Part shown: one piece after another, positions 1 through 64,000 of the stretch | Position numbering within the stretch: position 1 is the stretch's first letter | How the letters are laid out: each line of letters begins with the position of its first letter | Origin: Paraglaciecola hydrolytica | Lineage (GTDB): Bacteria > Pseudomonadota > Gammaproteobacteria > Enterobacterales > Alteromonadaceae | Assembly: GCF_001565895.1 (NCBI RefSeq) | Contig: NZ_LSNE01000007.1 | Location: forward strand, 320,845-384,844 | Direction: 5' to 3' | DNA length: 64,000 bases | The notes under the pieces: model-generated | The model's database searches: none | The model's input: the letters and a program-made list of their open reading frames with translations, nothing else | Told to the model about the DNA's origin: nothing | Translations under genes and position numbers: made by a program

Positions 1-1368
1 TTTGTATTAGCTAGAGGCACCTTGAGTCATAGACCCATTAACCCCTCTTTGGTGTATTTTTCTACTGATCCTTTGCTTAATTCCTTGACCCTAAACTCGT
101 GGTACAGCGTCATGTTTGCTTTAAAACAAATGAATAGCGAAGGCGACGCCGCCAGTATCTATGGCAAAATGCCCCAGGACGAAATTATTCAGCGTGTGCG
201 TCAAAGCACAGGTTTATCAGCCCAGAGTTTTAACTCACAACAACTACCCACACTGGCACTCAAAACCGCCACTTATCAAGGGCACAAGAAAAACCTCGTT
301 ATTGTTTTGGAAGAAAGCCTTGGCGCGCAGTTTGTTGGCAGCTTAGGTGGCAAAAATCTAACCCCACAACTTGATCAAATCATGGCTGATGGCTGGGCGT
401 TTTCGCAGCTATACGCCACAGGCACTCGTTCGGTACGTGGCATCGAAGCGGTAGTGACTGGTTTTACCCCAACACCAGCGCGTTCTGTGGTGAAACTGAA
501 TAAATCTCAGCAAAACTTTTTTACGCTAGCGGCTTTGCTCAAACAGCAAAATTATCATACCCAGTTTGTTTATGGTGGTGAGAGCCACTTTGACAATATG
601 AAGAGCTTTTTTCTGGGTAACGGTTTTGCACAGATTGTCGATATGCCTGATTTTGCCAAGGTAAATTTTAGTGGTTCTTGGGGCGCATCTGATCAGGATC
701 TTTTTACCCAAGCCGACGCAGAATTAACGCGTTTGGCCCAGAGTGAACAGCCTTTTTTCAGTCTAATTTTTTCATCAAGTAATCATGACCCCTTCGAAAT
801 ACCCGAAGGGGTTATCAACGAACTTGAGGATGAAGATCCTCGCGAGCGCGCCATTCGTTATGCGGATCATGCTTTGGGCGAGTTTTTTGTTAAAGCCAAA
901 CAAAGTAACTATTGGCACAATACGGTATTTCTGGTGGTGGCCGACCACGATGCACGGGTATTTGGTAGTGAATTAGTGCCTGTGAAAAACTTTCATATCC
1001 CTGGGGTGATCCTTGGCCCAGATATCGACGCTAAAATGGATAACAGGCTGGCCAGTCAAATTGACTTGGCACCTACACTGTTGTCGTTGATGGGTATCAG
1101 CGCGGCTAATCCAATGCTTGGCATTGATCTCAATCAGAGCCAAACACCAAGTCGCGTGATGATGCAGTACGATAAAAACTTTGCCTATATGACGGCGGAT
1201 AAAGTGGCCATTTTACAGCCAGATAAAGCCCCAACTTATTATCACTACAACCTTAGCGACAAACGCTTAGAGCCTGCTGAAAGTGATGAAGAGTTAGGTA
1301 AAACAGCGCTCGCCCATGCATTGTTTGGTAACCTAGCCTATCAACAAGGTTGGTATGCGTTACCCTAA
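1..1368 (+). CDS. LTA synthase-like phosphoglycerol transferase, 5' end cut by window
   Basis: Alkaline-phosphatase-superfamily (sulfatase-type) periplasmic enzyme that moves phosphoglycerol from phosphatidylglycerol to a glycan and releases diacylglycerol. The frame is open to base 1, so the TTG at 22 is not the real start and the N-terminal membrane segments lie outside. Seen in the sequence: the strand VIVLEES (metal-binding Glu), the likely nucleophile Thr in ATGTRSVRG, SNHDPF, and the metal-binding VVADHDAR near the C-terminus. The preceding RGTLSHRPINPS stretch is typical of gammaproteobacterial LTA-synthase-like proteins. Gram-negatives have no LTA, so an OpgB-like role on periplasmic glucans (opgGH lie at 26-30 kb) is inferred. 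It converges on dgkA, whose product recycles diacylglycerol. Confidence 0.85.
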   Translation, partial: FVLARGTLSHRPINPSLVYFSTDPLLNSLTLNSWYSVMFALKQMNSEGDAASIYGKMPQDEIIQRVRQSTGLSAQSFNSQQLPTLALKTATYQGHKKNLVIVLEESLGAQFVGSLGGKNLTPQLDQIMADGWAFSQLYATGTRSVRGIEAVVTGFTPTPARSVVKLNKSQQNFFTLAALLKQQNYHTQFVYGGESHFDNMKSFFLGNGFAQIVDMPDFAKVNFSGSWGASDQDLFTQADAELTRLAQSEQPFFSLIFSSSNHDPFEIPEGVINELEDEDPRERAIRYADHALGEFFVKAKQSNYWHNTVFLVVADHDARVFGSELVPVKNFHIPGVILGPDIDAKMDNRLASQIDLAPTLLSLMGISAANPMLGIDLNQSQTPSRVMMQYDKNFAYMTADKVAILQPDKAPTYYHYNLSDKRLEPAESDEELGKTALAHALFGNLAYQQGWYALP

Positions 1369-1384
1369 ATGCGGAACTAAACTT

Positions 1385-1429
1385 TAGAAACTAGAAACTA
1401 GAAACTAGAAACTAGAAACTAGAAACTAG
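1385..1429. repeat. Tandem heptamer repeat (TAGAAAC)6
   Basis: Six exact copies of TAGAAAC from 1385 to 1426 followed by TAG, in the gap between two convergent genes. It contains stop codons in several frames and is non-coding. It resembles the short tandemly repeated heptamers known from cyanobacteria and other bacteria, and copy number probably varies by slippage. Confidence 0.95.
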
Positions 1430-1454
1430 TATCAAGTTATCAGAAACTATTTAC

Positions 1455-1484
1455 TAGCATCTAGCATCTAGCATCTAGCATCTA
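1455..1484. repeat. Tandem heptamer repeat (TAGCATC)4
   Basis: Four exact copies of TAGCATC (1455-1482) plus TA, reaching to one base before the dgkA stop codon. It is a second heptamer of different sequence but the same period and the same leading TAG as the array 25 bases upstream. Confidence 0.95.
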
Positions 1485-1485
1485 A

Positions 1486-1878
1486 TCACTGCTGCAAAAC
1501 GATTATCCGCCATACTGCGTCGCCCCACACCACAACTAACACCGTTAAGGCAATAAACACCACAGCCGAGCCTATGTCTTTAGCGCGGCCTATGAGAGTG
1601 TGATATTCCAATGAAACAGCGTCAGCCACGGCTTCAATCGCCGAGTTTATCAATTCGGCAAAAAGTACCAACATCAAGCTGGCAAACAGCAATAACCAGT
1701 GATTTCGTGATTCACAGAGTAAAAAAGACAGGGGCAATAACACCATAACCAACAGTAATTCTTGGCGAAATGCTGACTCATGTTGCCAAGCGGCTTTAAA
1801 GCCATAATAAGAGCATTTAGTCGCTTTGATGATGCGCCCAATACCAGTGCCATTGGGTTTGTTAACTACTGTAGTCAT
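1486..1878 (-). CDS. dgkA: Diacylglycerol kinase DgkA
   Basis: Small integral inner-membrane kinase that phosphorylates diacylglycerol to phosphatidic acid, recycling the lipid released by phosphoglycerol transfer. The 130-residue length fits the family (about 120). The family signature is clear: ELINSAIEAVADAVS followed by GRAKDIGSAVVFIAL, with three membrane segments. ATG at 1878 is preferred; a GTG three codons upstream (1887) is possible and no strong ribosome site separates them. It is last in a run with the Omp85-type protein 42 bases upstream and the PAP2 phosphatase before that, so co-transcription is likely. Confidence 0.95.
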   Translation of the reverse strand: MTTVVNKPNGTGIGRIIKATKCSYYGFKAAWQHESAFRQELLLVMVLLPLSFLLCESRNHWLLLFASLMLVLFAELINSAIEAVADAVSLEYHTLIGRAKDIGSAVVFIALTVLVVVWGDAVWRIIVLQQ

Positions 1879-1920
1879 AATATTCACTTGTTAGAACTGA
1901 GCCTTGCTGACTCATTATGG

Positions 1921-3570
1921 TTAAAATGATTGTTTTACTTGGGCGCGCCATGCCCAACTATCTACATTGTCAGTGCTGGTCAGCGGCTTAACTAAGTCGA
2001 TATGGATCACACTCTGATGGCTGGCACGATTAGAATACAATCTGGCGCCAATGCCAACACTGCTTAATACTTGATCTGTCTCATTAAGTAGCCCTTCATC
2101 TCCGCCCCAAGCACGGCCAACGTCAACAAAACCAGCAAAACCTACATCCAGAATTTTATAAATATTGTAGCCACTATACAGGCGGGCTTCGAGACTACCA
2201 GACACACTATGTTCACCATGCTGATACTGTAAAGGATAACCACGCACGCCGCTTTCATCTCCCACAGTTTGTGGTAAATCTAACCAGGGATTGTGCTCGG
2301 TACTTACTGATAAACGTGAGTACATGCCAAGTAAAGGGGTATAACGTTTAAAGTATTCGGCGGTGACCGAAAGTAAATAGTGATCGGCTAGACTTTGATT
2401 AAAGGTTGCATCGCCACTAGCAGACATTAACAGCAAACCATCATTTACTTGCCAACCCTTATCAAGATTGAGCTGAAGATGGTAGCCCAGCCCAGATTGG
2501 GTATTATCTTGAGCAAAATCGAGGCCCAGTTTGGCTTGATAATGCCAACCAAGGTTGATGTCTTCGGCTTGATCGATAAGGTAGATATCTGACATCACCC
2601 GAAAGTCTCGCTGCAAAGACTCAAAACCCAGCCAAACATATTGAAATCGCCGGTCTTGGGGCAATAATTCGGCAGACGACAAATTCAGTAAGTCAGGGCT
2701 AAAGCGATACTCTTCATCCACTAAACCCACCGAAATACGCTGACTAAGTAACAGTGTTGAGTCGAACTGCCAACCTGTGGCAGCTTCATAACGATGACTT
2801 TGACTGGCAAACGTATTACGAATACCGCCATTGTGAAAAATATCTACGACTTTGTCATCAGTCAGGTAATTGGCCAAAAACATCGTGTCGCTACGGGCAT
2901 CATAAAAGGGGCGATCAAATTTAAGGTCTAATAGATTGCCATCATCGTTATCTAAAAAATCGAATAACAAGGTTGAATGTTCCATCAGCATGGGAGTGGC
3001 AGATTTAAGTGTTAATTGGTATCCACTGCGTTGCTCGTCGGTATTGTATTTAAAGCGGGTGCGAATACCTAAACCCAACAAGTTGTCTTCTTTGATACCG
3101 ACAGAAAATTTACTTTCTCCGCCTTTATGGCTAAAACTGACGGTAGGGATCAATGACCAATTATCCCAGGTTTGCACTGTAACCACGGCTGGATCTTCGT
3201 CTGTGCAACTGCCGCTGATACTCACCCTTGCATCACGTATATAGGCTTGACTGCGAATAATACGTTCGGCTTCAGCTAAATCCTCAGGCGTAATACTATC
3301 ACCTACCGTAAAAGGCAGGCGTTCGGCGATAACCTCTGCCTTAGTATTAATATGTAGCCAATTGGCAAAACGGTGCAGGGCGATAGTATCCGCCGCACTT
3401 TCATCAAAAATGGGATTGGTTTCTATGGCTAGCTTAGCGACTGTTGTTTTATTGACTGGCATCAGGTGCCTGTCGGTACCAAGGTAACGCAGTCCACACT
3501 CCCCCAATTCTGTGGCATGTAGCATGCAAAATGGTAGGTAACAGATACCAGACAACAGCCACTGTTTCAT
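1921..3570 (-). CDS. Omp85/BamA-family outer membrane protein
   Basis: Predicted outer-membrane beta-barrel of the surface-antigen (Omp85) superfamily. A signal peptide covers roughly residues 1-19. A POTRA-like region follows (about 75-135, with PFTVGDSITPEDLAEAERI and the next strand), then a 16-strand-type barrel ending in Phe. The L6 motif is visible as GVRGYPLQY, and GFVDVGRAWGG precedes the last strands. At 549 residues with one clear POTRA it is too short to be BamA or TamA. It starts inside the last codons of the PAP2 gene (4-base ATGA overlap), so the two are translationally coupled. Substrate unknown; a role in envelope lipid or protein export is inferred from neighbours. Confidence 0.85.
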   Translation of the reverse strand: MKQWLLSGICYLPFCMLHATELGECGLRYLGTDRHLMPVNKTTVAKLAIETNPIFDESAADTIALHRFANWLHINTKAEVIAERLPFTVGDSITPEDLAEAERIIRSQAYIRDARVSISGSCTDEDPAVVTVQTWDNWSLIPTVSFSHKGGESKFSVGIKEDNLLGLGIRTRFKYNTDEQRSGYQLTLKSATPMLMEHSTLLFDFLDNDDGNLLDLKFDRPFYDARSDTMFLANYLTDDKVVDIFHNGGIRNTFASQSHRYEAATGWQFDSTLLLSQRISVGLVDEEYRFSPDLLNLSSAELLPQDRRFQYVWLGFESLQRDFRVMSDIYLIDQAEDINLGWHYQAKLGLDFAQDNTQSGLGYHLQLNLDKGWQVNDGLLLMSASGDATFNQSLADHYLLSVTAEYFKRYTPLLGMYSRLSVSTEHNPWLDLPQTVGDESGVRGYPLQYQHGEHSVSGSLEARLYSGYNIYKILDVGFAGFVDVGRAWGGDEGLLNETDQVLSSVGIGARLYSNRASHQSVIHIDLVKPLTSTDNVDSWAWRAQVKQSF

Positions 3571-4349
3571 TGAGATTTCTCCAAAACGGCAAAGCCATTT
3601 GCCGTGTTTATGTGATCACTGGCAGTTGCGCTAAATGTTTGTATATAAACATGTTTTGTTTGTTTTGATGGGGAGCTTAGTGCCCGTGAAAATACCAGCC
3701 ATAAAGCAAAGCAGCAATACCAACATAACAAAGCAGTTGTGATATCGTGGGATAAAAAGTGGGCGCCACGAAGTTGTTGAGCTAGACCAAATAAACCGCC
3801 CATCACTATGGCAGGCAGCAGCCAATAAAGGGCTAATGAAGGAGATTGTGTTGGTCGCCATAGTTTTAGGCAAAAATACAAACTAAATAAGGCATAACCG
3901 CCAGAAGCATGACCTGCTGGAAAACACTGACGTCCAGACTCATGGCTAGAAAAAGCTTGATGCAGATACAAATAAACTTGCTCTCCACCTAAACCTTGTA
4001 CATCCCAAGGGCAAGGCAATAAGCTGATATATTTTAAAGTTGAAATTACGACGATGGATAACAAACTGGCCAACAAGGTATATAACAAAGCCATACGCTG
4101 GGTTTTGTTAAACCAATTAAAAATAAAGCTGAAGGCGGTGAGCAGTAAAGTACTTATCAGCAACACTGCAACGATATTACGTCCACCTTTGTGCAGCAGA
4201 TTTTCCAGTATCCAATTATTCTGCCAAGCCCAGCCTTGGTTTAAAGCAAAAATTTGCTGCGCTAACCATAAGTCGGCACCACTGTACTGTAAAAATATAA
4301 GGCCTAAGGTGCCATACAAAGCGGGTGTGTACCAACGTAAGTGCTGCAA
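3567..4349 (-). CDS. PAP2-family membrane phosphatase
   Basis: Membrane-bound acid phosphatase of the PAP2 type (phosphatidic acid, PGP or undecaprenyl-pyrophosphate class). Several hydrophobic segments are present and the three PAP2 motifs are recognisable: KYISLLPCPWD, then CFPAGHASGG with the catalytic His, then LRGAHFLSHD with the nucleophile His and its Asp partner. Start is TTG at 4349, chosen because AAGG lies about seven bases upstream. It overlaps the Omp85 gene by four bases and heads the PAP2-Omp85-dgkA operon. Substrate cannot be read from sequence; the dgkA neighbour makes a lipid phosphate plausible. Confidence 0.85.
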   Translation of the reverse strand: MQHLRWYTPALYGTLGLIFLQYSGADLWLAQQIFALNQGWAWQNNWILENLLHKGGRNIVAVLLISTLLLTAFSFIFNWFNKTQRMALLYTLLASLLSIVVISTLKYISLLPCPWDVQGLGGEQVYLYLHQAFSSHESGRQCFPAGHASGGYALFSLYFCLKLWRPTQSPSLALYWLLPAIVMGGLFGLAQQLRGAHFLSHDITTALLCWYCCFALWLVFSRALSSPSKQTKHVYIQTFSATASDHINTANGFAVLEKSQ

Positions 4350-4455
4350 AATTTAACCTTACCAAATTAGTTTCAGCCTTCAGCATAGTGATACTGTCTT
4401 AAGTGATGCTTAATGCGGTAAGCATAAAAAACATAGTTCTAGTGATATAACCAAA

Positions 4456-4490
4456 CAACCTGAAGATACGAATTCTGCTTCTTCAGGTTG
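4456..4490. promoter_or_regulatory. Perfect 11-bp inverted repeat in divergent promoter region
   Basis: Arms CAACCTGAAGA (4456-4466) and TCTTCAGGTTG (4480-4490) are perfectly complementary around a 13-base loop. The site lies between the divergent PAP2 operon and DUF1993 gene. There is no T tract on either strand, so an operator or leader hairpin is at least as likely as a terminator. Confidence 0.5.
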
Positions 4491-4594
4491 CTTGGGTATA
4501 TATTTCAAGTTTTGTATGTAGCTGCTATTGAATCACTAGGACTGTGGCATTATGTTGAGTAAACACGTTAACCTTCACTCTTAAGGAATGTTCC

Positions 4595-5101
4595 ATGTAC
4601 TACGATCTTACCGTTGTTCAATTTACCAAAATGCTTAAAAACCTCAGCGCCATTCTGGAAAAGGCCGAAGCCTTTGCCGCTCTTAAAAAGGTCGAAACTT
4701 CGGTACTACTTAACTCTCGTTTGTCGGTTGATCAGTTTAACCTTATTCGTCAGGTACAAATTTCTACAGACATAGCTAAATTAGCTGTAGCACGTTTAAC
4801 CGGTAAAGACGCCCCGAAACATGAAGATAACGAAACAACCTTGGCCGAATTAGAAGCCCGTATCCAGTCAGTGATTGAGTATTTGGCGACGTTTTCAGAA
4901 GCTGATTTTGCCGACACCGCTACGCGCTCTGTTTCGCAACCACGTTGGGAAGGAAAATATCTAACTGGCCATGAATTTGCCATGCAATGGGCAGTGCCAA
5001 ATGTGTATTTCCACGTTACAACGGCCTACGCCATCTTGCGCCATTTAGGTATGGACGTAGGTAAAAAAGATTATTTGGGCGAGATGCCGTATAAGTCGTA
5101 A
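4595..5101 (+). CDS. DUF1993 family protein
   Basis: A 168-residue soluble protein of the DUF1993 family, a four-helix DinB-like fold of unknown activity. Recognisable family features are the N-terminal YYDLTVVQFTKMLKNLSAIL, the central LIRQVQISTDIAK, and the C-terminal WAVPNVYFHVTTAYAILRHLG ending in DYLGEMPYKS. AAGGAATG precedes the ATG at good spacing. It stands alone, divergent from the PAP2 operon. A hairpin with 8-bp arms (5112-5119/5135-5142) follows the stop, without a T run. No catalytic role is claimed. Confidence 0.85.
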   Translation: MYYDLTVVQFTKMLKNLSAILEKAEAFAALKKVETSVLLNSRLSVDQFNLIRQVQISTDIAKLAVARLTGKDAPKHEDNETTLAELEARIQSVIEYLATFSEADFADTATRSVSQPRWEGKYLTGHEFAMQWAVPNVYFHVTTAYAILRHLGMDVGKKDYLGEMPYKS

Positions 5102-5215
5102 ATACGTGTAATGCTGCTAGGTCTATTTCAGGCTTAGCAGCAGATGTTAGTCATTTGTTAACACAGTTATAACGCTTTTAGTTGCTTTCTGCTATGCTGG
5201 CTTCAACAACATTTG

Positions 5216-6175
5216 ATGGCCAATATAATGCGCAACTTATTGTATTTAGTATTGTTTTTATGTTTTTTTAAAGTTCATGCTGACACCTCAGACATCCGCA
5301 CAGATTTAAGTCTAACAGCAGACTCTAAACCTCAGACCGGTGTACCTAAAGGTCAGTTGCTCGGGCCATTTGAATTTCATAGTCAGATTATTGCTGATAC
5401 CGTCAGACGCTATTGGTTGTTTGTACCCGCGCAATATGATGGTACTCAGGCCGCCAGTTTACTGGTATTTCAAGATGGCCAACGGGCCACCAATCCAAAC
5501 GGTTCATTACGGGTGCCGCAGGTACTAGAAAACCTGATTGCCAAGGGCGATATGCCCGTCACAATCGGTTTATTTATCACACCGGGTAACCAATCAGAAC
5601 ATTATCCAGATGACCTAGGCATGAGTAATCCTGATCATCGCTGGCAAGAATATGACGTGCTAAATGATAACTACGTCAGTATGTTAATAAGCGAGCTTAT
5701 CCCCCACATCAGCAAAGATTACCGTTTAACTGACGACCCTGAACAACGGGCGATTGGAGGCACCAGTAGCGGTGCCATCGCTGCATTCACCGCTGCGTGG
5801 CATAGACCCGATTATTTTCGCAAGGTGTTTAGCGCTATTGGCAGTTATGTGTCTATTGGTTATCGACCTGAATTATGGCCAGAACAAGCGGGTGGCCAAG
5901 ACTATCCAGCATTGATCCGCCGTGAGCCCATCCGCCCTATGAAAATCTTTTTTCAAGATGGCACTAATGACTTGGATAACGAGTGGGGCGACTGGTTTTT
6001 AGCCAATCAACAAATGCTAAAAGCACTAGCCTATGCAAATCGAATTGCGGATACCAATCAACTGCAAGGACCACGTTATCAGTTTACCCACGTCTGGACT
6101 GATGGCGAGCATAGTGATCAACACGGCGGCGTTTTATTGCCTGAAGCGTTGCGTTGGTTGTGGGCAAAAGACTGA
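5216..6175 (+). CDS. Secreted esterase D-like alpha/beta hydrolase
   Basis: Exported serine hydrolase of the esterase-D/enterochelin-esterase type. A signal peptide spans about residues 1-22 (hydrophobic LLYLVLFLCFF, then VHA). The nucleophile elbow is GGTSSGAIAA, the acid lies near FQDGTNDLDN, and the catalytic His is in DGEHSDQHGG close to the C-terminus, giving a complete triad. Related proteins act on sugar esters or siderophores; the substrate is not deducible. The start is uncertain: ATG 5216 or 5228 (TTG at 5213 less likely), with no strong ribosome site. Downstream yajD follows after about 80 bases on the same strand. Confidence 0.85.
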   Translation: MANIMRNLLYLVLFLCFFKVHADTSDIRTDLSLTADSKPQTGVPKGQLLGPFEFHSQIIADTVRRYWLFVPAQYDGTQAASLLVFQDGQRATNPNGSLRVPQVLENLIAKGDMPVTIGLFITPGNQSEHYPDDLGMSNPDHRWQEYDVLNDNYVSMLISELIPHISKDYRLTDDPEQRAIGGTSSGAIAAFTAAWHRPDYFRKVFSAIGSYVSIGYRPELWPEQAGGQDYPALIRREPIRPMKIFFQDGTNDLDNEWGDWFLANQQMLKALAYANRIADTNQLQGPRYQFTHVWTDGEHSDQHGGVLLPEALRWLWAKD

Positions 6176-6258
6176 GCTAAAGCATGCATAATTTTGCAGA
6201 GCGAGCCTCCTGCAATAAGAGTTTTTAACAAGTGGTTATTAAGTTTAGGTAAAAACAC

Positions 6259-6612
6259 ATGTCAACCAATTACGATAAAGTTTTTGCTCAGCAGCAAGAG
6301 TACATCGCTAAACGTGCCTCGGGTTATCGCGAACAAGCCCTTAAAATATATCCTTGGATTTGTGGTCGTTGCCGGCGCGAATTTACCCGCAGAAACCTGT
6401 CTGAGCTAACGGTTCATCACGTCGATCACAATCATGATAATAACCCCACTGATGGCAGTAACTGGGAATTACTGTGCCTGTATTGCCATGATGAAGAGCA
6501 TAGTAAGTTTGAAAATTTGGTGCGTTACGGCAGTGCCGAAGAGACTGAAATCAAAAGCAGTACCTACAATCCTTTTGCGGATTTGAAAGAGAGGATGAAG
6601 GGGAAAAATTAA
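6259..6612 (+). CDS. yajD: YajD-family HNH nuclease
   Basis: Small HNH-type nuclease family protein, 117 residues, the usual YajD length. The zinc and catalytic elements are visible: CGRCRREF, then LTVHHVDHNHDNN (HH of the HNH core), the Asn-containing DGSNWELLCLYCHDEEH, with four Cys able to bind zinc. AGGT sits about nine bases before the ATG. Its biological role is not established. A degenerate second copy of its last third is found at 9643-9714, beyond the two genes that follow, so this locus has been rearranged. Confidence 0.9.
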   Translation: MSTNYDKVFAQQQEYIAKRASGYREQALKIYPWICGRCRREFTRRNLSELTVHHVDHNHDNNPTDGSNWELLCLYCHDEEHSKFENLVRYGSAEETEIKSSTYNPFADLKERMKGKN

Positions 6613-6776
6613 AATCCTTATTCACCGTAAAATGTTGAAGGATTATGGTATTTGCTACCTCACGTTAGTGTTCATAACTGCGTTATTGGTATTCTTAAAC
6701 TAGTTAATATTCGACTTGTTCAATCGTTTTAGTTTAATTACATTATCGTTATATCGATTATGAGCTTAAATTTCAT

Positions 6777-7634
6777 ATGATTTACCAATTTGATCATTTT
6801 ACGTTAGACACTACTCAATTTCGATTAACAATAAATGGTTCATTGGCAAATGATGATATTCGAATTATTAGGCTCCTAGCTTTAATTATTCAGACTTCTC
6901 CTAATACCTGCAGTAAGTCTACTATTCGTGAATATATTTGGCCAAATACGGTTGTATCAGATTGGTCAGTGTCACGTTTAATGGCGGATACTCGCAAATT
7001 ATTTAAACACTACGGTTATATAGGGCCACTGATACAAACTGTTCATGGCCAAGGGTATCGCTTAGATGCCAATTTATTTGACCAGCTCAAAGGTATTGAA
7101 CTTCTAACATATAGTACTCCCGTATACCGTAAGTTAAACCTCATGCAAAAATGCGGGATCAAGAGACCTAATATATTGCTAATAACAGTTTTGTTTGGTG
7201 TTGCCATTTTTGTTGGAATAACGACTAACTACAAGTTAAATGCAAATAGTGTCATTTACAGTGAATCGAGCACTGATGTTGCTCGAATATTATGGGTTGA
7301 TGATCATCATCAAAATAATCAACGAGAGCAGCAGTATTTTGTTGAAAATAATATAGCGGTATACAGTGTAGTTTCTACCGAAGAGGCTATTTTGCTGCTT
7401 AAGATATACAAATATACAGCAATCATTTCTGACATGGGTAGAGATTCTGACCCTCTTGCCGGTATTAAATTATTGGATGCGATTCGGGAAACGGGCATCA
7501 CAACACCTTTTTATATTTACACTATCGTCAGCAGTCCTGATTTGGAAGTTGAAGTAGCTAAACGTGATGGGCAGGGCGTAATTACTCAGCGGACAAACTT
7601 GTTTAGCTCTGTTCTAAATCACGTTAAACAGTAA
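6777..7634 (+). CDS. Membrane regulator: winged-helix, one TM segment, receiver-like domain
   Basis: 285 residues with an unusual order. Residues about 5-97 are an OmpR/CadC-type winged helix (TVVSDWSVSRLMADTRKLF recognition region and TVHGQGYRL wing). Residues 132-150 are one hydrophobic segment. Residues about 169-285 look like a response-regulator receiver: ILWVDDHHQNN with the acidic pair D175/D176, IISDMGR with the phospho-acceptor D219, then T249 in FYIYT. The usual conserved Lys after beta-5 is not evident. Lys and Arg before the segment and few after it predict a cytoplasmic winged helix and a periplasmic receiver, which would be odd. AT-rich compared with neighbours. The lipoprotein gene 183 bases downstream is a likely target. 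Function inferred. Confidence 0.8.
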   Translation: MIYQFDHFTLDTTQFRLTINGSLANDDIRIIRLLALIIQTSPNTCSKSTIREYIWPNTVVSDWSVSRLMADTRKLFKHYGYIGPLIQTVHGQGYRLDANLFDQLKGIELLTYSTPVYRKLNLMQKCGIKRPNILLITVLFGVAIFVGITTNYKLNANSVIYSESSTDVARILWVDDHHQNNQREQQYFVENNIAVYSVVSTEEAILLLKIYKYTAIISDMGRDSDPLAGIKLLDAIRETGITTPFYIYTIVSSPDLEVEVAKRDGQGVITQRTNLFSSVLNHVKQ

Positions 7635-7817
7635 AACGTTTGCTATTTCTATATTTTCACAACGTTTCAAAAGATTTCACATCTATTTTCCTTGAATTTT
7701 GCATAATGTTCAAAGCGGCGAACAGTGCAAATTACTGGCTTAGTAACGCTATACAAGGAGGTAATGATATTCATCACCATCCATAGATATTTCTATTTAA
7801 AATTTTTAGAGGTAATC

Positions 7818-9581
7818 ATGAAAATCAATAAGTTGATATGGATTTTTATAGCGGCACAATTGTTGTTTGCTTGTGGAGGATCTGGAGGGGATGATGATAA
7901 TGACGAGCCAGATCAATTTGCTATTGGAGGAATTGCCCAAAAGCTCAATGGTACGGTTTATTTAGGGTTTAAAAAAAATGGGGCGCAAAATTATTGGGAA
8001 ACGGTTGGGGTTACTTCAACTGGTGGTGAAGTGAACTGGCGTTTTATCGAAGAACATGATGTTGGCACTCAATTTGACGTAAGTGTATATGTGCAACCAC
8101 AAGGGCAGTTGTGTAATCTAGAAAATGGCAGTGGAGCCCTGAATGCCAGTAATGCTAATAAAATTATCGTGACCTGTGAAGATACTAATGAAAATTTGGC
8201 TATTGGGGTAGAAATAAGCAATCTAGTTGGTGAGCTAACCTTGCAACTTTCAGTTGATAATATAGCAGTCGAAACAATTACATATAACCTAGGTGGACAA
8301 GCCACTTTCTATTTCGACGAAAAACAAGCTGCGGGTGTGAATTTTGCCATCGACATCCTGACGCAGCCAGAAGATCAGCAGTGCACTATTACTTCGGCTA
8401 GCGGTAACCTTAACAGTGGCAATGCAAGTACGGCTAAAATAGTGTGTACTGACAAGCCAACTGAGTCAGTGGTATTAACAGGGATTTTTGTTGACAGCCC
8501 TGTGACTAATATTAGCTTTAGCACGCTGACACAACAGGGGGTAACTAATATTAATGGCGAATTTTCCTACAGTGAAAATGAACAAGTAACCTTTACTATC
8601 GGTGAAATAATATTTCCAAGCGTATCCGCTGGGGAAATTCTGACTCCTCTTGATATTGCGGCTACCAATAATTTTAATGCGCCGAGTCTAATTAATATGC
8701 TGCGCTTGCTGCAAACCTTAGATATCGACGCCGATCCTACTAATGGTATTAATATTAGTGATGCCGCTTTAGCCAATGCCACAGCTGTTGATTTTAACCT
8801 ACCAGTCATAGAGTTTGCGGCACAGCCTGCTATTACTCATCTATTAGCAAATGCAGGTTTGGAATCTTTGGTAAGCGAATTAGTGAGCTCCGAACAAGCT
8901 CAAACACATTTTCTAGTTACGTTGATCGAACTAGGTATAATTGAACAACCTCCAACGGCTTGCAATGAGGATGTAAGCTATTCATTAACTGGTCAGGATC
9001 TCATTATGGGAACTAACGATTCATTAAGTACTTCCCCTCTTTCAGGCACTCTGACTATCTCTAATACTGGAGCATGTCAACTTAACGCTAATGAAGGTTA
9101 CGAAAGTGCGTGCACCATAACGGATGGCGTATTTAGTGCCTTTAACGGTCGGTTAACAGGTACAATTGCTAATTCGGAAGTGACTATCCTGAATCAATCA
9201 ACATTTAGTGATGATGAGTACGTTAGCGCCTACTTAAGCGGTAATTCAACCACGAGTTGTATTGATGAACCCGTTGTTGATGGTACTTACAGTTTTTCAG
9301 GCCTTGAATCAGTCTCTCAGAATTCTGTTACTAACGGCGCTTCGCCAGCAAACCAAGTGTATCCAGTTACCGGAACCGTAACGATTAGTGGAAGTAGCTG
9401 TTCGGTTACTTCTAGTGAAGGCGACTGGAATTGCATAGTTAATGGTAACTCCTTTCATGGAGTTGGTGATTTAAGTGTTATTCAAGGCACAATAACCTAC
9501 TTTAGCGTTAGTTTTTACCTGCCACCTACCAGTGATGGTGAAGAGACTGTTTTTGGTCAATATAGTGGTAAACGTAACTAG
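7818..9581 (+). CDS. Large modular lipoprotein with paired repeats
   Basis: Predicted exported lipoprotein, 587 residues, from the ATG at 7818 with AGAGG upstream; in-frame GTG 7725 and ATG 7764 would spoil the signal peptide. Lipobox LLFAC puts the lipid on Cys19, followed by a Gly/Asp linker. Two repeats (about 35-122 and 127-212) each carry a Cys pair with identical 21-residue spacing (C99/C120, C189/C210). A third unit (about 218-370) starts LTGIFVDSPV and contains TPLDIA, a module seen in marine gammaproteobacterial surface proteins. Two more repeats (about 386-475, 489-584) share TLTIS/TVTIS cores with a Cys pair. Function unknown; adhesion or surface binding is a guess. Confidence 0.8.
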   Translation: MKINKLIWIFIAAQLLFACGGSGGDDDNDEPDQFAIGGIAQKLNGTVYLGFKKNGAQNYWETVGVTSTGGEVNWRFIEEHDVGTQFDVSVYVQPQGQLCNLENGSGALNASNANKIIVTCEDTNENLAIGVEISNLVGELTLQLSVDNIAVETITYNLGGQATFYFDEKQAAGVNFAIDILTQPEDQQCTITSASGNLNSGNASTAKIVCTDKPTESVVLTGIFVDSPVTNISFSTLTQQGVTNINGEFSYSENEQVTFTIGEIIFPSVSAGEILTPLDIAATNNFNAPSLINMLRLLQTLDIDADPTNGINISDAALANATAVDFNLPVIEFAAQPAITHLLANAGLESLVSELVSSEQAQTHFLVTLIELGIIEQPPTACNEDVSYSLTGQDLIMGTNDSLSTSPLSGTLTISNTGACQLNANEGYESACTITDGVFSAFNGRLTGTIANSEVTILNQSTFSDDEYVSAYLSGNSTTSCIDEPVVDGTYSFSGLESVSQNSVTNGASPANQVYPVTGTVTISGSSCSVTSSEGDWNCIVNGNSFHGVGDLSVIQGTITYFSVSFYLPPTSDGEETVFGQYSGKRN

Positions 9582-9608
9582 GGCTTAATAATTAAGTGCC
9601 AGACTAAA

Positions 9609-9642
9609 TAAATAGCCTTCAAAGTACTTTGAAGGCTATTTA
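9609..9642. terminator. 34-bp perfect palindrome, likely bidirectional terminator
   Basis: Two 17-base arms meet at a central GTAC with no loop; the arm ends are TAAATAGCC and GGCTATTTA. In RNA it would fold with a small loop, with U-rich ends in both directions. It lies 27 bases after the lipoprotein stop and exactly abuts the yajD remnant. Confidence 0.65.
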
Positions 9643-9714
9643 GAAACTCTAGTGCGTTATGCTAGTACCTAAGAGACAGAATTAAAAAGTAGTATTTACA
9701 ATCCCTCCGCTGAT
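9643..9714 (+). pseudogene. Decayed 3' fragment of a second yajD
   Basis: Aligns without gaps to the intact yajD at 6511-6582: 54 of 72 bases identical by hand count. Translation gives ETLVRYAST, a stop, then ETELKSSIYNPSAD, against ENLVRYGSAE / ETEIKSSTYNPFAD in yajD (17 of 24 residues identical). One Glu codon has become TAA. Several differences are synonymous third-base changes (TAC/TAT, ACT/ACA, AGC/AGT), so the copy diverged as a gene before it decayed. The upstream two thirds of the gene are absent. Confidence 0.85.
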
Positions 9715-9935
9715 AAGCAAAAAATAATCGTTCTATTAGAAATACAGATAGCTATTTCGCTGTTCCTCAAATCTAATATGCACTGCAAAATAGGTGGTTG
9801 CATCTTATTTGCTAGTTGGAAAGGCTACCTCTCCAAAGGCAACGTCCTTTCTTTGTATAAGTAAGTACTAAAGAGTGCGTTTTACAACACTTGCTTGTTG
9901 CCCGCTGAGATTTAGTTTAAAGGAAGTTAAATCCA

Positions 9936-10592
9936 GTGAAAAAAGTCGTCTTGTTAGTTGGCTTATTTGCCATGCTGTCGGGTTGTGTTAGTACCAAAAA
10001 TATACAAATTAGCGCTGCGGATATTAAGCAACTAAATCCCAATAATGTGGCAATGACCACTAGGGATAAGCCTGATTTTGCCGCTATGACTGCGGGTAAG
10101 GCGATGTTTGCTATGTTAGGGGCTGCGGCTATGATTGCGGCAGGTAATGATTTAGTAAAAGAAAACCAAGTAGAGGATCCTGCCCGTTATATTCAGGCAG
10201 AATTAGCTAAAGCACTAAACACCAGTTATGGTTTTGAATTAAGCGAAGGCTCTGCGCTTAAGGTTAATACCGATAAACCTGCAAAAATTGCAACCTTGTT
10301 TCCAGAGTCAGATTTAGTATTAGACCTTGAAACAATCAATTGGAGTTTTGCTTATTTTCCCACTGATTGGGATAACTATCGGGTTATTTACAGTGTGAAA
10401 TTACGTCTCTTCAATACAAAAACAAAAAGTATGGTGGCTGAGGGTTTTTGCGCTCGTGTACCGGAAGAAGATACAACAGCCCCCAGTTATGATGAGCTAG
10501 TGGCTAATAAAGCTGAAAGACTGAAACAAGAACTGAAAATCGCTGCAGACCACTGTATCGGTGAATTTAAATCTAAATTCTTGAGTATTTAA
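9936..10592 (+). CDS. Predicted lipoprotein of unknown function
   Basis: 218-residue lipoprotein starting at GTG 9936 with AAGGAAG about eight bases upstream. Signal peptide residues 1-16 end in the lipobox LSGC (Cys17). A short glycine/alanine-rich hydrophobic stretch (GKAMFAMLGAAAMIAAG, about residues 54-70) is followed by a soluble domain of alternating strands with two Cys (EGFCAR and AADHC). I do not recognise a named family. It stands alone, convergent with the ABC/M1 gene; a hairpin with 10-bp arms (10617-10626/10638-10647) lies between them. Confidence 0.75.
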   Translation: MKKVVLLVGLFAMLSGCVSTKNIQISAADIKQLNPNNVAMTTRDKPDFAAMTAGKAMFAMLGAAAMIAAGNDLVKENQVEDPARYIQAELAKALNTSYGFELSEGSALKVNTDKPAKIATLFPESDLVLDLETINWSFAYFPTDWDNYRVIYSVKLRLFNTKTKSMVAEGFCARVPEEDTTAPSYDELVANKAERLKQELKIAADHCIGEFKSKFLSI

Positions 10593-10736
10593 GCTTAATA
10601 CTTTTTTGATTTTTTGATTGCAGTAACGCAAGGTGTTTTACTGCAATTGTTAGGTTGATTTCTCGCTCCAGAGCAAGCAGATTGTTACTTGTCAAAGGTT
10701 TGCGGTAAGTGAAGCGTCTGCCCTCTAGTCGCAAAG

Positions 10737-13700
10737 TTATTCCATCATTAACGGTTCAACATCCATTCCTAACAATAATTCATCCACTAATACCTGTTGC
10801 TCTGGATCTACTTGGGTCTTAAGTGCCCGCACAAAATCCATCGAGGAGGCCGGTGGGTTTGGATAAGCATGTTGTTGCCACAATTGCCTGAGGGCGGCAC
10901 AGATTACTTGGTCGCCCAATTGCTGACGTAACACCGCAAATACTAAGGTAGCGCGCGAGTACTGCTCAAAACCTTCTGTGGCATCAACTAAGGCTTGGAT
11001 TTTTGTCGTCGAGCGTTTTAACGCAGTGTTGTAACGTTGGCGTTCATAGTCAACCAGAGCCTGCATACTAGTGGCACCGTATTTTTGTTCAATTAGCACC
11101 AACTCAACATATTTGGCTAGTGACTCAACTAAAAAGGCACGGTCTGTTAACACCCCGTTGCCTAAGTCATGGCCAAACCATTGATGGGCGGTTTCGTGCA
11201 CGGCGCGACGATAACGCTGGTCAAAACCGGCATCATCAGCAGGTTTAGCCCGAAAACCTACACGGTGATTAATCATAAGCACTTGCGGTAAGGCATATCC
11301 GGTCGGGCCAATATTTGGCATAGCGATCATAGTTAAATGGCTGCCGCGATATGGCGCGATATGCTTGGTCATCCACTTGAGTGTATCTTGCATGGCTTGC
11401 AGGTTAAGGTCGGCTGCATCGGCCGTGTCTGGCGGGCTAAATACGCTTAATAATGTAGAACCTTGCTGGCGTGTAATCACATGTGGCGCTACCGAAAGCC
11501 ATACGGGCATGTTACGTATTGGGCCATGGGTTTGATATTCAGCAAATGTTCGACCGTCTTGTTGCCAGGTTTTTAATAAGTTGCCTTGGGCGAGAGGGGT
11601 TTGGTCGTCAGAGGTCGATACCACACTGCGCAATCTTACCCAGTCGTAATCCGCCTGCGTTGCTTGCTGTTGGGCAAACAGCACAGAAGGTTTAGCAAGA
11701 TTCAGCGGGCTTAAACCATGTTCCGCACGTAGTAGTTCATCTCGTAATTGGTAATGTGGTTGAAACCCAACTGTAGGTAACAACCCAGAGCCTCGTAAAT
11801 AACTAAATGAGGGTTTAACCAATTGATGCATGACGGCTGGCCAAAGTTTGGGTTGAACAAAGGTTAAGTTCGACCACATCGTAAGTTGCTCACCCGGTTT
11901 GATGGCTTTGCTTAAGCTCACGATGGTTTGATTTAGCTTAGGGTCATATTGACGAGTGGAATCGACAGATAACGATAATTGCGCTAAGCCAGTGGCAATG
12001 TCGTTGCCAATTAACAATTTGTCTATTGCTTGTGCACTGAGGTTTTCTAAGGTGTAAGTCAGCGCAAATTTAGCCTGGCCTATTTGTGGAAATATGTCCA
12101 CCGTCGAATCAATTTGACTGATCGTCGGTTGAGCCATATTAGCCCAATGAGCATAATTTTTTTCGTATTCGGCGCGCCATTGTTCGCGCATATCTGAATT
12201 TAACAAGGGTCGTTCATCAATAATGTTGTTATGCAAATTAAAGCCAACAACAACAGTAAGTGCTAACAAAGCTATCGAGCCCAGTCCTAATTTGCGTGTT
12301 TTGTGAATGATAAAACTGGTACCACGATGGGAGCATTTTGCGGCTAGCCACAATAGGCATAAACACACCAATAACCAAAAAGACATAAATGGCCAATGCA
12401 CCGACAAGCTTTGCTCATAGCCCCAATAAGCATCGGCCGCTTGTAAGGGCGACGAAGCAATTTTCCATAGTGTGTGGGTCAGCCCTAAGGTGCCACTCAA
12501 AGGTGTGTATTTCATCAGCAAAATGCCAATACAACCTGCTGCTGCCAATAAGGGAGAGCGGCATAAGGTATGCGATGCAATAAATAAGGCACCCAGCACC
12601 ATCAGCGACAATCCTGCAATACTAAGTTGCATAACATACTGTATGGGTAGGATGTTACTGTTAGCGACCAGCTCGGCAGCTAAACTGGCTAAGGCCGTTA
12701 GCAACATTAGCAGGCTTAGCAAAACCGTTAAGGCCACTACGTGGCTAAACATTAGTACCCCAGAACGCACTGGTGCACTGGCGACTAATTCAGCCATGTG
12801 TGTTTGCCTGTTGCGCCAACAAAGCTGCCACGACCATAATAACGCAAGCAAACAGCCCATTAACGGCAAAACATCACTGCTAATACGGTTGAGGGCATCA
12901 AGGCTGGTGGCCTGCAATACGGCCAGAGGTTCGGCGTAATTCATCGCAGACAGCACTTCGTTAAACATCAACAAGCCCCAGCCGATTAAAATCAATTGAT
13001 TCAAGCGTTGTTGCAATAAGCCAGATATAGCCAGCCAACTGAGTTGCACTAGCTGTTTAACTGCACTGGGATGTGATGTAAACGCACTATAGCTCAGGTC
13101 AGTTGTTGCAGATAAGTTGTCAGGCAAGCGCAAAGCGATTGAGGATTTGAATGGTGTACTTTTTAGGCTTGCATAAAACAAACCCAGTGCCAGCAAACAA
13201 TAGCCCAAACGATTGAGATAAAAAATCCAATCACCAAAAAGCCGCAGCTCTGGGCTTTGATAAAATGCCAACAAGGCGGTGATGCCAAAAGGGTCGAGCC
13301 AGCGCAGGCTTTCAAACAGCAAGGGATCAACAATACTGCTGCCGGCTAACATGGGCGAGCCAGTCATACTGGCCAGTATGATATATGCCAGCCACAGAGC
13401 ACCAAAAAACGCGTAAATGACTACCGCCGACTCAAATCGTTGGGCTAAATAACTGGCCAGACTCGCTAAAAACGCGCAGGTAGGTAGAGCTAACAGAGCA
13501 AAGTTGTAAAAACTTAAGGCTAACAATGGCCACTGAAAATCAAATTGCAGGCTTAAACTAAACCACATCAGCATAAAGCCAAGCAGCATGAGTGCAGCAC
13601 TGACAAAAAATAGCATCAACACCCGCACCGCCAAACGTTTATATCGGCTTTGTGGCGTAACTAAAATCAACTCGGCCATCTGGTAATGCTGATCACGCAG

Positions 13701-13907
13701 TAAAATTAACGGCGTCAGTGCGGCAATTAGTAAAGGCAAGCTCATCATTAACAAAGTCATGTGTAAGGCTTGTAATCGTTTGTCTGCCAGGGCGTCGATA
13801 CCACCAATTCCAATCGCAAACACATAAGCAACCAGTGGTAAAATAATGCAGGCAAGCCACAACAAAGGCTGGCGTATCAGGTAACGCGCTTCGTTATTAA
13901 GCAACAT
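10737..13907 (-). CDS. ABC transporter permease fused to M1-family metallopeptidase
   Basis: 1056 residues. The first half has about a dozen hydrophobic segments arranged as ABC-2-type permease units. The second half, after about residue 580, is an exported M1 aminopeptidase-like domain: zinc motif HETAHQWFGH (904-908) with the third ligand Glu928 in LVESLAKY, matching the spacing of this fused subfamily rather than classical M1. A substrate-loop equivalent lies at NIGPTGYALPQ. It starts inside the ATPase gene (11-base overlap). The two form a transporter whose permease carries its own peptidase; roles in peptide export or cleavage are inferred. The two-component genes on the other side of the shared promoter probably control it. 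Confidence 0.9.
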   Translation of the reverse strand: MLLNNEARYLIRQPLLWLACIILPLVAYVFAIGIGGIDALADKRLQALHMTLLMMSLPLLIAALTPLILLRDQHYQMAELILVTPQSRYKRLAVRVLMLFFVSAALMLLGFMLMWFSLSLQFDFQWPLLALSFYNFALLALPTCAFLASLASYLAQRFESAVVIYAFFGALWLAYIILASMTGSPMLAGSSIVDPLLFESLRWLDPFGITALLAFYQSPELRLFGDWIFYLNRLGYCLLALGLFYASLKSTPFKSSIALRLPDNLSATTDLSYSAFTSHPSAVKQLVQLSWLAISGLLQQRLNQLILIGWGLLMFNEVLSAMNYAEPLAVLQATSLDALNRISSDVLPLMGCLLALLWSWQLCWRNRQTHMAELVASAPVRSGVLMFSHVVALTVLLSLLMLLTALASLAAELVANSNILPIQYVMQLSIAGLSLMVLGALFIASHTLCRSPLLAAAGCIGILLMKYTPLSGTLGLTHTLWKIASSPLQAADAYWGYEQSLSVHWPFMSFWLLVCLCLLWLAAKCSHRGTSFIIHKTRKLGLGSIALLALTVVVGFNLHNNIIDERPLLNSDMREQWRAEYEKNYAHWANMAQPTISQIDSTVDIFPQIGQAKFALTYTLENLSAQAIDKLLIGNDIATGLAQLSLSVDSTRQYDPKLNQTIVSLSKAIKPGEQLTMWSNLTFVQPKLWPAVMHQLVKPSFSYLRGSGLLPTVGFQPHYQLRDELLRAEHGLSPLNLAKPSVLFAQQQATQADYDWVRLRSVVSTSDDQTPLAQGNLLKTWQQDGRTFAEYQTHGPIRNMPVWLSVAPHVITRQQGSTLLSVFSPPDTADAADLNLQAMQDTLKWMTKHIAPYRGSHLTMIAMPNIGPTGYALPQVLMINHRVGFRAKPADDAGFDQRYRRAVHETAHQWFGHDLGNGVLTDRAFLVESLAKYVELVLIEQKYGATSMQALVDYERQRYNTALKRSTTKIQALVDATEGFEQYSRATLVFAVLRQQLGDQVICAALRQLWQQHAYPNPPASSMDFVRALKTQVDPEQQVLVDELLLGMDVEPLMME

Positions 13908-14763
13908 CTGTAGCGCCCCTGTGTGCTAGTTCAAAAAAGTAGCGATCTTGTAGATTGGCCTCAACTACTATGGCGCCGGCGCAGGGAGATTGTTCGGCAA
14001 ACAAGCGGTAAAGGGGCTGACCAAAACGATATCCTTTACTTAGCAATAGGCATTGAGTTGCTGGCTGAACAGGGCTTTGCCAGACCTTGCCTTGCAAAGG
14101 CAACAGTAGCTGTTGCACAGCGCCACTTTCAACAATCTGCCCCTCATTGATTAAGGCAACATAGGGGCACAGGTTTTCGATATCTTCCACAATATGAGTC
14201 GACAACAAAATTAATTTTTCTTGGCTGATATTAACCAACAAGCTATGCAGTCGTTCGCGCTCTGCGGGATCCAAGCCGGCGGTGGGCTCGTCCATAATTA
14301 ACAGTTTGGGATCTCCCAACAAGGCCTGCGCAATACCAAAACGCTGGCGCATACCCCCCGAAAAAGTGGATACCGCTTTGTTAGCTACTGCCGTCAGATT
14401 AGTCAGTTCAAGCAGGCTATCTATCTGGTGTTTTTGACTGGTTTTATCATTTAGGCCTTTTAATATGGCCATGTGTTGCAGCAAAACACGGCAACTCATA
14501 TGCGGGTAAACCCCAAAATACTGCGGCAAATACCCCAGTTTTTGTCGTAAGGCCATTGGCTGCTTAATCACATCAATATCATTAAACTGAATGTCGCCCT
14601 TATCGGCAGTTTGCAAACAGGCCAGGGTGCGCATCAAAGTCGATTTACCAGCGCCATTAGGGCCCAGCAAACCCACCATACCGTGGGGTAACTGCAAGTT
14701 AATATCGCGCAGGGCTTGGGTGCCATCAGCATAAGTCAGTGATAATTGGCGAATCGACAACAT
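13897..14763 (-). CDS. ABC transporter ATP-binding protein
   Basis: Cytoplasmic ATPase partner of the permease/M1 peptidase. Walker A GLLGPNGAGKST (about residues 31-42), Q-loop region YLPQYFGVYP, signature FSGGMRQRFGIAQAL, Walker B LLIMDEPTAGLD and the switch His in LLSTHIVED are all intact. At 288 residues it has a C-terminal tail of about 80 residues beyond the core, as in other ABC-2-type exporters. First gene of the two-gene unit, divergent from the histidine kinase gene with a 222-base shared promoter region. Confidence 0.95.
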   Translation of the reverse strand: MLSIRQLSLTYADGTQALRDINLQLPHGMVGLLGPNGAGKSTLMRTLACLQTADKGDIQFNDIDVIKQPMALRQKLGYLPQYFGVYPHMSCRVLLQHMAILKGLNDKTSQKHQIDSLLELTNLTAVANKAVSTFSGGMRQRFGIAQALLGDPKLLIMDEPTAGLDPAERERLHSLLVNISQEKLILLSTHIVEDIENLCPYVALINEGQIVESGAVQQLLLPLQGKVWQSPVQPATQCLLLSKGYRFGQPLYRLFAEQSPCAGAIVVEANLQDRYFFELAHRGATDVA

Positions 14764-14892
14764 GAATTTATTCCTGTGAAAAAGACAGGTTCACAGCGTA
14801 TAAAGTACCAAATACGCTAACAAGTTGTAGATGATGAAGTGACTGATTGGCATGACAAAAGCACCATTTTGCATAAGAAACTTTGCAAATTT

Positions 14893-14939
14893 ACTTTCGT
14901 CAATAAAAACGGTAGTTTCGTCATCCATAAGCTGACGAA
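14893..14939. promoter_or_regulatory. Candidate LytTR operator: direct repeats 21 bp apart
   Basis: ACTTTCGTCA (14893-14902) and AGTTTCGTCA (14914-14923) are direct repeats matching at nine of ten bases, with starts 21 bases apart (two helical turns). An inverted TGACGAA follows at 14933-14939. LytTR-type regulators bind such roughly 9-10-bp direct repeats separated by 11-13 bp. The site lies between the divergent ABC/M1 operon and the kinase/LytTR genes, where autoregulation and target control would be expected. Confidence 0.6.
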
Positions 14940-14985
14940 CTGAATCGAGTCAGTCAATCTAAGTAAAAAGCCCTCAGGACTCACT

Positions 14986-16488
14986 ATGTTCAAAGCGTTA
15001 CCTTCTGCAGTAACACAACTTTTATCTCGTATTGCAGATAATCAGTTGGCGTTGATGGCGGCTGTTTTGCTCGAAGTATCGATTCGGCACTTTTCTTACC
15101 ATAGCCAAAACTATGCGGATTTTTTGACAACCTGGCTGCAATTATTGTTTGAAAGCTCGCCGTTATTGTTAGCCCATTATTTTGCTTTCAAAACCCGGAG
15201 TTGGCTGTCGGTGTTTGTCTGGGGCATGGGTTTCATCCTCTATCCCTGTATGAATTTATGGCTAATGGATAGCTATCAACCCTATGTAGACTGGGCATTT
15301 TTTGGGGTACAGGGTTGGATTTTTCTGTGTATTGCCAGTATCGGTTATAGCTTAAGCTGTTTGTTGGCTAAAAGGCATAACACCAAATCCATGCTGCTGA
15401 TGTCACGTTTGTTTTCGTTAAATGCCGTGCTGTTGATGTTGTTAGTCGGTTGGTCTGTATTATGGGCTGGTATTTTTGCCTCGACAGACGATCCGATACA
15501 CAATCAACCGATTAAAGCGGTGATTAACAGTGAAACGGTGATTGTAAACTTCGGCGACTTTCTTAACTATTGGTGGCAGTTTTTACTCATGGGGGTGGCT
15601 GTTTTACTGATTTATGGGGTCAATCGCTATCTACTGATTCGCCGTGTACTGGCCAATAGCGGGGTGTTTGCCTATGTTGCAAGTTGTTTGATTTGTATTA
15701 TTGTGATGACTCCCATTCTGGCATCAGCGGTATTATGGCTACCGATGAACATTCCTGAATGGACCTTTTTACCCTCAGAAGATTATAAGATATTTGCACC
15801 GGTAAACTTTCGTTTCAGTTTTTTTGTGATCGCCATCAGTACCCCAATTATTCTGGCTTTTGAGCGCCAGCAACATGAAAAAGCGCTGGCTGAAATCGCC
15901 CAGCGGCAAAGTCAGACCGAATTGCAGTTGCTTCAGCAACAGGTTAATCCACATTTTTTATTTAATACCCTGAATAATCTGTATGCACTGACCTTAACTG
16001 GCTCTAAAGCCGCGCCTGATTTGGTGATGCAATTGGCTAATTTATTGCGATACACAGTTTACGAAGGCCAGAATCAACGAGTGACCTTGGCGCAGGAAAT
16101 TGACTATCTACAGGATTTTTTAGCCTTGCAGGCGATCCGTAGTGGTGAAAAATGCACAGTGCATACCGCTTTTCCGCTGGATGCAGAACACTGGAAAATT
16201 GCGCCTTTATTGCTGATCATTATTGTTGAAAACGCTTTTAAACATGGTGTTGAACCGTCACAGACTCACTGTCATATAAGTCTGGATATGCAAGTAAAAA
16301 ATGGACAACTTTTAATGCAGTGCAACAATAGTCTGCCTAATAAAAGGCCTCAACTCAGCCCAGGTATAGGCCTAGAAAACCTACGCCGTCGACTGGCTTT
16401 GCTGTATCCAGGGAAGCACAATTTGAACGCTATGCAGCGGGGCGAACAGTGGCAATCAAGTCTAAGCGTGGAACTCGAACCTTGTTAA
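14986..16488 (+). CDS. LytS-type sensor histidine kinase
   Basis: Membrane sensor kinase, 500 residues. About seven hydrophobic segments fill residues 20-295. The His_kinase domain follows (about 315-395) with the phospho-acceptor in QQQVNPHFLFNTLNNLYAL, then an ATPase domain with the N-box IIVENAFKHGVE and G-box GIGLENLRRRL. This layout is that of the LytS/YehU class, which pairs with LytTR regulators. Its stop overlaps the start of the next gene, a LytTR regulator. The signal is unknown; substrates or products of the adjacent ABC/M1 transporter are plausible. Confidence 0.92.
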   Translation: MFKALPSAVTQLLSRIADNQLALMAAVLLEVSIRHFSYHSQNYADFLTTWLQLLFESSPLLLAHYFAFKTRSWLSVFVWGMGFILYPCMNLWLMDSYQPYVDWAFFGVQGWIFLCIASIGYSLSCLLAKRHNTKSMLLMSRLFSLNAVLLMLLVGWSVLWAGIFASTDDPIHNQPIKAVINSETVIVNFGDFLNYWWQFLLMGVAVLLIYGVNRYLLIRRVLANSGVFAYVASCLICIIVMTPILASAVLWLPMNIPEWTFLPSEDYKIFAPVNFRFSFFVIAISTPIILAFERQQHEKALAEIAQRQSQTELQLLQQQVNPHFLFNTLNNLYALTLTGSKAAPDLVMQLANLLRYTVYEGQNQRVTLAQEIDYLQDFLALQAIRSGEKCTVHTAFPLDAEHWKIAPLLLIIIVENAFKHGVEPSQTHCHISLDMQVKNGQLLMQCNNSLPNKRPQLSPGIGLENLRRRLALLYPGKHNLNAMQRGEQWQSSLSVELEPC

Positions 16489-17159
16489 CTACGTTGATTG
16501 TTGATGACGAACCGCTGGCCCATGAGGTACTGAAACACCACTTGCAGGCTATGACAGATATCACCGTTGTGGCCCAGTGTTATAACGCCAGTCAGGCACT
16601 CAGTTACCTGGCCAGTCACCGCGTTGATTTGTTGTTACTCGACATCAATATGCCGGCCCTAAGTGGCATTGAGTTGTTGAAAGTTCTGGGCAATCGTCCC
16701 CAGGTCATTCTAATTTCTGCCTATCAACAATACGCCCTAGAGGGTTTTGAACTAGACGTAGTAGATTACCTGTTAAAACCGGTGTCGGCGCAGCGGTTTT
16801 CGCAAGCCCTCGACAGAGTACGCAGGCGTTTACATGAGCCACCGAAGCCTCAAACTTCACATATTGTATTGAAAGTAGACCGTGAAAAACGCAAGTTTTT
16901 GCTGGAGGATATCAGCTTGTTAGAAGCCTACGGCAACTACGTAAAAGTCTGGCAGGCAGAGCAAGTGGCACTGGCAACCACCACCCTGAAACAACTTATG
17001 CAACAGCTGCCAGCGCAGGAGTTTGTGCAGGTACACAAGTCTTTTATTGTTAACCGCCAACATATAAGTGCCACCAACCATGAGCACATTCGCCTGAAAA
17101 ACGGCAGACAAATTAAAATAGGTAAGTCATTTAAACAGAGTTTGCTTGATTTGATTTAG
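16482..17159 (+). CDS. LytTR-family response regulator
   Basis: Receiver plus LytTR DNA-binding protein of about 225 residues. The receiver starts TTLIVDDEPLA and has the phospho-acceptor Asp in LLLLDINMP, the conserved Ser in ILISAYQQ and the Lys in DYLLKPV. The LytTR domain covers the last 100 residues (DISLLEAYGNYVKVW and FVQVHKSFIVNRQHI). TTG at 16482 is chosen because it places the receiver at the N-terminus and overlaps the kinase stop by seven bases; GTG 16449 would add eleven unlikely residues. Predicted to bind the TTTCGTCA repeats at 14893-14923. Confidence 0.92.
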   Translation: MLTTLIVDDEPLAHEVLKHHLQAMTDITVVAQCYNASQALSYLASHRVDLLLLDINMPALSGIELLKVLGNRPQVILISAYQQYALEGFELDVVDYLLKPVSAQRFSQALDRVRRRLHEPPKPQTSHIVLKVDREKRKFLLEDISLLEAYGNYVKVWQAEQVALATTTLKQLMQQLPAQEFVQVHKSFIVNRQHISATNHEHIRLKNGRQIKIGKSFKQSLLDLI

Positions 17160-17175
17160 TGCAGTTATTAAGTAT

Positions 17176-17270
17176 GCGCAAGGCGCAGTGGGATTATCAC
17201 TTCGCGAATAAGAAATTAGAGAATGCGCTGCGATTACCGCAATCCCGCGCGGCGCCCGCATTGCGTTTTT
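17176..17270 (+). terminator. Long imperfect inverted repeat ending in T5
   Basis: GCGCAAGGCGCAGTGGGATT (17176-17195) is largely complementary to the GC-rich stretch 17241-17265 starting AATCCCGCGCG, and TTTTT follows at 17266-17270. It begins 17 bases after the response-regulator stop. A terminator is the simplest reading; it may be a decayed REP-like element because its GC content exceeds the surroundings. Confidence 0.45.
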
Positions 17271-17374
17271 CAGATGACATCCAAGTTAGTATTATCACCG
17301 TAACCCACATAAGGTGAGGTGAGTACAGGCGACTAACCTGGAAGGTAGAATAAAACAATCGCTATTCTAATTAA

Positions 17375-17662
17375 TTAAGAATCAGAAATCTTTTTAGCTG
17401 CATGTTGAAACAAACATATCAGGCAAATGACTTCTGAAACAATCCATATATTGAAAAATATTATCCATCCTGCCTTGCTATCAAATATGCCTTGCAGATT
17501 AAATGCCGCATAAAAAGCCCCCAAAGCACCAAAGGGAAAAGAGACTAAGCTCACTACTCCACTTACAAACCCCACTTTTTCTGCGCCGTTCGTTGTTTTT
17601 CTAAAAATTAAAATAGCTGAGGCTGAAATTAATAACATGATTACAACAATGATAAGTAGCAT
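17375..17662 (-). CDS. Small membrane protein of unknown function
   Basis: 95 residues with three predicted membrane segments (about 1-20, 31-55, 64-86), a short basic loop after the first and a basic C-terminal tail (HAAKKISDS). AAGGAATG precedes the ATG at good spacing, which supports real translation. I do not recognise a family. It is convergent with the LytTR regulator and lies 57 bases downstream of the DUF2145 gene on the same strand, so it may be the tail of that unit. Confidence 0.65.
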   Translation of the reverse strand: MLLIIVVIMLLISASAILIFRKTTNGAEKVGFVSGVVSLVSFPFGALGAFYAAFNLQGIFDSKAGWIIFFNIWIVSEVICLICLFQHAAKKISDS

Positions 17663-17719
17663 GAGTACATTCCTTTATTAAAAACATCTGGTGTTTCGTA
17701 ATTACCTTGTGCTTTACCG

Positions 17720-18526
17720 TTAAATCTCTTGCACACTGCCGTCTTGTTTAAAACTCACCATAGTACTGGCTAAGCCATATTGCTTAAGGTACTGGCCGAT
17801 GGTGGTAAAGGTGGCGGTGGCTACTTTGCCTTTGTGATCTTTAGTGGTGATGTCGTCTTGTAACATCGAACCTAACATCAACTTAAAGCCGCTGGTGTGT
17901 ATGCGTTGAGGTTTAAAATAGGCCTGAGTGTTGGTTTTGATTCTGGCAATGTCGGTCGTTTGATAAATGGCTGCATTGAGCAAATCTAAGGTGTATTCGG
18001 TGCAATTTTGAAATTGTCGATTCATTGGGTTAGCCAATACCGAGTAGTTTTCATTGTGCAGGGTTTTATCCTGACCAGAACTAATTAGATCTATTAAGCG
18101 CTGTTGTATTTCAGCAGTGGGAATAACAATGCCTGCCTTTAATTCATGAGCTCCCCAGAAAAAATCCACTGGGTAGTCGGTAACTAACTGGCTTTTATCC
18201 AGCTGACCTTCTTTTTGATAGAGATTGTGGATGGCATAGCCTTGGATAGTTTCACCATCTTCTAGAGTGATATCCGAATAAATAGCAATTGCTGTATGGG
18301 TATATTGAATACCTTTGGGCAAATCTTTTTGTGGCCGACCAACACGGGCAATAATAAAAGCCCTAGCGCCTTGATTAGCCGCATAGTTTTCAACATCTTT
18401 AGCAAATTGAATAATGGTCTGAGGCTCATGTACTGCTGTTTGGCTGGCAGTACTGCCAGCCAAAGCTACTGGAGGCAGGCTTGCCACCAGTAGACTTGCC
18501 AATAAAACTAAGTGTTTCATTTTCAT
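17720..18526 (-). CDS. DUF2145 family secreted protein
   Basis: 268-residue exported protein; signal peptide with hydrophobic core LVLLASLLVASLPPVALA. The mature part fits DUF2145: the ARAFIIARVGRP and HTAIAIYS region, HNLYQ, and FQNCTEYTLDLLNAA. The Cys, His and Asn/Gln spacing recalls NlpC/P60-like cysteine peptidase folds, but activity is unproven. AAGGAATAAGCC gives a good ribosome site lying inside the end of the upstream gene, so the two are coupled. Usually found beside a small secreted partner, as here. Confidence 0.8.
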   Translation of the reverse strand: MKMKHLVLLASLLVASLPPVALAGSTASQTAVHEPQTIIQFAKDVENYAANQGARAFIIARVGRPQKDLPKGIQYTHTAIAIYSDITLEDGETIQGYAIHNLYQKEGQLDKSQLVTDYPVDFFWGAHELKAGIVIPTAEIQQRLIDLISSGQDKTLHNENYSVLANPMNRQFQNCTEYTLDLLNAAIYQTTDIARIKTNTQAYFKPQRIHTSGFKLMLGSMLQDDITTKDHKGKVATATFTTIGQYLKQYGLASTMVSFKQDGSVQEI

Positions 18527-18529
18527 GGC

Positions 18530-18898
18530 TTATTCCTTAGCCTTAGTTTGACCTTCAACTACTAGGTTGTTTTGGATCACTATGACTTGATTAGGTGCAG
18601 GATCAGCGGTGACGGTTTTATCACTAATAACTAGCGGTCCTTGATGGGCATGACTGCCTTTAACTTTTTGTCCTGATTCAGCAATGGCGCTGCCTGTGAC
18701 TAAACTGGCACCACCAACAACTACTAAGGGAGCCGCAACTACAACACTAGCTACTTTGGCTGTAGATACCGCGCCATCAGTTACCGCTAGAACACTATGT
18801 TTACTCGCCTGACCACTGTGATGAACTGAATCGCCAGCGTGCACTGCAAGGGTGCTACAAGATAAAGTTACAGCTAATAAAGTAGGGATAAATTTCAT
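18530..18898 (-). CDS. Small secreted protein, partner of DUF2145 protein
   Basis: 122 residues with a signal peptide (residues 1-21, ending VHA), a His/Ser-rich mature start (GDSVHHSGQASKHS), a Val/Ala/Gly-rich hydrophobic stretch at about 50-75 that could be a membrane or amyloid-like segment, and a polar tail. No named family recognised. The downstream DUF2145 start is three bases after its stop. The pair is divergent from an XRE regulator. Confidence 0.7.
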   Translation of the reverse strand: MKFIPTLLAVTLSCSTLAVHAGDSVHHSGQASKHSVLAVTDGAVSTAKVASVVVAAPLVVVGGASLVTGSAIAESGQKVKGSHAHQGPLVISDKTVTADPAPNQVIVIQNNLVVEGQTKAKE

Positions 18899-18960
18899 GG
18901 ATATTCCTTGTTAAGTTGAGTTTGCTCGTTTAAGTAGGTTTACCTAAACGACGAGACACA

Positions 18961-19042
18961 CAGTATTCTTAAGTATTAATACTGTAAACGATGATGAAAT
19001 ATGTATACTAAACCAAGACTAAAAGTATCGATATCCAATACT
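18961..19042. promoter_or_regulatory. Clustered AGTATT/AATACT half-sites
   Basis: CAGTATT (18961-18967), a perfect 12-bp palindrome AGTATTAATACT (18972-18983) and AGTAT...AATACT (19024-19042) lie between the divergent small secreted protein and XRE-regulator genes. Repeated half-sites beside a helix-turn-helix gene suggest its operator; the region is AT-rich, so chance is possible. Confidence 0.4.
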
Positions 19043-19053
19043 AAGGCAACAAT

Positions 19054-19797
19054 ATGAGCCAAATCACCCAAATTCGTAACACCCTTAAGCAACTATTACG
19101 GCAACAAAATCTGACCTACAAAAATATTGCTGAAAAACTCAATATGAGCGAGGCCAATATTAAACGGATCTTCTCAACTAACAGTTTTACCTTAGACAGG
19201 CTGGAGCAAATATGTGAGGTGTTGCAAATGAGCATGTCTGATTTGTTTATCATTGCGCAAAAGCAAACCCAGCAGTTAAGCCAACTTACTATAGAGCAAG
19301 AACTCGAATTGTTAGCGGATACCAAATTGTTGCTGGTGGCGGTGTGTGTGCGTGATGCTTGGACCTTTGACGAAATCATTACGCATTATGAAATTGATAA
19401 ACATGAAGGTATTCGATTATTAGCCCGTCTCGACCGTTTAAAGATCATCAACCTGTTACCGAATAATCATTATAAAAGTTTGATTGCCCAAGATTTTAGG
19501 TGGATCCCCGGCGGTCCATTAGAGAAATTTATGGAGCAAGAAGTGATGGTGAAGTTTATGTCGCCTAAAAAAGACGAACCTTGGACTTTTCGTTTTTATT
19601 TGCGCGGTCGTTATTCTCAAACCTCCATCGATATTATCCAACGTAAACTCAACCAACTCACTAAAGAAGCGGCTGTGCTTAATCAGGAAGATGCTGATTT
19701 GCCCTTACATAAACGCCAGCATTTTGGTTTGTTAATGGCCATGCGCCCTTGGGAACCTTCGTTATTTGAAAAGCTGCGTAGGCCAGAAAAGTCGTAA
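19054..19797 (+). CDS. XRE-family transcriptional regulator
   Basis: 247 residues. The N-terminal 70 form a Cro/C1-type helix-turn-helix (TYKNIAEKLNMSEANIKRIFS, then FTLDRLEQICEVLQMSMSDLF). The rest is an uncharacterised C-terminal region containing a possible second winged-helix-like part (IRLLARLDRLKIINLLP) and a basic segment, perhaps a sensor or dimerisation domain. Divergent from the secreted protein/DUF2145 pair, with palindromic half-sites between, so control of that pair and of itself is inferred. Confidence 0.85.
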   Translation: MSQITQIRNTLKQLLRQQNLTYKNIAEKLNMSEANIKRIFSTNSFTLDRLEQICEVLQMSMSDLFIIAQKQTQQLSQLTIEQELELLADTKLLLVAVCVRDAWTFDEIITHYEIDKHEGIRLLARLDRLKIINLLPNNHYKSLIAQDFRWIPGGPLEKFMEQEVMVKFMSPKKDEPWTFRFYLRGRYSQTSIDIIQRKLNQLTKEAAVLNQEDADLPLHKRQHFGLLMAMRPWEPSLFEKLRRPEKS

Positions 19798-19947
19798 GCC
19801 AACGTTATTTATTTGAAAGGGTAAGGCCATTCCTGCATAGCGACGCCTTGTTCCTTAACCGCTGGACGCGTTCTAATTGCCTATTTATTTAATGGAATTG
19901 GTATTAATGAAGATTGTATTGAGTCATTGTAGTTTGAACAGCTTATC

Positions 19948-19987
19948 TTGTTGGCCAGAAACTGTTTTCACAGGTTCTGTCCAACAA
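19948..19987. terminator. Strong hairpin between convergent genes
   Basis: Arms at 19948-19964 and 19971-19987 pair at 15 of 17 positions around a TTTTCA loop (TTGTTGG...CCAACAA at the ends). It sits just after the GNAT/C39 gene stop (minus strand) and after the XRE gene (plus strand). No T tract follows on either strand. Confidence 0.55.
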
Positions 19988-19994
19988 AGCTAAG

Positions 19995-21104
19995 TTAGGC
20001 TTTTTTATTGATGATCACTGCGGTGCGCAAACGTTCCCGACCAAAACATGACATGCTATAAAAGTCTTGTTTGGCGATGGGAATATGTTGGCAGTCGAGG
20101 GATTCCACATCGTGATCATCCGGATCAGGATCGTGGGAATATAAGTAGTCATCGTCAATTTCTGTGACACATACCCAATGTGGTGCTTTTTTGTCATCCA
20201 GTTGATAGGTACTGATCAAGCTGATCACTCCTGCACCTTGGCGAATATGGAACTCTAGATCTTCAGGACTTACATCAGTGAAACGCACTTCAATATTGGC
20301 CTGTTCAACCTGGCTACGAAACTGATTTTCTACCGCCTGCATGATGTCTTTTTTATGTTGGCTACGCACGCCCCCAATAAACAAGGGGCCGGTCAGATTC
20401 ACATAAATTAGTACCTCAAAACCTCTTTTTTTAGCGGCCAGCGCTAAACCATAAGGGTGGCAACCACCATGACCTGAAGTCATATAAATGGTGGTGGCTT
20501 CACGCCAAATATCCAGTTCAAGCTCTTGATTTAAGCTTACCTCTGGATTAAGTTTAGCCATGGCCATCATTAATGATGATGGGCCGCAGGTAAACTCAGT
20601 GGTTTGCTGATACCAAGGATAGGGGGTTAATTGCTGTAACGATTGCATCTGCCGTATGTTTTTTTGCATCCGCAAGGCGTCAGTATTGTCTTCGTAGTAG
20701 GCTTCGTAGCTGCCAAAAATTTTATAACCAAGACCTTTATACAGATTAATCGCGGTATCATTGTTTTTGGCTACTTCAAGGCGGATAAACATCTTGCCCT
20801 GTTCAAGGGTTTGCTGCTCGATAGCAAGCAGTAACTTTTTACCTATACCTAAACCACGGATTTCACTGTCTACCGCGATGGAATATAAACGTGCGAGATG
20901 TGTTCCTTTACGCATAATAACCAAACCATAAGCCACTACAATTTGGTCGCGTAAAATTACCTGAAATACACAGTTAGGCGCTTTGAGCCAATGCTGAAAG
21001 CTACGTTTGCTAAGTCTGTCTCCAGCAAAACAACGATGTTCCAGCGCCATTAACTGAGCGAGATCAGAATAAAGCGCGTCACGCACTTCGACACTTTTAC
21101 TCAT
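19995..21104 (-). CDS. GNAT acetyltransferase fused to C39-like peptidase domain
   Basis: About 369 residues. The N-terminal 160 are a RimI-like GNAT domain, with the acetyl-CoA loop VDSEIRGLGIGKKLL and ALYKGLGY-type tail (INLYKGLGYKIFG). The C-terminal part is a papain-like peptidase-C39 domain: catalytic Cys in TTEFTCGPSSLMMAM, His in APHWVCVTEI, then an Asp-rich HDPDPDDHD. ATG 21104 is preferred (AGG upstream); GTG 21143 and TTG 21176 are in frame and would overlap or abut the upstream RimK-like gene. The same pairing occurs in many proteobacteria and has been proposed to make or trim peptide tags. Substrate unknown. Confidence 0.88.
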   Translation of the reverse strand: MSKSVEVRDALYSDLAQLMALEHRCFAGDRLSKRSFQHWLKAPNCVFQVILRDQIVVAYGLVIMRKGTHLARLYSIAVDSEIRGLGIGKKLLLAIEQQTLEQGKMFIRLEVAKNNDTAINLYKGLGYKIFGSYEAYYEDNTDALRMQKNIRQMQSLQQLTPYPWYQQTTEFTCGPSSLMMAMAKLNPEVSLNQELELDIWREATTIYMTSGHGGCHPYGLALAAKKRGFEVLIYVNLTGPLFIGGVRSQHKKDIMQAVENQFRSQVEQANIEVRFTDVSPEDLEFHIRQGAGVISLISTYQLDDKKAPHWVCVTEIDDDYLYSHDPDPDDHDVESLDCQHIPIAKQDFYSMSCFGRERLRTAVIINKKA

Positions 21105-21144
21105 ATCAACAACCTGGGACAAATGTTGGTTAAGTGCTTGCACC

Positions 21145-22602
21145 CTAGCGGCCTCGGTATTCGAGTCTGTCAGCAAATTCTTGCATGATCACTCGGTATA
21201 ACTCATCACCCAGATACTTGTCTTCTACTTTGCTGTCGACGTTTGGATTATCGTTAACTTCGATGACATAAACCTTGTCATTTACTTGTTTTAAATCGAC
21301 GCCATACAAGCCATTTCCGACTATTTCACAGGATTTAATCGCTGTATTTAATACTGCTCTTGGTACCTCGAAGGTAGGTATGGTTTCGAAATTGCCAGTG
21401 TTATTGCGTTTTGAACCATGGTTATAAATTTGCCAATGGTTACGCGCCATAAAATAACGACAAGCATAAATTGCACGTCCGTTTAATACGCCAATACGCC
21501 AGTCGTACTCGGTATACAGATATTCTTGTACCAGCACTAAAGCACTTTGTTTAAGCATAAGTTCAAGTTTGGCGGCAAATTCTGCACGGTCTTTTACCTT
21601 AAAAACCCCTAGTGAGAATGAACTTTCAGGTAATTTAAGTACGATAGGATATGCAAATTCAGCTTCTAAACGTTCAATGGTTTCTCCATCAGACTTAGAA
21701 ACAAAACGTGTTTTTGGCGCCGAAATGTTGTGATAACTAAAAGCATCATGCAAAAACACTTTATTACAACAACGTAGGATTGAATTAGGATCGTCCATTA
21801 CCACCATGCCTTCTTTCTCACCCTTACGGGCCATTTCATAGGTATGGTGTTTTATTGAAGTGGTTTCACGGATAAACAAAGCGTCATATTGATAAAGCTG
21901 TGCGCTTTGGGCGGCGGTAAATACTTCCGCATCAATACCAACCTTACTGGCAGCCTTAATAAACAATTGAATGGCTTTAGCATCACTTGGTGGGGTTTTT
22001 TCATCTGGATTGACCAAAATACCCATATCCCAACGGGCGCGTTTGCGTCCAGGAGGGTTACGCCAAACTTTTAAGGTAAAGTGTTGCAAACTGGCAGCAA
22101 ACTGATCCCATAATTCAGGGGCAATTTCGTTTACGCCAATAGCACTGCACACCAACTGTGTTTGATGTTGGTCGCGCACTACCGATAATTTAAGAATAGG
22201 CGCAGGAAATTTTTCAAAAGCAAATTTGGCTAACTTGCGCAAAGATTCCACTTTTGTCCAACCGAAGAATACCAAAAATTCTTTTTCATCTTCACTTGGA
22301 TTGGAAGGGATCTGACTTTTACCTAAAGGTATTTCAACCCATTCTTGATCTTTAGGCGGCATTAACGATAAGTCATTAATGGTATTAACGCTGGGTAAGA
22401 CTTTGTGTTGTCTTGCTTCAGCCAACAAAGAGCAATAATAACCCTGACTCAGATATTTTTCTGTGTCACATAAATTGATAATACGAATTTTAGGATCCCC
22501 TACTTTGGGGTACTCCGCGAGATATTGCTCAAAATTAACAATAGTGAGTTCGCTATCGGGTAAGTTGAGCGGATGATCGACAACAACTAGGGTTTTAAAC
22601 AT
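21145..22602 (-). CDS. RimK-like ATP-grasp ligase with RLAN N-terminal domain
   Basis: 485 residues. The first 190 fit the RimK-like N-terminal (RLAN) domain and the rest is an ATP-grasp ligase: IVLKLPESSFSLGVF nucleotide loop, VLVQEYLYTEYDWRIGVLNG, and the metal site VYVIEVNDNPNVDS. Such enzymes join amino acids or peptides to a carboxyl group using ATP. It is directly upstream of the GNAT/C39 gene with start signals at or inside its end, so the two act together. It is not RimK proper: it is much longer than the 300-residue ribosomal S6 modifier. Confidence 0.9.
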   Translation of the reverse strand: MFKTLVVVDHPLNLPDSELTIVNFEQYLAEYPKVGDPKIRIINLCDTEKYLSQGYYCSLLAEARQHKVLPSVNTINDLSLMPPKDQEWVEIPLGKSQIPSNPSEDEKEFLVFFGWTKVESLRKLAKFAFEKFPAPILKLSVVRDQHQTQLVCSAIGVNEIAPELWDQFAASLQHFTLKVWRNPPGRKRARWDMGILVNPDEKTPPSDAKAIQLFIKAASKVGIDAEVFTAAQSAQLYQYDALFIRETTSIKHHTYEMARKGEKEGMVVMDDPNSILRCCNKVFLHDAFSYHNISAPKTRFVSKSDGETIERLEAEFAYPIVLKLPESSFSLGVFKVKDRAEFAAKLELMLKQSALVLVQEYLYTEYDWRIGVLNGRAIYACRYFMARNHWQIYNHGSKRNNTGNFETIPTFEVPRAVLNTAIKSCEIVGNGLYGVDLKQVNDKVYVIEVNDNPNVDSKVEDKYLGDELYRVIMQEFADRLEYRGR

Positions 22603-22809
22603 GATTGACCTTTTGGTTATGCAGAACCATTCTGCTGTAATTAGAAAAATAAAGTGGCAAATAAATTTGCGCGAATCTTACGCTTAATAAGACTAGCAAT
22701 ATGTATAAGCTAGAACAAAATTTTTTCACCACCACGTTCAATTTATTTCACTTTGCATTTACACTCAGTGTTTTAGAATCTCACTGTGTTAGCAACTTTG
22801 ATAAATGTT

Positions 22810-22980
22810 ATGGGCAAAGATAATCGCGTTAGTTTAGAAGAATTTGATGAAGATGATTTTGATACTTCTTCTTCAAAGGAAAAAAAGGCCGCTAAAGTTC
22901 GTGCAGAGCTTGAAAAAAAGCAGCGTGAAAAAAGACAAAAAAACATTGAGTCGAAAAATAAACATTTGACTGGAGAGTAA
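22810..22980 (+). CDS. Small acidic/basic cytoplasmic protein, unknown
   Basis: 56 residues from ATG 22810 (GTG 22786 would add eight). An acidic first part (VSLEEFDEDDFD) is followed by a Lys/Glu-rich helix (KEKKAAKVRAELEKKQREKR). No signal peptide and no family named with confidence. A good rho-independent terminator follows at 23049-23084, which supports a real transcript. No strong ribosome site is visible. Confidence 0.55.
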   Translation: MGKDNRVSLEEFDEDDFDTSSSKEKKAAKVRAELEKKQREKRQKNIESKNKHLTGE

Positions 22981-23048
22981 GCTTAACCTGATTTCAGGAC
23001 TATAGCTTAACCCATTCAGATTTGTTTAATTTGGAATACTCGGTTTCG

Positions 23049-23084
23049 AGGCGCATCTGCAGGTAACTGTTAGATGCGCCTTTT
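23049..23084 (+). terminator. Rho-independent terminator
   Basis: AGGCGCATCT (23049-23058) pairs perfectly with AGATGCGCCT (23072-23081), followed by TTTT. It ends the small gene at 22810-22980. Confidence 0.85.
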
Positions 23085-23196
23085 GTGTAAAGGGCCAAAA
23101 TTTTTTGGTCGAAAATGGATGGTTTATCCGATATGTCCCCGTAAATACTGGGCTGTAAAGGTAAATTAGACCTCGTTATTTAATTGCGGAGAAAGC

Positions 23197-23424
23197 ATGA
23201 AAACTGTTGCATTGGTATTTGTAGGGTTATTAAGTTTTTCTTCGTATGCTGACGATAAACCGACAGCCGACGAAGCATTATTAAAAGAGTTAAAGCAGTT
23301 TTGTACTGAAATGGCAGAAGACGAAAGTGTAGCTGCCGATAAATTACCTGCTTACTTATTGAAGTGTGTGAATGAAGAGCTTGAGTCTGAGGGTTATGCT
23401 CCGGTCACCAAGCTGGCAGGCTAA
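23197..23424 (+). CDS. Small secreted protein, unknown
   Basis: 75 residues with a signal peptide (residues 1-18, MKTVALVFVGLLSFSSYA) and a short acidic mature part with two Cys (QFCTEMAEDE and LLKCVNEELE) that could form a disulfide. GGAGAAAGC precedes the ATG, an excellent ribosome site, and a strong terminator follows, so this is a separate transcription unit. No family recognised. Confidence 0.8.
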   Translation: MKTVALVFVGLLSFSSYADDKPTADEALLKELKQFCTEMAEDESVAADKLPAYLLKCVNEELESEGYAPVTKLAG

Positions 23425-23450
23425 TTGGCTGATTTAGTCTTAATATTTTA

Positions 23451-23479
23451 CACGCCGCATACATTGCGGCGTGTTTTTT
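23451..23479 (+). terminator. Rho-independent terminator
   Basis: CACGCCGCA (23451-23459) and TGCGGCGTG (23465-23473) with a five-base loop, followed by T6. Textbook terminator after the small secreted protein gene. Confidence 0.95.
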
Positions 23480-23540
23480 ATTGAAATCTGAGCACATTCA
23501 GGGTATGTATCTAACATCAACCCAGCAACAAGCTTTATCT

Positions 23541-24416
23541 ATGGATGTGCGTTTCCTTGTTACTTTTCTCGAAGTCGTCAAAACTCGCCATTTTGGCAAG
23601 ACGGCAGAGAACCTCTATCTTACCCCATCAGCAGTCAGCGCTAGGATCAAACAGCTAGAGGAATACTTTAATAGTCCCTTGTTTATCCGTAACCGTAATA
23701 GTATTCAGCTCACTGCTGCAGGGCAAAAGCTCGTTCCTTTTGCTGAATCATTAGCGTCTACCTTGAATGATGCCGTCAAAGCTATTAATAACGTTAATGT
23801 GCAACATATTGCGCTAGCCGGCACACCCAATGCTTGGGAGCTTTACCTAAGCAATGCGTTAACCTCGATTGGTGAATATTTTCCGGCCTTGTCGGTGCGT
23901 GCTGAAATCATGACCAACGAACAATTACTGAGGCAGTTGCATAATCGCACTATTGATTTAGCCGTAGTGAGTGAGCCTTTAAAGTCAGAACAGATCGAAA
24001 CAGTTACCTTGTTAAACGTGCCCTTAGCTTTGTACGTAAAACAATTGGATGATGAAGATCTTGATGCCGTTTCGAAACGTTACATCAGTTTAGAGTGGCA
24101 TAATAAAGCCCGTGACGAAGTCGAAAAACACTTTCCTAAAAGCAAAGATGCCAAGTTTAATACCAGCTCTATCCGTATCGCTTTAGACTTGTTGCTCAAT
24201 CAGGGTGGCATGGCCTTATTGCCTACTAGTTTGGCGGAAGACTATGTCGCAAAAGGTTTATTAACCAAATTAAACGAGTGTGGTGAGTTCGGCTGTTCAC
24301 TTAAAATTGCCTTTCTAAAAGAAATAAATCATGTTGGTCTGCGTGAGTTTATTGATTTTTTGTTAAATATGCCAAAACAAGAAGAGACGCTAAAACTAGT
24401 TAGCAAACAGGCATAA
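23541..24416 (+). CDS. HdfR-like LysR-family regulator
   Basis: LysR-type regulator, about 291 residues. ATG 23541 is chosen because MDVRFLVTFLEVVKTRHFG matches the start of HdfR-type proteins; upstream in-frame TTG 23481 lies at the preceding terminator. The helix-turn-helix is at residues 18-37 (KTAENLYLTPSAVSARIKQLE), followed by the LysR linker (IRNRNSIQLTAAGQKL) and the periplasmic-binding-protein-like effector domain from about 90 on. HdfR represses the flagellar master operon in Escherichia coli; its target here is unknown. Confidence 0.85.
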   Translation: MDVRFLVTFLEVVKTRHFGKTAENLYLTPSAVSARIKQLEEYFNSPLFIRNRNSIQLTAAGQKLVPFAESLASTLNDAVKAINNVNVQHIALAGTPNAWELYLSNALTSIGEYFPALSVRAEIMTNEQLLRQLHNRTIDLAVVSEPLKSEQIETVTLLNVPLALYVKQLDDEDLDAVSKRYISLEWHNKARDEVEKHFPKSKDAKFNTSSIRIALDLLLNQGGMALLPTSLAEDYVAKGLLTKLNECGEFGCSLKIAFLKEINHVGLREFIDFLLNMPKQEETLKLVSKQA

Positions 24417-24497
24417 TTACTTTGAGTCTTAGGGCTCTGACTTAATAAAAAATCAGCTCAACATAGTTGAGGAATATATCTTGAAGAGGGAAGTAGT

Positions 24498-24974
24498 ATG
24501 CGCAGCATGTTGATGCTTGTTTTAATGTTTGTTTTATCTGGCTGTCAAGCGACTGCTATAGACAGTGAGCCTTCTACCGAGTTTGTTGGTTTAATTTCTG
24601 CTCAAGAACTACTACGAACTAATGCAAGTTTTGCCGACAGTTACCATGCCTATCAACCCAGTGACAGTGAATTAGCCGCGGCGAAAACTCTCAAGGGTAA
24701 AAATCTTACGGTGTTGTTTGGTACGTGGTGCCATGACAGCCAACGAGAGGTCCCCCGTTTATTAAAAGTGCTTGATATGGCACACAGCCCATTAAACGAA
24801 TTAAAACTAGTTGGGGTAAACGTTAATAAACAAGAACCCAGTGGCCTATATCGTAGTTTGGAACTACGTTATACCCCAACTTTTGTTTTATTTGCAGGCG
24901 ACACCGAATTAGGTCGTGTGGTAGAAAAACCGACAGTGAGTTTGGGCGAAGATTTAGCTGCCCTGTTACCTTAA
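24498..24974 (+). CDS. Thioredoxin-fold lipoprotein with single active-site Cys
   Basis: 158-residue lipoprotein: signal peptide with lipobox LSGC (Cys16), then a thioredoxin fold from about residue 55. The active-site region reads GTWCHDSQREVPR, so the usual CxxC is CHDS and the resolving Cys is missing. The cis-Pro loop is RYTPTF. A monothiol reductase, a periplasmic peroxidase-like or a non-redox binding role is possible. GAAGAGGGAAG gives a good ribosome site. It stands alone between the LysR gene and the convergent fumC. Confidence 0.85.
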   Translation: MRSMLMLVLMFVLSGCQATAIDSEPSTEFVGLISAQELLRTNASFADSYHAYQPSDSELAAAKTLKGKNLTVLFGTWCHDSQREVPRLLKVLDMAHSPLNELKLVGVNVNKQEPSGLYRSLELRYTPTFVLFAGDTELGRVVEKPTVSLGEDLAALLP

Positions 24975-24991
24975 GCACCGTATTACTGCGT

Positions 24992-26371
24992 TTATCTAGA
25001 TATTCTGGTTAAGTGCAAAGGATCGAGCAATAGCTCAAGTTCGGCACGAGGAATATTAGTGTTTTCTTCGGCCACATCAATAATGGCACGTTGCTGCTGA
25101 TAAGCCTGTTTGGCAATGTCAGCAGCCTTTGCATAACCAATACGAGCATTCAATGCGGTAACGAGTATTGGGTTTTTATGTAAAACCCGTTCAAGATTAT
25201 CTTGGTTAACCACAAAATCGCGAATGGCCTTATCGGCCAGTAAAACCATGCTGTTACTCAGTAATTGAATACTACTGAGTAGATTGTTAGCAATCATCGG
25301 TAACATCACATTTAACTCAAAATTTCCAGACTGACCACCAATAGTAATAGCGGTGTCGTTACCCATTACTTGGGCTGCGACCATAGCCACGGCTTCTGGG
25401 ATCACCGGGTTGACCTTGCCAGGCATGATGGATGAACCTGGTTGCAAAGCGGGTAAAGATATCTCAGCTAAACCAGCAAGTGGGCCTGAGTTCATCCAAC
25501 GCAGATCGTTGGCTATTTTCATCAAGGTTACAGCGATGGATTTAGTGATACCAGAAACACTCACTGCAGTATCTTGAGACGCTAACAAAGCAAAAAAATT
25601 GTCAGCCGCAACAAATTGTAATTCGGTAAGATCACTTAATATGCGGTTAAATTCGCTAGCTAAACCTGCTGGGGCATTCACTCCAGTACCAACGGCTGTG
25701 CCACCTAAGGCCAAAGTTTGAATAGCAGGTTGTATGTTTTTTAAGGTCTGAATTTGTTGTTTGAGCTGGGCGGCCCAGCCAAGCAGGCTTTGATCCATTC
25801 TAACCGGCATGGCATCCATTAAATGGGTGCGGCCCGTTTTACAGTAGTGTTTAACACTTTCTGCTTTGACAGTGATGGTACTTAGTAAATGCTCTAAAGC
25901 AGGCAGTAAGTCATGGTGGATAGCCAGTGCCGTACTTAGATGGATGCATGTTGGGATGACATCATTACTACTTTGTCCATAGTTAACGTGATCATTTGGG
26001 TGAACGGTCAAGCCTGAGTTTTGGGAGGCTAAATGGGCAATCACCTCATTGGCATTCATGTTAGTACTGGTGCCAGAGCCGGTTTGAAACACATCAATTG
26101 GAAAATGACGCATTAATTGTGTGTTAGCCAACAAGGTATCGCAGGCATTGATAACCGCCTGACCGATGTCAGGAGCTAGCACGCCAAGTTTCACATTGGC
26201 CTGCGCTGTCACAGTTTTAATCAGAATTAATGCACGGATAAAGGATTCCGGCAGGGTGTTTCCGCTAATAGGAAAATTATCAACGGCGCGCTGAGTTTGC
26301 GCGCCGTACAATGCATTGGCAGGCACTTCAAGTTGACCCATGCTGTCTTGCTCGACCCTTACTCGGTTCAC
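24992..26371 (-). CDS. fumC: Class II fumarate hydratase FumC
   Basis: Converts fumarate to malate in the TCA cycle; iron-free homotetramer, cytoplasmic. 459 residues, normal for FumC. Family motifs: GSGTSTNMNANEV (98-110), HPNDHVNYGQSSND, GRTHLMDAMPV with active-site His183, and the superfamily signature GSSIMPGKVNP (312-322). Aspartase is a homologue, but the sequence around these motifs is fumarase-like. It lies 38 bases downstream of opgH on the same strand; whether they share a transcript is unclear. Confidence 0.93.
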   Translation of the reverse strand: MNRVRVEQDSMGQLEVPANALYGAQTQRAVDNFPISGNTLPESFIRALILIKTVTAQANVKLGVLAPDIGQAVINACDTLLANTQLMRHFPIDVFQTGSGTSTNMNANEVIAHLASQNSGLTVHPNDHVNYGQSSNDVIPTCIHLSTALAIHHDLLPALEHLLSTITVKAESVKHYCKTGRTHLMDAMPVRMDQSLLGWAAQLKQQIQTLKNIQPAIQTLALGGTAVGTGVNAPAGLASEFNRILSDLTELQFVAADNFFALLASQDTAVSVSGITKSIAVTLMKIANDLRWMNSGPLAGLAEISLPALQPGSSIMPGKVNPVIPEAVAMVAAQVMGNDTAITIGGQSGNFELNVMLPMIANNLLSSIQLLSNSMVLLADKAIRDFVVNQDNLERVLHKNPILVTALNARIGYAKAADIAKQAYQQQRAIIDVAEENTNIPRAELELLLDPLHLTRISR

Positions 26372-26409
26372 AGTGTCACCTCATTGTTAGTTAGCCTGTT
26401 ACTGGATAC

Positions 26410-28530
26410 TTAAGCTGCCTTTAAAGCGCGCAGCGCCATAAACAATTCTTCATGACTGAGCAATGCCAGTTTTTCTTTGTCTGTCATCCAACCTAAGGCC
26501 TCAGTTTGAGAGTTAGCATCATCAATTTTATGCATCACACTGATTTTATCTAAAGGCGGATGGCCACGTGTTGGCTCAGGTGGTGTTAACACCATGGAGA
26601 AATGCTGACGCCACAGTGTGTCATGATGTAATAATTGCACGATCGTGAGGTTTTCAATGGTCTTAGAAAAGGCCACTTCAAACTCGTCACGTTGTTGCAT
26701 GATCGCTGGCGCTTCAACTTCTTCTGGAATGCTCAACAAACCGCAAAATCTTAGTATTTTGGCTAATAACTTACTGCCACTTAAAGCAGAAAGCGGAATC
26801 GACAATACTAAACCAACCAAAGTAGGTGATAACCAAATTAACAGAGGGGGCGAGTAATACAACAACGCCGCAGTCATCACGAGGCCAATCAAGGTGTGCC
26901 AGATGTGCTGACGAAACAATAATCCCCAAGGTAGGCCTTTATACTGGCGAGTTTGGGTTGTCCAGCCGGAATCGCGGCCGCGGAAAATATCCACAATATG
27001 TTTACTGTGGATCAACATAAATATTGGGGCATAGAGTACGGAAAAGAATATTTCGACTACGGCACCTAACAACATTCTAATGATGCCCAGGGGCTTGCGC
27101 AAAGAGGCACTAAAGATAGCGCGCAATAAGCCCAACGCTTTGGGCACTAACAAAATGGCCATGGTCATGACAAACAATTGGATCATGCGCTCAGAATCAA
27201 ATACCGGCCAGTGGGGAAACAAACTCATCTCATCGGAAAAGTACTCTACATTGACATAATGAATTTGAATGGCCATCACAATCCCGATAAGGATCAAGGC
27301 AAACCAAATAGGGGAGGCTAAATAGCCCATGATACCGGTGAGCATATGAAAACGGTTGGGCCAGCGTAAACCTTTGGCCGATAATACGGCTAAATGTTGG
27401 ATATTCCCTTGTGCCCAACGTCGGTCTCGAATAGCGACATCTGACAAACTCGGGGGACTTTCTTCCCACGAGCCTTTGAGCTCAGGCAACATGCGTACTG
27501 ACCAGCCAGCCCGGCGCATTAATGCTGCTTCGACAAAGTCATGGGAAAGTATGTCACCACTGAAAGGTTTGGAGCCACCTAAGGTCGGTAAACCCGCGGT
27601 TTCAGCAAAAGCCTTGACTCGAATAATGGCATTGTGTCCCCAATAGTTACCATCATCCCCTTGCCAAGTGGTAATGCCGTTGGCCACTATCGGTCCATAA
27701 ATAGTACCGGCAAATTGCTGGAGTCTGGCAAAAAGGGTATCGCCTCGATATAAACAAGGCAGGGTTTGTAGGATGCCGCTGCGAGGATCGGCTTCCATTT
27801 CATTCATCAGGGTAATCAGTGTTGAAGCGCACAACAAGCTATCTGCATCTAGCACTAACATATAGTCGTAACGGCCACCCCAGCGGCTGACAAACTCATG
27901 CACGTTACCCGCTTTTTTCGCTTTATTATTAAAACGACGGCGATACCAGACATTAACCTCGCCTTTTAGCTCAGTTTGTAATTGGTGCACCGCTGCAGTT
28001 TCTTTAACCCATACGTCCGGCTTATTGGAATCGGAAATAATAAATATTTCAAATTGTTTACCCGCCCCCGCAGCTGCCAGTGCCTTACCCATGCTAAGTA
28101 GTGCAGCGCAAGTTTGCGCGGCATCTTCGTTATAGGTGGGCATTAATAACACCGTTTTTTTGTCTGACTGACTGATTGAGCGTTTGCTCATTACGATGCC
28201 TGGATAGATAAAACCAGCAATAGAGCCACAGGCCGCTAAGGCAATCCATACAAAAGTCATGGAAAACAAGCCAACCATAAGCCATTGCAATACAGTGACA
28301 TCACCTTGTGACACGATCAGTACCATCTGATAGGTTGCAAAAATGGTTAGGGCTAAGGCTCCACCAAAAGTGATCAGGCGAGAGAACAAGGTTGTCCACC
28401 CTGACCACTTAAACGCTACTTTTTTATGCCGTGAAAAGTCCTGTGGGGGCATATGCAAAGGGTATTCTGTTGGTGTGGCACCTAAATTTACTGCGTTGTT
28501 TTCAACTGTTTGCAAGGTTAACGACTCCAT
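26410..28530 (-). CDS. opgH: Glucan biosynthesis glucosyltransferase OpgH
   Basis: Inner-membrane GT2 glycosyltransferase that polymerises the beta-1,2 backbone of osmoregulated periplasmic glucans from UDP-glucose. Two N-terminal membrane segments, then the GT2 domain (LLMPTYNED, LVLDADSLL, the QGDDGNYWGHNAI region and the acceptor/processivity motif RRWAQGNIQHL), followed by more membrane segments. At 706 residues it is shorter than the 847 of the Escherichia coli enzyme, mainly at the termini. It overlaps opgG by 13 bases, the standard gene order. Confidence 0.95.
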   Translation of the reverse strand: MESLTLQTVENNAVNLGATPTEYPLHMPPQDFSRHKKVAFKWSGWTTLFSRLITFGGALALTIFATYQMVLIVSQGDVTVLQWLMVGLFSMTFVWIALAACGSIAGFIYPGIVMSKRSISQSDKKTVLLMPTYNEDAAQTCAALLSMGKALAAAGAGKQFEIFIISDSNKPDVWVKETAAVHQLQTELKGEVNVWYRRRFNNKAKKAGNVHEFVSRWGGRYDYMLVLDADSLLCASTLITLMNEMEADPRSGILQTLPCLYRGDTLFARLQQFAGTIYGPIVANGITTWQGDDGNYWGHNAIIRVKAFAETAGLPTLGGSKPFSGDILSHDFVEAALMRRAGWSVRMLPELKGSWEESPPSLSDVAIRDRRWAQGNIQHLAVLSAKGLRWPNRFHMLTGIMGYLASPIWFALILIGIVMAIQIHYVNVEYFSDEMSLFPHWPVFDSERMIQLFVMTMAILLVPKALGLLRAIFSASLRKPLGIIRMLLGAVVEIFFSVLYAPIFMLIHSKHIVDIFRGRDSGWTTQTRQYKGLPWGLLFRQHIWHTLIGLVMTAALLYYSPPLLIWLSPTLVGLVLSIPLSALSGSKLLAKILRFCGLLSIPEEVEAPAIMQQRDEFEVAFSKTIENLTIVQLLHHDTLWRQHFSMVLTPPEPTRGHPPLDKISVMHKIDDANSQTEALGWMTDKEKLALLSHEELFMALRALKAA

Positions 28531-30029
28531 CTATATAACCATGTTTCACCCCAAGGTTTATCTTTGCTAGACAAAGATACCCTGAGTTCAGAAAACTCTT
28601 GATTGCCCGGTTCAAATTTAACCACCACTCGATATAAACCGGTTTGCGGAATAAATTTCTGCACAGTACCCACAATTTTACCTGTGCTGGATGTGGCGTT
28701 AACCACTAAGTCATCGGGTAATCCTGTAGACGAATAATCAATTACATAATCTCGAATCGTATCACTACCTAAAGAACGTCCAGAAGCACTAGACACAATA
28801 CGACCGCCTTTATCTTCGATAGCAAATAGAGAGCTCCATGATACCTTGTAATGAAATGAGTAAGGTTTTTGCGCTTCTAGGGCTTCATCAGGTTGCCAAA
28901 ACGCCACAATGTTGTCGTGGATTTCTGAATTAGTGGGAATTTCTACTAACTCAACATGACCTGGGCCCCACGTACCGACTGGCTCAACCCAAGCAGAAGG
29001 TCTCGCTTCATAGTGAGCTTCCATATCATCAAAATCTCTAAATTCACGGTGGCGCTGGAACAAACCAAAACCTTTCATGGATTTATCTTTAAAAACAGAA
29101 ACTTGCAGCTTGCGAGGATTGGCTAATGGGCGCCATATTTTTTCATTGTTACTGTTCAGCATAAACAAACCATCCGAATCGTGTACTGCTGGTCTGAAAT
29201 CATCAAAGCGATTACGGTTGAGATCATTAAACAAATACATTGAAGTCAGTGGCGCAATGCCAAAGGAGGTAATTTTACGTCTGGGATAGAGGGTACTTTT
29301 TACTTCAATGACGGTTTTATCACCGGGAGTTGCTATAAAGGTAAAGGCGCCAGTTAGAGAAGGGCTTTCTAATAAAGCATGGATCACCAGCTTGTTGGCT
29401 TGTTCTTTGGGGCGTTCGATCCAAAATTCAGTAAAGGCCGGAAACTCTTCTCCAGAAGGTTTGGCGGTATTTATCGCAAGTCCACGAGCTGACAATCCGT
29501 ACCAATTATCTTTGCCCAAAGCACGAAAATAAGAGCCACCTTGGTAAACCAGAAATTCGTCCCACACATCTGGTTTATTGATTGGAGTGGTTAACTTAAA
29601 ACCTGAATAGCCTGGCGCTTGAGACTCTTTGGCCGCTTGTTGTTCTTTGTCGTAATTAAATATCTCACTGGTATATAAGATACGTCTTGCCACACCGCCA
29701 ACCACTAAATTGAGTTTGACTGGGGTTTTAAATAAAAATCCCGGATGCATGGGGCTGAGGCGGAAATTACGATCCTCCTTACTCCAGATAGTGGCGCTAC
29801 GTTGAAACTGAATCTTGCGATAGTCATCATAATCTAGATTGTTCAAGGGACTGTCTGCAGGGAGTTTTTGCTCAACATAATTCTGCAAAGCAAGCTCTTT
29901 AGCGCGCTCATCTAGCCAAGCCCGATTAAATGGGTGGGTTGGTCTCTCATCTTCTGCGCTGGCAGATACTGACAGACAAAATAAACAAGCAGCAATAATT
30001 GTCAAAAGAATGTTTAGTCTGTTCAACAT
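28518..30029 (-). CDS. opgG: Periplasmic glucan biosynthesis protein OpgG
   Basis: Periplasmic beta-sandwich protein required for glucan branching and release. Signal peptide residues 1-25 (LLTIIAACLFCLSVSASA). The mature protein is typical OpgG: FNRAWLDERAKELA near the start, the long GFKLTTPINKPD..., YFRALGKDNWYGLSARGLAI, and LFNDLNRNRFDDFR. 503 residues is the normal length. First gene of opgGH, preceded by a 607-base gene-free region that should hold its promoter. Confidence 0.95.
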   Translation of the reverse strand: MLNRLNILLTIIAACLFCLSVSASAEDERPTHPFNRAWLDERAKELALQNYVEQKLPADSPLNNLDYDDYRKIQFQRSATIWSKEDRNFRLSPMHPGFLFKTPVKLNLVVGGVARRILYTSEIFNYDKEQQAAKESQAPGYSGFKLTTPINKPDVWDEFLVYQGGSYFRALGKDNWYGLSARGLAINTAKPSGEEFPAFTEFWIERPKEQANKLVIHALLESPSLTGAFTFIATPGDKTVIEVKSTLYPRRKITSFGIAPLTSMYLFNDLNRNRFDDFRPAVHDSDGLFMLNSNNEKIWRPLANPRKLQVSVFKDKSMKGFGLFQRHREFRDFDDMEAHYEARPSAWVEPVGTWGPGHVELVEIPTNSEIHDNIVAFWQPDEALEAQKPYSFHYKVSWSSLFAIEDKGGRIVSSASGRSLGSDTIRDYVIDYSSTGLPDDLVVNATSSTGKIVGTVQKFIPQTGLYRVVVKFEPGNQEFSELRVSLSSKDKPWGETWLYRWSR

Positions 30030-30636
30030 GAAGTTCCTTAAATAGTAATTTTTAACTTATCGCACGCACCATAATGACAAACCTTATTGAAGTTTGTTTT
30101 TATGGGCTTAAACGGTAAATGTAAATGGATAAAACATCGCCTGTTCAGGTGTTTCAGAGACTTAAACTCTAAACACCCAACTGCTTATTTCGTTGTGACA
30201 ATTATCGCACGAATTATGCCAAGTCCATCAATAATAGATGAGCTACTTATGTGTATGCAGAATTAATTGTTTAAATTATCTACAAAATGGCCGTTTGGCG
30301 TGAGATACAGGTACTTAAATAAACGCCATGAAAGGATGGAAACCACCAAACATAGGGGCCTATGGCGATGTTGGCAGTAAATTTGTTGTAGTTTGTTATA
30401 AATGAATTTTTTTGCTTACAGCTGAAAGTGCCCTGACTCAAGTACTGTTAATGCCTAGTTCAAGCCCTTGGATAATTATTATTGAGTCGGATATTACAGA
30501 CACTTAGAGTAAATATTTCGTTATTTGCGACAGTTCATGGGTAAATGTTACACAGTAAGATTAATGAAAAACTCGTTTTTCAATTTACTCTAGCCTGTTA
30601 AGCTCAATTAACACCCAGTATTTAATAGGAAGGTTT
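30030..30636. other. 607-bp gene-free region between opgG and EthD-like gene
   Basis: No credible coding sequence. It must hold promoters for opgGH (minus) and the EthD-like gene (plus). Visible structures: an ACAAAC/GTTTGT hairpin with T5 (30077-30101), a GGTGTTT/AAACACC hairpin near 30148-30177, and overlapping inverted repeats at 30296-30367 including the dyad CATAGGGGCCTATG (30351-30364). Confidence 0.6.
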
Positions 30637-30954
30637 ATGTCTGATGTAAAACTAATGGTGCTCTACCCGCAACCTAAAGATCTAGTGCAGTTTGAAAAAG
30701 ACTACCAAGAGCACATTGCCTTGTTTCACCAACAAACAGGCATTCCTAGTGATGCAAGGCCATATAGTGTCACTAAATTTTTTCCAACCCCGCTTGGTGC
30801 GAGCCCCTTTTATCAAATGTTTAGCATGCCTTTTCCATCTTTAGAAGCTTTGCAACAAACCATGAGCAGTCCCGCCATGCAAATAATTGCGGCAGATGCT
30901 GTGCGTATTTCGTCTGGTGTTGCGCCTGCAGTGTTGATGGGAAGTGAAAGCTAA
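30637..30954 (+). CDS. EthD-domain protein
   Basis: 105-residue ferredoxin-fold protein of the EthD type (dimeric alpha-beta barrel). Features: the start VKLMVLYPQPKDLVQFEKDYQEHI, central TKFFPTPLGASPFYQMFSM and PAMQIIAADA near the end. AGGAAGG gives a strong ribosome site. EthD-like proteins are linked to degradation of ethers and aromatic compounds, but many are of unknown function. Stands alone, ended by a bidirectional terminator shared with nspC. Confidence 0.85.
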   Translation: MSDVKLMVLYPQPKDLVQFEKDYQEHIALFHQQTGIPSDARPYSVTKFFPTPLGASPFYQMFSMPFPSLEALQQTMSSPAMQIIAADAVRISSGVAPAVLMGSES

Positions 30955-31008
30955 ATAGGACAACTGTCTTAATCTAATGTTGCTTTATATTATTGACGTT
31001 TTAGATAC

Positions 31009-31036
31009 AAAAAAGGGCTAGTGACAGCCCTTTTTT
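31009..31036. terminator. Bidirectional rho-independent terminator
   Basis: A6 GGGCT, a six-base loop, AGCCC T6. Symmetric, so it can end both the EthD-like gene (plus) and nspC (minus). Confidence 0.9.
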
Positions 31037-31039
31037 AAA

Positions 31040-32194
31040 TTACGACAACTTATTTTTAAAATCTTCGTAGGTAAATTTTCGCACTAATTCAAAGGTTCCG
31101 TCTTTGCGTAATATACCAATAGACGGATGTTCTACCCCGTTAAAAAAAGTCGTTTTCACCATGGTATAGTGGATCATATCTTCAAAGATTATACGTTCTC
31201 CAATCTGTAATTCATGATCAAAGCTATATAAATCAATGGCATCGCCGGTTAAACAAGAGTTACCGCCAAAACGATATGTAAAAGCCTTTTCGCCTGCTTT
31301 ACCTGCATGACGTACTTCTGGGCGATAAGGCATTTCGAGTACATCAGGCATATGGGCGGTGGCCGACATATCGACGATGGCAATCTTGTCACGGTTTTCG
31401 ACTATATCAATCACTTCACAAACTAAGGGGCCTGTTTGCCAAGCCACAGCTGAGCCAGGCTCTAAGATCACGTTTAAGTGAGGATAACGAGCCTTAAAAG
31501 CTTTTAATACGCCGATAAGATGTTCAACATTGTAGCCTTTCTTCGTCATCAAATGACCGCCACCAAAGTTGATCCATTTTAATTGGCCAAAATACTGAGA
31601 GAATTTTTTTTCTACCGCGAGAATAGTGCGTTCGGTAGCAAAGGAGTCACATTCACATAAGTTGTGTATATGAAAACCTTCTATGCCAGTTAAATCTACA
31701 CCAACGAGATCTTTAGCCAGAATACCAAAACGCGAACCCGGCGCGCTGGGATCGTACAATTCGGTTTCGGCTTCGCGGTGTTCGGCATTTAAACGAATGC
31801 CTGGTGACACTGTCGAAGCTAATATTTGTTGTTTATAACGCTGCCACTGACCAAGACTATTAAAAGAAATATGGTCAACTAAATCAACTAACTGATCGAT
31901 ATCGCCCGGCTTAAATGCCGGCGAAAAAGCATGCACTTGTTTGCCAATGGTTTCTTTACCTAGGCGAGCTTCCCACACCGCGCTGGCCGTCGAACCTTGC
32001 AGATACTTTTTGACCAAATCAAAAGTAGACCACATTGAAAAACCTTTAAGGGCTAAGATGATCTCGACACCACTTTCGTCCTGTACTCGTTGCATGAGTT
32101 GTAAATTGGCTTCAAGTTTGGCTTCTTCACACACATAACAGGGTGAAGGGATTGCGGGGTTTAACATGGGATCTAAGGTGGCATCAAAAGTCAT
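31040..32194 (-). CDS. nspC: Carboxynorspermidine decarboxylase NspC
   Basis: PLP enzyme of the alanine-racemase fold that decarboxylates carboxy(nor)spermidine to (nor)spermidine. The PLP lysine lies in EIILALKGFSMW, with HIHNLCECDSF, NFGGGHLMTKKGY (phosphate site), ILEPGSAVAW and the active-site Cys in FGGNSCLTGD. 384 residues fits the family. The synthase gene is 97 bases upstream on the same strand, with a terminator-like hairpin between. The pair replaces the SpeD/SpeE route; whether the product is spermidine or norspermidine is not readable. Confidence 0.93.
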   Translation of the reverse strand: MTFDATLDPMLNPAIPSPCYVCEEAKLEANLQLMQRVQDESGVEIILALKGFSMWSTFDLVKKYLQGSTASAVWEARLGKETIGKQVHAFSPAFKPGDIDQLVDLVDHISFNSLGQWQRYKQQILASTVSPGIRLNAEHREAETELYDPSAPGSRFGILAKDLVGVDLTGIEGFHIHNLCECDSFATERTILAVEKKFSQYFGQLKWINFGGGHLMTKKGYNVEHLIGVLKAFKARYPHLNVILEPGSAVAWQTGPLVCEVIDIVENRDKIAIVDMSATAHMPDVLEMPYRPEVRHAGKAGEKAFTYRFGGNSCLTGDAIDLYSFDHELQIGERIIFEDMIHYTMVKTTFFNGVEHPSIGILRKDGTFELVRKFTYEDFKNKLS

Positions 32195-32237
32195 TTAGTT
32201 GTCCAAAATCAGTTGTATCGATGTATTTAAAACAAAA

Positions 32238-32264
32238 GGGCAGTGTCACTTTGTGAGACTGCCC
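32238..32264 (-). terminator. Intergenic terminator between polyamine genes
   Basis: GGGCAGT...ACTGCCC with a TCAC/GTGA inner stem and one mismatch, loop TTT. On the minus strand it is followed by TTTTGTTTT, so it is likely a partial terminator that lowers nspC relative to the synthase gene. Confidence 0.75.
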
Positions 32265-32291
32265 TATATTACTTAAGGATAAAACAGAAGC

Positions 32292-33494
32292 CTATTTTTT
32301 AAACGGACTTTGCTCAACATCAACAACTTGCCATGGCAAACCGTGTACGTTTAACATTTCCATAAAGGGATCTGGGTCAAATTGTTCCATGTTCCATACA
32401 CCGGCTTTTTTCCAAGTACCGTTTAACATCAAAGCCGCGCCTATCATAGCTGGCACACCTGTAGTGTAAGATACCGCTTGCGCGCCGACTTCTTCGTAAC
32501 ATGCTGCGTGGTCACAGTTGTTATAAATAAATATGGTCTTTTCTTTGCCATCTTTGATACCGGTAATATAAGTTCCGATACAGGTCATGCCTGAATAACC
32601 TTCGGCTAAGGTGCCAGGGTTAGGCAATACCGCTTTCAAAAACTCTAAAGGCACGATTTGCTGACCTTGGAAATCGATAGGCGCAATACTGGTCATGCCT
32701 ATGCCTTCTAATACACGTAAGTGAGTTAGATAAGCTTCGCCAAAAGTCATCCAAAAACGAGCACGTTTCAGGGTCGGAAAGTGTTTAACGATAGATTCTA
32801 ATTCTTCATGAAACATCAAATATGAAGCGCGTACACCGATGTTTTGATAATCCAGGTCTTCACGTACGCTCAGTGGATCGGTTTCTTTCCACTCACCGTT
32901 TTCCCAAAAACGACCACGTTGGGTAATTTCACGAATGTTGATTTCAGGATTGAAGTTAGTGGCGAAAGCTTTGCCGTGATCACCACCGTTACAATCAACA
33001 ATGTCTAAATAATGAATTTCGTCAAAATAATGTTTAGCCGCGTAAGCCGTATACACGTTAGTCACGCCGGGATCAAAACCACTACCTAATAAAGCCATTA
33101 AACCAGCTTTTTGGAATTTTTCTTGATAAGCCCATTGCCAAGAGTATTCAAACTTGGCCACGTCTTTAGGCTCATAGTTGGCCGTATCTAAATAGTCTAC
33201 ACCCGTTTCTAAACAGGCATCCATGATGGCCAAATCTTGATACGGCAGGGCAAGGTTAACCACTAAATCAGGTTTAACCTGTTTGATTACTTTAACCACT
33301 TCGCTGGCGTGATCAGCGTCAACGGCAAACACACCTTTGATACGATCGGCACCAATTTCTTTTTGTAGCGCTTCGCATTTCGATACGGTGCGACTAGCTA
33401 GGTAAATTTCGTCAAAAAATTCAGGCAAACGAGCACATTTTTTAACGGTTACTGCTGCAACGCCGCCAGCACCAATGATCAAGACACGAGACAT
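32292..33494 (-). CDS. Carboxy(nor)spermidine synthase (saccharopine dehydrogenase family)
   Basis: NADPH-dependent enzyme that condenses aspartate semialdehyde with putrescine or diaminopropane to carboxy(nor)spermidine. Rossmann motif VLIIGAGGVAAVTVKKC at the N-terminus, GSGFDPGVTNVYTAYA, the central DCNGGDHGKAFATNFNP and TTGVPAMIGAALML near the end, as in the Lys1-like CASDH enzymes; 400 residues, normal. AAGGATCATCCT before the ATG is a good ribosome site. Upstream lies a hairpin plus T7 within the probable leader. It precedes nspC. Confidence 0.92.
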   Translation of the reverse strand: MSRVLIIGAGGVAAVTVKKCARLPEFFDEIYLASRTVSKCEALQKEIGADRIKGVFAVDADHASEVVKVIKQVKPDLVVNLALPYQDLAIMDACLETGVDYLDTANYEPKDVAKFEYSWQWAYQEKFQKAGLMALLGSGFDPGVTNVYTAYAAKHYFDEIHYLDIVDCNGGDHGKAFATNFNPEINIREITQRGRFWENGEWKETDPLSVREDLDYQNIGVRASYLMFHEELESIVKHFPTLKRARFWMTFGEAYLTHLRVLEGIGMTSIAPIDFQGQQIVPLEFLKAVLPNPGTLAEGYSGMTCIGTYITGIKDGKEKTIFIYNNCDHAACYEEVGAQAVSYTTGVPAMIGAALMLNGTWKKAGVWNMEQFDPDPFMEMLNVHGLPWQVVDVEQSPFKK

Positions 33495-33917
33495 AGGATG
33501 ATCCTTATAATATTAAAGACTTAAAAAAACGCGCATGCTATCAGCAAATTTTGCGCATGCAAGTGCTGCATTAAAATAGGTGATTTTATCCGCTATTTCC
33601 AGTTTAAAGCATACAGACTTTTGTGACTGATGTTGTGAAACTATTGTTAAGTTAGTTCAATCTTCACTTAAACAAGTTAAAAATTTAATTTTGTGTATCA
33701 ATCCATCTGATGGCCAAAAAATTCCAATTCCTAGTGGTCAAATTTGACTAAACAGGTCATGCAAATAATTGTTTTTAATGTATTAATTTTATTCTACTTG
33801 AAAATAACTGGTGGTATGTTTATTTTGCAACAGGGTATTTTTCAGTGATTAAAATAGTGGATTCTGCTAGCAGTCAAATTTCTGCAAGTGAGAGCAATAA
33901 ATTAAGGAAAGTCATTA
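33495..33917. other. 423-bp divergent promoter region, no gene
   Basis: Between the polyamine operon (minus) and the glycan cassette (plus). AT-rich, no credible coding sequence. The polyamine side holds a leader hairpin (33523-33560); the cassette side presumably holds the promoter of the methyltransferase operon. Confidence 0.6.
33523..33560 (-). promoter_or_regulatory. Leader hairpin with T7: possible attenuator
   Basis: Two copies of GCGCATGC (33531-33538, 33553-33560), each containing self-complementary GCATGC, can pair around a 14-base loop that itself has GCAAA/TTTGC. On the minus strand GCG and T7 follow, about 20 bases before the ribosome site of the polyamine synthase gene. No minus-strand gene lies upstream, so it should act on the leader of this operon. 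Confidence 0.55.
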
Positions 33918-35150
33918 ATGTCTGCAGGTAAATGTCGTTTATGTGCTCAACCATTGCAGCATACTTTTATTGATCTTGGCATGTCGCCCTTATGTGAGAC
34001 TTATTTAACTGCAGAACAACTCGATTATGCTGAGAATTTTTATCCCTTACACACCTATGTATGTGAACATTGTTTGCTGGTGCAGCTCAGAGAATACGTG
34101 GCGCCTAAGGATATTTATCACGAATATCCGTATTTTTCTTCTTACTCGGATAGTTGGCTTGCACATGCGCAACGTTATTGCGACCTTGTACTGAAACGAT
34201 TCATGCTGAACCAACAGTCGCTGGTGATGGAAATCGCCAGTAACGATGGTTATTTACTGCAAAATTTTGTCAAACAACAAGTGCCTTGTCTTGGCATTGA
34301 ACCTGCAGCTAATGTTGCTAAGGTTGCTGTTGCACACGGAGTGCCTACGGTAGTTAAGTTTTTTGGACAAAAAACAGCTGAGTATTTGGTGCAGGAATAT
34401 GGCAAGGCAGATTTACTGATTGGTAATAATGTGCTGGCCCATGTGCCTGAGCTACGGGATTTTATTTCTGGTATGCGAACACTGCTAAAGCCTAGTGGTG
34501 TTATTACCATGGAGTTTCCGCACTTGCAGAAACTTATCCAGGAAAACCAATTTGATACTATCTATCACGAGCATTTTTCTTACTTATCGTTTCATGTCAC
34601 ACAAGCCGCATTTGCTCTGCATGGTCTGACTATTTTTGATGTAGAACAATTGCCAACTCACGGCGGTTCACTGCGAATTTATGCTAAACACAGTGATAAT
34701 GTCGTATTATCAATAGCAGATTCTGTGGCGACATTGTGTATGCAAGAGCGCGAGTGTGGTGCGGATCAACTAAGCAGTTATTTGAGCTTTGAAAATCAAG
34801 TGTGTGAAACCAAGTGGAAACTGCTGGAATTTTTGATTGAGGCAAAACGACAAGGTAAAACTGTTGTGGGTTATGGTGCGCCGGGTAAGGGCAATACCTT
34901 GCTTAATTACTGTGGTATTCGTTCAGACCTGCTTACTTATACCGTGGATAGAAGCCCTCATAAACAAGGTAAATTTACCCCAGGCACCCATATCGCTATT
35001 TTTGCACCTGAGCACATATTTGCTACTCGTCCTGACTACGTGTTGATATTGCCGTGGAACTTGGCCGATGAGATTAGTCAACAAATGGCTGGGATCCGTG
35101 AATGGGGTGGAAAATTTGTGGTACCCATCCCAGCTGTCCGAGTATTTTGA
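33918..35150 (+). CDS. Sugar C-methyltransferase, SAM-dependent
   Basis: 410 residues with the three-part build of NDP-hexose C-methyltransferases (TylC3-like): an N-terminal zinc-binding domain (CRLCAQPL and CEHCLLVQ), a SAM-binding domain with VMEIASNDGYLLQ, NNVLAHVPEL and the catalytic-type HEHFSYLS, and a C-terminal domain with VVGYGAPGKGNTLLNYCGI. It would place a methyl branch on an activated keto-sugar. AAGGAAAG precedes the ATG. First gene of a four-gene operon (next start 9 bases on). Confidence 0.92.
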   Translation: MSAGKCRLCAQPLQHTFIDLGMSPLCETYLTAEQLDYAENFYPLHTYVCEHCLLVQLREYVAPKDIYHEYPYFSSYSDSWLAHAQRYCDLVLKRFMLNQQSLVMEIASNDGYLLQNFVKQQVPCLGIEPAANVAKVAVAHGVPTVVKFFGQKTAEYLVQEYGKADLLIGNNVLAHVPELRDFISGMRTLLKPSGVITMEFPHLQKLIQENQFDTIYHEHFSYLSFHVTQAAFALHGLTIFDVEQLPTHGGSLRIYAKHSDNVVLSIADSVATLCMQERECGADQLSSYLSFENQVCETKWKLLEFLIEAKRQGKTVVGYGAPGKGNTLLNYCGIRSDLLTYTVDRSPHKQGKFTPGTHIAIFAPEHIFATRPDYVLILPWNLADEISQQMAGIREWGGKFVVPIPAVRVF

Positions 35151-35159
35151 GGTGAAATA

Positions 35160-36197
35160 ATGAATGTTCTTGTAACAGGTACTGAGGGTTATATCGGGAT
35201 GCGCCTAGCATCTTGGTTAATGGCCCATGGTCATCAAGTGACTGGCCTAGACTCAGGGTTTTATCGTGAAGGCACCTTGTATCATGATCCACTTGGTTTG
35301 CCTCAAATTCCGCATACTTGGTGCAGAGATTTACGCAGCATTACTGCCAAAGATCTAAGTGGTTTTGATGCCATAATTCATCTTGCCGAACTATCAAATG
35401 ATCCCTTGGGTGAGCAAAACCCCGAGATCACCTACCAAATCAATCATCAAGGTAGTGTGCAGCTTGCCCAAGCAGCAAGTACCGCTGGAGTAAAACGTCT
35501 CGTTTATGCTTCATCATGTAGCGTCTATGGTGCAGCTCTGAGTGATATCGTGGATGAAGATTCGCCAGTAAATCCGCAAACTGCTTATGCTAGGTGCAAA
35601 ACCTTAGCAGAAAGGGATTTGATGGCCATGACCAGTGCGGACTTTAGTGTGGTTTTTTTGCGCAATGCCACAGCTTATGGCCCTTCACCTAGAATGCGTT
35701 TTGACATTGTACTTAATGATCTTTGTGCGCTTGCTTGGACACAAAAGAAAATTGCCATGCTCAGTGATGGCAGCCCGTGGCGACCCATAGTGCACATTGA
35801 AGATATTTGTGAGGCGATGCGCTGCGCCCTCGAAGCTCCTATAGAGGCAGTTAATGGTGAGGTTTTTAACGTCGGCCATAGCGATGAAAATTATCGTATT
35901 CGGGATATTGCTAATATCATCGCTTCGGTATTTACCGACTGTGAAGTGACTACCGGACCACCCAGTGGTGACAATCGCAGTTATCGGGTGTCCTTTGAAA
36001 AAATCACGACTCAGTTACCCGGCTTTCAATGTCGCTGGACTGCGGAAAAAGGCGCGCTGGAATTAAAACGTTTGTTTGAACGTATTGATATGACTCAGGA
36101 GATCTATAAATTTCGCGCTTTCACACGCTTGAAACAACTTAGCTACTTACAGCGTACCGGCCAGCTAGATGAGCAGCTTTATTGGAGCGCTAGATGA
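35160..36197 (+). CDS. NAD-dependent sugar epimerase/dehydratase (extended SDR)
   Basis: 345 residues. Rossmann motif VTGTEGYIG at the N-terminus, catalytic ASSCSVYG and YARCK (Tyr/Lys), then the substrate-binding RPIVHIEDICEA and FNVGHSDENYRI. It acts on a nucleotide-sugar at C4 or nearby; exact substrate not readable. AGGTGAAATA precedes the ATG. It overlaps the RmlC-like gene by four bases (ATGA). Confidence 0.88.
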   Translation: MNVLVTGTEGYIGMRLASWLMAHGHQVTGLDSGFYREGTLYHDPLGLPQIPHTWCRDLRSITAKDLSGFDAIIHLAELSNDPLGEQNPEITYQINHQGSVQLAQAASTAGVKRLVYASSCSVYGAALSDIVDEDSPVNPQTAYARCKTLAERDLMAMTSADFSVVFLRNATAYGPSPRMRFDIVLNDLCALAWTQKKIAMLSDGSPWRPIVHIEDICEAMRCALEAPIEAVNGEVFNVGHSDENYRIRDIANIIASVFTDCEVTTGPPSGDNRSYRVSFEKITTQLPGFQCRWTAEKGALELKRLFERIDMTQEIYKFRAFTRLKQLSYLQRTGQLDEQLYWSAR

Positions 36198-36793
36198 AGT
36201 TTTTAGCGACAGATCTTGCCGGGGTTTTTGTAATAGAGATTGAGCCCAATGTGGATCATCGTGGTTTTTTTGCACGTCTGTGGTGTGAAGATGAATTTGG
36301 GCAACATGGTCTAGCCACTGACTTTGTGCAATCGAGTGTATGCCACAATGGACTTAAAGGCACATTACGTGGCTTGCATTTTCAATGGCCGCCTTGTCGG
36401 GAGGCCAAGCTGGTGCGCTGTATACGCGGTAGTGTTTATGATGTGGTTGTGGACTTACGGCCTGATTCAGCAACCTTTACTCAGCATTTTGCTGTGGTGC
36501 TGGACAGTGAAAAACACAATGCAGTGTATGTACCTGCGGGTTTTGCCCATGCTTATCAAACACTGGAACACAACAGCGATTTGCTCTACATGATGTCAGA
36601 TTTCTATCGTCCTGAGTTGTCAGATGGGTTTCGTTACGATGATTCGGCCTTTGAGATAACATGGCCTTTGCCTGTAGAGTGCATCGCCGAGCGCGATAAA
36701 CTTTACCCGGATTTTAATCCCGAGGAATATGCTAAGCGATATACTACCTTAGGTAAAAATAGCCATTCACTGTTCAGTAAGAGTACAAGGTAA
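36194..36793 (+). CDS. RmlC-like NDP-sugar 3,5-epimerase
   Basis: 199-residue cupin epimerase of the dTDP-4-dehydrorhamnose 3,5-epimerase family. Conserved HRGFFARLW, SVCHNGLKGTLRGLHFQ with the catalytic His, VDLRPDS and YVPAGFAHAYQTLE (general acid region) are present. No rmlABD genes lie nearby, so it probably epimerises another NDP-4-keto sugar, perhaps the methylated one. Overlaps both neighbours' boundaries: coupled to the SDR gene (ATGA) and immediately followed by the deacetylase ATG. Confidence 0.9.
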   Translation: MKFLATDLAGVFVIEIEPNVDHRGFFARLWCEDEFGQHGLATDFVQSSVCHNGLKGTLRGLHFQWPPCREAKLVRCIRGSVYDVVVDLRPDSATFTQHFAVVLDSEKHNAVYVPAGFAHAYQTLEHNSDLLYMMSDFYRPELSDGFRYDDSAFEITWPLPVECIAERDKLYPDFNPEEYAKRYTTLGKNSHSLFSKSTR

Positions 36794-37435
36794 ATGATGC
36801 CTCTGATAAGTATGCAAAAAGTTGAACGTTTACTGTGTATTGGTGCCCACTGTGATGACATAGAAATTGGCGCGGGTGGTACTATTATGCGTCTTATTGC
36901 ACAAAATCCAGATATACATATTCGTTGGGTGATATTAACCGGTGCAGATCCCATTAGGGCTGCAGAGGCGCGCCAAGCTGCTGCACTATTTACTCAAGGC
37001 GCGACACAGGTTCAAGTTGATATATTGGGTTTTAAAGATGGGTATTTACCCTGGCAAGGTGAACAGCTTAAAAGTGCTTTTGAAATCTTGAAACAAGACT
37101 TTGTCCCTGATTTGATTTTTACCCATTACGCGCAAGATAAACATCAAGATCACCGCTGTGCCGCTGAGCTTACGTGGAATACTTGGCGTAACCATGCCAT
37201 TCTTGAATACGAGATACTCAAGTGGGATGGTGATCTTGGTCAACCCAATACCTTTGTACCTTTAGATGAAAGTCTTAGCCAAGGTAAAGTTGAGCAAATT
37301 TATACTACCTTTGTCACTCAGCAAACTCGCTCTTGGTTTGAAAAAGAAACCTTTTTGGCCTTAATGCGGATCAGGGGGGTTGAGTGTAACGCTCAATATG
37401 CCGAGGCCTTTTACGCTAGAAAGATCATTTGGTAA
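36794..37435 (+). CDS. PIG-L family deacetylase
   Basis: 213-residue zinc deacetylase of the PIG-L/LmbE fold. Zinc motif GAHCDDIEIGAGGT near residue 18, and HYAQDKHQDHRCAAE with the further His ligands. It would remove an N-acetyl group from an amino sugar. Two ATGs at 36794 and 36797 directly follow the epimerase stop; a third start at residue 7 is possible. Last gene of the plus-strand operon; its stop lies five bases from the stop of the convergent cytidylyltransferase gene. Confidence 0.9.
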   Translation: MMPLISMQKVERLLCIGAHCDDIEIGAGGTIMRLIAQNPDIHIRWVILTGADPIRAAEARQAAALFTQGATQVQVDILGFKDGYLPWQGEQLKSAFEILKQDFVPDLIFTHYAQDKHQDHRCAAELTWNTWRNHAILEYEILKWDGDLGQPNTFVPLDESLSQGKVEQIYTTFVTQQTRSWFEKETFLALMRIRGVECNAQYAEAFYARKIIW

Positions 37436-37440
37436 GGTTT

Positions 37441-38217
37441 TTAATTAAGCCAAACACGCCAGCGTTTTTCTTGTTGTTCTACCCACTGGTCAAAGGAAAT
37501 TTTGTCTTTGAGGGTATCCATGCAGGCCCAAAAACCCTGGTGAGGGTAAGCCACCAACTGCTGTGCATCGATCAATCGTTTAAAAGGCTCTTCAACCAAT
37601 TCTTCACCCTCGTGTAAATAATCAAAAATGCCAGTTTTAAATATAAAAAAACCACCATTAATCCAAAATTCTGATTGATGTGCCGGACGAATATCCTGCA
37701 CTAAACCTTCTTGGCTTAGTTCTACTGTGTGAAAACTGCTGTTTGGCCGCACACAAGCAAAGCTGGCTATTTTATCTTGTTGAGTAAAGTGGGCAACATA
37801 CTCGTTTAGTGGTAAATCTGACAAACCGTCACTGTAATTGGCCATAAATACTTCATCTGCCACAAGGTAAGGGCGGATCATCCTTAAGCGCTCTCCAATA
37901 TTGGCCTCTGGTCCTGTATCCACAAAGGTGATATGCCAATCACTGCCATCTTCATTGATTAAATGCAGCGTATTATCTTCTACTGAGCTATTAACTGGAT
38001 GTTGAGCAGTTGCTATTTGGTTTATAAAAAACTGTTTAATCAAATCACCCTTGTAACCTAAACAAAGAATAAATTCATTGTGACCATAATGAGCATAATA
38101 CTGCATAAGATGCCAAAGAATCGGTTGTTCACCAATGGGCACCAATGATTTGGGTAGGGTTTCAGTATATTCTCTTAGTCGAGTGCCCAAACCGCCACAA
38201 AAAAATACAACTTTCAT
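37441..38217 (-). CDS. rfbF: Glucose-1-phosphate cytidylyltransferase
   Basis: Makes CDP-glucose from CTP and glucose-1-phosphate, the entry to CDP-sugars. N-terminal FCGGLGTRLREYTETLPKSLVPIG is the RfbF nucleotide loop, followed by GYKGDLIKQFF, DTGPEANIGERL, and NYSDGLSDLPL (metal Asp) and the C-terminal GFWACMDTLKDK. 258 residues, normal. No rfbG or rfbH is next to it, so the downstream pathway must use the two SDR enzymes here or genes elsewhere. Last gene of the minus-strand operon. Confidence 0.92.
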   Translation of the reverse strand: MKVVFFCGGLGTRLREYTETLPKSLVPIGEQPILWHLMQYYAHYGHNEFILCLGYKGDLIKQFFINQIATAQHPVNSSVEDNTLHLINEDGSDWHITFVDTGPEANIGERLRMIRPYLVADEVFMANYSDGLSDLPLNEYVAHFTQQDKIASFACVRPNSSFHTVELSQEGLVQDIRPAHQSEFWINGGFFIFKTGIFDYLHEGEELVEEPFKRLIDAQQLVAYPHQGFWACMDTLKDKISFDQWVEQQEKRWRVWLN

Positions 38218-38266
38218 GGCCTATCCCTTTTATGTTGTACTAATAAATATTGCGTAGTGAGTCTGT

Positions 38267-39577
38267 TCATTTTACTTCCTTAAGCAAGCCATGGTTTAGT
38301 AAGGTTTTTACACTCAAGACAAGGAGCGCAAAAGGCAGCTTACTGCGCTGTGCAATATCCAATAAGTTATGCTGACCATCGGCGAGATTAAGCACCCACA
38401 ACATCGCCATTTGTGACTCTGCTGTTACTTGTAAACCACCTATGTCGCTATATAGATCATATTTAGAAAGCCTTGGCTCCCCTTTAGGTTTGGCATTAAG
38501 GTAGTATTTATTGTTTTCTAGAATGTCGAATATATCCAAACAAGCTTTCATTGACTTTGCGAGCTGCTCCGCTTGCACAAAGTCCAAATTGTCGGCAGAA
38601 GTGTGATATTCAGGAAAAGTACCATGGGGAGTTCTAGATAACCTGCCCACCGACAAATTAAACCCGGGTGAACAATACTGGCGCTCGTCGTAGCCGTAGG
38701 GCGAAAAATCGACAAGTGTATAGTCATTTTGTTGCCGCAGTACATAAGCGGCAGATTGATCTATTTCTGTCTCACCTTGGCGGCTGCGTTTATAGCTTAG
38801 ACAACCTGGATCACCTAATCCGGCCAATACTAGACCGTGCTTGATATTGGCTACTGTCGCTTCGTTTCGCGCCAGCCAAGTGATAGCGCCTATGGTGCCG
38901 GGAATAAACACAAAGCGGTATGAATAACGAAGAGTTTGATTTTGCAGAAATTGAGCGAGATGAGCAGCAATAGCAACACCAGATAGATTATCGTTAGCCA
39001 AAGAGGGATGGCAAATATGACAAGATATCAGCACTTCCTCTTTTAACTCTCCCGGAATAAGTAACTCTGCATAAGTGAGTGAGCCCGGTTTAAGTGAAGA
39101 ATCAATGCATACTTCATAGTCATCCTCAGCTAGGGCATCTAGCTGATTCTGGCTGAGGCACAAGCCCCAATTAGGCTGATAATAGGCAGTGCGATAAGGG
39201 ATGAGATCCACTTGTTCGGGTAAAGTAAACAAGTGTTCCTTTAGTTTTTTAAGAGGCAAAGTGGCATGAAAAGGTAGGCTATAATTCAGCACATGCAGAT
39301 TAGACTCTTGGAAATCAATCACACGTTGGCCATCGCTGTTTTTTAAATAGGCGTCGCGAATATTCCATTCATCAGGCACTAGCCAATCAAACACTTCAGT
39401 ACCCGAGGGAACTTCATGTATCTCAAGAGGTAACAATCGTTTGAGTATTGCAAGGGTTTCCCGCACTCCATTTCCAGTGATACTGCGACAAATGGGGAAT
39501 AACTCAACTACCAAGTTATGGAGTTGCTCTCCCAATTGCAGTTCATCGGTGGTGGAGTAAAAGCTATCTTTAAGCAT
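38267..39577 (-). CDS. DUF4910 aminopeptidase-like protein
   Basis: 436 residues, the polysaccharide-cluster family with an M28-like aminopeptidase fold and a C-terminal winged helix. Candidate zinc ligands are seen in ISCHICHPSLANDNLSG, YDERQYCSPGFN and HTSADNLDF. The start region (LFPICRSITGNGVRETL) and PSGTEVFDWLVPDEW are family hallmarks. Such proteins occur in O-antigen and sugar clusters; their reaction is unproven, possibly amide hydrolysis of an acylated amino sugar. Sits between the SDR and rfbF genes with short gaps. Confidence 0.85.
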   Translation of the reverse strand: MLKDSFYSTTDELQLGEQLHNLVVELFPICRSITGNGVRETLAILKRLLPLEIHEVPSGTEVFDWLVPDEWNIRDAYLKNSDGQRVIDFQESNLHVLNYSLPFHATLPLKKLKEHLFTLPEQVDLIPYRTAYYQPNWGLCLSQNQLDALAEDDYEVCIDSSLKPGSLTYAELLIPGELKEEVLISCHICHPSLANDNLSGVAIAAHLAQFLQNQTLRYSYRFVFIPGTIGAITWLARNEATVANIKHGLVLAGLGDPGCLSYKRSRQGETEIDQSAAYVLRQQNDYTLVDFSPYGYDERQYCSPGFNLSVGRLSRTPHGTFPEYHTSADNLDFVQAEQLAKSMKACLDIFDILENNKYYLNAKPKGEPRLSKYDLYSDIGGLQVTAESQMAMLWVLNLADGQHNLLDIAQRSKLPFALLVLSVKTLLNHGLLKEVK

Positions 39578-39607
39578 GGATATGTAACCTCTTGGCTATC
39601 TTTTGAC

Positions 39608-40534
39608 TTAACTTTTGTACTGTTGCGTTTGATACCAAGCAATGGTCTGGTTTAAACCTTCATCTAAACTCACTTGGCTTTGCCAATTCAGCTTCTGCGC
39701 TGTTTCGCTTACTTTAGCCAGCCTTTGTTGTTCCAACTTACGCTCGGGAAGTGCGCCTATAGAGGGCTTAAGATCAGGCGCTATTTGCTTGAGGATTTTC
39801 GTGACAACATCCGCAACAGTATAAAATTGGCCAGAACCTAAATCTATTGTTTGGCCATCCAGTTCAGTGCTACAACCAAGTCGCAATAAACCCTCCACCA
39901 CATCACTCACATAGATCCAATCAATCTTGCGTTGGCCACTTGAAATTTGCGGACTTCGCTGGTTCAGAGCTTGGAGAATAGTATAAGGAACCAGTTTGTT
40001 AAGATCTCTCTGTCCCGGCCCATACACCATAAAAATCCGAGCAATCACCACTGGTAAATTATATAAGGCATGAAACATACGCGCGTAAGCGCTAGCGGCA
40101 TATTTAGCGGCTGCATAAGGAGAGCAGGGAACACCATTAGAATCACCGCGTTCAGGTTCTTCTTGTGAATGAGTGAGCACCAGCTTTTTGCAACTACCTA
40201 ATTGTTGGGTCGCGCTTAGGACATTAATTGTGCTCAGTAGATTATTTTCGAAAGTGGCCTGTACTGCCTTAAGCTCTCGTCTGCCGTCAACAGTACTAGC
40301 GAGGTGGAAAATGTAAGTCGGTTGTAAGTTATCTATCAGAGCCTTGACTGCACCAAGCTCAGTAACATCGAGTTGTATCCACTCTATTCCAATTACTAAG
40401 GGCTTTTGGCTCAAATATATTCCGACAACTCTAGCGCCCAGTTTAAGCAGACGTTGACACAAATGGAGGCCAATAAATCCACTGGCCCCGGTAACTAAAA
40501 CACATGCTGATTTATAAGGAGAGTGAGAGTCCAT
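39608..40534 (-). CDS. NAD-dependent epimerase/dehydratase (SDR)
   Basis: 308-residue extended SDR. Rossmann motif VTGASGFIGLHLCQRL, Tyr/Lys pair in YAAAKYAAS, then RIFMVYGPGQRDLNK and the substrate loop KIDWIYVSDVVEGL. The usual catalytic Ser/Thr strand reads LVLTHSQEEPE. It could be a CDP- or GDP-sugar 4-reductase, dehydratase or epimerase. It is shorter than CDP-glucose 4,6-dehydratase (about 357), so it is not a clear RfbG. 30 bases upstream of the DUF4910 gene. Confidence 0.88.
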   Translation of the reverse strand: MDSHSPYKSACVLVTGASGFIGLHLCQRLLKLGARVVGIYLSQKPLVIGIEWIQLDVTELGAVKALIDNLQPTYIFHLASTVDGRRELKAVQATFENNLLSTINVLSATQQLGSCKKLVLTHSQEEPERGDSNGVPCSPYAAAKYAASAYARMFHALYNLPVVIARIFMVYGPGQRDLNKLVPYTILQALNQRSPQISSGQRKIDWIYVSDVVEGLLRLGCSTELDGQTIDLGSGQFYTVADVVTKILKQIAPDLKPSIGALPERKLEQQRLAKVSETAQKLNWQSQVSLDEGLNQTIAWYQTQQYKS

Positions 40535-40573
40535 TAATTAAGCCATGTGATAGGTATGTTTGACGTCCATCAT

Positions 40574-41491
40574 TTAAAACGCTTGTCGTTTCAGAGTTAT
40601 CAACCACAAAGTTTTACGCAAAATTTTGTGACGTAACCAAGTAAACCGACGCATAAGGTAGAAACAAATTCGCCACTTTTCGGCAATACTAATAGGGGCT
40701 TTGCAAGTGCTGATAAAGCGATAGGTATGCAAGTCAATTTTTTGCGCCAAGCTGGCACCTAAGGGAGTTTTACGTTGTTTGGCAATTTCTTTGCTCATTA
40801 GTAGGGTGGATGTTTGTGCATCAAATCGTCTGACAAACAATCGTTCAGGTACTTCAACAAATTTACCTAACAAAGTTAACTCAGCAACCATGCTGATATC
40901 AGATCCTGGCAGAGGTCTGATTAAGCTGGTCTTACGTAAAGCTGATGACCTAATAATGCCGTGCATAGCGTTATTGATCTTTTCTCGATTGAGGTATTTG
41001 ATAAAACGCTCAGAAGGTCGTTCATCTTCAAGATTAAAATCGTCAAAATACTCACTTATAATCTCTTCACCACGAGGATCTAACATCAGTAAATAGGCTT
41101 GCGGATAAACCAAAACCACATCAGGGCGGGTATCTAATATTACGATGCATTTTTCGAAAAAATGTTCCAGACAAAAATCGCTGTCTGCTGCCCATTTAAA
41201 ATACTGTCCAGTTGATAACTCAAAAGCACGATCGAAGTTTTTAAAAAGCCCGATGTTATCTGGATTTCTGTGATATTTAATCCTTGTATCACGAGCCGCA
41301 AAATCGCGACAAATTGCTTCAGTCTCGTCGGTAGACGCATTGTCGACGATAATTAATTCGAAATCTGTAAAACTCTGTTCAAGAATAGATTCGATAGCAT
41401 CGATTATCCATTTTGCCCCATTATAGACAGGCAGGCCGACACTCAATAAGGGGCTGGCAGATTGTATATTCTGCACTGATTCTAGTTTCAA
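40574..41491 (-). CDS. GT2-family glycosyltransferase
   Basis: About 305 residues. GT-A fold: VGLPVYNGAKWI, ELIIVDNASTDET, and WAADSD in place of the usual DxD, with a short basic C-terminal tail. TTG 41491 is chosen because AGAGGT lies seven bases upstream; in-frame ATG 41548 and TTG 41596 would add a hydrophobic stretch with no ribosome site. It transfers a sugar onto a growing glycan, probably LPS or a capsule. First gene of the minus-strand operon. Confidence 0.85.
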   Translation of the reverse strand: MKLESVQNIQSASPLLSVGLPVYNGAKWIIDAIESILEQSFTDFELIIVDNASTDETEAICRDFAARDTRIKYHRNPDNIGLFKNFDRAFELSTGQYFKWAADSDFCLEHFFEKCIVILDTRPDVVLVYPQAYLLMLDPRGEEIISEYFDDFNLEDERPSERFIKYLNREKINNAMHGIIRSSALRKTSLIRPLPGSDISMVAELTLLGKFVEVPERLFVRRFDAQTSTLLMSKEIAKQRKTPLGASLAQKIDLHTYRFISTCKAPISIAEKWRICFYLMRRFTWLRHKILRKTLWLITLKRQAF

Positions 41492-41701
41492 ACTGGTGAC
41501 CTCTATAAGGGTTAAAGCTAGTTTTATTGACCCTTCTAAGTAGATCATTAGCCAAGCTAGTGAAGTCATCATAAACAGAGCACATATTTCAAGCAAGTTT
41601 TGATTAACCTGAGTTGAATCAATACTTTGCGGATTAAAGTTATTTCAAGTCAGCTTACTGTCGTGTTAGGCTAAAAAACTAACAGTATATCGAGATTTGC
41701 C

Positions 41702-42649
41702 ATGGGTGAGCTTACGACTAGCCGTCACAATTTTAGCGTTTCTCAGTTGTCCTCCACCAATAGCGTTCCCACTTGGTATATCGCTGTGTTTGCTCATAAT
41801 GAAGCCAAAAACATTGGTTTAGCTCTTGATAGTATTGTTGCGTCGACCCAGCATAAAGATGTGGCTGTATTTGTGTTGGCAAATGGTTGTAAAGATGCGA
41901 CGACAGACGTTGTGCGCGCAAAAGCCGCCACAGTTAACAACCTTTATTTGCTCGAAACAGATTTTGGCGACAAGGCCAATGCTTGGAATTTGTTTGTGCA
42001 TGACGTTTTGCCTCACACTGGGTTGAAGGAAAGTGATAGCTGTTTTTTTATGGACGGGGATGTTACCTGTTCAGTTAATACGTTTTCATACTTAGCCAGT
42101 GCGCTATATGAAGCTCCTCGAGCTGAAGCGGCGGGAGCGATGCCGGCTACTGGTCGTGATCGAGACGCTTGGCGGCAGCGTATGACTGCTAATGGTATGT
42201 TGGCGGGTAACTGCTACGCATTGCGCAGCTCATTTGTCTTATACTTGCAGCAACAGCAGGTCCGAATACCTATTGGTTTGATTGGTGAAGATTTTTTTGT
42301 GTCTTGGTTAGTGGCAAGTAATGTTTGGCGCAATGACTATTTAGATAATCAAGGGATGCGTTGTATTTTCCATAGTAGAGCAGAGTTTTCCTTCCGTTCA
42401 TTATCCCTTTTGCGTCCGTCGGATTATCGGCTTTATCTGCGCCGAAAATGGCGATATACCCTAAGGGGCATACAACATCAAATGTTGATGTTACTTATGC
42501 GCCATCGCTTGGGAGTTTTGCCCACAGACGTGGAGCAACTATATAAAACCGCGCCTTTACCATCACGTTTGGTTTGGTGTGGCTTCGATACGCCATTACG
42601 GACGTTGGCAGTGCACCTGATCAGAAAAAAGTCTTTTGCTAGGCATTAA
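41702..42649 (+). CDS. GT2-family glycosyltransferase
   Basis: 315 residues. GT-A fold with IAVFAHNEAKNIGLALDSI at the start, VLANGCKDATTDVV, FFMDGDVTCS (DxD-type metal site) and LIGEDFFVSWLV acceptor region, followed by a basic tail with RRKWRYTLRG. No membrane segments. Divergent from the other GT2 gene with about 100-200 bases between them; its 3' end overlaps the convergent kinase gene by 11 bases. Acceptor unknown. Confidence 0.85.
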   Translation: MGELTTSRHNFSVSQLSSTNSVPTWYIAVFAHNEAKNIGLALDSIVASTQHKDVAVFVLANGCKDATTDVVRAKAATVNNLYLLETDFGDKANAWNLFVHDVLPHTGLKESDSCFFMDGDVTCSVNTFSYLASALYEAPRAEAAGAMPATGRDRDAWRQRMTANGMLAGNCYALRSSFVLYLQQQQVRIPIGLIGEDFFVSWLVASNVWRNDYLDNQGMRCIFHSRAEFSFRSLSLLRPSDYRLYLRRKWRYTLRGIQHQMLMLLMRHRLGVLPTDVEQLYKTAPLPSRLVWCGFDTPLRTLAVHLIRKKSFARH

Positions 42650-43193
42650 GTGAAACTCGATAGCGTTCTGCTGGGAGTAACTTGAGCTGTTCCACCACAG
42701 TATTACATCGCTGAGTCACGCTGCCCTGCACATGAATATGTGGAATGTGATGTTGTCTTAAGTAGTGAGCAATAAAAGCCTGAAACTCATGGCGGTTGGC
42801 ATCGCCAGAACGCTCCCATGTGTTATCGTAAGGTATGTCATCCCCACACAACACCACCAAAGCATAACGAGACCAGCAATCTGCCGCGAGTTGGTTTAAT
42901 TGAGGCAAGGCTGAGCCATGGTAATGCAAGGCAAAATGCCATGTAGTAAAGGCATTAGTATCACACAGTAAATAGTCGCTAGCAGTGATAATCGCTTCAT
43001 CCTCCCAGCGGTTTTGCGTTTGCGCGATGTGTAATAATTGCTCAGGACTAAGGCGTCGCTCTACCTGATGTGCAAGCCAATATTCGCGGCCGTACTCAGC
43101 GACTGTGATGGTGTTTAAACGTTTGGCTAGGGTCTCGCACAGGGTGGTTTTTCCAGTGGAAGGTCCTCCGAGGAAAACAATTTTTTTAATCAT
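42639..43193 (-). CDS. Ribosylnicotinamide kinase (NadR C-terminal-like)
   Basis: Phosphorylates nicotinamide riboside to NMN. 184 residues equal to the kinase domain of NadR: Walker A VFLGGPSTGKTTLCE, then AEYGREYWLAHQ, and LLCDTNAFTTWHF. In enterobacteria this domain is the C-terminal part of one NadR protein; here it is a separate gene 15 bases after the adenylyltransferase gene. Last gene of the pnuC operon. Confidence 0.88.
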   Translation of the reverse strand: MIKKIVFLGGPSTGKTTLCETLAKRLNTITVAEYGREYWLAHQVERRLSPEQLLHIAQTQNRWEDEAIITASDYLLCDTNAFTTWHFALHYHGSALPQLNQLAADCWSRYALVVLCGDDIPYDNTWERSGDANRHEFQAFIAHYLRQHHIPHIHVQGSVTQRCNTVVEQLKLLPAERYRVSLNA

Positions 43194-43208
43194 TAATTAT
43201 TTGTTTAA

Positions 43209-43694
43209 TTAAAAAAGCATCGTGTGTGCGGCCATTAAATCATTGAACACTATTGGAGACAAAAATTCTTGATAACGCGTTGGATTTTGACGAATTAAGG
43301 TTGCAGATATTGGTACTGAGCTGCGGGCCTCATCAACTCTAACATCAATACAACTTAAGGCTTCACTGACATGTTGGCCGTAGGGCTCACTGCTGAAAAA
43401 ATAGTCAAAACAATAGTCCTGCAAACGCATTTGTAAATAATGATTATGTTGCGCAATGATTTCTGGGGAATAACCCGTTTGTTTTGGTCCGTCAAATGCT
43501 TGCAACACTTGCGTCTTAGGGTAAAGTTGTTTAATCCAGTTTGCTCGCTGTTGCAATGAAATGTGTGGCAACTCGTCACAGTCGTAGATCAATATTACCA
43601 ATTGATCAACTTGTTGAAGTGCACTATCAATTAGAAATTGATGGCCAAGGTGTAAAGGGGCAAACTTACCTAAGGTTAGTCCGAGCACTGGCAC
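43209..43694 (-). CDS. NMN adenylyltransferase (NadR/NadM-like)
   Basis: Makes NAD from NMN and ATP. 161 residues: nucleotidyltransferase motif LTLGKFAPLHLGHQFLIDSA (HxGH) and the C-terminal ISATLIRQNP (ISxTxxR). Equivalent to the middle domain of NadR, without the repressor helix-turn-helix. GTG start at 43694, two bases from the pnuC stop. Together with PnuC and the kinase it forms a complete riboside-to-NAD salvage path. Confidence 0.88.
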   Translation of the reverse strand: MPVLGLTLGKFAPLHLGHQFLIDSALQQVDQLVILIYDCDELPHISLQQRANWIKQLYPKTQVLQAFDGPKQTGYSPEIIAQHNHYLQMRLQDYCFDYFFSSEPYGQHVSEALSCIDVRVDEARSSVPISATLIRQNPTRYQEFLSPIVFNDLMAAHTMLF

Positions 43695-43696
43695 GT

Positions 43697-44311
43697 CTAT
43701 GAGTCTGTCTTATTTTGATTAGTTTTGAATGCTCGATACCACTGCCATTGACCGATCACCGCCATCACTAAAAAACACAAGTAAAGTGCAGAAGTTGGGT
43801 ACAACTGTTTTTGCCAATAAATCGCAATCGCTACAATATCTACTACTATCCAAAATCCCCAGTTAAACAACTTTTTATGAGACAACAACCATTGCGCAGC
43901 AAGACTGGCACAAGTAGTAAACGCGTCAGGGTAGGGTAGGCTGGCATCGGTATTATTGGACATCAAATAACCGACCAATGCTGTGCTTAATATGACTGCC
44001 ATCAACCATAACAAGTATTCGTTTAAACTCCCTTTAACTACCAGAACATGGCCGCTGTCATCTTGTGACCTGCGCCAAATAGCCCAACCATAAAACTGAA
44101 AGCCGATGTAAAAAAACTGCAATACCATGTCGGAATAGAGTTTTACTTCAAAAAATATCCACGCATAGATGCTGACCTGAACAAGTCCAAAAGCAAAACT
44201 CCAGATACTGCGTTTTATCAGCAAGTAAACACACATAAAACCGGCTACTGTGGCGATCCATTCGAGTGGTGACGCGCCAGCAAAACCTTGTAGCCATTCA
44301 GTTAAATTCAT
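43697..44311 (-). CDS. pnuC: Nicotinamide riboside transporter PnuC
   Basis: 204-residue membrane transporter with about seven hydrophobic segments. PnuC features: EWIATVAGFMCVYLLIKRSI, FGLVQVSIYAWIFFE and SDMVLQFFYIGFQFYGWAIW near the N-terminus; the WxxW-type NWGFWIVVDIVAIAIYW region follows. It brings in nicotinamide riboside, trapped by the kinase encoded two genes on. The Kelch lipoprotein gene lies 33 bases upstream. Confidence 0.92.
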   Translation of the reverse strand: MNLTEWLQGFAGASPLEWIATVAGFMCVYLLIKRSIWSFAFGLVQVSIYAWIFFEVKLYSDMVLQFFYIGFQFYGWAIWRRSQDDSGHVLVVKGSLNEYLLWLMAVILSTALVGYLMSNNTDASLPYPDAFTTCASLAAQWLLSHKKLFNWGFWIVVDIVAIAIYWQKQLYPTSALYLCFLVMAVIGQWQWYRAFKTNQNKTDS

Positions 44312-44344
44312 GGATTTGTCATCTGGTTAATTTAGGTCCTTATT

Positions 44345-45313
44345 TTATAAGGAGAAACTTTGAATTACGTCTAAAGACTCGCCTTTTGAGTTTATATTTC
44401 CGCCCACCACATAGATGAAATCGGCCGTTGTTGTCGCGGTACTATGCCGTGTGCCTTGGAAGTTTATCTCAGGTTGTGACCATGTTTGTGAGTCAAAATC
44501 ATACAATAGCGTCGCATTTAAGTTGTCATAATCACCAAATAATACCAATTTGTTGTTGAGCACTGCTGCCGAGTGAGCACTCATGTTTTGTGGCAAAGGA
44601 CTTAGTGTTTGCCATTCATTGGTAAGCGGATCATAACGTTCAAATACGTTTAAAGCTGTGCTGTGGTTAAAGCCGCCGGCCACATATATTTTGCCGTTTT
44701 GTACCACTGCCGCTGTTGTTTTTGCACTTGGCATATCTGCCAATTTAGTCCAAGTATTTTGTGCGATATCGTAAACCGCTGTGGTGGCGGTAGACTTTAA
44801 CTGGTAGTTATTTTCTTTGTTGGGAAACGAGCCGCCCATGACATAAATGCGCCCATCCAAAAATACACTGCGGCTATTGCGTCTCGGACCCGGAGTGGGT
44901 TTTGCAAAAGTGATTTGCTGAGTAAGCAGGTCAAATACTTCAACACGACGTTCCAGTTTGGGCTCCCCATCAACGACTGAAAGACCACCAATGAGGTAAA
45001 TACTATTGTGTCCATCCCACACTGCAGAAAAATAGCGTCTTGGAATTACCTTATCTCTTAATACTTTAACTGCGCCAGTTTGCGGATTAATTATTTCGAT
45101 ATCTGATAGAAACTGCCCACCTTGTGAGCCTGCAAATACATAAATGAGCTTGCCGTCAGTTGCGGTTGCATGGGCATATCGTGCGGTTTGTAAGCTTAAT
45201 TTTTTATTTGCTTGGGAAGTACTTGTATGAGGAGCCGTAGTGCAAGCGGAGATAGTTAATAACAAGCTCAAGAACAATGTGTGCAGCCAGTATTTTTTTG
45301 CAAGTTTGGTCAT
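44345..45313 (-). CDS. Kelch-repeat lipoprotein
   Basis: 322 residues. Signal peptide with lipobox ISAC (Cys24), then about five Kelch blades with the typical Gly-Gly (YLIGGLSV, YVMGGSFP, YVAGGFNH, YVVGGNIN) plus Trp/Tyr positions, forming a beta-propeller in the periplasm or on the outer membrane. First gene of the likely operon with pnuC, so it may help capture or process NAD precursors; that link is inferred only from position. N-acetylneuraminate epimerase-like propellers are an alternative family relation. Confidence 0.82.
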   Translation of the reverse strand: MTKLAKKYWLHTLFLSLLLTISACTTAPHTSTSQANKKLSLQTARYAHATATDGKLIYVFAGSQGGQFLSDIEIINPQTGAVKVLRDKVIPRRYFSAVWDGHNSIYLIGGLSVVDGEPKLERRVEVFDLLTQQITFAKPTPGPRRNSRSVFLDGRIYVMGGSFPNKENNYQLKSTATTAVYDIAQNTWTKLADMPSAKTTAAVVQNGKIYVAGGFNHSTALNVFERYDPLTNEWQTLSPLPQNMSAHSAAVLNNKLVLFGDYDNLNATLLYDFDSQTWSQPEINFQGTRHSTATTTADFIYVVGGNINSKGESLDVIQSFSL

Positions 45314-45403
45314 GAATTAATCCCTTAACGTCAATATTTTATCTTGTGGGTGAGCTTAACACTGAAGGAATAAAAAACAATGTTGGTATCTGTTTAGCTG
45401 AGG

Positions 45404-46345
45404 TCAGCGAGCCCCTTGTAAACCCCCTGTATGCAGCGCCAATATGCGACTATTGACAGGAAAATAGGCTTGCTGGATTAAGTGACGCAAAGCAAAAAAC
45501 AACTTACCACTATACACAGGCTCGATATCAACCTGTGTTTGTTGATAAAAGTCTCGGCAAAAATCTCTTAGCTCAATGTTACTTTTAGCATAACCACCAC
45601 AGTGATATTCGTGATTAATCGACCAGTGCCCATAGGATTGCGGCAGAAGCTGTTGCACCAGTTCCTCAAGATAACCCTCACCTTTTAATACCCCAATCCC
45701 TAGTATTTTGCATGAGGTTTGGTGAGTGGCGTGAATTAAACCGGCTAAAGTAGCGCCACTGGCCACGGGGGCGACAATATAGTCATAGTGTCCACTTAGT
45801 TCGTTGACGATTTCCGCCACTCCCTGCAGAGCCAAAGTATTTGAACCTCCCTCGGGGATAATCATCGCGTCAGGATATTCTTTTTGTAACAAAGCTAGAT
45901 ATTCGGGTTTCTCCCGTCGCTGGTAAGTCAGTTTATCCACATAGTGAATGTCACTCTGCCATTGACTTAAATCCTGCAACATTGGGCTGGGGTTAGCGCG
46001 GTAATCTCCCCTGACGATGGCTGTAAATTTGATATTCAGTTGTTTGCAGCAATAAGCTAAGGCATGCAGGTGATTAGAAAATCCACCGCCAAAACTGACA
46101 ATATGTGAACAGTCATTCTCTAGGGCATGGCACAGGGAGTATTTGAGTTTGCGCCATTTGTTGCCTGAAATAATGGGATGAATTAAGTCATCTCGCTTAA
46201 TGTTCAATAGGCAGTGGTGTGGATTTGGCCAATCCATTTTCAATTCTTGCTCTGCTGATGGCTGGGTTATGGCAAGTTGTTCCAATAAAAAATTCAGGCT
46301 TTTTTCGTCAGCTTTTGCCTCTGTTGTTGTATAACTAAACCTCAC
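45404..46345 (-). CDS. ACC deaminase / D-cysteine desulfhydrase-like PLP enzyme
   Basis: 313 residues, tryptophan-synthase-beta fold. PLP lysine in ISGNKWRKLKYSL, followed by FGGGFSNHLHALAY, EGGSNTLALQGV and VASGATLAGLIHA. Members include 1-aminocyclopropane-1-carboxylate deaminase and D-cysteine desulfhydrase; the substrate here cannot be told. C-terminal HTGGLQGAR. Overlaps the end of the ZIP transporter gene by four bases. Confidence 0.85.
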   Translation of the reverse strand: MRFSYTTTEAKADEKSLNFLLEQLAITQPSAEQELKMDWPNPHHCLLNIKRDDLIHPIISGNKWRKLKYSLCHALENDCSHIVSFGGGFSNHLHALAYCCKQLNIKFTAIVRGDYRANPSPMLQDLSQWQSDIHYVDKLTYQRREKPEYLALLQKEYPDAMIIPEGGSNTLALQGVAEIVNELSGHYDYIVAPVASGATLAGLIHATHQTSCKILGIGVLKGEGYLEELVQQLLPQSYGHWSINHEYHCGGYAKSNIELRDFCRDFYQQTQVDIEPVYSGKLFFALRHLIQQAYFPVNSRILALHTGGLQGAR

Positions 46346-47058
46346 TTATGCACCAGCATAAAACCAAGTAAACCGAATAAAAAGCCAAATACCGCGCCCA
46401 TGGGCGGAAACCAGTGCTTTTCGAGTTTCACCTGAGGGGCAATATCTTGAAATATCGAATATAAAATACCGCCTGAAGCAAACAACATGATGGCGGCAAT
46501 GGTGTGATGATAATCGGTGAGCCACAAATATCCGCTTACCCCAGCAATTGGGCCTAACATAGCGAGACCAAGGAAAATAAACAAAATTTTGCGGGTACTG
46601 AAGTGGGGCGAGTCCCGTAACTCGCGATAGGCATTAAACCCTTCGGGAATGTTTTGCAGGGCAATTAAACCAGCCAATAAATAGCTACTGGCGCTACCAA
46701 TGGCGATAGCAGCACCTAAGGCAATAGATTCAGGAATAAAATCAGCTAACATGGCGGCTAATTGACTGGCGGGTGTATTGGTTTTTTTGAGCACTATGTC
46801 CAGCGCCATAAACGCTAAACTACCGGCTAAAAAATACAGACTGGCCTGCCAAAGATTAACATGGGCAATACTCTCAGGAACCAGTACCAGGCCCACTGCC
46901 GACAACAAGGCACCAGCACCAAAGGCCATTACCCCATGACGGAATTCATCTTCTAACCAAGCAGATTGAAAATGCTCGAGTCTGGCAAGTAAACCACCTA
47001 AAGGCATGGCTAAACCGGCCAGTGATGTACTGATGATGACCCATAATAACGAGGACAT
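46342..47058 (-). CDS. ZIP-family metal transporter
   Basis: 238 residues with about eight membrane segments. ZIP motifs in the fourth and fifth segments: ADFIPESIALGAAIA and LIALQNIPEGFNAYREL, which provide the metal-binding Glu and Asn/Asp. Likely imports zinc or another divalent metal. It overlaps the PLP enzyme gene by four bases. No Zur or Fur box was identified in the 134-base gap upstream. Confidence 0.88.
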   Translation of the reverse strand: MSSLLWVIISTSLAGLAMPLGGLLARLEHFQSAWLEDEFRHGVMAFGAGALLSAVGLVLVPESIAHVNLWQASLYFLAGSLAFMALDIVLKKTNTPASQLAAMLADFIPESIALGAAIAIGSASSYLLAGLIALQNIPEGFNAYRELRDSPHFSTRKILFIFLGLAMLGPIAGVSGYLWLTDYHHTIAAIMLFASGGILYSIFQDIAPQVKLEKHWFPPMGAVFGFLFGLLGFMLVHK

Positions 47059-47192
47059 TGATTAACTACCTTGTGGCTATTTTGTATAGTTACTTAAATT
47101 GGAAACATTGTCGTTAAGTGACTTAATACCTTGAATTGAGTATATTTTTTATTAAAAAACAGCGTGATTCAAGCGCTGAATGACAAGCAATT

Positions 47193-49244
47193 TTAAGCAA
47201 ATTTTTCTAATATGGCATTAAGTAGTTTTTGCTCTATGGGTTTGGACAGATAGTCATTCATACCGCTAGCTATACATTTTTCTTTTTCCCCTGACATAGC
47301 GTTGGCCGTTAGTGCAATGATCGGAATTGTCGCTAATGGAGGGGGTAACTTGCGGATCACTTCAGTAGCCTGATAGCCATCCATATTGGGCATTTGACAG
47401 TCCATAAAGATTAACGAATAAAAACGATTGTTTTGCGCTTCCTGCTTTAATTTTGCCAGAGCTTGCAGACCGTCGCCCACCACATCAAATTCAATTTGCT
47501 GCTGTTTTAACATCTCGCCGACCACAATTTGATTAATTTCATTGTCCTCAACAACCAAAACTCGCAAATGTTCAAGCTTGGTTTTATCGTTTGCTAATTC
47601 AATATCTGCAATATTGGCTTGTTCACCAGTTTGTAGCTCGACCTCTATCATTGCTTCAAAAGTACTGCCTTTATTCGGCGTACTTTCTACGTTTACATCG
47701 CCGTTCATCAACTGACATAAATTTTTAATAATGGATAAACCTAGCCCTGTACCACCAAATTTACGGGTTGTTGAGTCGTCTGCTTGACTGAAGGGCGAGA
47801 ACAAATGAGCGAGGTGCTCGTTTGCAATACCAATACCAGTGTCTGCCACTGTAATTGTTATAATGGCTTTATCATCTTGTAGTAAATGGATGTGACTTGT
47901 GACGGTTACCCTACCTTGATGAGTAAATTTAAGTGCGTTAGAAACTAAGTTTGAACAAATCTGGCGTAATCGAGTGGGATCAGCAAGGGCAATTATGTTT
48001 TGGGTTGCAGCAAATTCTTTTATAAGGCTTATGGATTTATCTTGTGCTCGTGGCTTAAAAATATCGATGCAATTGTTTAATAACTGATTCAAATTAAAGG
48101 GGTGTTTTTCTAAGGTTAATTTGCCAGAGTCAATTTTTGTGAAATCTAATATGTCACTGATTATACCTAACAAAGAGTTTGCACTGTCTTTGGCTAAGGT
48201 TAAAAAATGCTGTTGCTCTTGATTCAGTGATGAAGCTTCTAATATTTGTAACATGCCTAAAACCCCGTTAATCGGGGTACGAATTTCATGACTCATATTG
48301 GCTAAAAATAAACTTCGTGATTCAAGTGCAAGCGATAATTCTTCATGGCGTTTTTCTAATTGCTCACGATAGTAAACTTGACTGGTAATATCTTGAAATG
48401 CACCAATTAACCTAACACATTGGCCATTTTCGAGCTCAGCTAGCCCCTTGCTTGCCACCCATTTAGCCTTGCCTTTTGCGGTAACAATTTCAAATTCACC
48501 TGAAAAATGTCCACCTTGTTCTATGGCTTTATTGACCAGTGAAGTTATACGCTCGCGATTTTCTCCGGCTTTGTAAAAATTGATGCCGCTTTCCATTTCT
48601 GGTAAATAATCAGTATCCACCTCATGGATTTGACGTGTCACTTCAGACCAATAAATTTTATTATTGATTAAATCTACTTCCCACGCGCCAACACCTGCTA
48701 ACTGCCCCATTTGCTCTAAAGATTTTTGTTGCTGGGCCATCTTTTTTTGTTGTGCTTGCAGTAGGGTAAGCTTTTCATTGCGAGCAATCTCATTGCCAGT
48801 CCAATGGGAGAGTAATTCAATAAAGTCATGTTCGTCTTGATTAAAAGGTTCTGCGCGAGCTTGGCTAGAAGAAAAATTAATAGTCCCAAAACGTTTGCCT
48901 TCAACCAATATAGGCGCGCCAATATAACTTTCTAAACCGAAATTTAAGTAACAAGGATGTTGTGCTATATGACTGGTGCCAGCGTGGTGAAATGATACTG
49001 CTTCATCATTGGCTAAGGTATGAACACAGTAGGTGTCATTAATAGGGAATATGGTGCCTATTAACAGTGAATTGTCGGGTGAAATCGCATGATAAACAAT
49101 GTAGTCATCGTCTTTTATTTCACTGATGATGGCAATATCTAGTTGGAAATACTGCAGACCTAATTGCAGTAGGGCATGCATCTTCTGGTCAAATGACAGT
49201 TGGCTATCCGACGTTATTTGATATAGCGGCTTTAGATTTAGCAT
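47193..49244 (-). CDS. Hybrid sensor histidine kinase (GAF-PAS-HK-REC)
   Basis: 683-residue cytoplasmic hybrid kinase with no membrane segment. GAF domain about 15-155, a Gln-rich linker, PAS about 180-290 (VGAWEVDLINNKIYWS), HisKA with His319 in NMSHEIRTPING, HATPase with N-box SNLVSNALKF (N437) and GTGLGLSI, and a C-terminal receiver with the phospho-acceptor D615 in FMDCQMP and Lys in DYLSKPIE. It must pass the phosphate to an Hpt protein elsewhere. No cognate output gene is adjacent. Confidence 0.93.
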   Translation of the reverse strand: MLNLKPLYQITSDSQLSFDQKMHALLQLGLQYFQLDIAIISEIKDDDYIVYHAISPDNSLLIGTIFPINDTYCVHTLANDEAVSFHHAGTSHIAQHPCYLNFGLESYIGAPILVEGKRFGTINFSSSQARAEPFNQDEHDFIELLSHWTGNEIARNEKLTLLQAQQKKMAQQQKSLEQMGQLAGVGAWEVDLINNKIYWSEVTRQIHEVDTDYLPEMESGINFYKAGENRERITSLVNKAIEQGGHFSGEFEIVTAKGKAKWVASKGLAELENGQCVRLIGAFQDITSQVYYREQLEKRHEELSLALESRSLFLANMSHEIRTPINGVLGMLQILEASSLNQEQQHFLTLAKDSANSLLGIISDILDFTKIDSGKLTLEKHPFNLNQLLNNCIDIFKPRAQDKSISLIKEFAATQNIIALADPTRLRQICSNLVSNALKFTHQGRVTVTSHIHLLQDDKAIITITVADTGIGIANEHLAHLFSPFSQADDSTTRKFGGTGLGLSIIKNLCQLMNGDVNVESTPNKGSTFEAMIEVELQTGEQANIADIELANDKTKLEHLRVLVVEDNEINQIVVGEMLKQQQIEFDVVGDGLQALAKLKQEAQNNRFYSLIFMDCQMPNMDGYQATEVIRKLPPPLATIPIIALTANAMSGEKEKCIASGMNDYLSKPIEQKLLNAILEKFA

Positions 49245-49485
49245 TACAATTCCATTTTGATGGCAATTATCTGTCTAGTGTAAACTAAAGATAGTTAGCT
49301 TAAACCCAATTAGTAGGTTAAATGTATATTATCTGACTCTATTGTCTTATTCGTAAGGTAAAACATTGTTGATCTTATGTAATAGTCTATGACCAAAATC
49401 GGCAATGGTATTTGTTTGCCTCCAGTGCTGATAAGCTCGTGAACTAATGCTTCGCTATCTTTAGTTTTTAAATGTTGGGAATGAT

Positions 49486-49875
49486 ATGACACTGATTTTG
49501 GTTTGTTTACTTATTGCTACTTTGATGCCAATTATTGCTAAAGCACCCCTAGTTTTTGCGCAAAATAAACAACCGGGGGGCTATGATAACCACCACCCAA
49601 GAGCTCAACAAAACGCGTTGCTTGGCTTTGGTGCACGTGCTAAAGCAGCCCATGAAAACTGTTTTGAAGCATTAATCATGTTTACTCCTGGGGCGCTGGC
49701 TGTTGTCGCATTGAATCAAGTTGGCCCTATCGCCCAATATTTATGTATTGCTTTTATAGTGGCACGTGTAGCGTATTTATTTTGTTATTGGTTTGACGTG
49801 CACCTTGTGCGCAGTATCTGCTGGGGCCTAGGTTTTTGCTGTTCTATTAGTCTCATCGTGCTGGCACTTTATTAA
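49486..49875 (+). CDS. MAPEG-family membrane protein
   Basis: 129 residues with four predicted membrane segments. MAPEG features: PGGYDNHHPRAQQ, RAKAAHENCFEALIMFTPG, and RVAYLFCYWFDVHLVRSICW. Eukaryotic members are glutathione-dependent enzymes of eicosanoid and xenobiotic metabolism; bacterial ones are mostly uncharacterised. GGGAATGAT lies before the ATG. Convergent with aceK with seven bases between the stops. Confidence 0.9.
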   Translation: MTLILVCLLIATLMPIIAKAPLVFAQNKQPGGYDNHHPRAQQNALLGFGARAKAAHENCFEALIMFTPGALAVVALNQVGPIAQYLCIAFIVARVAYLFCYWFDVHLVRSICWGLGFCCSISLIVLALY

Positions 49876-49882
49876 CTTAAGG

Positions 49883-51622
49883 TTAAAGACCATTCACCAA
49901 CTGTTGATTCACTAAGCGTTTGTTTTGAGCATAGGGCCAAAAATACTGCACTTCTCGGCTAGCAGCTTTACGTTGAGCTTCTAGCCAAAATTCTTGGGTC
50001 ATTAAGTCGCCATGTAATTCTTTCAAAATCTGCTTTAACGCTTTTTTACCCACAATAAAGTGTTCAAACTGTTCTGGAAATACGTCAGTCGGTCCTACTG
50101 ATAGAGTGTCGATAGCATAAGGGTCATCTGATTTAGGCAAGGCTCGGAACTCCCTTTCGTGCATATAACAAATTTCATCATAATCATAAAAAATCACCCT
50201 GCCGTGACGGGTAATGCCAAAGTTTTTATGCAGCATATCACCGGCAAAAATATTGGCGGCGGCAATTTGTTTGATGCACAGGCCTAGCTCATTTAAGGCG
50301 TGGCGAATTTTTTGTGGATCTTGCTCTTGTTCAAGGTAGAGATTTAAGGGCGTCATCTTACGTTCGATGTACAAGTGTTTGATGATGACTTCATCGTCAG
50401 TTAGCTCGATGCTAGAGCCACATTCTTGTAATAACTCGTTGAGTAATTCTGTAGACATGCGGTTTTTGGGCAGGCGGAAATTCATGTATTCGTGGGTATC
50501 CGCCATACGACCCACTCGATCAGTCATTTTGACTAAACGATAACAATCCTTAACGCGCTCCCGGCTGACACTTTTACTTTCAGGAAAGTGGTCTTTAATG
50601 ATTTTAAACACAATACCATAAGATGGTAAGTGGAACACCGACATCACCAAACCCCGCACACCAGGGGCAAAAGTGAAGTAATCACTAGAGTGATCGAGAT
50701 GTTGTAAAAAATTGCGATAAAAGACGGTTTTACCGTGTTTATACAGACCAATAGAAATATACAGTTCAAAATACTTTTTATTGGGTAATAGCTCATGTAA
50801 AAACGCCACAACTTCTGCCGGATATTGGGTGTCGGCCATAAAATAAGCGCGGGCAAAACCAAAGATCACACTCAGATCACTGGGCTCCAACAAGATTGCA
50901 TCAATTACTAATTGTTGTTGCTCATCCAGCATCAAGGCTATTACAAAGGGCAATGTCTGTTCTGGCATGCAAATCCGCCCCACTAGGTAAGCTGATTTGC
51001 TGCGATAAAACACCGGTTTGAGTAATTCTATGGTGTGAATACTGGCTAAGTGCGAAGGGGTTAAATGTTGCCTGATAATGCGATCAACCAGAGTTAAATC
51101 TTGATCCAGATGAGCGAAAGGAATGTTAAAACGATAGGTACTAAAGATATCATCTAGTAGTTTTCTCACTGTGCCAGTGGTGTCAAAACTGTGCACTACT
51201 TGTGTTCTATCTTGGCCTGAGAGATAACAACGACTGGGCAACACAAACATCATGCTGTCGTCAATCTTCTGATGTTTAAACAAACGACCAATCACCGAGT
51301 TGTAAAATGTTTCAGCCAGTTCATATTGGGGGTGATCGTCTAATAACCTGAGATATTCGGCTTTGAGTGAACACCAGAATTGATGGTTTTGTTGCATGGG
51401 GCTGACATGTTGATAGATGTCACTGACTGCCGCCGACAGGCTTTGTTCGTAGATGCTGATACGCTCTTTAACCGCTTGTTGTATAGCCTGCCACTGGGCT
51501 TGTTCAAAACGCTGTTGTGCGCCTCGGGTAATACGGCTGTACCAGCGAAAGCTTTTATCAAAACCGTTGAGTATTTGATAAGCAATCTGTTTAATGTTTT
51601 CACTAGATAAAGACGGCTGCAT
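49883..51622 (-). CDS. aceK: Isocitrate dehydrogenase kinase/phosphatase AceK
   Basis: Bifunctional enzyme that switches isocitrate dehydrogenase off and on by phosphorylation, directing carbon to the glyoxylate shunt. 579 residues, normal. The ATP-binding loop APGVRGLVMSVFHLPSY, VFKIIKDHFPESKSV, the MADTHEYMNFRLP regulatory region and the catalytic FAGDMLHKNFGITRHGRV followed by FYDYDEICYM are all present. In enterobacteria aceK follows aceBA; here it stands alone, so it has its own promoter in the 261-base gap upstream. Confidence 0.95.
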   Translation of the reverse strand: MQPSLSSENIKQIAYQILNGFDKSFRWYSRITRGAQQRFEQAQWQAIQQAVKERISIYEQSLSAAVSDIYQHVSPMQQNHQFWCSLKAEYLRLLDDHPQYELAETFYNSVIGRLFKHQKIDDSMMFVLPSRCYLSGQDRTQVVHSFDTTGTVRKLLDDIFSTYRFNIPFAHLDQDLTLVDRIIRQHLTPSHLASIHTIELLKPVFYRSKSAYLVGRICMPEQTLPFVIALMLDEQQQLVIDAILLEPSDLSVIFGFARAYFMADTQYPAEVVAFLHELLPNKKYFELYISIGLYKHGKTVFYRNFLQHLDHSSDYFTFAPGVRGLVMSVFHLPSYGIVFKIIKDHFPESKSVSRERVKDCYRLVKMTDRVGRMADTHEYMNFRLPKNRMSTELLNELLQECGSSIELTDDEVIIKHLYIERKMTPLNLYLEQEQDPQKIRHALNELGLCIKQIAAANIFAGDMLHKNFGITRHGRVIFYDYDEICYMHEREFRALPKSDDPYAIDTLSVGPTDVFPEQFEHFIVGKKALKQILKELHGDLMTQEFWLEAQRKAASREVQYFWPYAQNKRLVNQQLVNGL

Positions 51623-51883
51623 TTAATCTGTTGTCGCTGTGCTCATAAACTGGGTTGAGCCTAACATAGTTCTAAGCTTAGCGAAGGTGCAAGCTATTTG
51701 ATGCAATGCTAAAAATCACAGACAGAGTGGATTGGGTTTGTGCTTTGTGGCGTATTTCCTCGACAATGTGATAGTTAATTATCTTGGTCTGATTTTTTAG
51801 CCTTTTTAGCGCAGTTAATGAGGCGGTAGAAGCTAAATGACGTAAGCTCAAACATCGCTCAGCAGCCTATTCGACGATCATCC

Positions 51884-52885
51884 ATGGCCAGTATTTTTAA
51901 ATCCTTGTTTTATGTATTGATGTTAAGCAGTGCTTGTCAGTCATTGTTGGCGCAAGCCCTAAAGGTTGATGGCCATAGTTTGCATTATGAGAGTTGGAAT
52001 ACTGAGAATGACATAGACAAACCTACCATAGTGTTATTGTCCGGCCCAATTGATACTTGGCATTCTGATTCAGCGTGGTGGGCGTGGTTAGGACCGCAAT
52101 TAGCCAAAACCTATCGAGTGATTGCCTTGGACAGAGCGGGTTTGGTTGAGGCGACACCGCAGGCCAAGGTGGGTTATCAGCATTTTGCTCAGGATCTTGC
52201 TTTGGTTTTTGAGCATATGCAGGTTAAAGATGCCTTAGTCGTGGCCTTTGCCAGCAGTAACATCAGTGTACAGATGTACTTAGCTAAGCATCCTCAGCAG
52301 CAAGCGATTAAACAGGTGATCATGATTGATCCCGACGTGCTCTCGCCTTTTTCTATTAGCCGTTATAAAAACGATGCCTTACCCTTTAAGCAAAATTTAG
52401 TCACTTATCTTGATTATGTTCAAGCTGGAAATTATAGCTCTCGTACAGAGCAAAAAAACGCCACTGATTTAGCCCTATTACAGGCCTTAAGTGGTAGTGC
52501 GCCGGGCATAGATTGGCACTATGTTGAAAAACTGCAACGAGCTAGACTAAAGATAGCTAATCAACTTAATTTATTTAATGAAATAGCCATCTATGATGAG
52601 GATCTAGACGCGGCCGCCGCCACAACTTGGCCTACTACTATGCCACTTATAGTGATAGATACGGAGTTTGAAAGTGAATACATCGATGCTGAAGCAGATG
52701 AAGTTGCAAGGGCTGGACTCGTGGCTTGGCAGCAAGATGCAGTTGAATACTATCGTTATATTACTTCTTTGCATTCTGCTAGTCGTTATATTGCGAGCTC
52801 AAGTAGGGCGCATTTATATCAATTTGCCGAGATAAAACAATTAATTGAGTTGATCCAATTTACCCTTCCTACACCGCAACCTTAG
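51884..52885 (+). CDS. Secreted alpha/beta hydrolase-fold protein with altered nucleophile elbow
   Basis: 333 residues with a signal peptide (residues 1-24, ending LLAQA). Hydrolase fold: [14 protein letters not shown] (oxyanion-type strand), [10 protein letters not shown], and after that the elbow [17 protein letters not shown] where the usual GxSxG is AxSxN. The acid may be D in VIMIDPD or LIVIDTEF, and a His near SRAHLYQF. Catalysis may be altered or lost. Its stop overlaps mutH by four bases (convergent). Confidence 0.8.
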
Positions 52886-53556
52886 CGAAAGGCGTCTGTT
52901 AGGATCTGCTGCGTAAACTCCTTGCGTAAATAAAACCCTCGAGGGCGAGTTTGAATTATTGTGCCGTTGGGGCCAATGGCATCGGTTAAGGCTCTACCAT
53001 CGGCGGCTTTAGGACGAAGTTGTAAAAATTGGCCATGGCGGGCGGTGATATTTTCAATTTTACCCAGCGCAATCAATTCCATTAGCTCTTCCCAATCTTG
53101 GCGTAACTGCTGATCTTGCAAAACACTTGGGGACCATAAAAACGGCGTGGCAATAATGCGGTCTTTTGGGGCTATGTCACGCCTGCCATCGATGGGCACC
53201 CACAAGACTTGTTTGAGTTTGTTTTTAACGTTGCAGTTATGCCATTCAATGCCTGCAATGTGCGTTAAATGAGCATAACAAACATAGGTGGTTTCGAGGG
53301 GCTTGCCTCTCATATCAATAGGAATGGTTTTTAGTTCAATACCCAGATGGGCAAAATCTTGTTGGCTTTTAGAACCAGCGCTGGCACCTAAACAAAGTTC
53401 AAGCAGTTGCCCCGTCCAACCTTTTTCCCGTTTAAAGTTAGCTGGTACTTTAATCCCCGCTTTAGTGGCAAGCTCCCCTAGGGTTAAGCCGGCAATCTGC
53501 GCGGCTCGGGTCATTAATTCGTTGAGGTTTTGTGGCTCAGAGTTATGGCTCAGCAT
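52882..53556 (-). CDS. mutH: DNA mismatch repair endonuclease MutH
   Basis: Nicks the unmethylated strand at hemimethylated GATC sites in methyl-directed mismatch repair, activated by MutL. 224 residues (229 in Escherichia coli). Catalytic Asp, Glu and Lys of the DxE-x-K type are in [16 protein letters not shown]-terminal [14 protein letters not shown] and [12 protein letters not shown] match the family. Its presence implies Dam methylation in this organism. It overlaps the lysoplasmalogenase-like gene by 14 bases. Confidence 0.95.
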
Positions 53557-54196
53557 GATGTTTAACCTGCTTAATACAGCCGATAAACAAACAATACTGG
53601 GCTAGGTAATAAGTAACCATCACCAGCAGGTGTTCGTAAGGCAGGGTAAAAACAAATTTATTCAGGGCGATCAAACTATCTGACAGTACAAAAAATAATG
53701 CGCCTAGCGTTAACCAATACGTATTTTGTTTGGCAAATATGGCCAAACAAGCCATCAGTAAAATTATCGCCATGTAAACTAATACGGGGATCAGCAAGTT
53801 TGCTGTTTGTGGTATTACCTTAAATAAGACTAACGCTAACACAACCAGCAACAAGGCAATAAATTTCAGGGGCTTAGTCGACCAAAAAAACCAAGGTATA
53901 AAACACAGGCTGTAGCACAAATGAGCAAAAGCAAAGGCGGCTAATCCATATATAAAACTTTGTTCTAATTCGCTGGCTAACAACATATCGCCACAACTAC
54001 TGGCAAAAAGCGCAAACACCAACCACAGCCGAAGCGTGCCACGAGTCAAAATTAAGCTGCTTGCTGCTAAAAATAAAATAGGCATGGCTTTATGTAGACC
54101 ATGTAAAGCGTAAGCGAATAATTCACTGCTGAAAAGGTAACTCAGGGCGGCAAACCAATAAAAATAAGCAATGCCACGCTGATCTGTGTTTGTCAT
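53543..54196 (-). CDS. YhhN-family lysoplasmalogenase-like membrane protein
   Basis: About 217 residues, eight predicted membrane segments. YhhN features: the N-terminal [36 protein letters not shown] with the conserved Asp, and [11 protein letters not shown] near the end. Relatives hydrolyse lysoplasmalogens or are of unknown activity in bacteria. ATG 54196 is preferred; GTG 54244 would add 16 residues. A 16-codon reading frame with an ideal ribosome site (54202-54252) ends just before this ATG. Overlaps mutH by 14 bases. Confidence 0.8.
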
Positions 54197-54201
54197 ATCG
54201 T

Positions 54202-54252
54202 TTAAACCCAAGGCTGGTTGATAGAAATAATCATTCTGCGCCACTTTGACAT
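54202..54252 (-). CDS. Possible 16-codon leader peptide upstream of YhhN-like gene
   Basis: AAAGGA lies at ideal spacing before this ATG, better than any site for the following gene. The frame encodes MSKWRRMIISINQPWV and stops five bases before ATG 54196 of the YhhN-like gene, so ribosomes could re-start there. No conservation evidence is available. Alternatively the ribosome site serves GTG 54244 of the long form. Confidence 0.3.
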   Translation of the reverse strand: MSKWRRMIISINQPWV

Positions 54253-54328
54253 GTTTTATTCCTTTGAAAGCCCAGTAGTTTATGGAAGAATGCCAGACAA
54301 TTAAAGAATTGAGTTCTCGGGAGTCTAA

Positions 54329-54859
54329 GTGATTGATGCCGAAGGATTCCGCGCCAATGTTGGCATAGTAATTTGCAATGAACTAGGACAAGTATTTTGG
54401 GCAAGGCGCTATGGGCAACATTCCTGGCAGTTTCCGCAGGGCGGAATCGATGAAAATGAAACTGCTGAACAAACGATGTATCGCGAACTTCATGAAGAAG
54501 TGGGCTTAAAACCAGAAGATGTAAAAATTCTGGCCGTGACTAAAAATTGGTTGCGATACAAATTACCAAAACGACTAGTAAGACAAGGGAGTAACCCGGT
54601 CTGCATTGGGCAAAAACAAAAATGGTTTTTGCTGCAACTGACTTGTAAAGAAGAAGACGTAGATTTATTACATTCAAGTCATCCTGAATTTGATAACTGG
54701 CGCTGGGTGAGTTTTTGGTATCCGGTGCGTAATGTAGTGTCGTTTAAACGCGAGGTTTATCGTCGCGTCATGAAAGAATTTGCGCCAACTGCAATGCCCG
54801 AACTGGCTATTGTCAATCAGCCGCAAGCTTATAAATCACTGCGCCGGCGCAAGGCATAA
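54329..54859 (+). CDS. rppH: RNA pyrophosphohydrolase RppH
   Basis: Nudix enzyme that removes pyrophosphate from the 5' triphosphate of RNA and so starts RNase E decay. 176 residues, same as Escherichia coli. Start [15 protein letters not shown] matches the family, so the GTG at 54329 is right. Nudix box is [23 protein letters not shown] in essence, with [12 protein letters not shown] as the RNA-binding region. Six bases upstream of ptsP, the usual pair. Confidence 0.95.
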
Positions 54860-54865
54860 AAAGCT

Positions 54866-57154
54866 ATGTTGACCACCCTAAAACGTATTGTTCAGGAAGT
54901 GAATCAAGCGCCCAATTTGGACGAGGCTTTAAATTGCCTCGCCAATAGTTTGATAGAAGCCTTAAAGGTTGATTCTTGCAGTATTTATTTAGCTAACTAT
55001 GAACAACAACATTTTTTGTTGGTGGCGACTCAAGGTTTAGCAAAAGAAGCTATCGGTCAGGTAACTATCGGATTTTCAGAAGGTTTAATTGGTTTTATCG
55101 GTCAACGTGAAGAACCTATCAACCTCAGTGATGCGCCCTCCCATCCCCGTTTTAAATATTATGCTGAAGTACAGGAAGATCTATTCCATGCTTTTTTGGG
55201 AGCACCGATCATCCATCAGCGCAAAGTATTGGGTGTCATTACCCTACAGCAGAAAAAAAAGCGCAAGTTTAGCGAAGATGAAGAAGCCTTTTTAGTTACC
55301 TTGGCAACACAATTGGCGGCACAAATTGCTAATGCCAAGGCCAGAGGCTCGGTGCATCTATTGGAACATAACGTTCCTAAAGATTGGCAAAAATCCCTTA
55401 AAGGTGTACCTGGTTCATCAGGTTTAGCTAAAGGCACGGGTTATGTCAGCAACATGCTGGTGAATATTCGTAACCATGTACCTAGCCGAAATGCAGATGC
55501 CACCCAGCAAGTTTTGCTCTATCGCAATGCTGTTAAACAAACTCGTGAAGATGTCGCGGTTTTATCTGAGCGCATACAAGGTGAAGTACCTGATGATGTC
55601 AGGGCGATTTTCCAGCTTTACCATCATTTACTCGACGCCAATAGTCTGGGGCGTGAAGTTGAGATAAAAATTAATGCCGGTTGGGATGCCCCCAGCTCAC
55701 TTAAAATGGTGGTAGAGACCTACATCAGCCAATTTCAAACCATGTCTGACCCTTATATGCGCGAACGTGCAGTAGACGTTGAAGACATGGGCAATCGAGT
55801 GCTGGCTAATATACTAGGTGGCGAGGCAGCTAAAGCCCTTAAACGTATATATCCGGATAACGCTATTTTAATCGCCGAAGAAGTCACGGCAACCATGTTG
55901 GCGGAGTTTCCAAGTAGCAAATTGGTCGGCATCATTTCTATGCGTGGCTCGACTAACTCCCATGCTGCTATCATGGCCAGAGCCATGGGTGTGCCTGCGG
56001 TGATGGGTTTATCCAATGTGCCTTTTTCTCTGCTGAATGAAAAAGAAATTTTGCTCGATGGTTATACCGGTGATGTGATTGTGTCACCTAGCGCGACTAT
56101 TCGTCATGAATTTGGTTTGTTGATCCAAGAAGAGCAAGCGCTTAGCGAACGTATAAAAACTCAAGATACATTGCCCGCTATCACAGTAGACAATTGTGTG
56201 ATGAGTTTGTTGGTTAACGCCGGTTTATCACTCGAAGCAGAAAAAAATGATAATCCTTATTCTGACGGGGTTGGACTATTTCGTACTGAAATTCCGTTTA
56301 TGATGCGTGAGCGTTTTCCCACCGAACAAGAACAAGTCAAATTATACCGTACCCTTTTGCAGGCTCAGCCCAACAAACCAGTGACCATGCGCACTTTGGA
56401 TGTGGGGGGCGATAAACCCTTGCCGTATTTTCCGATCACTGAAGAAAATCCGTTTTTAGGCTGGCGTGGCATACGTTTAACCTTGGATCATCCCGAGATA
56501 TTTTTGGTACAAATTCGTGCGATGTTACGGGCCAGTATTGGTTTGGATAATCTTAATATTATGTTGCCGATGATCACCTCGGTTAACGAAGTGAAAGAAG
56601 CCAAACGTCTGATCAACCAAGCCCTGTACGAAGTATCTGAAGAAGCGGCAGAAAAAGGTGAAGTGATAGTCGCGCCCAAAATTGGTGTGATGTTGGAAGT
56701 ACCAGCCGTTATTTATCAGTTACCGCAATTAGCCAAACATGTGGATTTTTTCTCGGTTGGTAGCAATGACTTAACCCAGTATTTATTAGCCGTAGATCGT
56801 AATAATGCGCGGGTTGCTGATCTTTATGACAGCTATCATCCAGCGGTTTTGGCAGCGTTGTACAGCATAGTGCAACAAGCTAATGAACTGAAGGTTCCCA
56901 TTACTGTATGTGGCGAATTGGCCGGTGAACCGGCTGGGACAGTGCTACTGTTAGCCATGGGCTATCGTAAATTGAGCATGAATAACCATAACTTGCTCAA
57001 AGTAAAATGGGTGGTGCGTAATGTCAGTTTGCAGCAATCTGAGTGGTTATTGCAGCGGGTATTGAAATTAGATAATCCTCGCGATGTGCGCCAAGAAGTG
57101 AATTTATATCTCGAAACCATCGGGCTTGGCGGCTTAGTCAGAGCTGGGATTTAG
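54866..57154 (+). CDS. ptsP: Nitrogen-PTS enzyme I, PtsP
   Basis: Phosphoenolpyruvate-protein phosphotransferase of the nitrogen PTS, which phosphorylates NPr. 762 residues. An N-terminal GAF domain (about 1-165) is followed by the enzyme-I N-domain with active His in SMRGSTNSHAAIMARAMG, and the PEP-binding barrel (GVGLFRTEIPFM, DVGGDKPLPYF, and VGSNDLTQYLLAVDR, then the Cys of TVCGELAGEP). Directly downstream of rppH. Links carbon/nitrogen state to potassium and stress responses in relatives. Confidence 0.95.
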   Translation: MLTTLKRIVQEVNQAPNLDEALNCLANSLIEALKVDSCSIYLANYEQQHFLLVATQGLAKEAIGQVTIGFSEGLIGFIGQREEPINLSDAPSHPRFKYYAEVQEDLFHAFLGAPIIHQRKVLGVITLQQKKKRKFSEDEEAFLVTLATQLAAQIANAKARGSVHLLEHNVPKDWQKSLKGVPGSSGLAKGTGYVSNMLVNIRNHVPSRNADATQQVLLYRNAVKQTREDVAVLSERIQGEVPDDVRAIFQLYHHLLDANSLGREVEIKINAGWDAPSSLKMVVETYISQFQTMSDPYMRERAVDVEDMGNRVLANILGGEAAKALKRIYPDNAILIAEEVTATMLAEFPSSKLVGIISMRGSTNSHAAIMARAMGVPAVMGLSNVPFSLLNEKEILLDGYTGDVIVSPSATIRHEFGLLIQEEQALSERIKTQDTLPAITVDNCVMSLLVNAGLSLEAEKNDNPYSDGVGLFRTEIPFMMRERFPTEQEQVKLYRTLLQAQPNKPVTMRTLDVGGDKPLPYFPITEENPFLGWRGIRLTLDHPEIFLVQIRAMLRASIGLDNLNIMLPMITSVNEVKEAKRLINQALYEVSEEAAEKGEVIVAPKIGVMLEVPAVIYQLPQLAKHVDFFSVGSNDLTQYLLAVDRNNARVADLYDSYHPAVLAALYSIVQQANELKVPITVCGELAGEPAGTVLLLAMGYRKLSMNNHNLLKVKWVVRNVSLQQSEWLLQRVLKLDNPRDVRQEVNLYLETIGLGGLVRAGI

Positions 57155-57187
57155 TCATTTTGAATTATGTTGTGGGATAGCTAAAAA

Positions 57188-57988
57188 TTGGACGCGCTGA
57201 TCAGTATCTATCTATGGTGTCTGCTAATGGGCTCTGTCGTGGGGTTATTAGCCGGGCTCTTGGGTATTGGCGGGGGCTTAGTGATGGTGCCTGCGCTGGT
57301 GTATTTGTTTATGCATCAACTAGATGTGAGCCTTAGTTACGCTATGCCAATGGCCATAGCGACGTCCTTATCTACCATTATTTTCACGAGTTTTTCCGCC
57401 TCTTTTACGCAATATAAGTTAGGCAACTTAAACCGGTTTGTTTTGATATACAGTGGCTTAGGTATTGCCATTGGCGCTATAATTGGTGCTCAGTTAGCTA
57501 CGGTGATCCCTGGCGAGTGGCTCAAAAAATTGTTTGCGGTGTTGGTACTGCTCATCGTTTTATATATGTTATTTGGCAAACGTGTAGAGTCAAAAAATCA
57601 AGTAAACAAAGTCAATTTAAGTTCGGTGGGTTTAGGTACAGGCATCTTGTCGGCCTTGATGGGCATAGGTGGAGGCGCTATTTTAGTGCCTGCATTAGTT
57701 TGGTATAAAGTTAATATACGCCAAGCGATTGGTTGTGCTTCGTTTTGTGGCTTGGTTATCGCATTGTTTGGTTCGTTAAGCTTTATTCAGGCGGGCTGGG
57801 GGCACAATGAACTACCACAATGGTCCTTTGGTTACGTCTATTTACCTGCGACGGCGGGTATTGTCACCTTGTCTATGTTGACAGCCAACTATGGGGTTAA
57901 GTTGGGCCAAAAGCTTGATACTCATATATTAAAAAAAATCTTTGCAGGATTTTTGATCTTGGTCAGCCTGCGTATGTTGTTAGGATAA
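57188..57988 (+). CDS. TSUP-family (TauE/SafE) membrane exporter
   Basis: 266 residues, eight predicted membrane segments in two homologous halves, each with the family repeat: [18 protein letters not shown] and [17 protein letters not shown]. Members move sulfite, sulfoacetate or similar organosulfur anions. TTG start at 57188 is the only one that includes the first segment. Located between ptsP and lgt, 33 bases after ptsP, an arrangement seen in related marine bacteria. Substrate unknown. Confidence 0.88.
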
Positions 57989-57998
57989 ACAAAATCTG

Positions 57999-58835
57999 AT
58001 GAATGATAGTTATTTTATATTTCCCCAAATTGATCCAGTGATTTTTAGCATAGGGCCAGTCAGCTTACGCTGGTATGGCCTGATGTATTTGATTGGTTTT
58101 GTTGCCGCATTTTGGCTGGCAGGTAAACGCTTAAACCGCACTAATTGGACTAAAGATCAGCTTAGCGACATGTTGTTTTGGGGTTTTCTTGGAGTGATCC
58201 TTGGTGGCCGCATCGGCTATGTTTTCTTTTATCAGTTTACGACTTTTCTCGATGACCCTTTATACCTGTTTAAAATTTGGACCGGCGGCATGTCCTTTCA
58301 CGGTGGTTTACTTGGGGTTATTACCGCCATGTGGTGGTTTGCCCGTAAAACCAATAGTGGGTTTTTAACCGTGACAGATTTTGTCGCACCATTAGTGCCT
58401 ATTGGTTTAGGCGCTGGACGGGTAGGCAATTTTATGAACGCCGAATTATGGGGACGTACTACAGATGTACCTTGGGCGGTGATATTCCCCAATGCTGGTG
58501 GGCTACCGCGGCACCCTTCACAGCTTTATGAATTTGCCTTGGAAGGTGTAGTGTTATTTATGATCTTGTGGCTATTTTCTCGCAAACCGCGGCCTACAGG
58601 GGCTGTCGGTGGCATGTTTTTACTTGGTTATGGTAGTTTCCGTTTTATTATCGAATATTTCCGAGAGCCTGATGAGCATATCGGTTTGTACCTAGACTTT
58701 ATTTCACGTGGGCAGATATTGTCGTTACCCATGGTCTTAGGTGGTTTATTATTAATATTGTGGGCTTATAAAACACAGCCACTTAGTGTCGCCAAAGACA
58801 CTGGTGTAAAAAATAAAGTTAAAGCAAAAGCCTAG
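57999..58835 (+). CDS. lgt: Prolipoprotein diacylglyceryl transferase Lgt
   Basis: Inner-membrane enzyme that attaches diacylglycerol from phosphatidylglycerol to the lipobox Cys of prolipoproteins. 278 residues, seven membrane segments. The family signature is clear: [19 protein letters not shown], with the H-G-G-L of [10 protein letters not shown] and the C-terminal [15 protein letters not shown]. Ten bases after the TSUP gene and 27 bases before thyA, the conserved lgt-thyA order. It serves the many lipoproteins in this window. Confidence 0.96.
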
Positions 58836-58862
58836 TTGTTAACCAAGCAGAGATTTTAAGAA

Positions 58863-59696
58863 ATGCAGCAATATTTACAGTTGATGCGCCATGTGATGGA
58901 TACTGGCATTAAAAAAGAAGACCGCACCGGCACGGGTACTCTCAGTGTTTTTGGTTACCAAATGCGTTTTGATTTGAGTCAGGGTTTTCCCTTAGTGACC
59001 ACTAAAAAATGCCATCTTCGCTCGATTATTCACGAGCTACTGTGGTTTCTCAAAGGCGAAACCAATATTCGTTATTTGAGTGAAAATAACGTAAAAATAT
59101 GGGATGAGTGGGCCACCGAGGATGGAGAATTAGGTCCGGTTTACGGTCAGCAATGGCGTAGTTGGACAGGTGCTGACGGCCAAGTGGTTGATCAAATCAG
59201 TGAATTGATGGAGCAGATCAAAAATAATCCTGACTCAAGACGGTTAATTGTCAGCGCTTGGAACCCTAGTGTATTGCCTGATACGCGTTTTTCGCCTAGA
59301 GAAAACGCTCAACAGGGCAGACAGGCTTTACCACCTTGCCATACTATGTTTCAGTTTTATGTATTAAACGGCAAGTTGTCGTGTCAGCTTTATCAGCGTA
59401 GTGGTGATATTTTTCTTGGTGTACCCTTTAATATTGCAAGTTATGCATTACTGACTATGATGATTGCACAGGTCTGTAATTTGCAAGTGGGTGATTTCAT
59501 TCATACTTTTGGCGATGCGCACTTGTATTCTAATCATTTAGAACAAGCGCAATTACAATTGAGTAGAGAACCTTTTCCTTTGCCTACTATGGTAATAAAT
59601 CCTGAGATTAACAATATTTTTGATTTTAAAATTGATGATTTTGAACTACAAAACTATCAGGCTCATGGGCATATCAAAGCGCCGGTGGCAATTTAA
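58863..59696 (+). CDS. thyA: Thymidylate synthase ThyA
   Basis: Makes dTMP from dUMP with methylene-tetrahydrofolate. 277 residues against 264 in Escherichia coli; the extra residues lie just before the active site ([13 protein letters not shown]). Catalytic Cys in [12 protein letters not shown], then [19 protein letters not shown] and [16 protein letters not shown]. Start [15 protein letters not shown] matches the family. Follows lgt as usual. Confidence 0.96.
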
Positions 59697-59723
59697 CTTA
59701 TGTAAGAAGGTAAACCTAGCCGT

Positions 59724-60734
59724 ATGACAACACCCGTACTCATTTGTGATGATTCTGGTTTTGCCCGGCGCCAGATGGAACGCTCAATTCCTGATGGCTG
59801 GGATGTTGAAATAAGTCATGCAGAAAATGGCTTGCAAGCTCTCGAGTTAATCCGTGCTGGTAAAGCGGATGTGATGTTTCTTGATTTAAATATGCCGGTA
59901 ATGGATGGTTATCAAACCATGCAGGCAATCCGCGATGAAGACTTACCCACCATGGTGATTGTTGTTTCGGGCGATGTACAGCCTGAAGCCAGAGCCAGAA
60001 TGATCGGCATGGGCGCCATCGATTTTATTCGCAAGCCCATTGATAATGACAAACTTATCGAAATCCTCAACCAATTTGGCCTATATGCGGGTGACGCAAG
60101 TGCCAGCAACAGAGTTGAGGCAATACCACATTTTGAAATGGAATCCCGTGACGAAAGCCTCGATGCTTATCGTGAAATGGCTAACGTGGCGATGGGGCAA
60201 GCCGGTGAAAGCTTAGCAAAAATGTTGGGTGAGTTTATTAATTTACCCATTCCCAATGTTAACTTAATTACCAATAACGAATTACACATGGCGATTACCG
60301 ACATTCATGGTAATGAGCGTGTTTCGGCGGTATCAAAAGGTTTTATTGGCTCGGGCATTAATGGCGAAGCTCTTGTCATCTTCAATGAATCAAATTTTGC
60401 CAATATGGTAAAACTCTTAAAGTACGATGAGGCAAACAACCCAGAGAGCCTAGAACTGGAAGCTTTGATGGATATTTCGAATATTCTAATTGGTGCCTGT
60501 TTAAATGCTTTATCAGAGCAACTGCATGTTACTTTTAGTCATAACCATCCCATCATCTTAGGCAGGCATTGTGATTTGGATGACATCTTAAAAAGTAATA
60601 TTAAAAAACAAGATAAGATTTTGGCGATAGAAATTGCATATTCAATTAAAGCTCAAAATATAAACTTTGATTTGTTGTTACTGTTTCCAAATCAATCCAT
60701 TGATTTGATTTTACATAAATTGGTTAAATTATAA
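59724..60734 (+). CDS. Response regulator with CheC/CheX-type phosphatase domain
   Basis: 336 residues. Receiver at 1-120 with D54 in FLDLNMPVMDG, the Ser of VVVSGDVQ and K104 in FIRKPID. From about 140 a CheC/CheX-like domain: EALMDISNILIGACLNALSEQL is the CheC-type motif with the acidic residue and Asn that attack acyl-phosphate. Such fusions can dephosphorylate CheY-like partners. It is followed after 15 bases by a diguanylate cyclase gene, so it may feed into c-di-GMP control. Upstream thyA is 27 bases away. Confidence 0.88.
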   Translation: MTTPVLICDDSGFARRQMERSIPDGWDVEISHAENGLQALELIRAGKADVMFLDLNMPVMDGYQTMQAIRDEDLPTMVIVVSGDVQPEARARMIGMGAIDFIRKPIDNDKLIEILNQFGLYAGDASASNRVEAIPHFEMESRDESLDAYREMANVAMGQAGESLAKMLGEFINLPIPNVNLITNNELHMAITDIHGNERVSAVSKGFIGSGINGEALVIFNESNFANMVKLLKYDEANNPESLELEALMDISNILIGACLNALSEQLHVTFSHNHPIILGRHCDLDDILKSNIKKQDKILAIEIAYSIKAQNINFDLLLLFPNQSIDLILHKLVKL

Positions 60735-60749
60735 TCTTAAGGCTCTATT

Positions 60750-61706
60750 ATGGCAGTTGATTCGACCCTTGCCGAAATGCACTGGAAACATGACTTACTT
60801 GGATCCATCGAAATAGGAATTGTTGTACTTAACAAAAACTATGAAGTGCAGGTATGGAACCAATTTATGGAAAACCATAGCAACATAGTGCCTGGATTTA
60901 TCAAAGATAAAAGTATCTTTGAATTTTTTCCCGAGATTGATAAAAATTGGTTAATACGTAAAGCCGAACCGGCATTTTCTCTCCGTTGCCCAGTATTTGT
61001 CATCTGGGAACAACGACCTTATTTGTTTAAATTTGGTACCAATAGACCCATCACCTCTCATGGTGAGCATATGTATCAAAATATCACCATCTTTCCGCTG
61101 GCATCATTAAGTGGCCAAGTAGAACAAATCTGTATTGTGGTCTACGACGTCACTGATGAAGCATTAAACCGCTTGGGGATCCAGACCTTAAACAAAGAGT
61201 TGGAAAAAGTGAGTCGAGTAGATGGTTTAACCGGTTTGTTTAATCGTCGTTATTGGGAAGAGCAGTTTGAACTGGAATTTAAACGCGAGAAACGTAACGA
61301 TAAACCCGCCAGTGTAGTCATGATAGATATCGACCACTTTAAAAAGGTCAATGATAACTACGGTCATCCTGCCGGTGATGATGTCATCCGAGCCTTGGCG
61401 AAATTGATCCAAAAAGCCTCCCGTGAAACTGATGTTTGTGGGCGTTATGGTGGTGAAGAGTTTGCTATTTTATTACCCGATACACCCGTCGCCAATGTAG
61501 AGTTTTTAACCGAACGGATCCGTCGCTTAGTTGAAAAATACACAGTGGTGCATGAAGAGCATGAAATAAAGTTTACCATCAGTGTGGGCATCGCTGGTTT
61601 TGAGCAAAAATTCAAAGATCATGTGCAATGGCTGGAAGCTGCCGATCAGGCTTTATATAGAGCAAAATTATCAGGTCGTAATAAGGTCGTGGTCGCGGGT
61701 GAATAA
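60750..61706 (+). CDS. Diguanylate cyclase with PAS domain
   Basis: 318 residues, no membrane segments. PAS-type sensor at about 15-125 (IEIGIVVLNKNYEVQVWN), then a coiled linker and a GGDEF domain from 160: DGLTGLFNRRYWEEQF, DIDHFKKVNDNYGHPAGD, active-site GGEEF in GRYGGEEFAILLPD. An RETD I-site lies exactly five residues before GGEEF, so product inhibition by c-di-GMP is expected. Coupled to the REC-CheC gene 15 bases upstream. Confidence 0.93.
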   Translation: MAVDSTLAEMHWKHDLLGSIEIGIVVLNKNYEVQVWNQFMENHSNIVPGFIKDKSIFEFFPEIDKNWLIRKAEPAFSLRCPVFVIWEQRPYLFKFGTNRPITSHGEHMYQNITIFPLASLSGQVEQICIVVYDVTDEALNRLGIQTLNKELEKVSRVDGLTGLFNRRYWEEQFELEFKREKRNDKPASVVMIDIDHFKKVNDNYGHPAGDDVIRALAKLIQKASRETDVCGRYGGEEFAILLPDTPVANVEFLTERIRRLVEKYTVVHEEHEIKFTISVGIAGFEQKFKDHVQWLEAADQALYRAKLSGRNKVVVAGE

Positions 61707-61799
61707 GCTGTATTAGTGTAGTACTTATGCCTAATATTTCATTGCTTATCCCCCTCGAACATGATCCAATAGGCTGATGATTTCACTAATGTTTTAGCC

Positions 61800-63164
61800 G
61801 TGAACCACACATTTAAATCAACTCTGCTGTGTTACAAAGACAAACGTCTGCTCTTCATCTTTTTATTTGGGATTGCTAGTGGTTTTCCTTGGGTCATGAT
61901 TGGCTCAGCCTTAGCTGCGTGGTTGCAGGAGTCAGGTTTGAGTCGCTCTTCTATCGGTTTATTTGGCTCAATGTTTATTGCTTATTCGATAAACTTTTTA
62001 TGGTCCCCTTTACTGGATAGAATAAAACCGCCTTTTTTAGGGCAACGCCGCGGATGGATCTTATGCACCCAAATACTTATTGTATTGGCTTGTATTGGTT
62101 TGGCGGTGGTGCCGGTTAAAGAGCAGTTATTGTTGGCAGGTTTGGTTGGTTTTTCTATTGCTTTGTTTTCTGCTACTCAAGATATTTCCATAGATGCGTA
62201 TCGCATTGATGTTATTAAACCACATGAAAAAGACAAGTTGTCAGCGGCCTCCGCAATGGCTACTGCGGGGTGGTGGACAGGTTTTGGTGGTTTAGGAGCT
62301 ATTCCGTTTTTTATTGCTGATCTTCCTAATTGGTTGTGGTCTGAAATCTATTTTGTGCTGGCTGGCATTATGGCTTTATTGTCTCTTGTGGTGCTTGCCG
62401 CAGAGGAGCCTGTTACAGATCGTGAATACCGTCAACAAGTTGCAGCTAAAGCCTACGCACAGTGGCAAGCAGCCAATGGTGGCTTAGTCAGTGTTAGGCA
62501 GAAAGTAGTCAATTGGTTATTGGTGACTTTGGTGGAACCCTTTCGCGATTTTTTTCAGCGTAATACTTTCAAATTTGCCTTGTCTATTTTGTTGTTTATC
62601 TTTTTGTTTAAGATTGGTGAGGCCTTTTTAGGCAGAATGAGTATCGTTTTTTATAAAGAACTGGGTTTCACCAATAGTGATATTGGCAGTTATTCAAAAC
62701 TGATGACTTGGTGGATAACCATAGTATTTTCCGTACTAGGCGGCATGGTCAATATTCGTTATGGGATTTATCGAGGTTTAATGGTGAGTGGTATTGCCAT
62801 GGCAGCGAGCAATTTAATGTTTGCCTTGATGGCGCAAGTGGGGCCGGATAAAGCCTTATATGCAGCCACCATATTTGTCGATGGATTTACCGCAGCCTGG
62901 AGTTCAGTGGCTTTGGTGGCCTTTATTTCACTGCTGTGTAATCAGGCTTTTTCGGCTTCACAATACGCGTTAATGGCTTCGCTGGGAGTATTAGGCAGAA
63001 CCTTTATGGCCTCAAGCAGTGGTTTTTTGGTGGATTGGATGGACGGTAATTGGAGTGGGTTTTTCATCTTGACTGCAGCCATGGTTATTCCGAGTTTGCT
63101 ATTCTTATGGTCAATCCGCGGGCATATCGCGCGCTTAGAACGAGGTGAATCACCAGGGAGCTAA
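61800..63164 (+). CDS. AmpG-like MFS transporter
   Basis: 454 residues with 12 predicted membrane segments. AmpG-type start: FGIASGFPWVMIGSALAAWLQESG, LWSPLLDRIKPPFLGQRRGW and ATQDISIDAYRID. AmpG imports anhydro-muropeptides for cell-wall recycling; other family members carry different substrates. GTG start at 61800. No ampC-type beta-lactamase or ampD lies nearby, so the link to wall recycling is by family only. Confidence 0.85.
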   Translation: MNHTFKSTLLCYKDKRLLFIFLFGIASGFPWVMIGSALAAWLQESGLSRSSIGLFGSMFIAYSINFLWSPLLDRIKPPFLGQRRGWILCTQILIVLACIGLAVVPVKEQLLLAGLVGFSIALFSATQDISIDAYRIDVIKPHEKDKLSAASAMATAGWWTGFGGLGAIPFFIADLPNWLWSEIYFVLAGIMALLSLVVLAAEEPVTDREYRQQVAAKAYAQWQAANGGLVSVRQKVVNWLLVTLVEPFRDFFQRNTFKFALSILLFIFLFKIGEAFLGRMSIVFYKELGFTNSDIGSYSKLMTWWITIVFSVLGGMVNIRYGIYRGLMVSGIAMAASNLMFALMAQVGPDKALYAATIFVDGFTAAWSSVALVAFISLLCNQAFSASQYALMASLGVLGRTFMASSSGFLVDWMDGNWSGFFILTAAMVIPSLLFLWSIRGHIARLERGESPGS

Positions 63165-63177
63165 ATGTTGCTTTGGA

Positions 63178-63510
63178 TTAGGGACGTATACCCACACAAT
63201 CAATAGGGAAGGGGTATTGGCCAGCACCTTGTAAAAAATCAACACAGGTTGCTAACTCACCTCGCAGATAACTATCGTGTAACAGACTATGCTGGGGCCA
63301 AAAATGGATTTGATGCATTAAATGCCAAAATACTTTTTCGTTTTTACCGTAGGGAAGTTGTTTGCCGTGTTCAATCTGTGCCCACTCTTCCATGGTATCC
63401 CAAAAAAACAAATCGAGTTCTGAGTAGTTTATTTGCTGGGCAAGATAAGCTTGCACATAAAATGCGAGTTGCTTAGCTTTTTTATCAACAAATTTTTCGA
63501 CAGTAGGCAC
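63178..63510 (-). CDS. Small hypothetical protein
   Basis: 110 residues, soluble, rich in aromatic residues and His (FFWDTMEEWAQIEHG, FWHLMHQIHFWPQHSLLHD). A start MPTVEKFVDKKAKQLAFYVQAYL forms an amphipathic helix. No family recognised. The stop lies 13 bases from that of the convergent AmpG-like gene. Coding status rests on length and good composition, not on motifs. Confidence 0.6.
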   Translation of the reverse strand: MPTVEKFVDKKAKQLAFYVQAYLAQQINYSELDLFFWDTMEEWAQIEHGKQLPYGKNEKVFWHLMHQIHFWPQHSLLHDSYLRGELATCVDFLQGAGQYPFPIDCVGIRP

Positions 63511-63642
63511 GATTCTTGGAGTTCTACATCAGAATTGAAACTGCCCTAATTATAGTTCCAATTTTTTTATTTTTCTGCAAAACTATTGGTAGAATAAAAT
63601 ATATTTATCCTATCCGGTTTATGTAATTTATTATATTGCGGA

Positions 63643-64000
63643 TTACCAACCCATATGACTGAGCCAGCCATAAATTTCTTTACTCACATAAGTGGCAGGT
63701 TGTTGAACTAAACCTACACCAACAATTTCCCTCTGCCGATACTGCAGTTTTAAAGCTCGAATAGCAGCCACTTTACGTGCCTTAATGCTCGCTTGGCTCC
63801 AGCTATTATCCCACTTACTGTAAATATCGAGCACCGGCATTGGCGTGTTTGCCAGAAAACTCGCAAGTTGATTGTTAAATTTGCGGTCTGGCCAATAGGG
63901 GCTGATAACCACAAAGGCATCGGGGCTTGCGAGTTTTTGTTCGGCATAAAGTTGCGCAAGAGTAGCGGCGCTGGTGCCTTGCGCTATCACTAATACAAAA
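63643..64000 (-). CDS. DUF3530-like alpha/beta hydrolase, 5' end cut by window
   Basis: C-terminal part of a hydrolase-fold protein; the frame stays open to base 64000, so the GTG at 63990 is internal. The visible segment starts with a beta strand and elbow VLVIAQGTSAATLAQLY (GxSxA), then VVISPYWPDR, MPVLDIYSKWDNSW (acid region) and IYGWLSHMGW at the end, where the His is the likely triad member. This fits DUF3530 proteins. Signal peptide and first half are outside. Confidence 0.75.
   Translation of the reverse strand, partial: FVLVIAQGTSAATLAQLYAEQKLASPDAFVVISPYWPDRKFNNQLASFLANTPMPVLDIYSKWDNSWSQASIKARKVAAIRALKLQYRQREIVGVGLVQQPATYVSKEIYGWLSHMGW

Follow-up and report, generated by a model that had tools for sequence, protein, structure and literature searches.

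Few signalling domains are as common in bacteria as the receiver, which, to our knowledge, has been described only in the cell interior, as a reader of phosphate. Response regulators of the OmpR/PhoB family bind tandem DNA repeats that recur about every 10 bp. Among the membrane-bound regulators, ToxR has a box of the form TNAAA-N5-TNAAT, which lies at −51 to −37 of ompU according to the excerpted text of the source (PMC7496328), and a census of transmembrane transcription regulators reports response-regulator domains in 9.2% of them (PMC10269533). Its passages on these domains contain no mention of a receiver outside the cytoplasm. Exact-phrase literature searches for a periplasmic or extracellular receiver, or for a membrane-bound or periplasmic response regulator, returned no paper, and broader searches returned none on a receiver outside the cytoplasm.

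The window in this study is a 64,000-nucleotide stretch of Paraglaciecola hydrolytica DNA, in which an open reading frame at 6777-7634 on the + strand (ATG start, 285 aa) had been predicted to encode a winged helix, one membrane segment and a receiver, in this order, with the receiver lying outside the cytoplasm. The gene and the parts of its protein are as follows:

6777..7634, + strand: regulator gene, winged helix, membrane helix and receiver (open reading frame, Pfam, AlphaFold2 model with a mean pLDDT of 87.8)
6777..7100, + strand: winged-helix DNA-binding domain, residues 1-108 (Trans_reg_C, AlphaFold2, Foldseek)
7173..7241, + strand: single membrane helix, residues 133-155 (hydropathy 2.26, Lys/Arg 5 versus 1, helix in the model)
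7278..7631, + strand: receiver-fold domain, residues 168-285, predicted to be periplasmic (Response_reg, model, Foldseek, no Cys)

The domain order was borne out by Pfam, hydropathy and AlphaFold2. In Pfam, Trans_reg_C matched residues 32-96 with 31.1 bits (cut-off 26.2), and Response_reg matched residues 171-270 with 30.1 bits, 0.1 bit short of the cut-off of 30.2; in a search of the whole genome, the window receiver scored 32.1 bits and was above the cut-off. The AlphaFold2 model, made with a 23-row alignment as input, consists of a winged helix up to residue 108 (pLDDT above 90 in ten-residue blocks for residues 1-100), a low-confidence linker (residues 109-130), a helix (residues 133-155) and a complete (beta-alpha)5 domain (residues 169-284). 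Using Foldseek, the N-terminal part matched the DNA-binding domains of CadC (5ju7, target TM 0.78) and ToxR (8b4b, target TM 0.75), and the C-terminal part matched receiver domains with target TM values of up to 0.85. By both AlphaFold2 and Foldseek the C-terminal domain is a receiver, and the proposed likeness to ToxR and CadC is substantiated by the OmpR-type winged helix found by Pfam and by these fold matches.

Homologues with the same domain order were found in many genomes. Sixty-five sequences with both domains were collected, which left 60 once exact duplicates were dropped, and all 60 distinct homologues, gamma- and alphaproteobacterial ones among them, keep the architecture; the regulator is therefore not a product of chance, a fusion artefact, a frameshift or a misread frame. 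As these sequences are related, counts over the 60 homologues are not independent. One of those counted, L083:2907-3737 from Shewanella hafniensis, has a frame that stops early in the receiver; its tail is unrelated and suggests a frameshift. A second full-length copy of the regulator (42% identity) is present on another contig of the P. hydrolytica genome. Searching with a single protein gave matches at E values of at most 1e-20 in 9 of the 295 genomes from the taxonomic family, and with a profile query, 23 of 394 genomes of the order matched at E values of at most 1e-25 (16 full-length, P. hydrolytica included, one cut by a contig end and six with the winged-helix part alone). A scan of 369 genomes of the class gave full-length matches in P. 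hydrolytica only, together with one additional winged-helix-only match and one receiver-only match. A scan of genome contigs with the single-protein query gave no match, and an alignment query succeeded. The scan of named-species genomes with an alignment query covers the best 80 of at least 83 loci, and the matches listed add Shewanella, Pseudoalteromonas, Ferrimonas, Microbulbifer, Rheinheimera, Marinobacter (as labelled) and Luteimonas as well as alphaproteobacteria (Sphingopyxis, Sphingomonas, Croceibacterium and Parvularcula). Matches to PPR repeats were judged spurious. At L097 (Sphingopyxis sp. H115), a 612-aa winged-helix membrane protein is encoded directly downstream of the regulator; its C-terminal part is different and helical-repeat-like by eye, and the two are related membrane regulators in tandem.

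The most hydrophobic 19-residue stretch of the regulator, starting at residue 133, has a Kyte-Doolittle value of 2.26 and is flanked by five Lys/Arg residues on its N side and one on its C side. A hydrophobic segment lies between both domains in 60 of 60 homologues (mean Kyte-Doolittle 2.24), with a hydropathy of at least 1.6 in 59 of them and a minimum of 1.29 in L104; no homologue among the 60 lacks it. When Lys/Arg residues within about 15 residues of the segment are counted, the N side has the larger number in 51 proteins, both sides are equal in 9, and the N side never has fewer. As the winged helix must reach DNA, this N-side excess predicts a periplasmic receiver. The cysteine content agrees with this orientation. 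The 60 receivers contain 2 Cys in 7,507 residues (58 have none, and those with Cys fall into 2 of 35 clusters at 60% identity), as compared with 135 in the 8,551 residues that precede the membrane segment in these proteins, an inside count that is inflated by a common Cys of the DNA-binding domain found in 43 of 60 proteins (when this winged-helix Cys is left out, 121 of 164 pre-receiver Cys remain). Ordinary receivers of the same genome, 29 from its 30 strongest receiver matches and assumed to be cytoplasmic, have 37 Cys in 3,221 residues, with Cys present in 23 of the 29. In 17 subfamily relatives with other architectures, there are 6 Cys in 2,014 residues (Fisher p 0.0018). Hydropathy, charge and Cys computations thus agree on a single membrane helix with the N terminus in and the C terminus out, and the predicted location outside the cytoplasm is supported by the charge bias and the computed Cys depletion. 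Judging from sequence, the receiver of the regulator is probably periplasmic.

Within the receiver, D175, D176 and D219 are present in 60 of 60 family members and T249 in 59 of 60. The near invariance of these residues favors an alternative that we consider quite unlikely, in which the segment is embedded in the membrane but does not span it, or folds back as a hairpin, and the protein, its receiver being cytoplasmic, is an anchored response regulator of reversed order that is phosphorylated at D219. It would also be in keeping with the relatives of other architectures, whose receiver appears to be inside the cell and tethered by a membrane anchor, and with the plentiful kinases of this genome, which has 55 HATPase_c matches and a LytS-type kinase gene (His_kinase) at window 14986-16488, 7.35 kb downstream of the regulator. 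However, no HATPase_c match was found within 8 kb of either regulator copy, and the LytS-type gene has its own receiver gene directly behind it (G000:C7:337338, window 16494). A cytoplasmic receiver is further opposed by the presence of one segment of normal transmembrane length in every homologue, by a charge bias that is never reversed, by the depletion of Cys from the receiver, and by the lack of a switch Lys in most of the family.

The switch-Lys column, which holds Lys in 29 of 29 ordinary receivers of the genome, is occupied by Gln271 in the window regulator; within the family, an aligned Lys is found in 12 of 60 members and none in 48. Of the residues by which response regulators are recognized (acidic pair, Asp, Thr/Ser and Lys), Gln271 stands in place of the last. 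The original prediction was right that the acidic pair, D219 and T249 are kept and that the Lys is absent, but the missing Lys does not serve as evidence of location. It can be ruled out as a sign of periplasmic life, as 16 of the 17 relatives with other architectures are also without it (Lys in 1 of 17), making its loss a trait of the wider subfamily. The absence of the switch Lys from most members, and the fact that kinase chemistry is not expected outside, would fit a receiver that is a dead remnant, whose pocket no longer functions and which serves only for dimerisation or as a spacer in the periplasm. We find this very doubtful, since W173, D175, D176, N181, D219, R222 and G229, which surround the acidic pocket, are conserved in 60 of 60 members, beyond what a spacer should require. 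N180 is invariant in the family as well, and W173, R222 and G229 are found in 17 of 17 relatives with other architectures. As a point against phosphate-free sensing, the conserved acidic pair, Asp and Thr could mean that phosphorylation still matters.

Among these relatives are a TIR-receiver protein (L066) and short proteins with a membrane segment and a receiver. In the latter, Lys/Arg residues are in excess after the membrane segment in 12 of 14, equal in one and distributed as in the family in one, and the charges of these 12 predict that the receiver is inside. Given this opposite charge pattern, the family looks like a receiver subfamily that was turned outward by being joined to a winged helix and a membrane helix. 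An N-terminal anchor followed by a receiver of the same subfamily was seen at L109-L113, L115, L116, L119, L120, L128, L143 and L180-L182; many such anchored proteins are found in Actinobacteria. The TIR domain that is joined to the receiver at L066:7131-8084 (+) weakly matched ThcB4 of Thoeris type III (31.2 bits, cut-off 220), and for this reason the receiver subfamily may also serve in anti-phage proteins.

Behind the regulator gene, three features were assigned:

7655..7684, + strand: tandem direct repeat TTTCACAACG TTTCAAAAGA TTTCACATCT, probable operator (position, conservation, genome scan)
7702..7707, + strand: -10-like hexamer CATAAT, tentative (17 nt past the third repeat unit)
7818..9581, + strand: gene for a large lipoprotein (587 aa, lipobox LLFACGG), probable regulated gene (sequence, weak SslE/AcfD match, model)

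The downstream lipoprotein is real, the Cys of its lipobox being Cys19 of the open reading frame counted from 7818. That this lipoprotein is the target or partner of the regulator had been suggested previously, and the suggestion gains support from the gene order and from the conserved tandem repeat between the two genes. A large lipoprotein gene is next to the regulator, on the same strand, in 17 of 60 loci, the window among them. Fourteen of these were obtained by rule (at least 450 aa, at most 600 bp from the regulator) and three lie beyond it: the window and L016 were recognized by eye, and L052 came from an earlier rule. Rule-based lipoproteins are next to the regulator in 12 of 35 clusters, as compared with 5 of 349 other open reading frames of 23 regions; the binomial value of 5e-14 for this enrichment is rough because several open reading frames per locus were tried. 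No large lipoprotein was found next to the regulator in the remaining 43 loci.

The lipoproteins are of more than one type. That of the window matches its counterparts at L052, L055, L057, L077, L083 and L104, and a second group is formed by those of L015-L019, L023, L053 and L062, in which PKD domains were found in all three proteins scanned (L015, L018 and L023). The window lipoprotein gave no match to this second (PKD) group at E 0.01; weak matches occur across the groups (e.g., L023-L052, L053-L083 and L104-L019), and the lipoproteins of L054 and L093 stand apart from both. Both regulator copies of P. hydrolytica precede a lipoprotein gene, one of each group. The N terminus of the window lipoprotein weakly resembles SslE/AcfD lipoproteins (23.9 bits, cut-off 800), and its N-terminal module is present twice; four relatives have one copy and two have none. 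Its model shows N-terminal beta modules and, as most of it is of low confidence (mean pLDDT 56.1), the matches to Gram-positive stalk domains are only a hint. By eye, the same N-terminal module is resembled by a small lipoprotein of 127 aa (L056:9083-9466) and by an exported-looking 142-aa protein behind the regulator of L108.

The regulator and lipoprotein genes are 183 bp apart, and in this gap lies the repeat, which consists of three tandem 10-bp units of the form WTTCA-N5. In a search for three W[TA]TCA units separated by 5-6 bases, the triple repeat was found in 39 of 60 loci (46 matches), always 3-215 bp downstream of the regulator and on the same strand, and nowhere else in the 811,737 bases of the 60 loci; five Markov simulations gave 1, 3, 0, 0 and 3 matches. 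The 17 gaps in front of lipoprotein genes reach a total score of 241 out of 255, with 173 (sd 3.4) expected from dinucleotide shuffles, but the motif was first spotted by eye in these same gaps, and the positional count is the fairer test. The L018 gap taken alone is not significant (92 of 500 shuffles). Most units in the 17 gaps read TCAAA, and the outer units of the window read TCACA. The exact triple repeat is probably the operator of the regulator.

The strict triple repeat occurs twice in the 5.2-Mb genome of P. hydrolytica, one of these at the window locus. The other exact copy (L186:1501-1525; G000:C3:843511-843535) lies between a convergent gene, which we take to encode an FKBP-type isomerase lipoprotein, and what we take to be a GreA/GreB-like gene. 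In 21 other genomes bearing the regulator there are 22 exact sites, of which 14, spread over 13 genomes, lie behind the regulator; a reversed-pattern control gave 4 matches, and no exact site was found in 5 of the 21 genomes. Altogether, the 22 genomes have 24 sites, 15 behind the regulator and 9 elsewhere (one in P. hydrolytica). A wider regulon was rejected; 7 of the 8 distant sites checked have no relative of the lipoproteins within 1.5 kb (8 of the 9 sites were taken in; L209, which overlaps L208, was left out). One distant repeat, L193:1501-1525 (G308:C2:185885-185909), is the exception, lying 267 bp behind a gene related to the window's lipoprotein group (41% identity to the lipoprotein of L052) and before a convergent gene. 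Autoregulation from the regulator's own promoter was also rejected, no triple repeat being present upstream of or within any of the 60 regulator genes; at window 6610-6790, there are no direct repeats and two short inverted pairs. A repeat score of at least 14 out of 15 was reached in 42 of 53 loci without an ENSLAK-type recognition helix (37 of 46 with the WS type, 5 of 7 with neither motif), as compared with 0 of 7 with ENSLAK, 2 of which score 13. As the ENSLAK group is mostly alphaproteobacterial, helix type is not separable here from GC content and ancestry.

A -10-like hexamer 15-21 nt past the repeat is enriched in 16 lipoprotein loci (1 of 300 and 0 of 300 simulations were as good). 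The spacing would place the third repeat unit at about the -35 region, where such an activator would sit. In 32 loci without a lipoprotein, the result was negative (128 of 300 simulations were as good), or weak when a fourth repeat was allowed (27 of 300). A promoter at fixed spacing over all loci was not significant (21 higher, 19 lower, 2 equal), and a Sigma-70 scan of window 6500-8000 gave 7 sites with 6.7 expected.

The repeat stands behind the regulator whatever gene comes next, and 26 of the 43 loci in which no large lipoprotein was found still carry it in exact form. This favors an unlikely reading in which the repeat controls the regulator transcript or a short terminated RNA, the lipoprotein being an occasional neighbor rather than the target. 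Consistent with such a reading, a hairpin followed by a T-run within 420 nt was found in 19 of 32 repeat loci without a lipoprotein versus 1 of 16 with one. In Shewanella it is present in 12 of 14 loci (not in L058 and L060), 93-211 nt past the repeat, and the first open reading frame of at least 90 aa behind the regulator is convergent in 11 of 14. However, a regulator gene needs a terminator anyway; large lipoproteins are strongly over-represented next to it, in more than one type and twice in the P. hydrolytica genome; the -10-like hexamer is enriched in lipoprotein loci only; and Rfam gave no match in seven loci with the repeat and a terminator. A stretch ahead of the hairpin, TTCTTCGATTA, is conserved in seven loci without a large lipoprotein, and a terminator of the form TTCTTCGATTAGCCACCT..AGGTGGC plus T-run past the repeat was seen at L059, L071, L073, L095, L099, L101 and L102. 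The conserved stretch and hairpin may simply mark where the regulator mRNA stops, or they may belong to a short RNA under the control of the regulator.

The reading that we favor, and consider fairly likely, is that of a ToxR-type one-component regulator whose receiver acts as a phosphate-free outside sensor, controlling the lipoprotein gene through the repeat. It is built on what was computed: the order of the domains, their fold and conservation, the bias in charge, the scarcity of Cys in the receiver, the repeat and the order of the genes. From these we infer the receiver location, a metal, DNA binding and the direction of control in the following way: the winged helix would be in the cytoplasm, with one helix passing through the inner membrane and a periplasmic receiver replacing the usual sensor; the receiver would not be phosphorylated by a kinase, and its conserved acidic pocket would probably hold a divalent metal; the pocket and the face around W173, N180/N181 and R222 may sense a ligand, an ion or a protein partner, and a changed pairing of receivers would be passed on to the winged helices; and these would bind the three repeats directly behind the regulator's own gene, which, lying roughly at the -35 region of the promoter downstream, would bring the large lipoprotein gene under control.

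A broader reading, on which we are evenly balanced, is that an outside, phosphate-free receiver sensor acts through about one DNA site per genome, behind its own gene, with interchangeable outputs: certain lineages would use large surface lipoproteins of different types, and others possibly a short terminated RNA. A conserved family with its receiver outside would be a test of what the receiver fold can sense without phosphorylation, and, if the receiver is indeed outside, of why the acidic residues survive while the switch Lys does not. The recognizable repeat behind the gene is a ready reporter with which topology, signal and target could be studied together.

When compared with known systems, the regulator shares the two domain types of OmpR/PhoB response regulators, but differs from them in the reversed domain order, the membrane helix in between, the lack of a switch Lys and the predicted outside location of the receiver. 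By sequence, the receiver itself groups with response regulators and departs from them in the Lys column and, probably, in its location. As in the hybrid transmembrane transcription regulators, a response-regulator domain is present in a membrane-bound regulator; the census, in its passages on such proteins, treats them as hybrids with two-component core domains or kinase parts (PMC10269533). The receiver belongs by sequence to the same subfamily (LWVDD.P.N....D..R) as those of the TIR-receiver protein L066 and the membrane-anchored proteins of Actinobacteria and Proteobacteria; unlike the regulator, these relatives join it to a TIR domain, a large protein or an N-terminal membrane anchor. With CadC, ToxR and TcpP, the regulator has in common an OmpR-type winged helix, one membrane helix, a C-terminal domain predicted to be outside and a candidate operator of direct repeats. 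The repeat resembles the ToxR box in its core and promoter position and is equal to it in period, as far as the excerpted source describes that box (PMC7496328), although only the middle unit of the window fits the ToxR core TNAAA and there are three units where the ToxR type has two. The domain predicted to be outside is a receiver fold, unlike the periplasmic folds of CadC or of ToxR/VtrA as presented in the excerpt of PMC9214523, and a further difference is that it is free of Cys in 58 of 60 homologues. Taken together, the regulator is probably ToxR/CadC-like, both in its architecture and in its mode of action.
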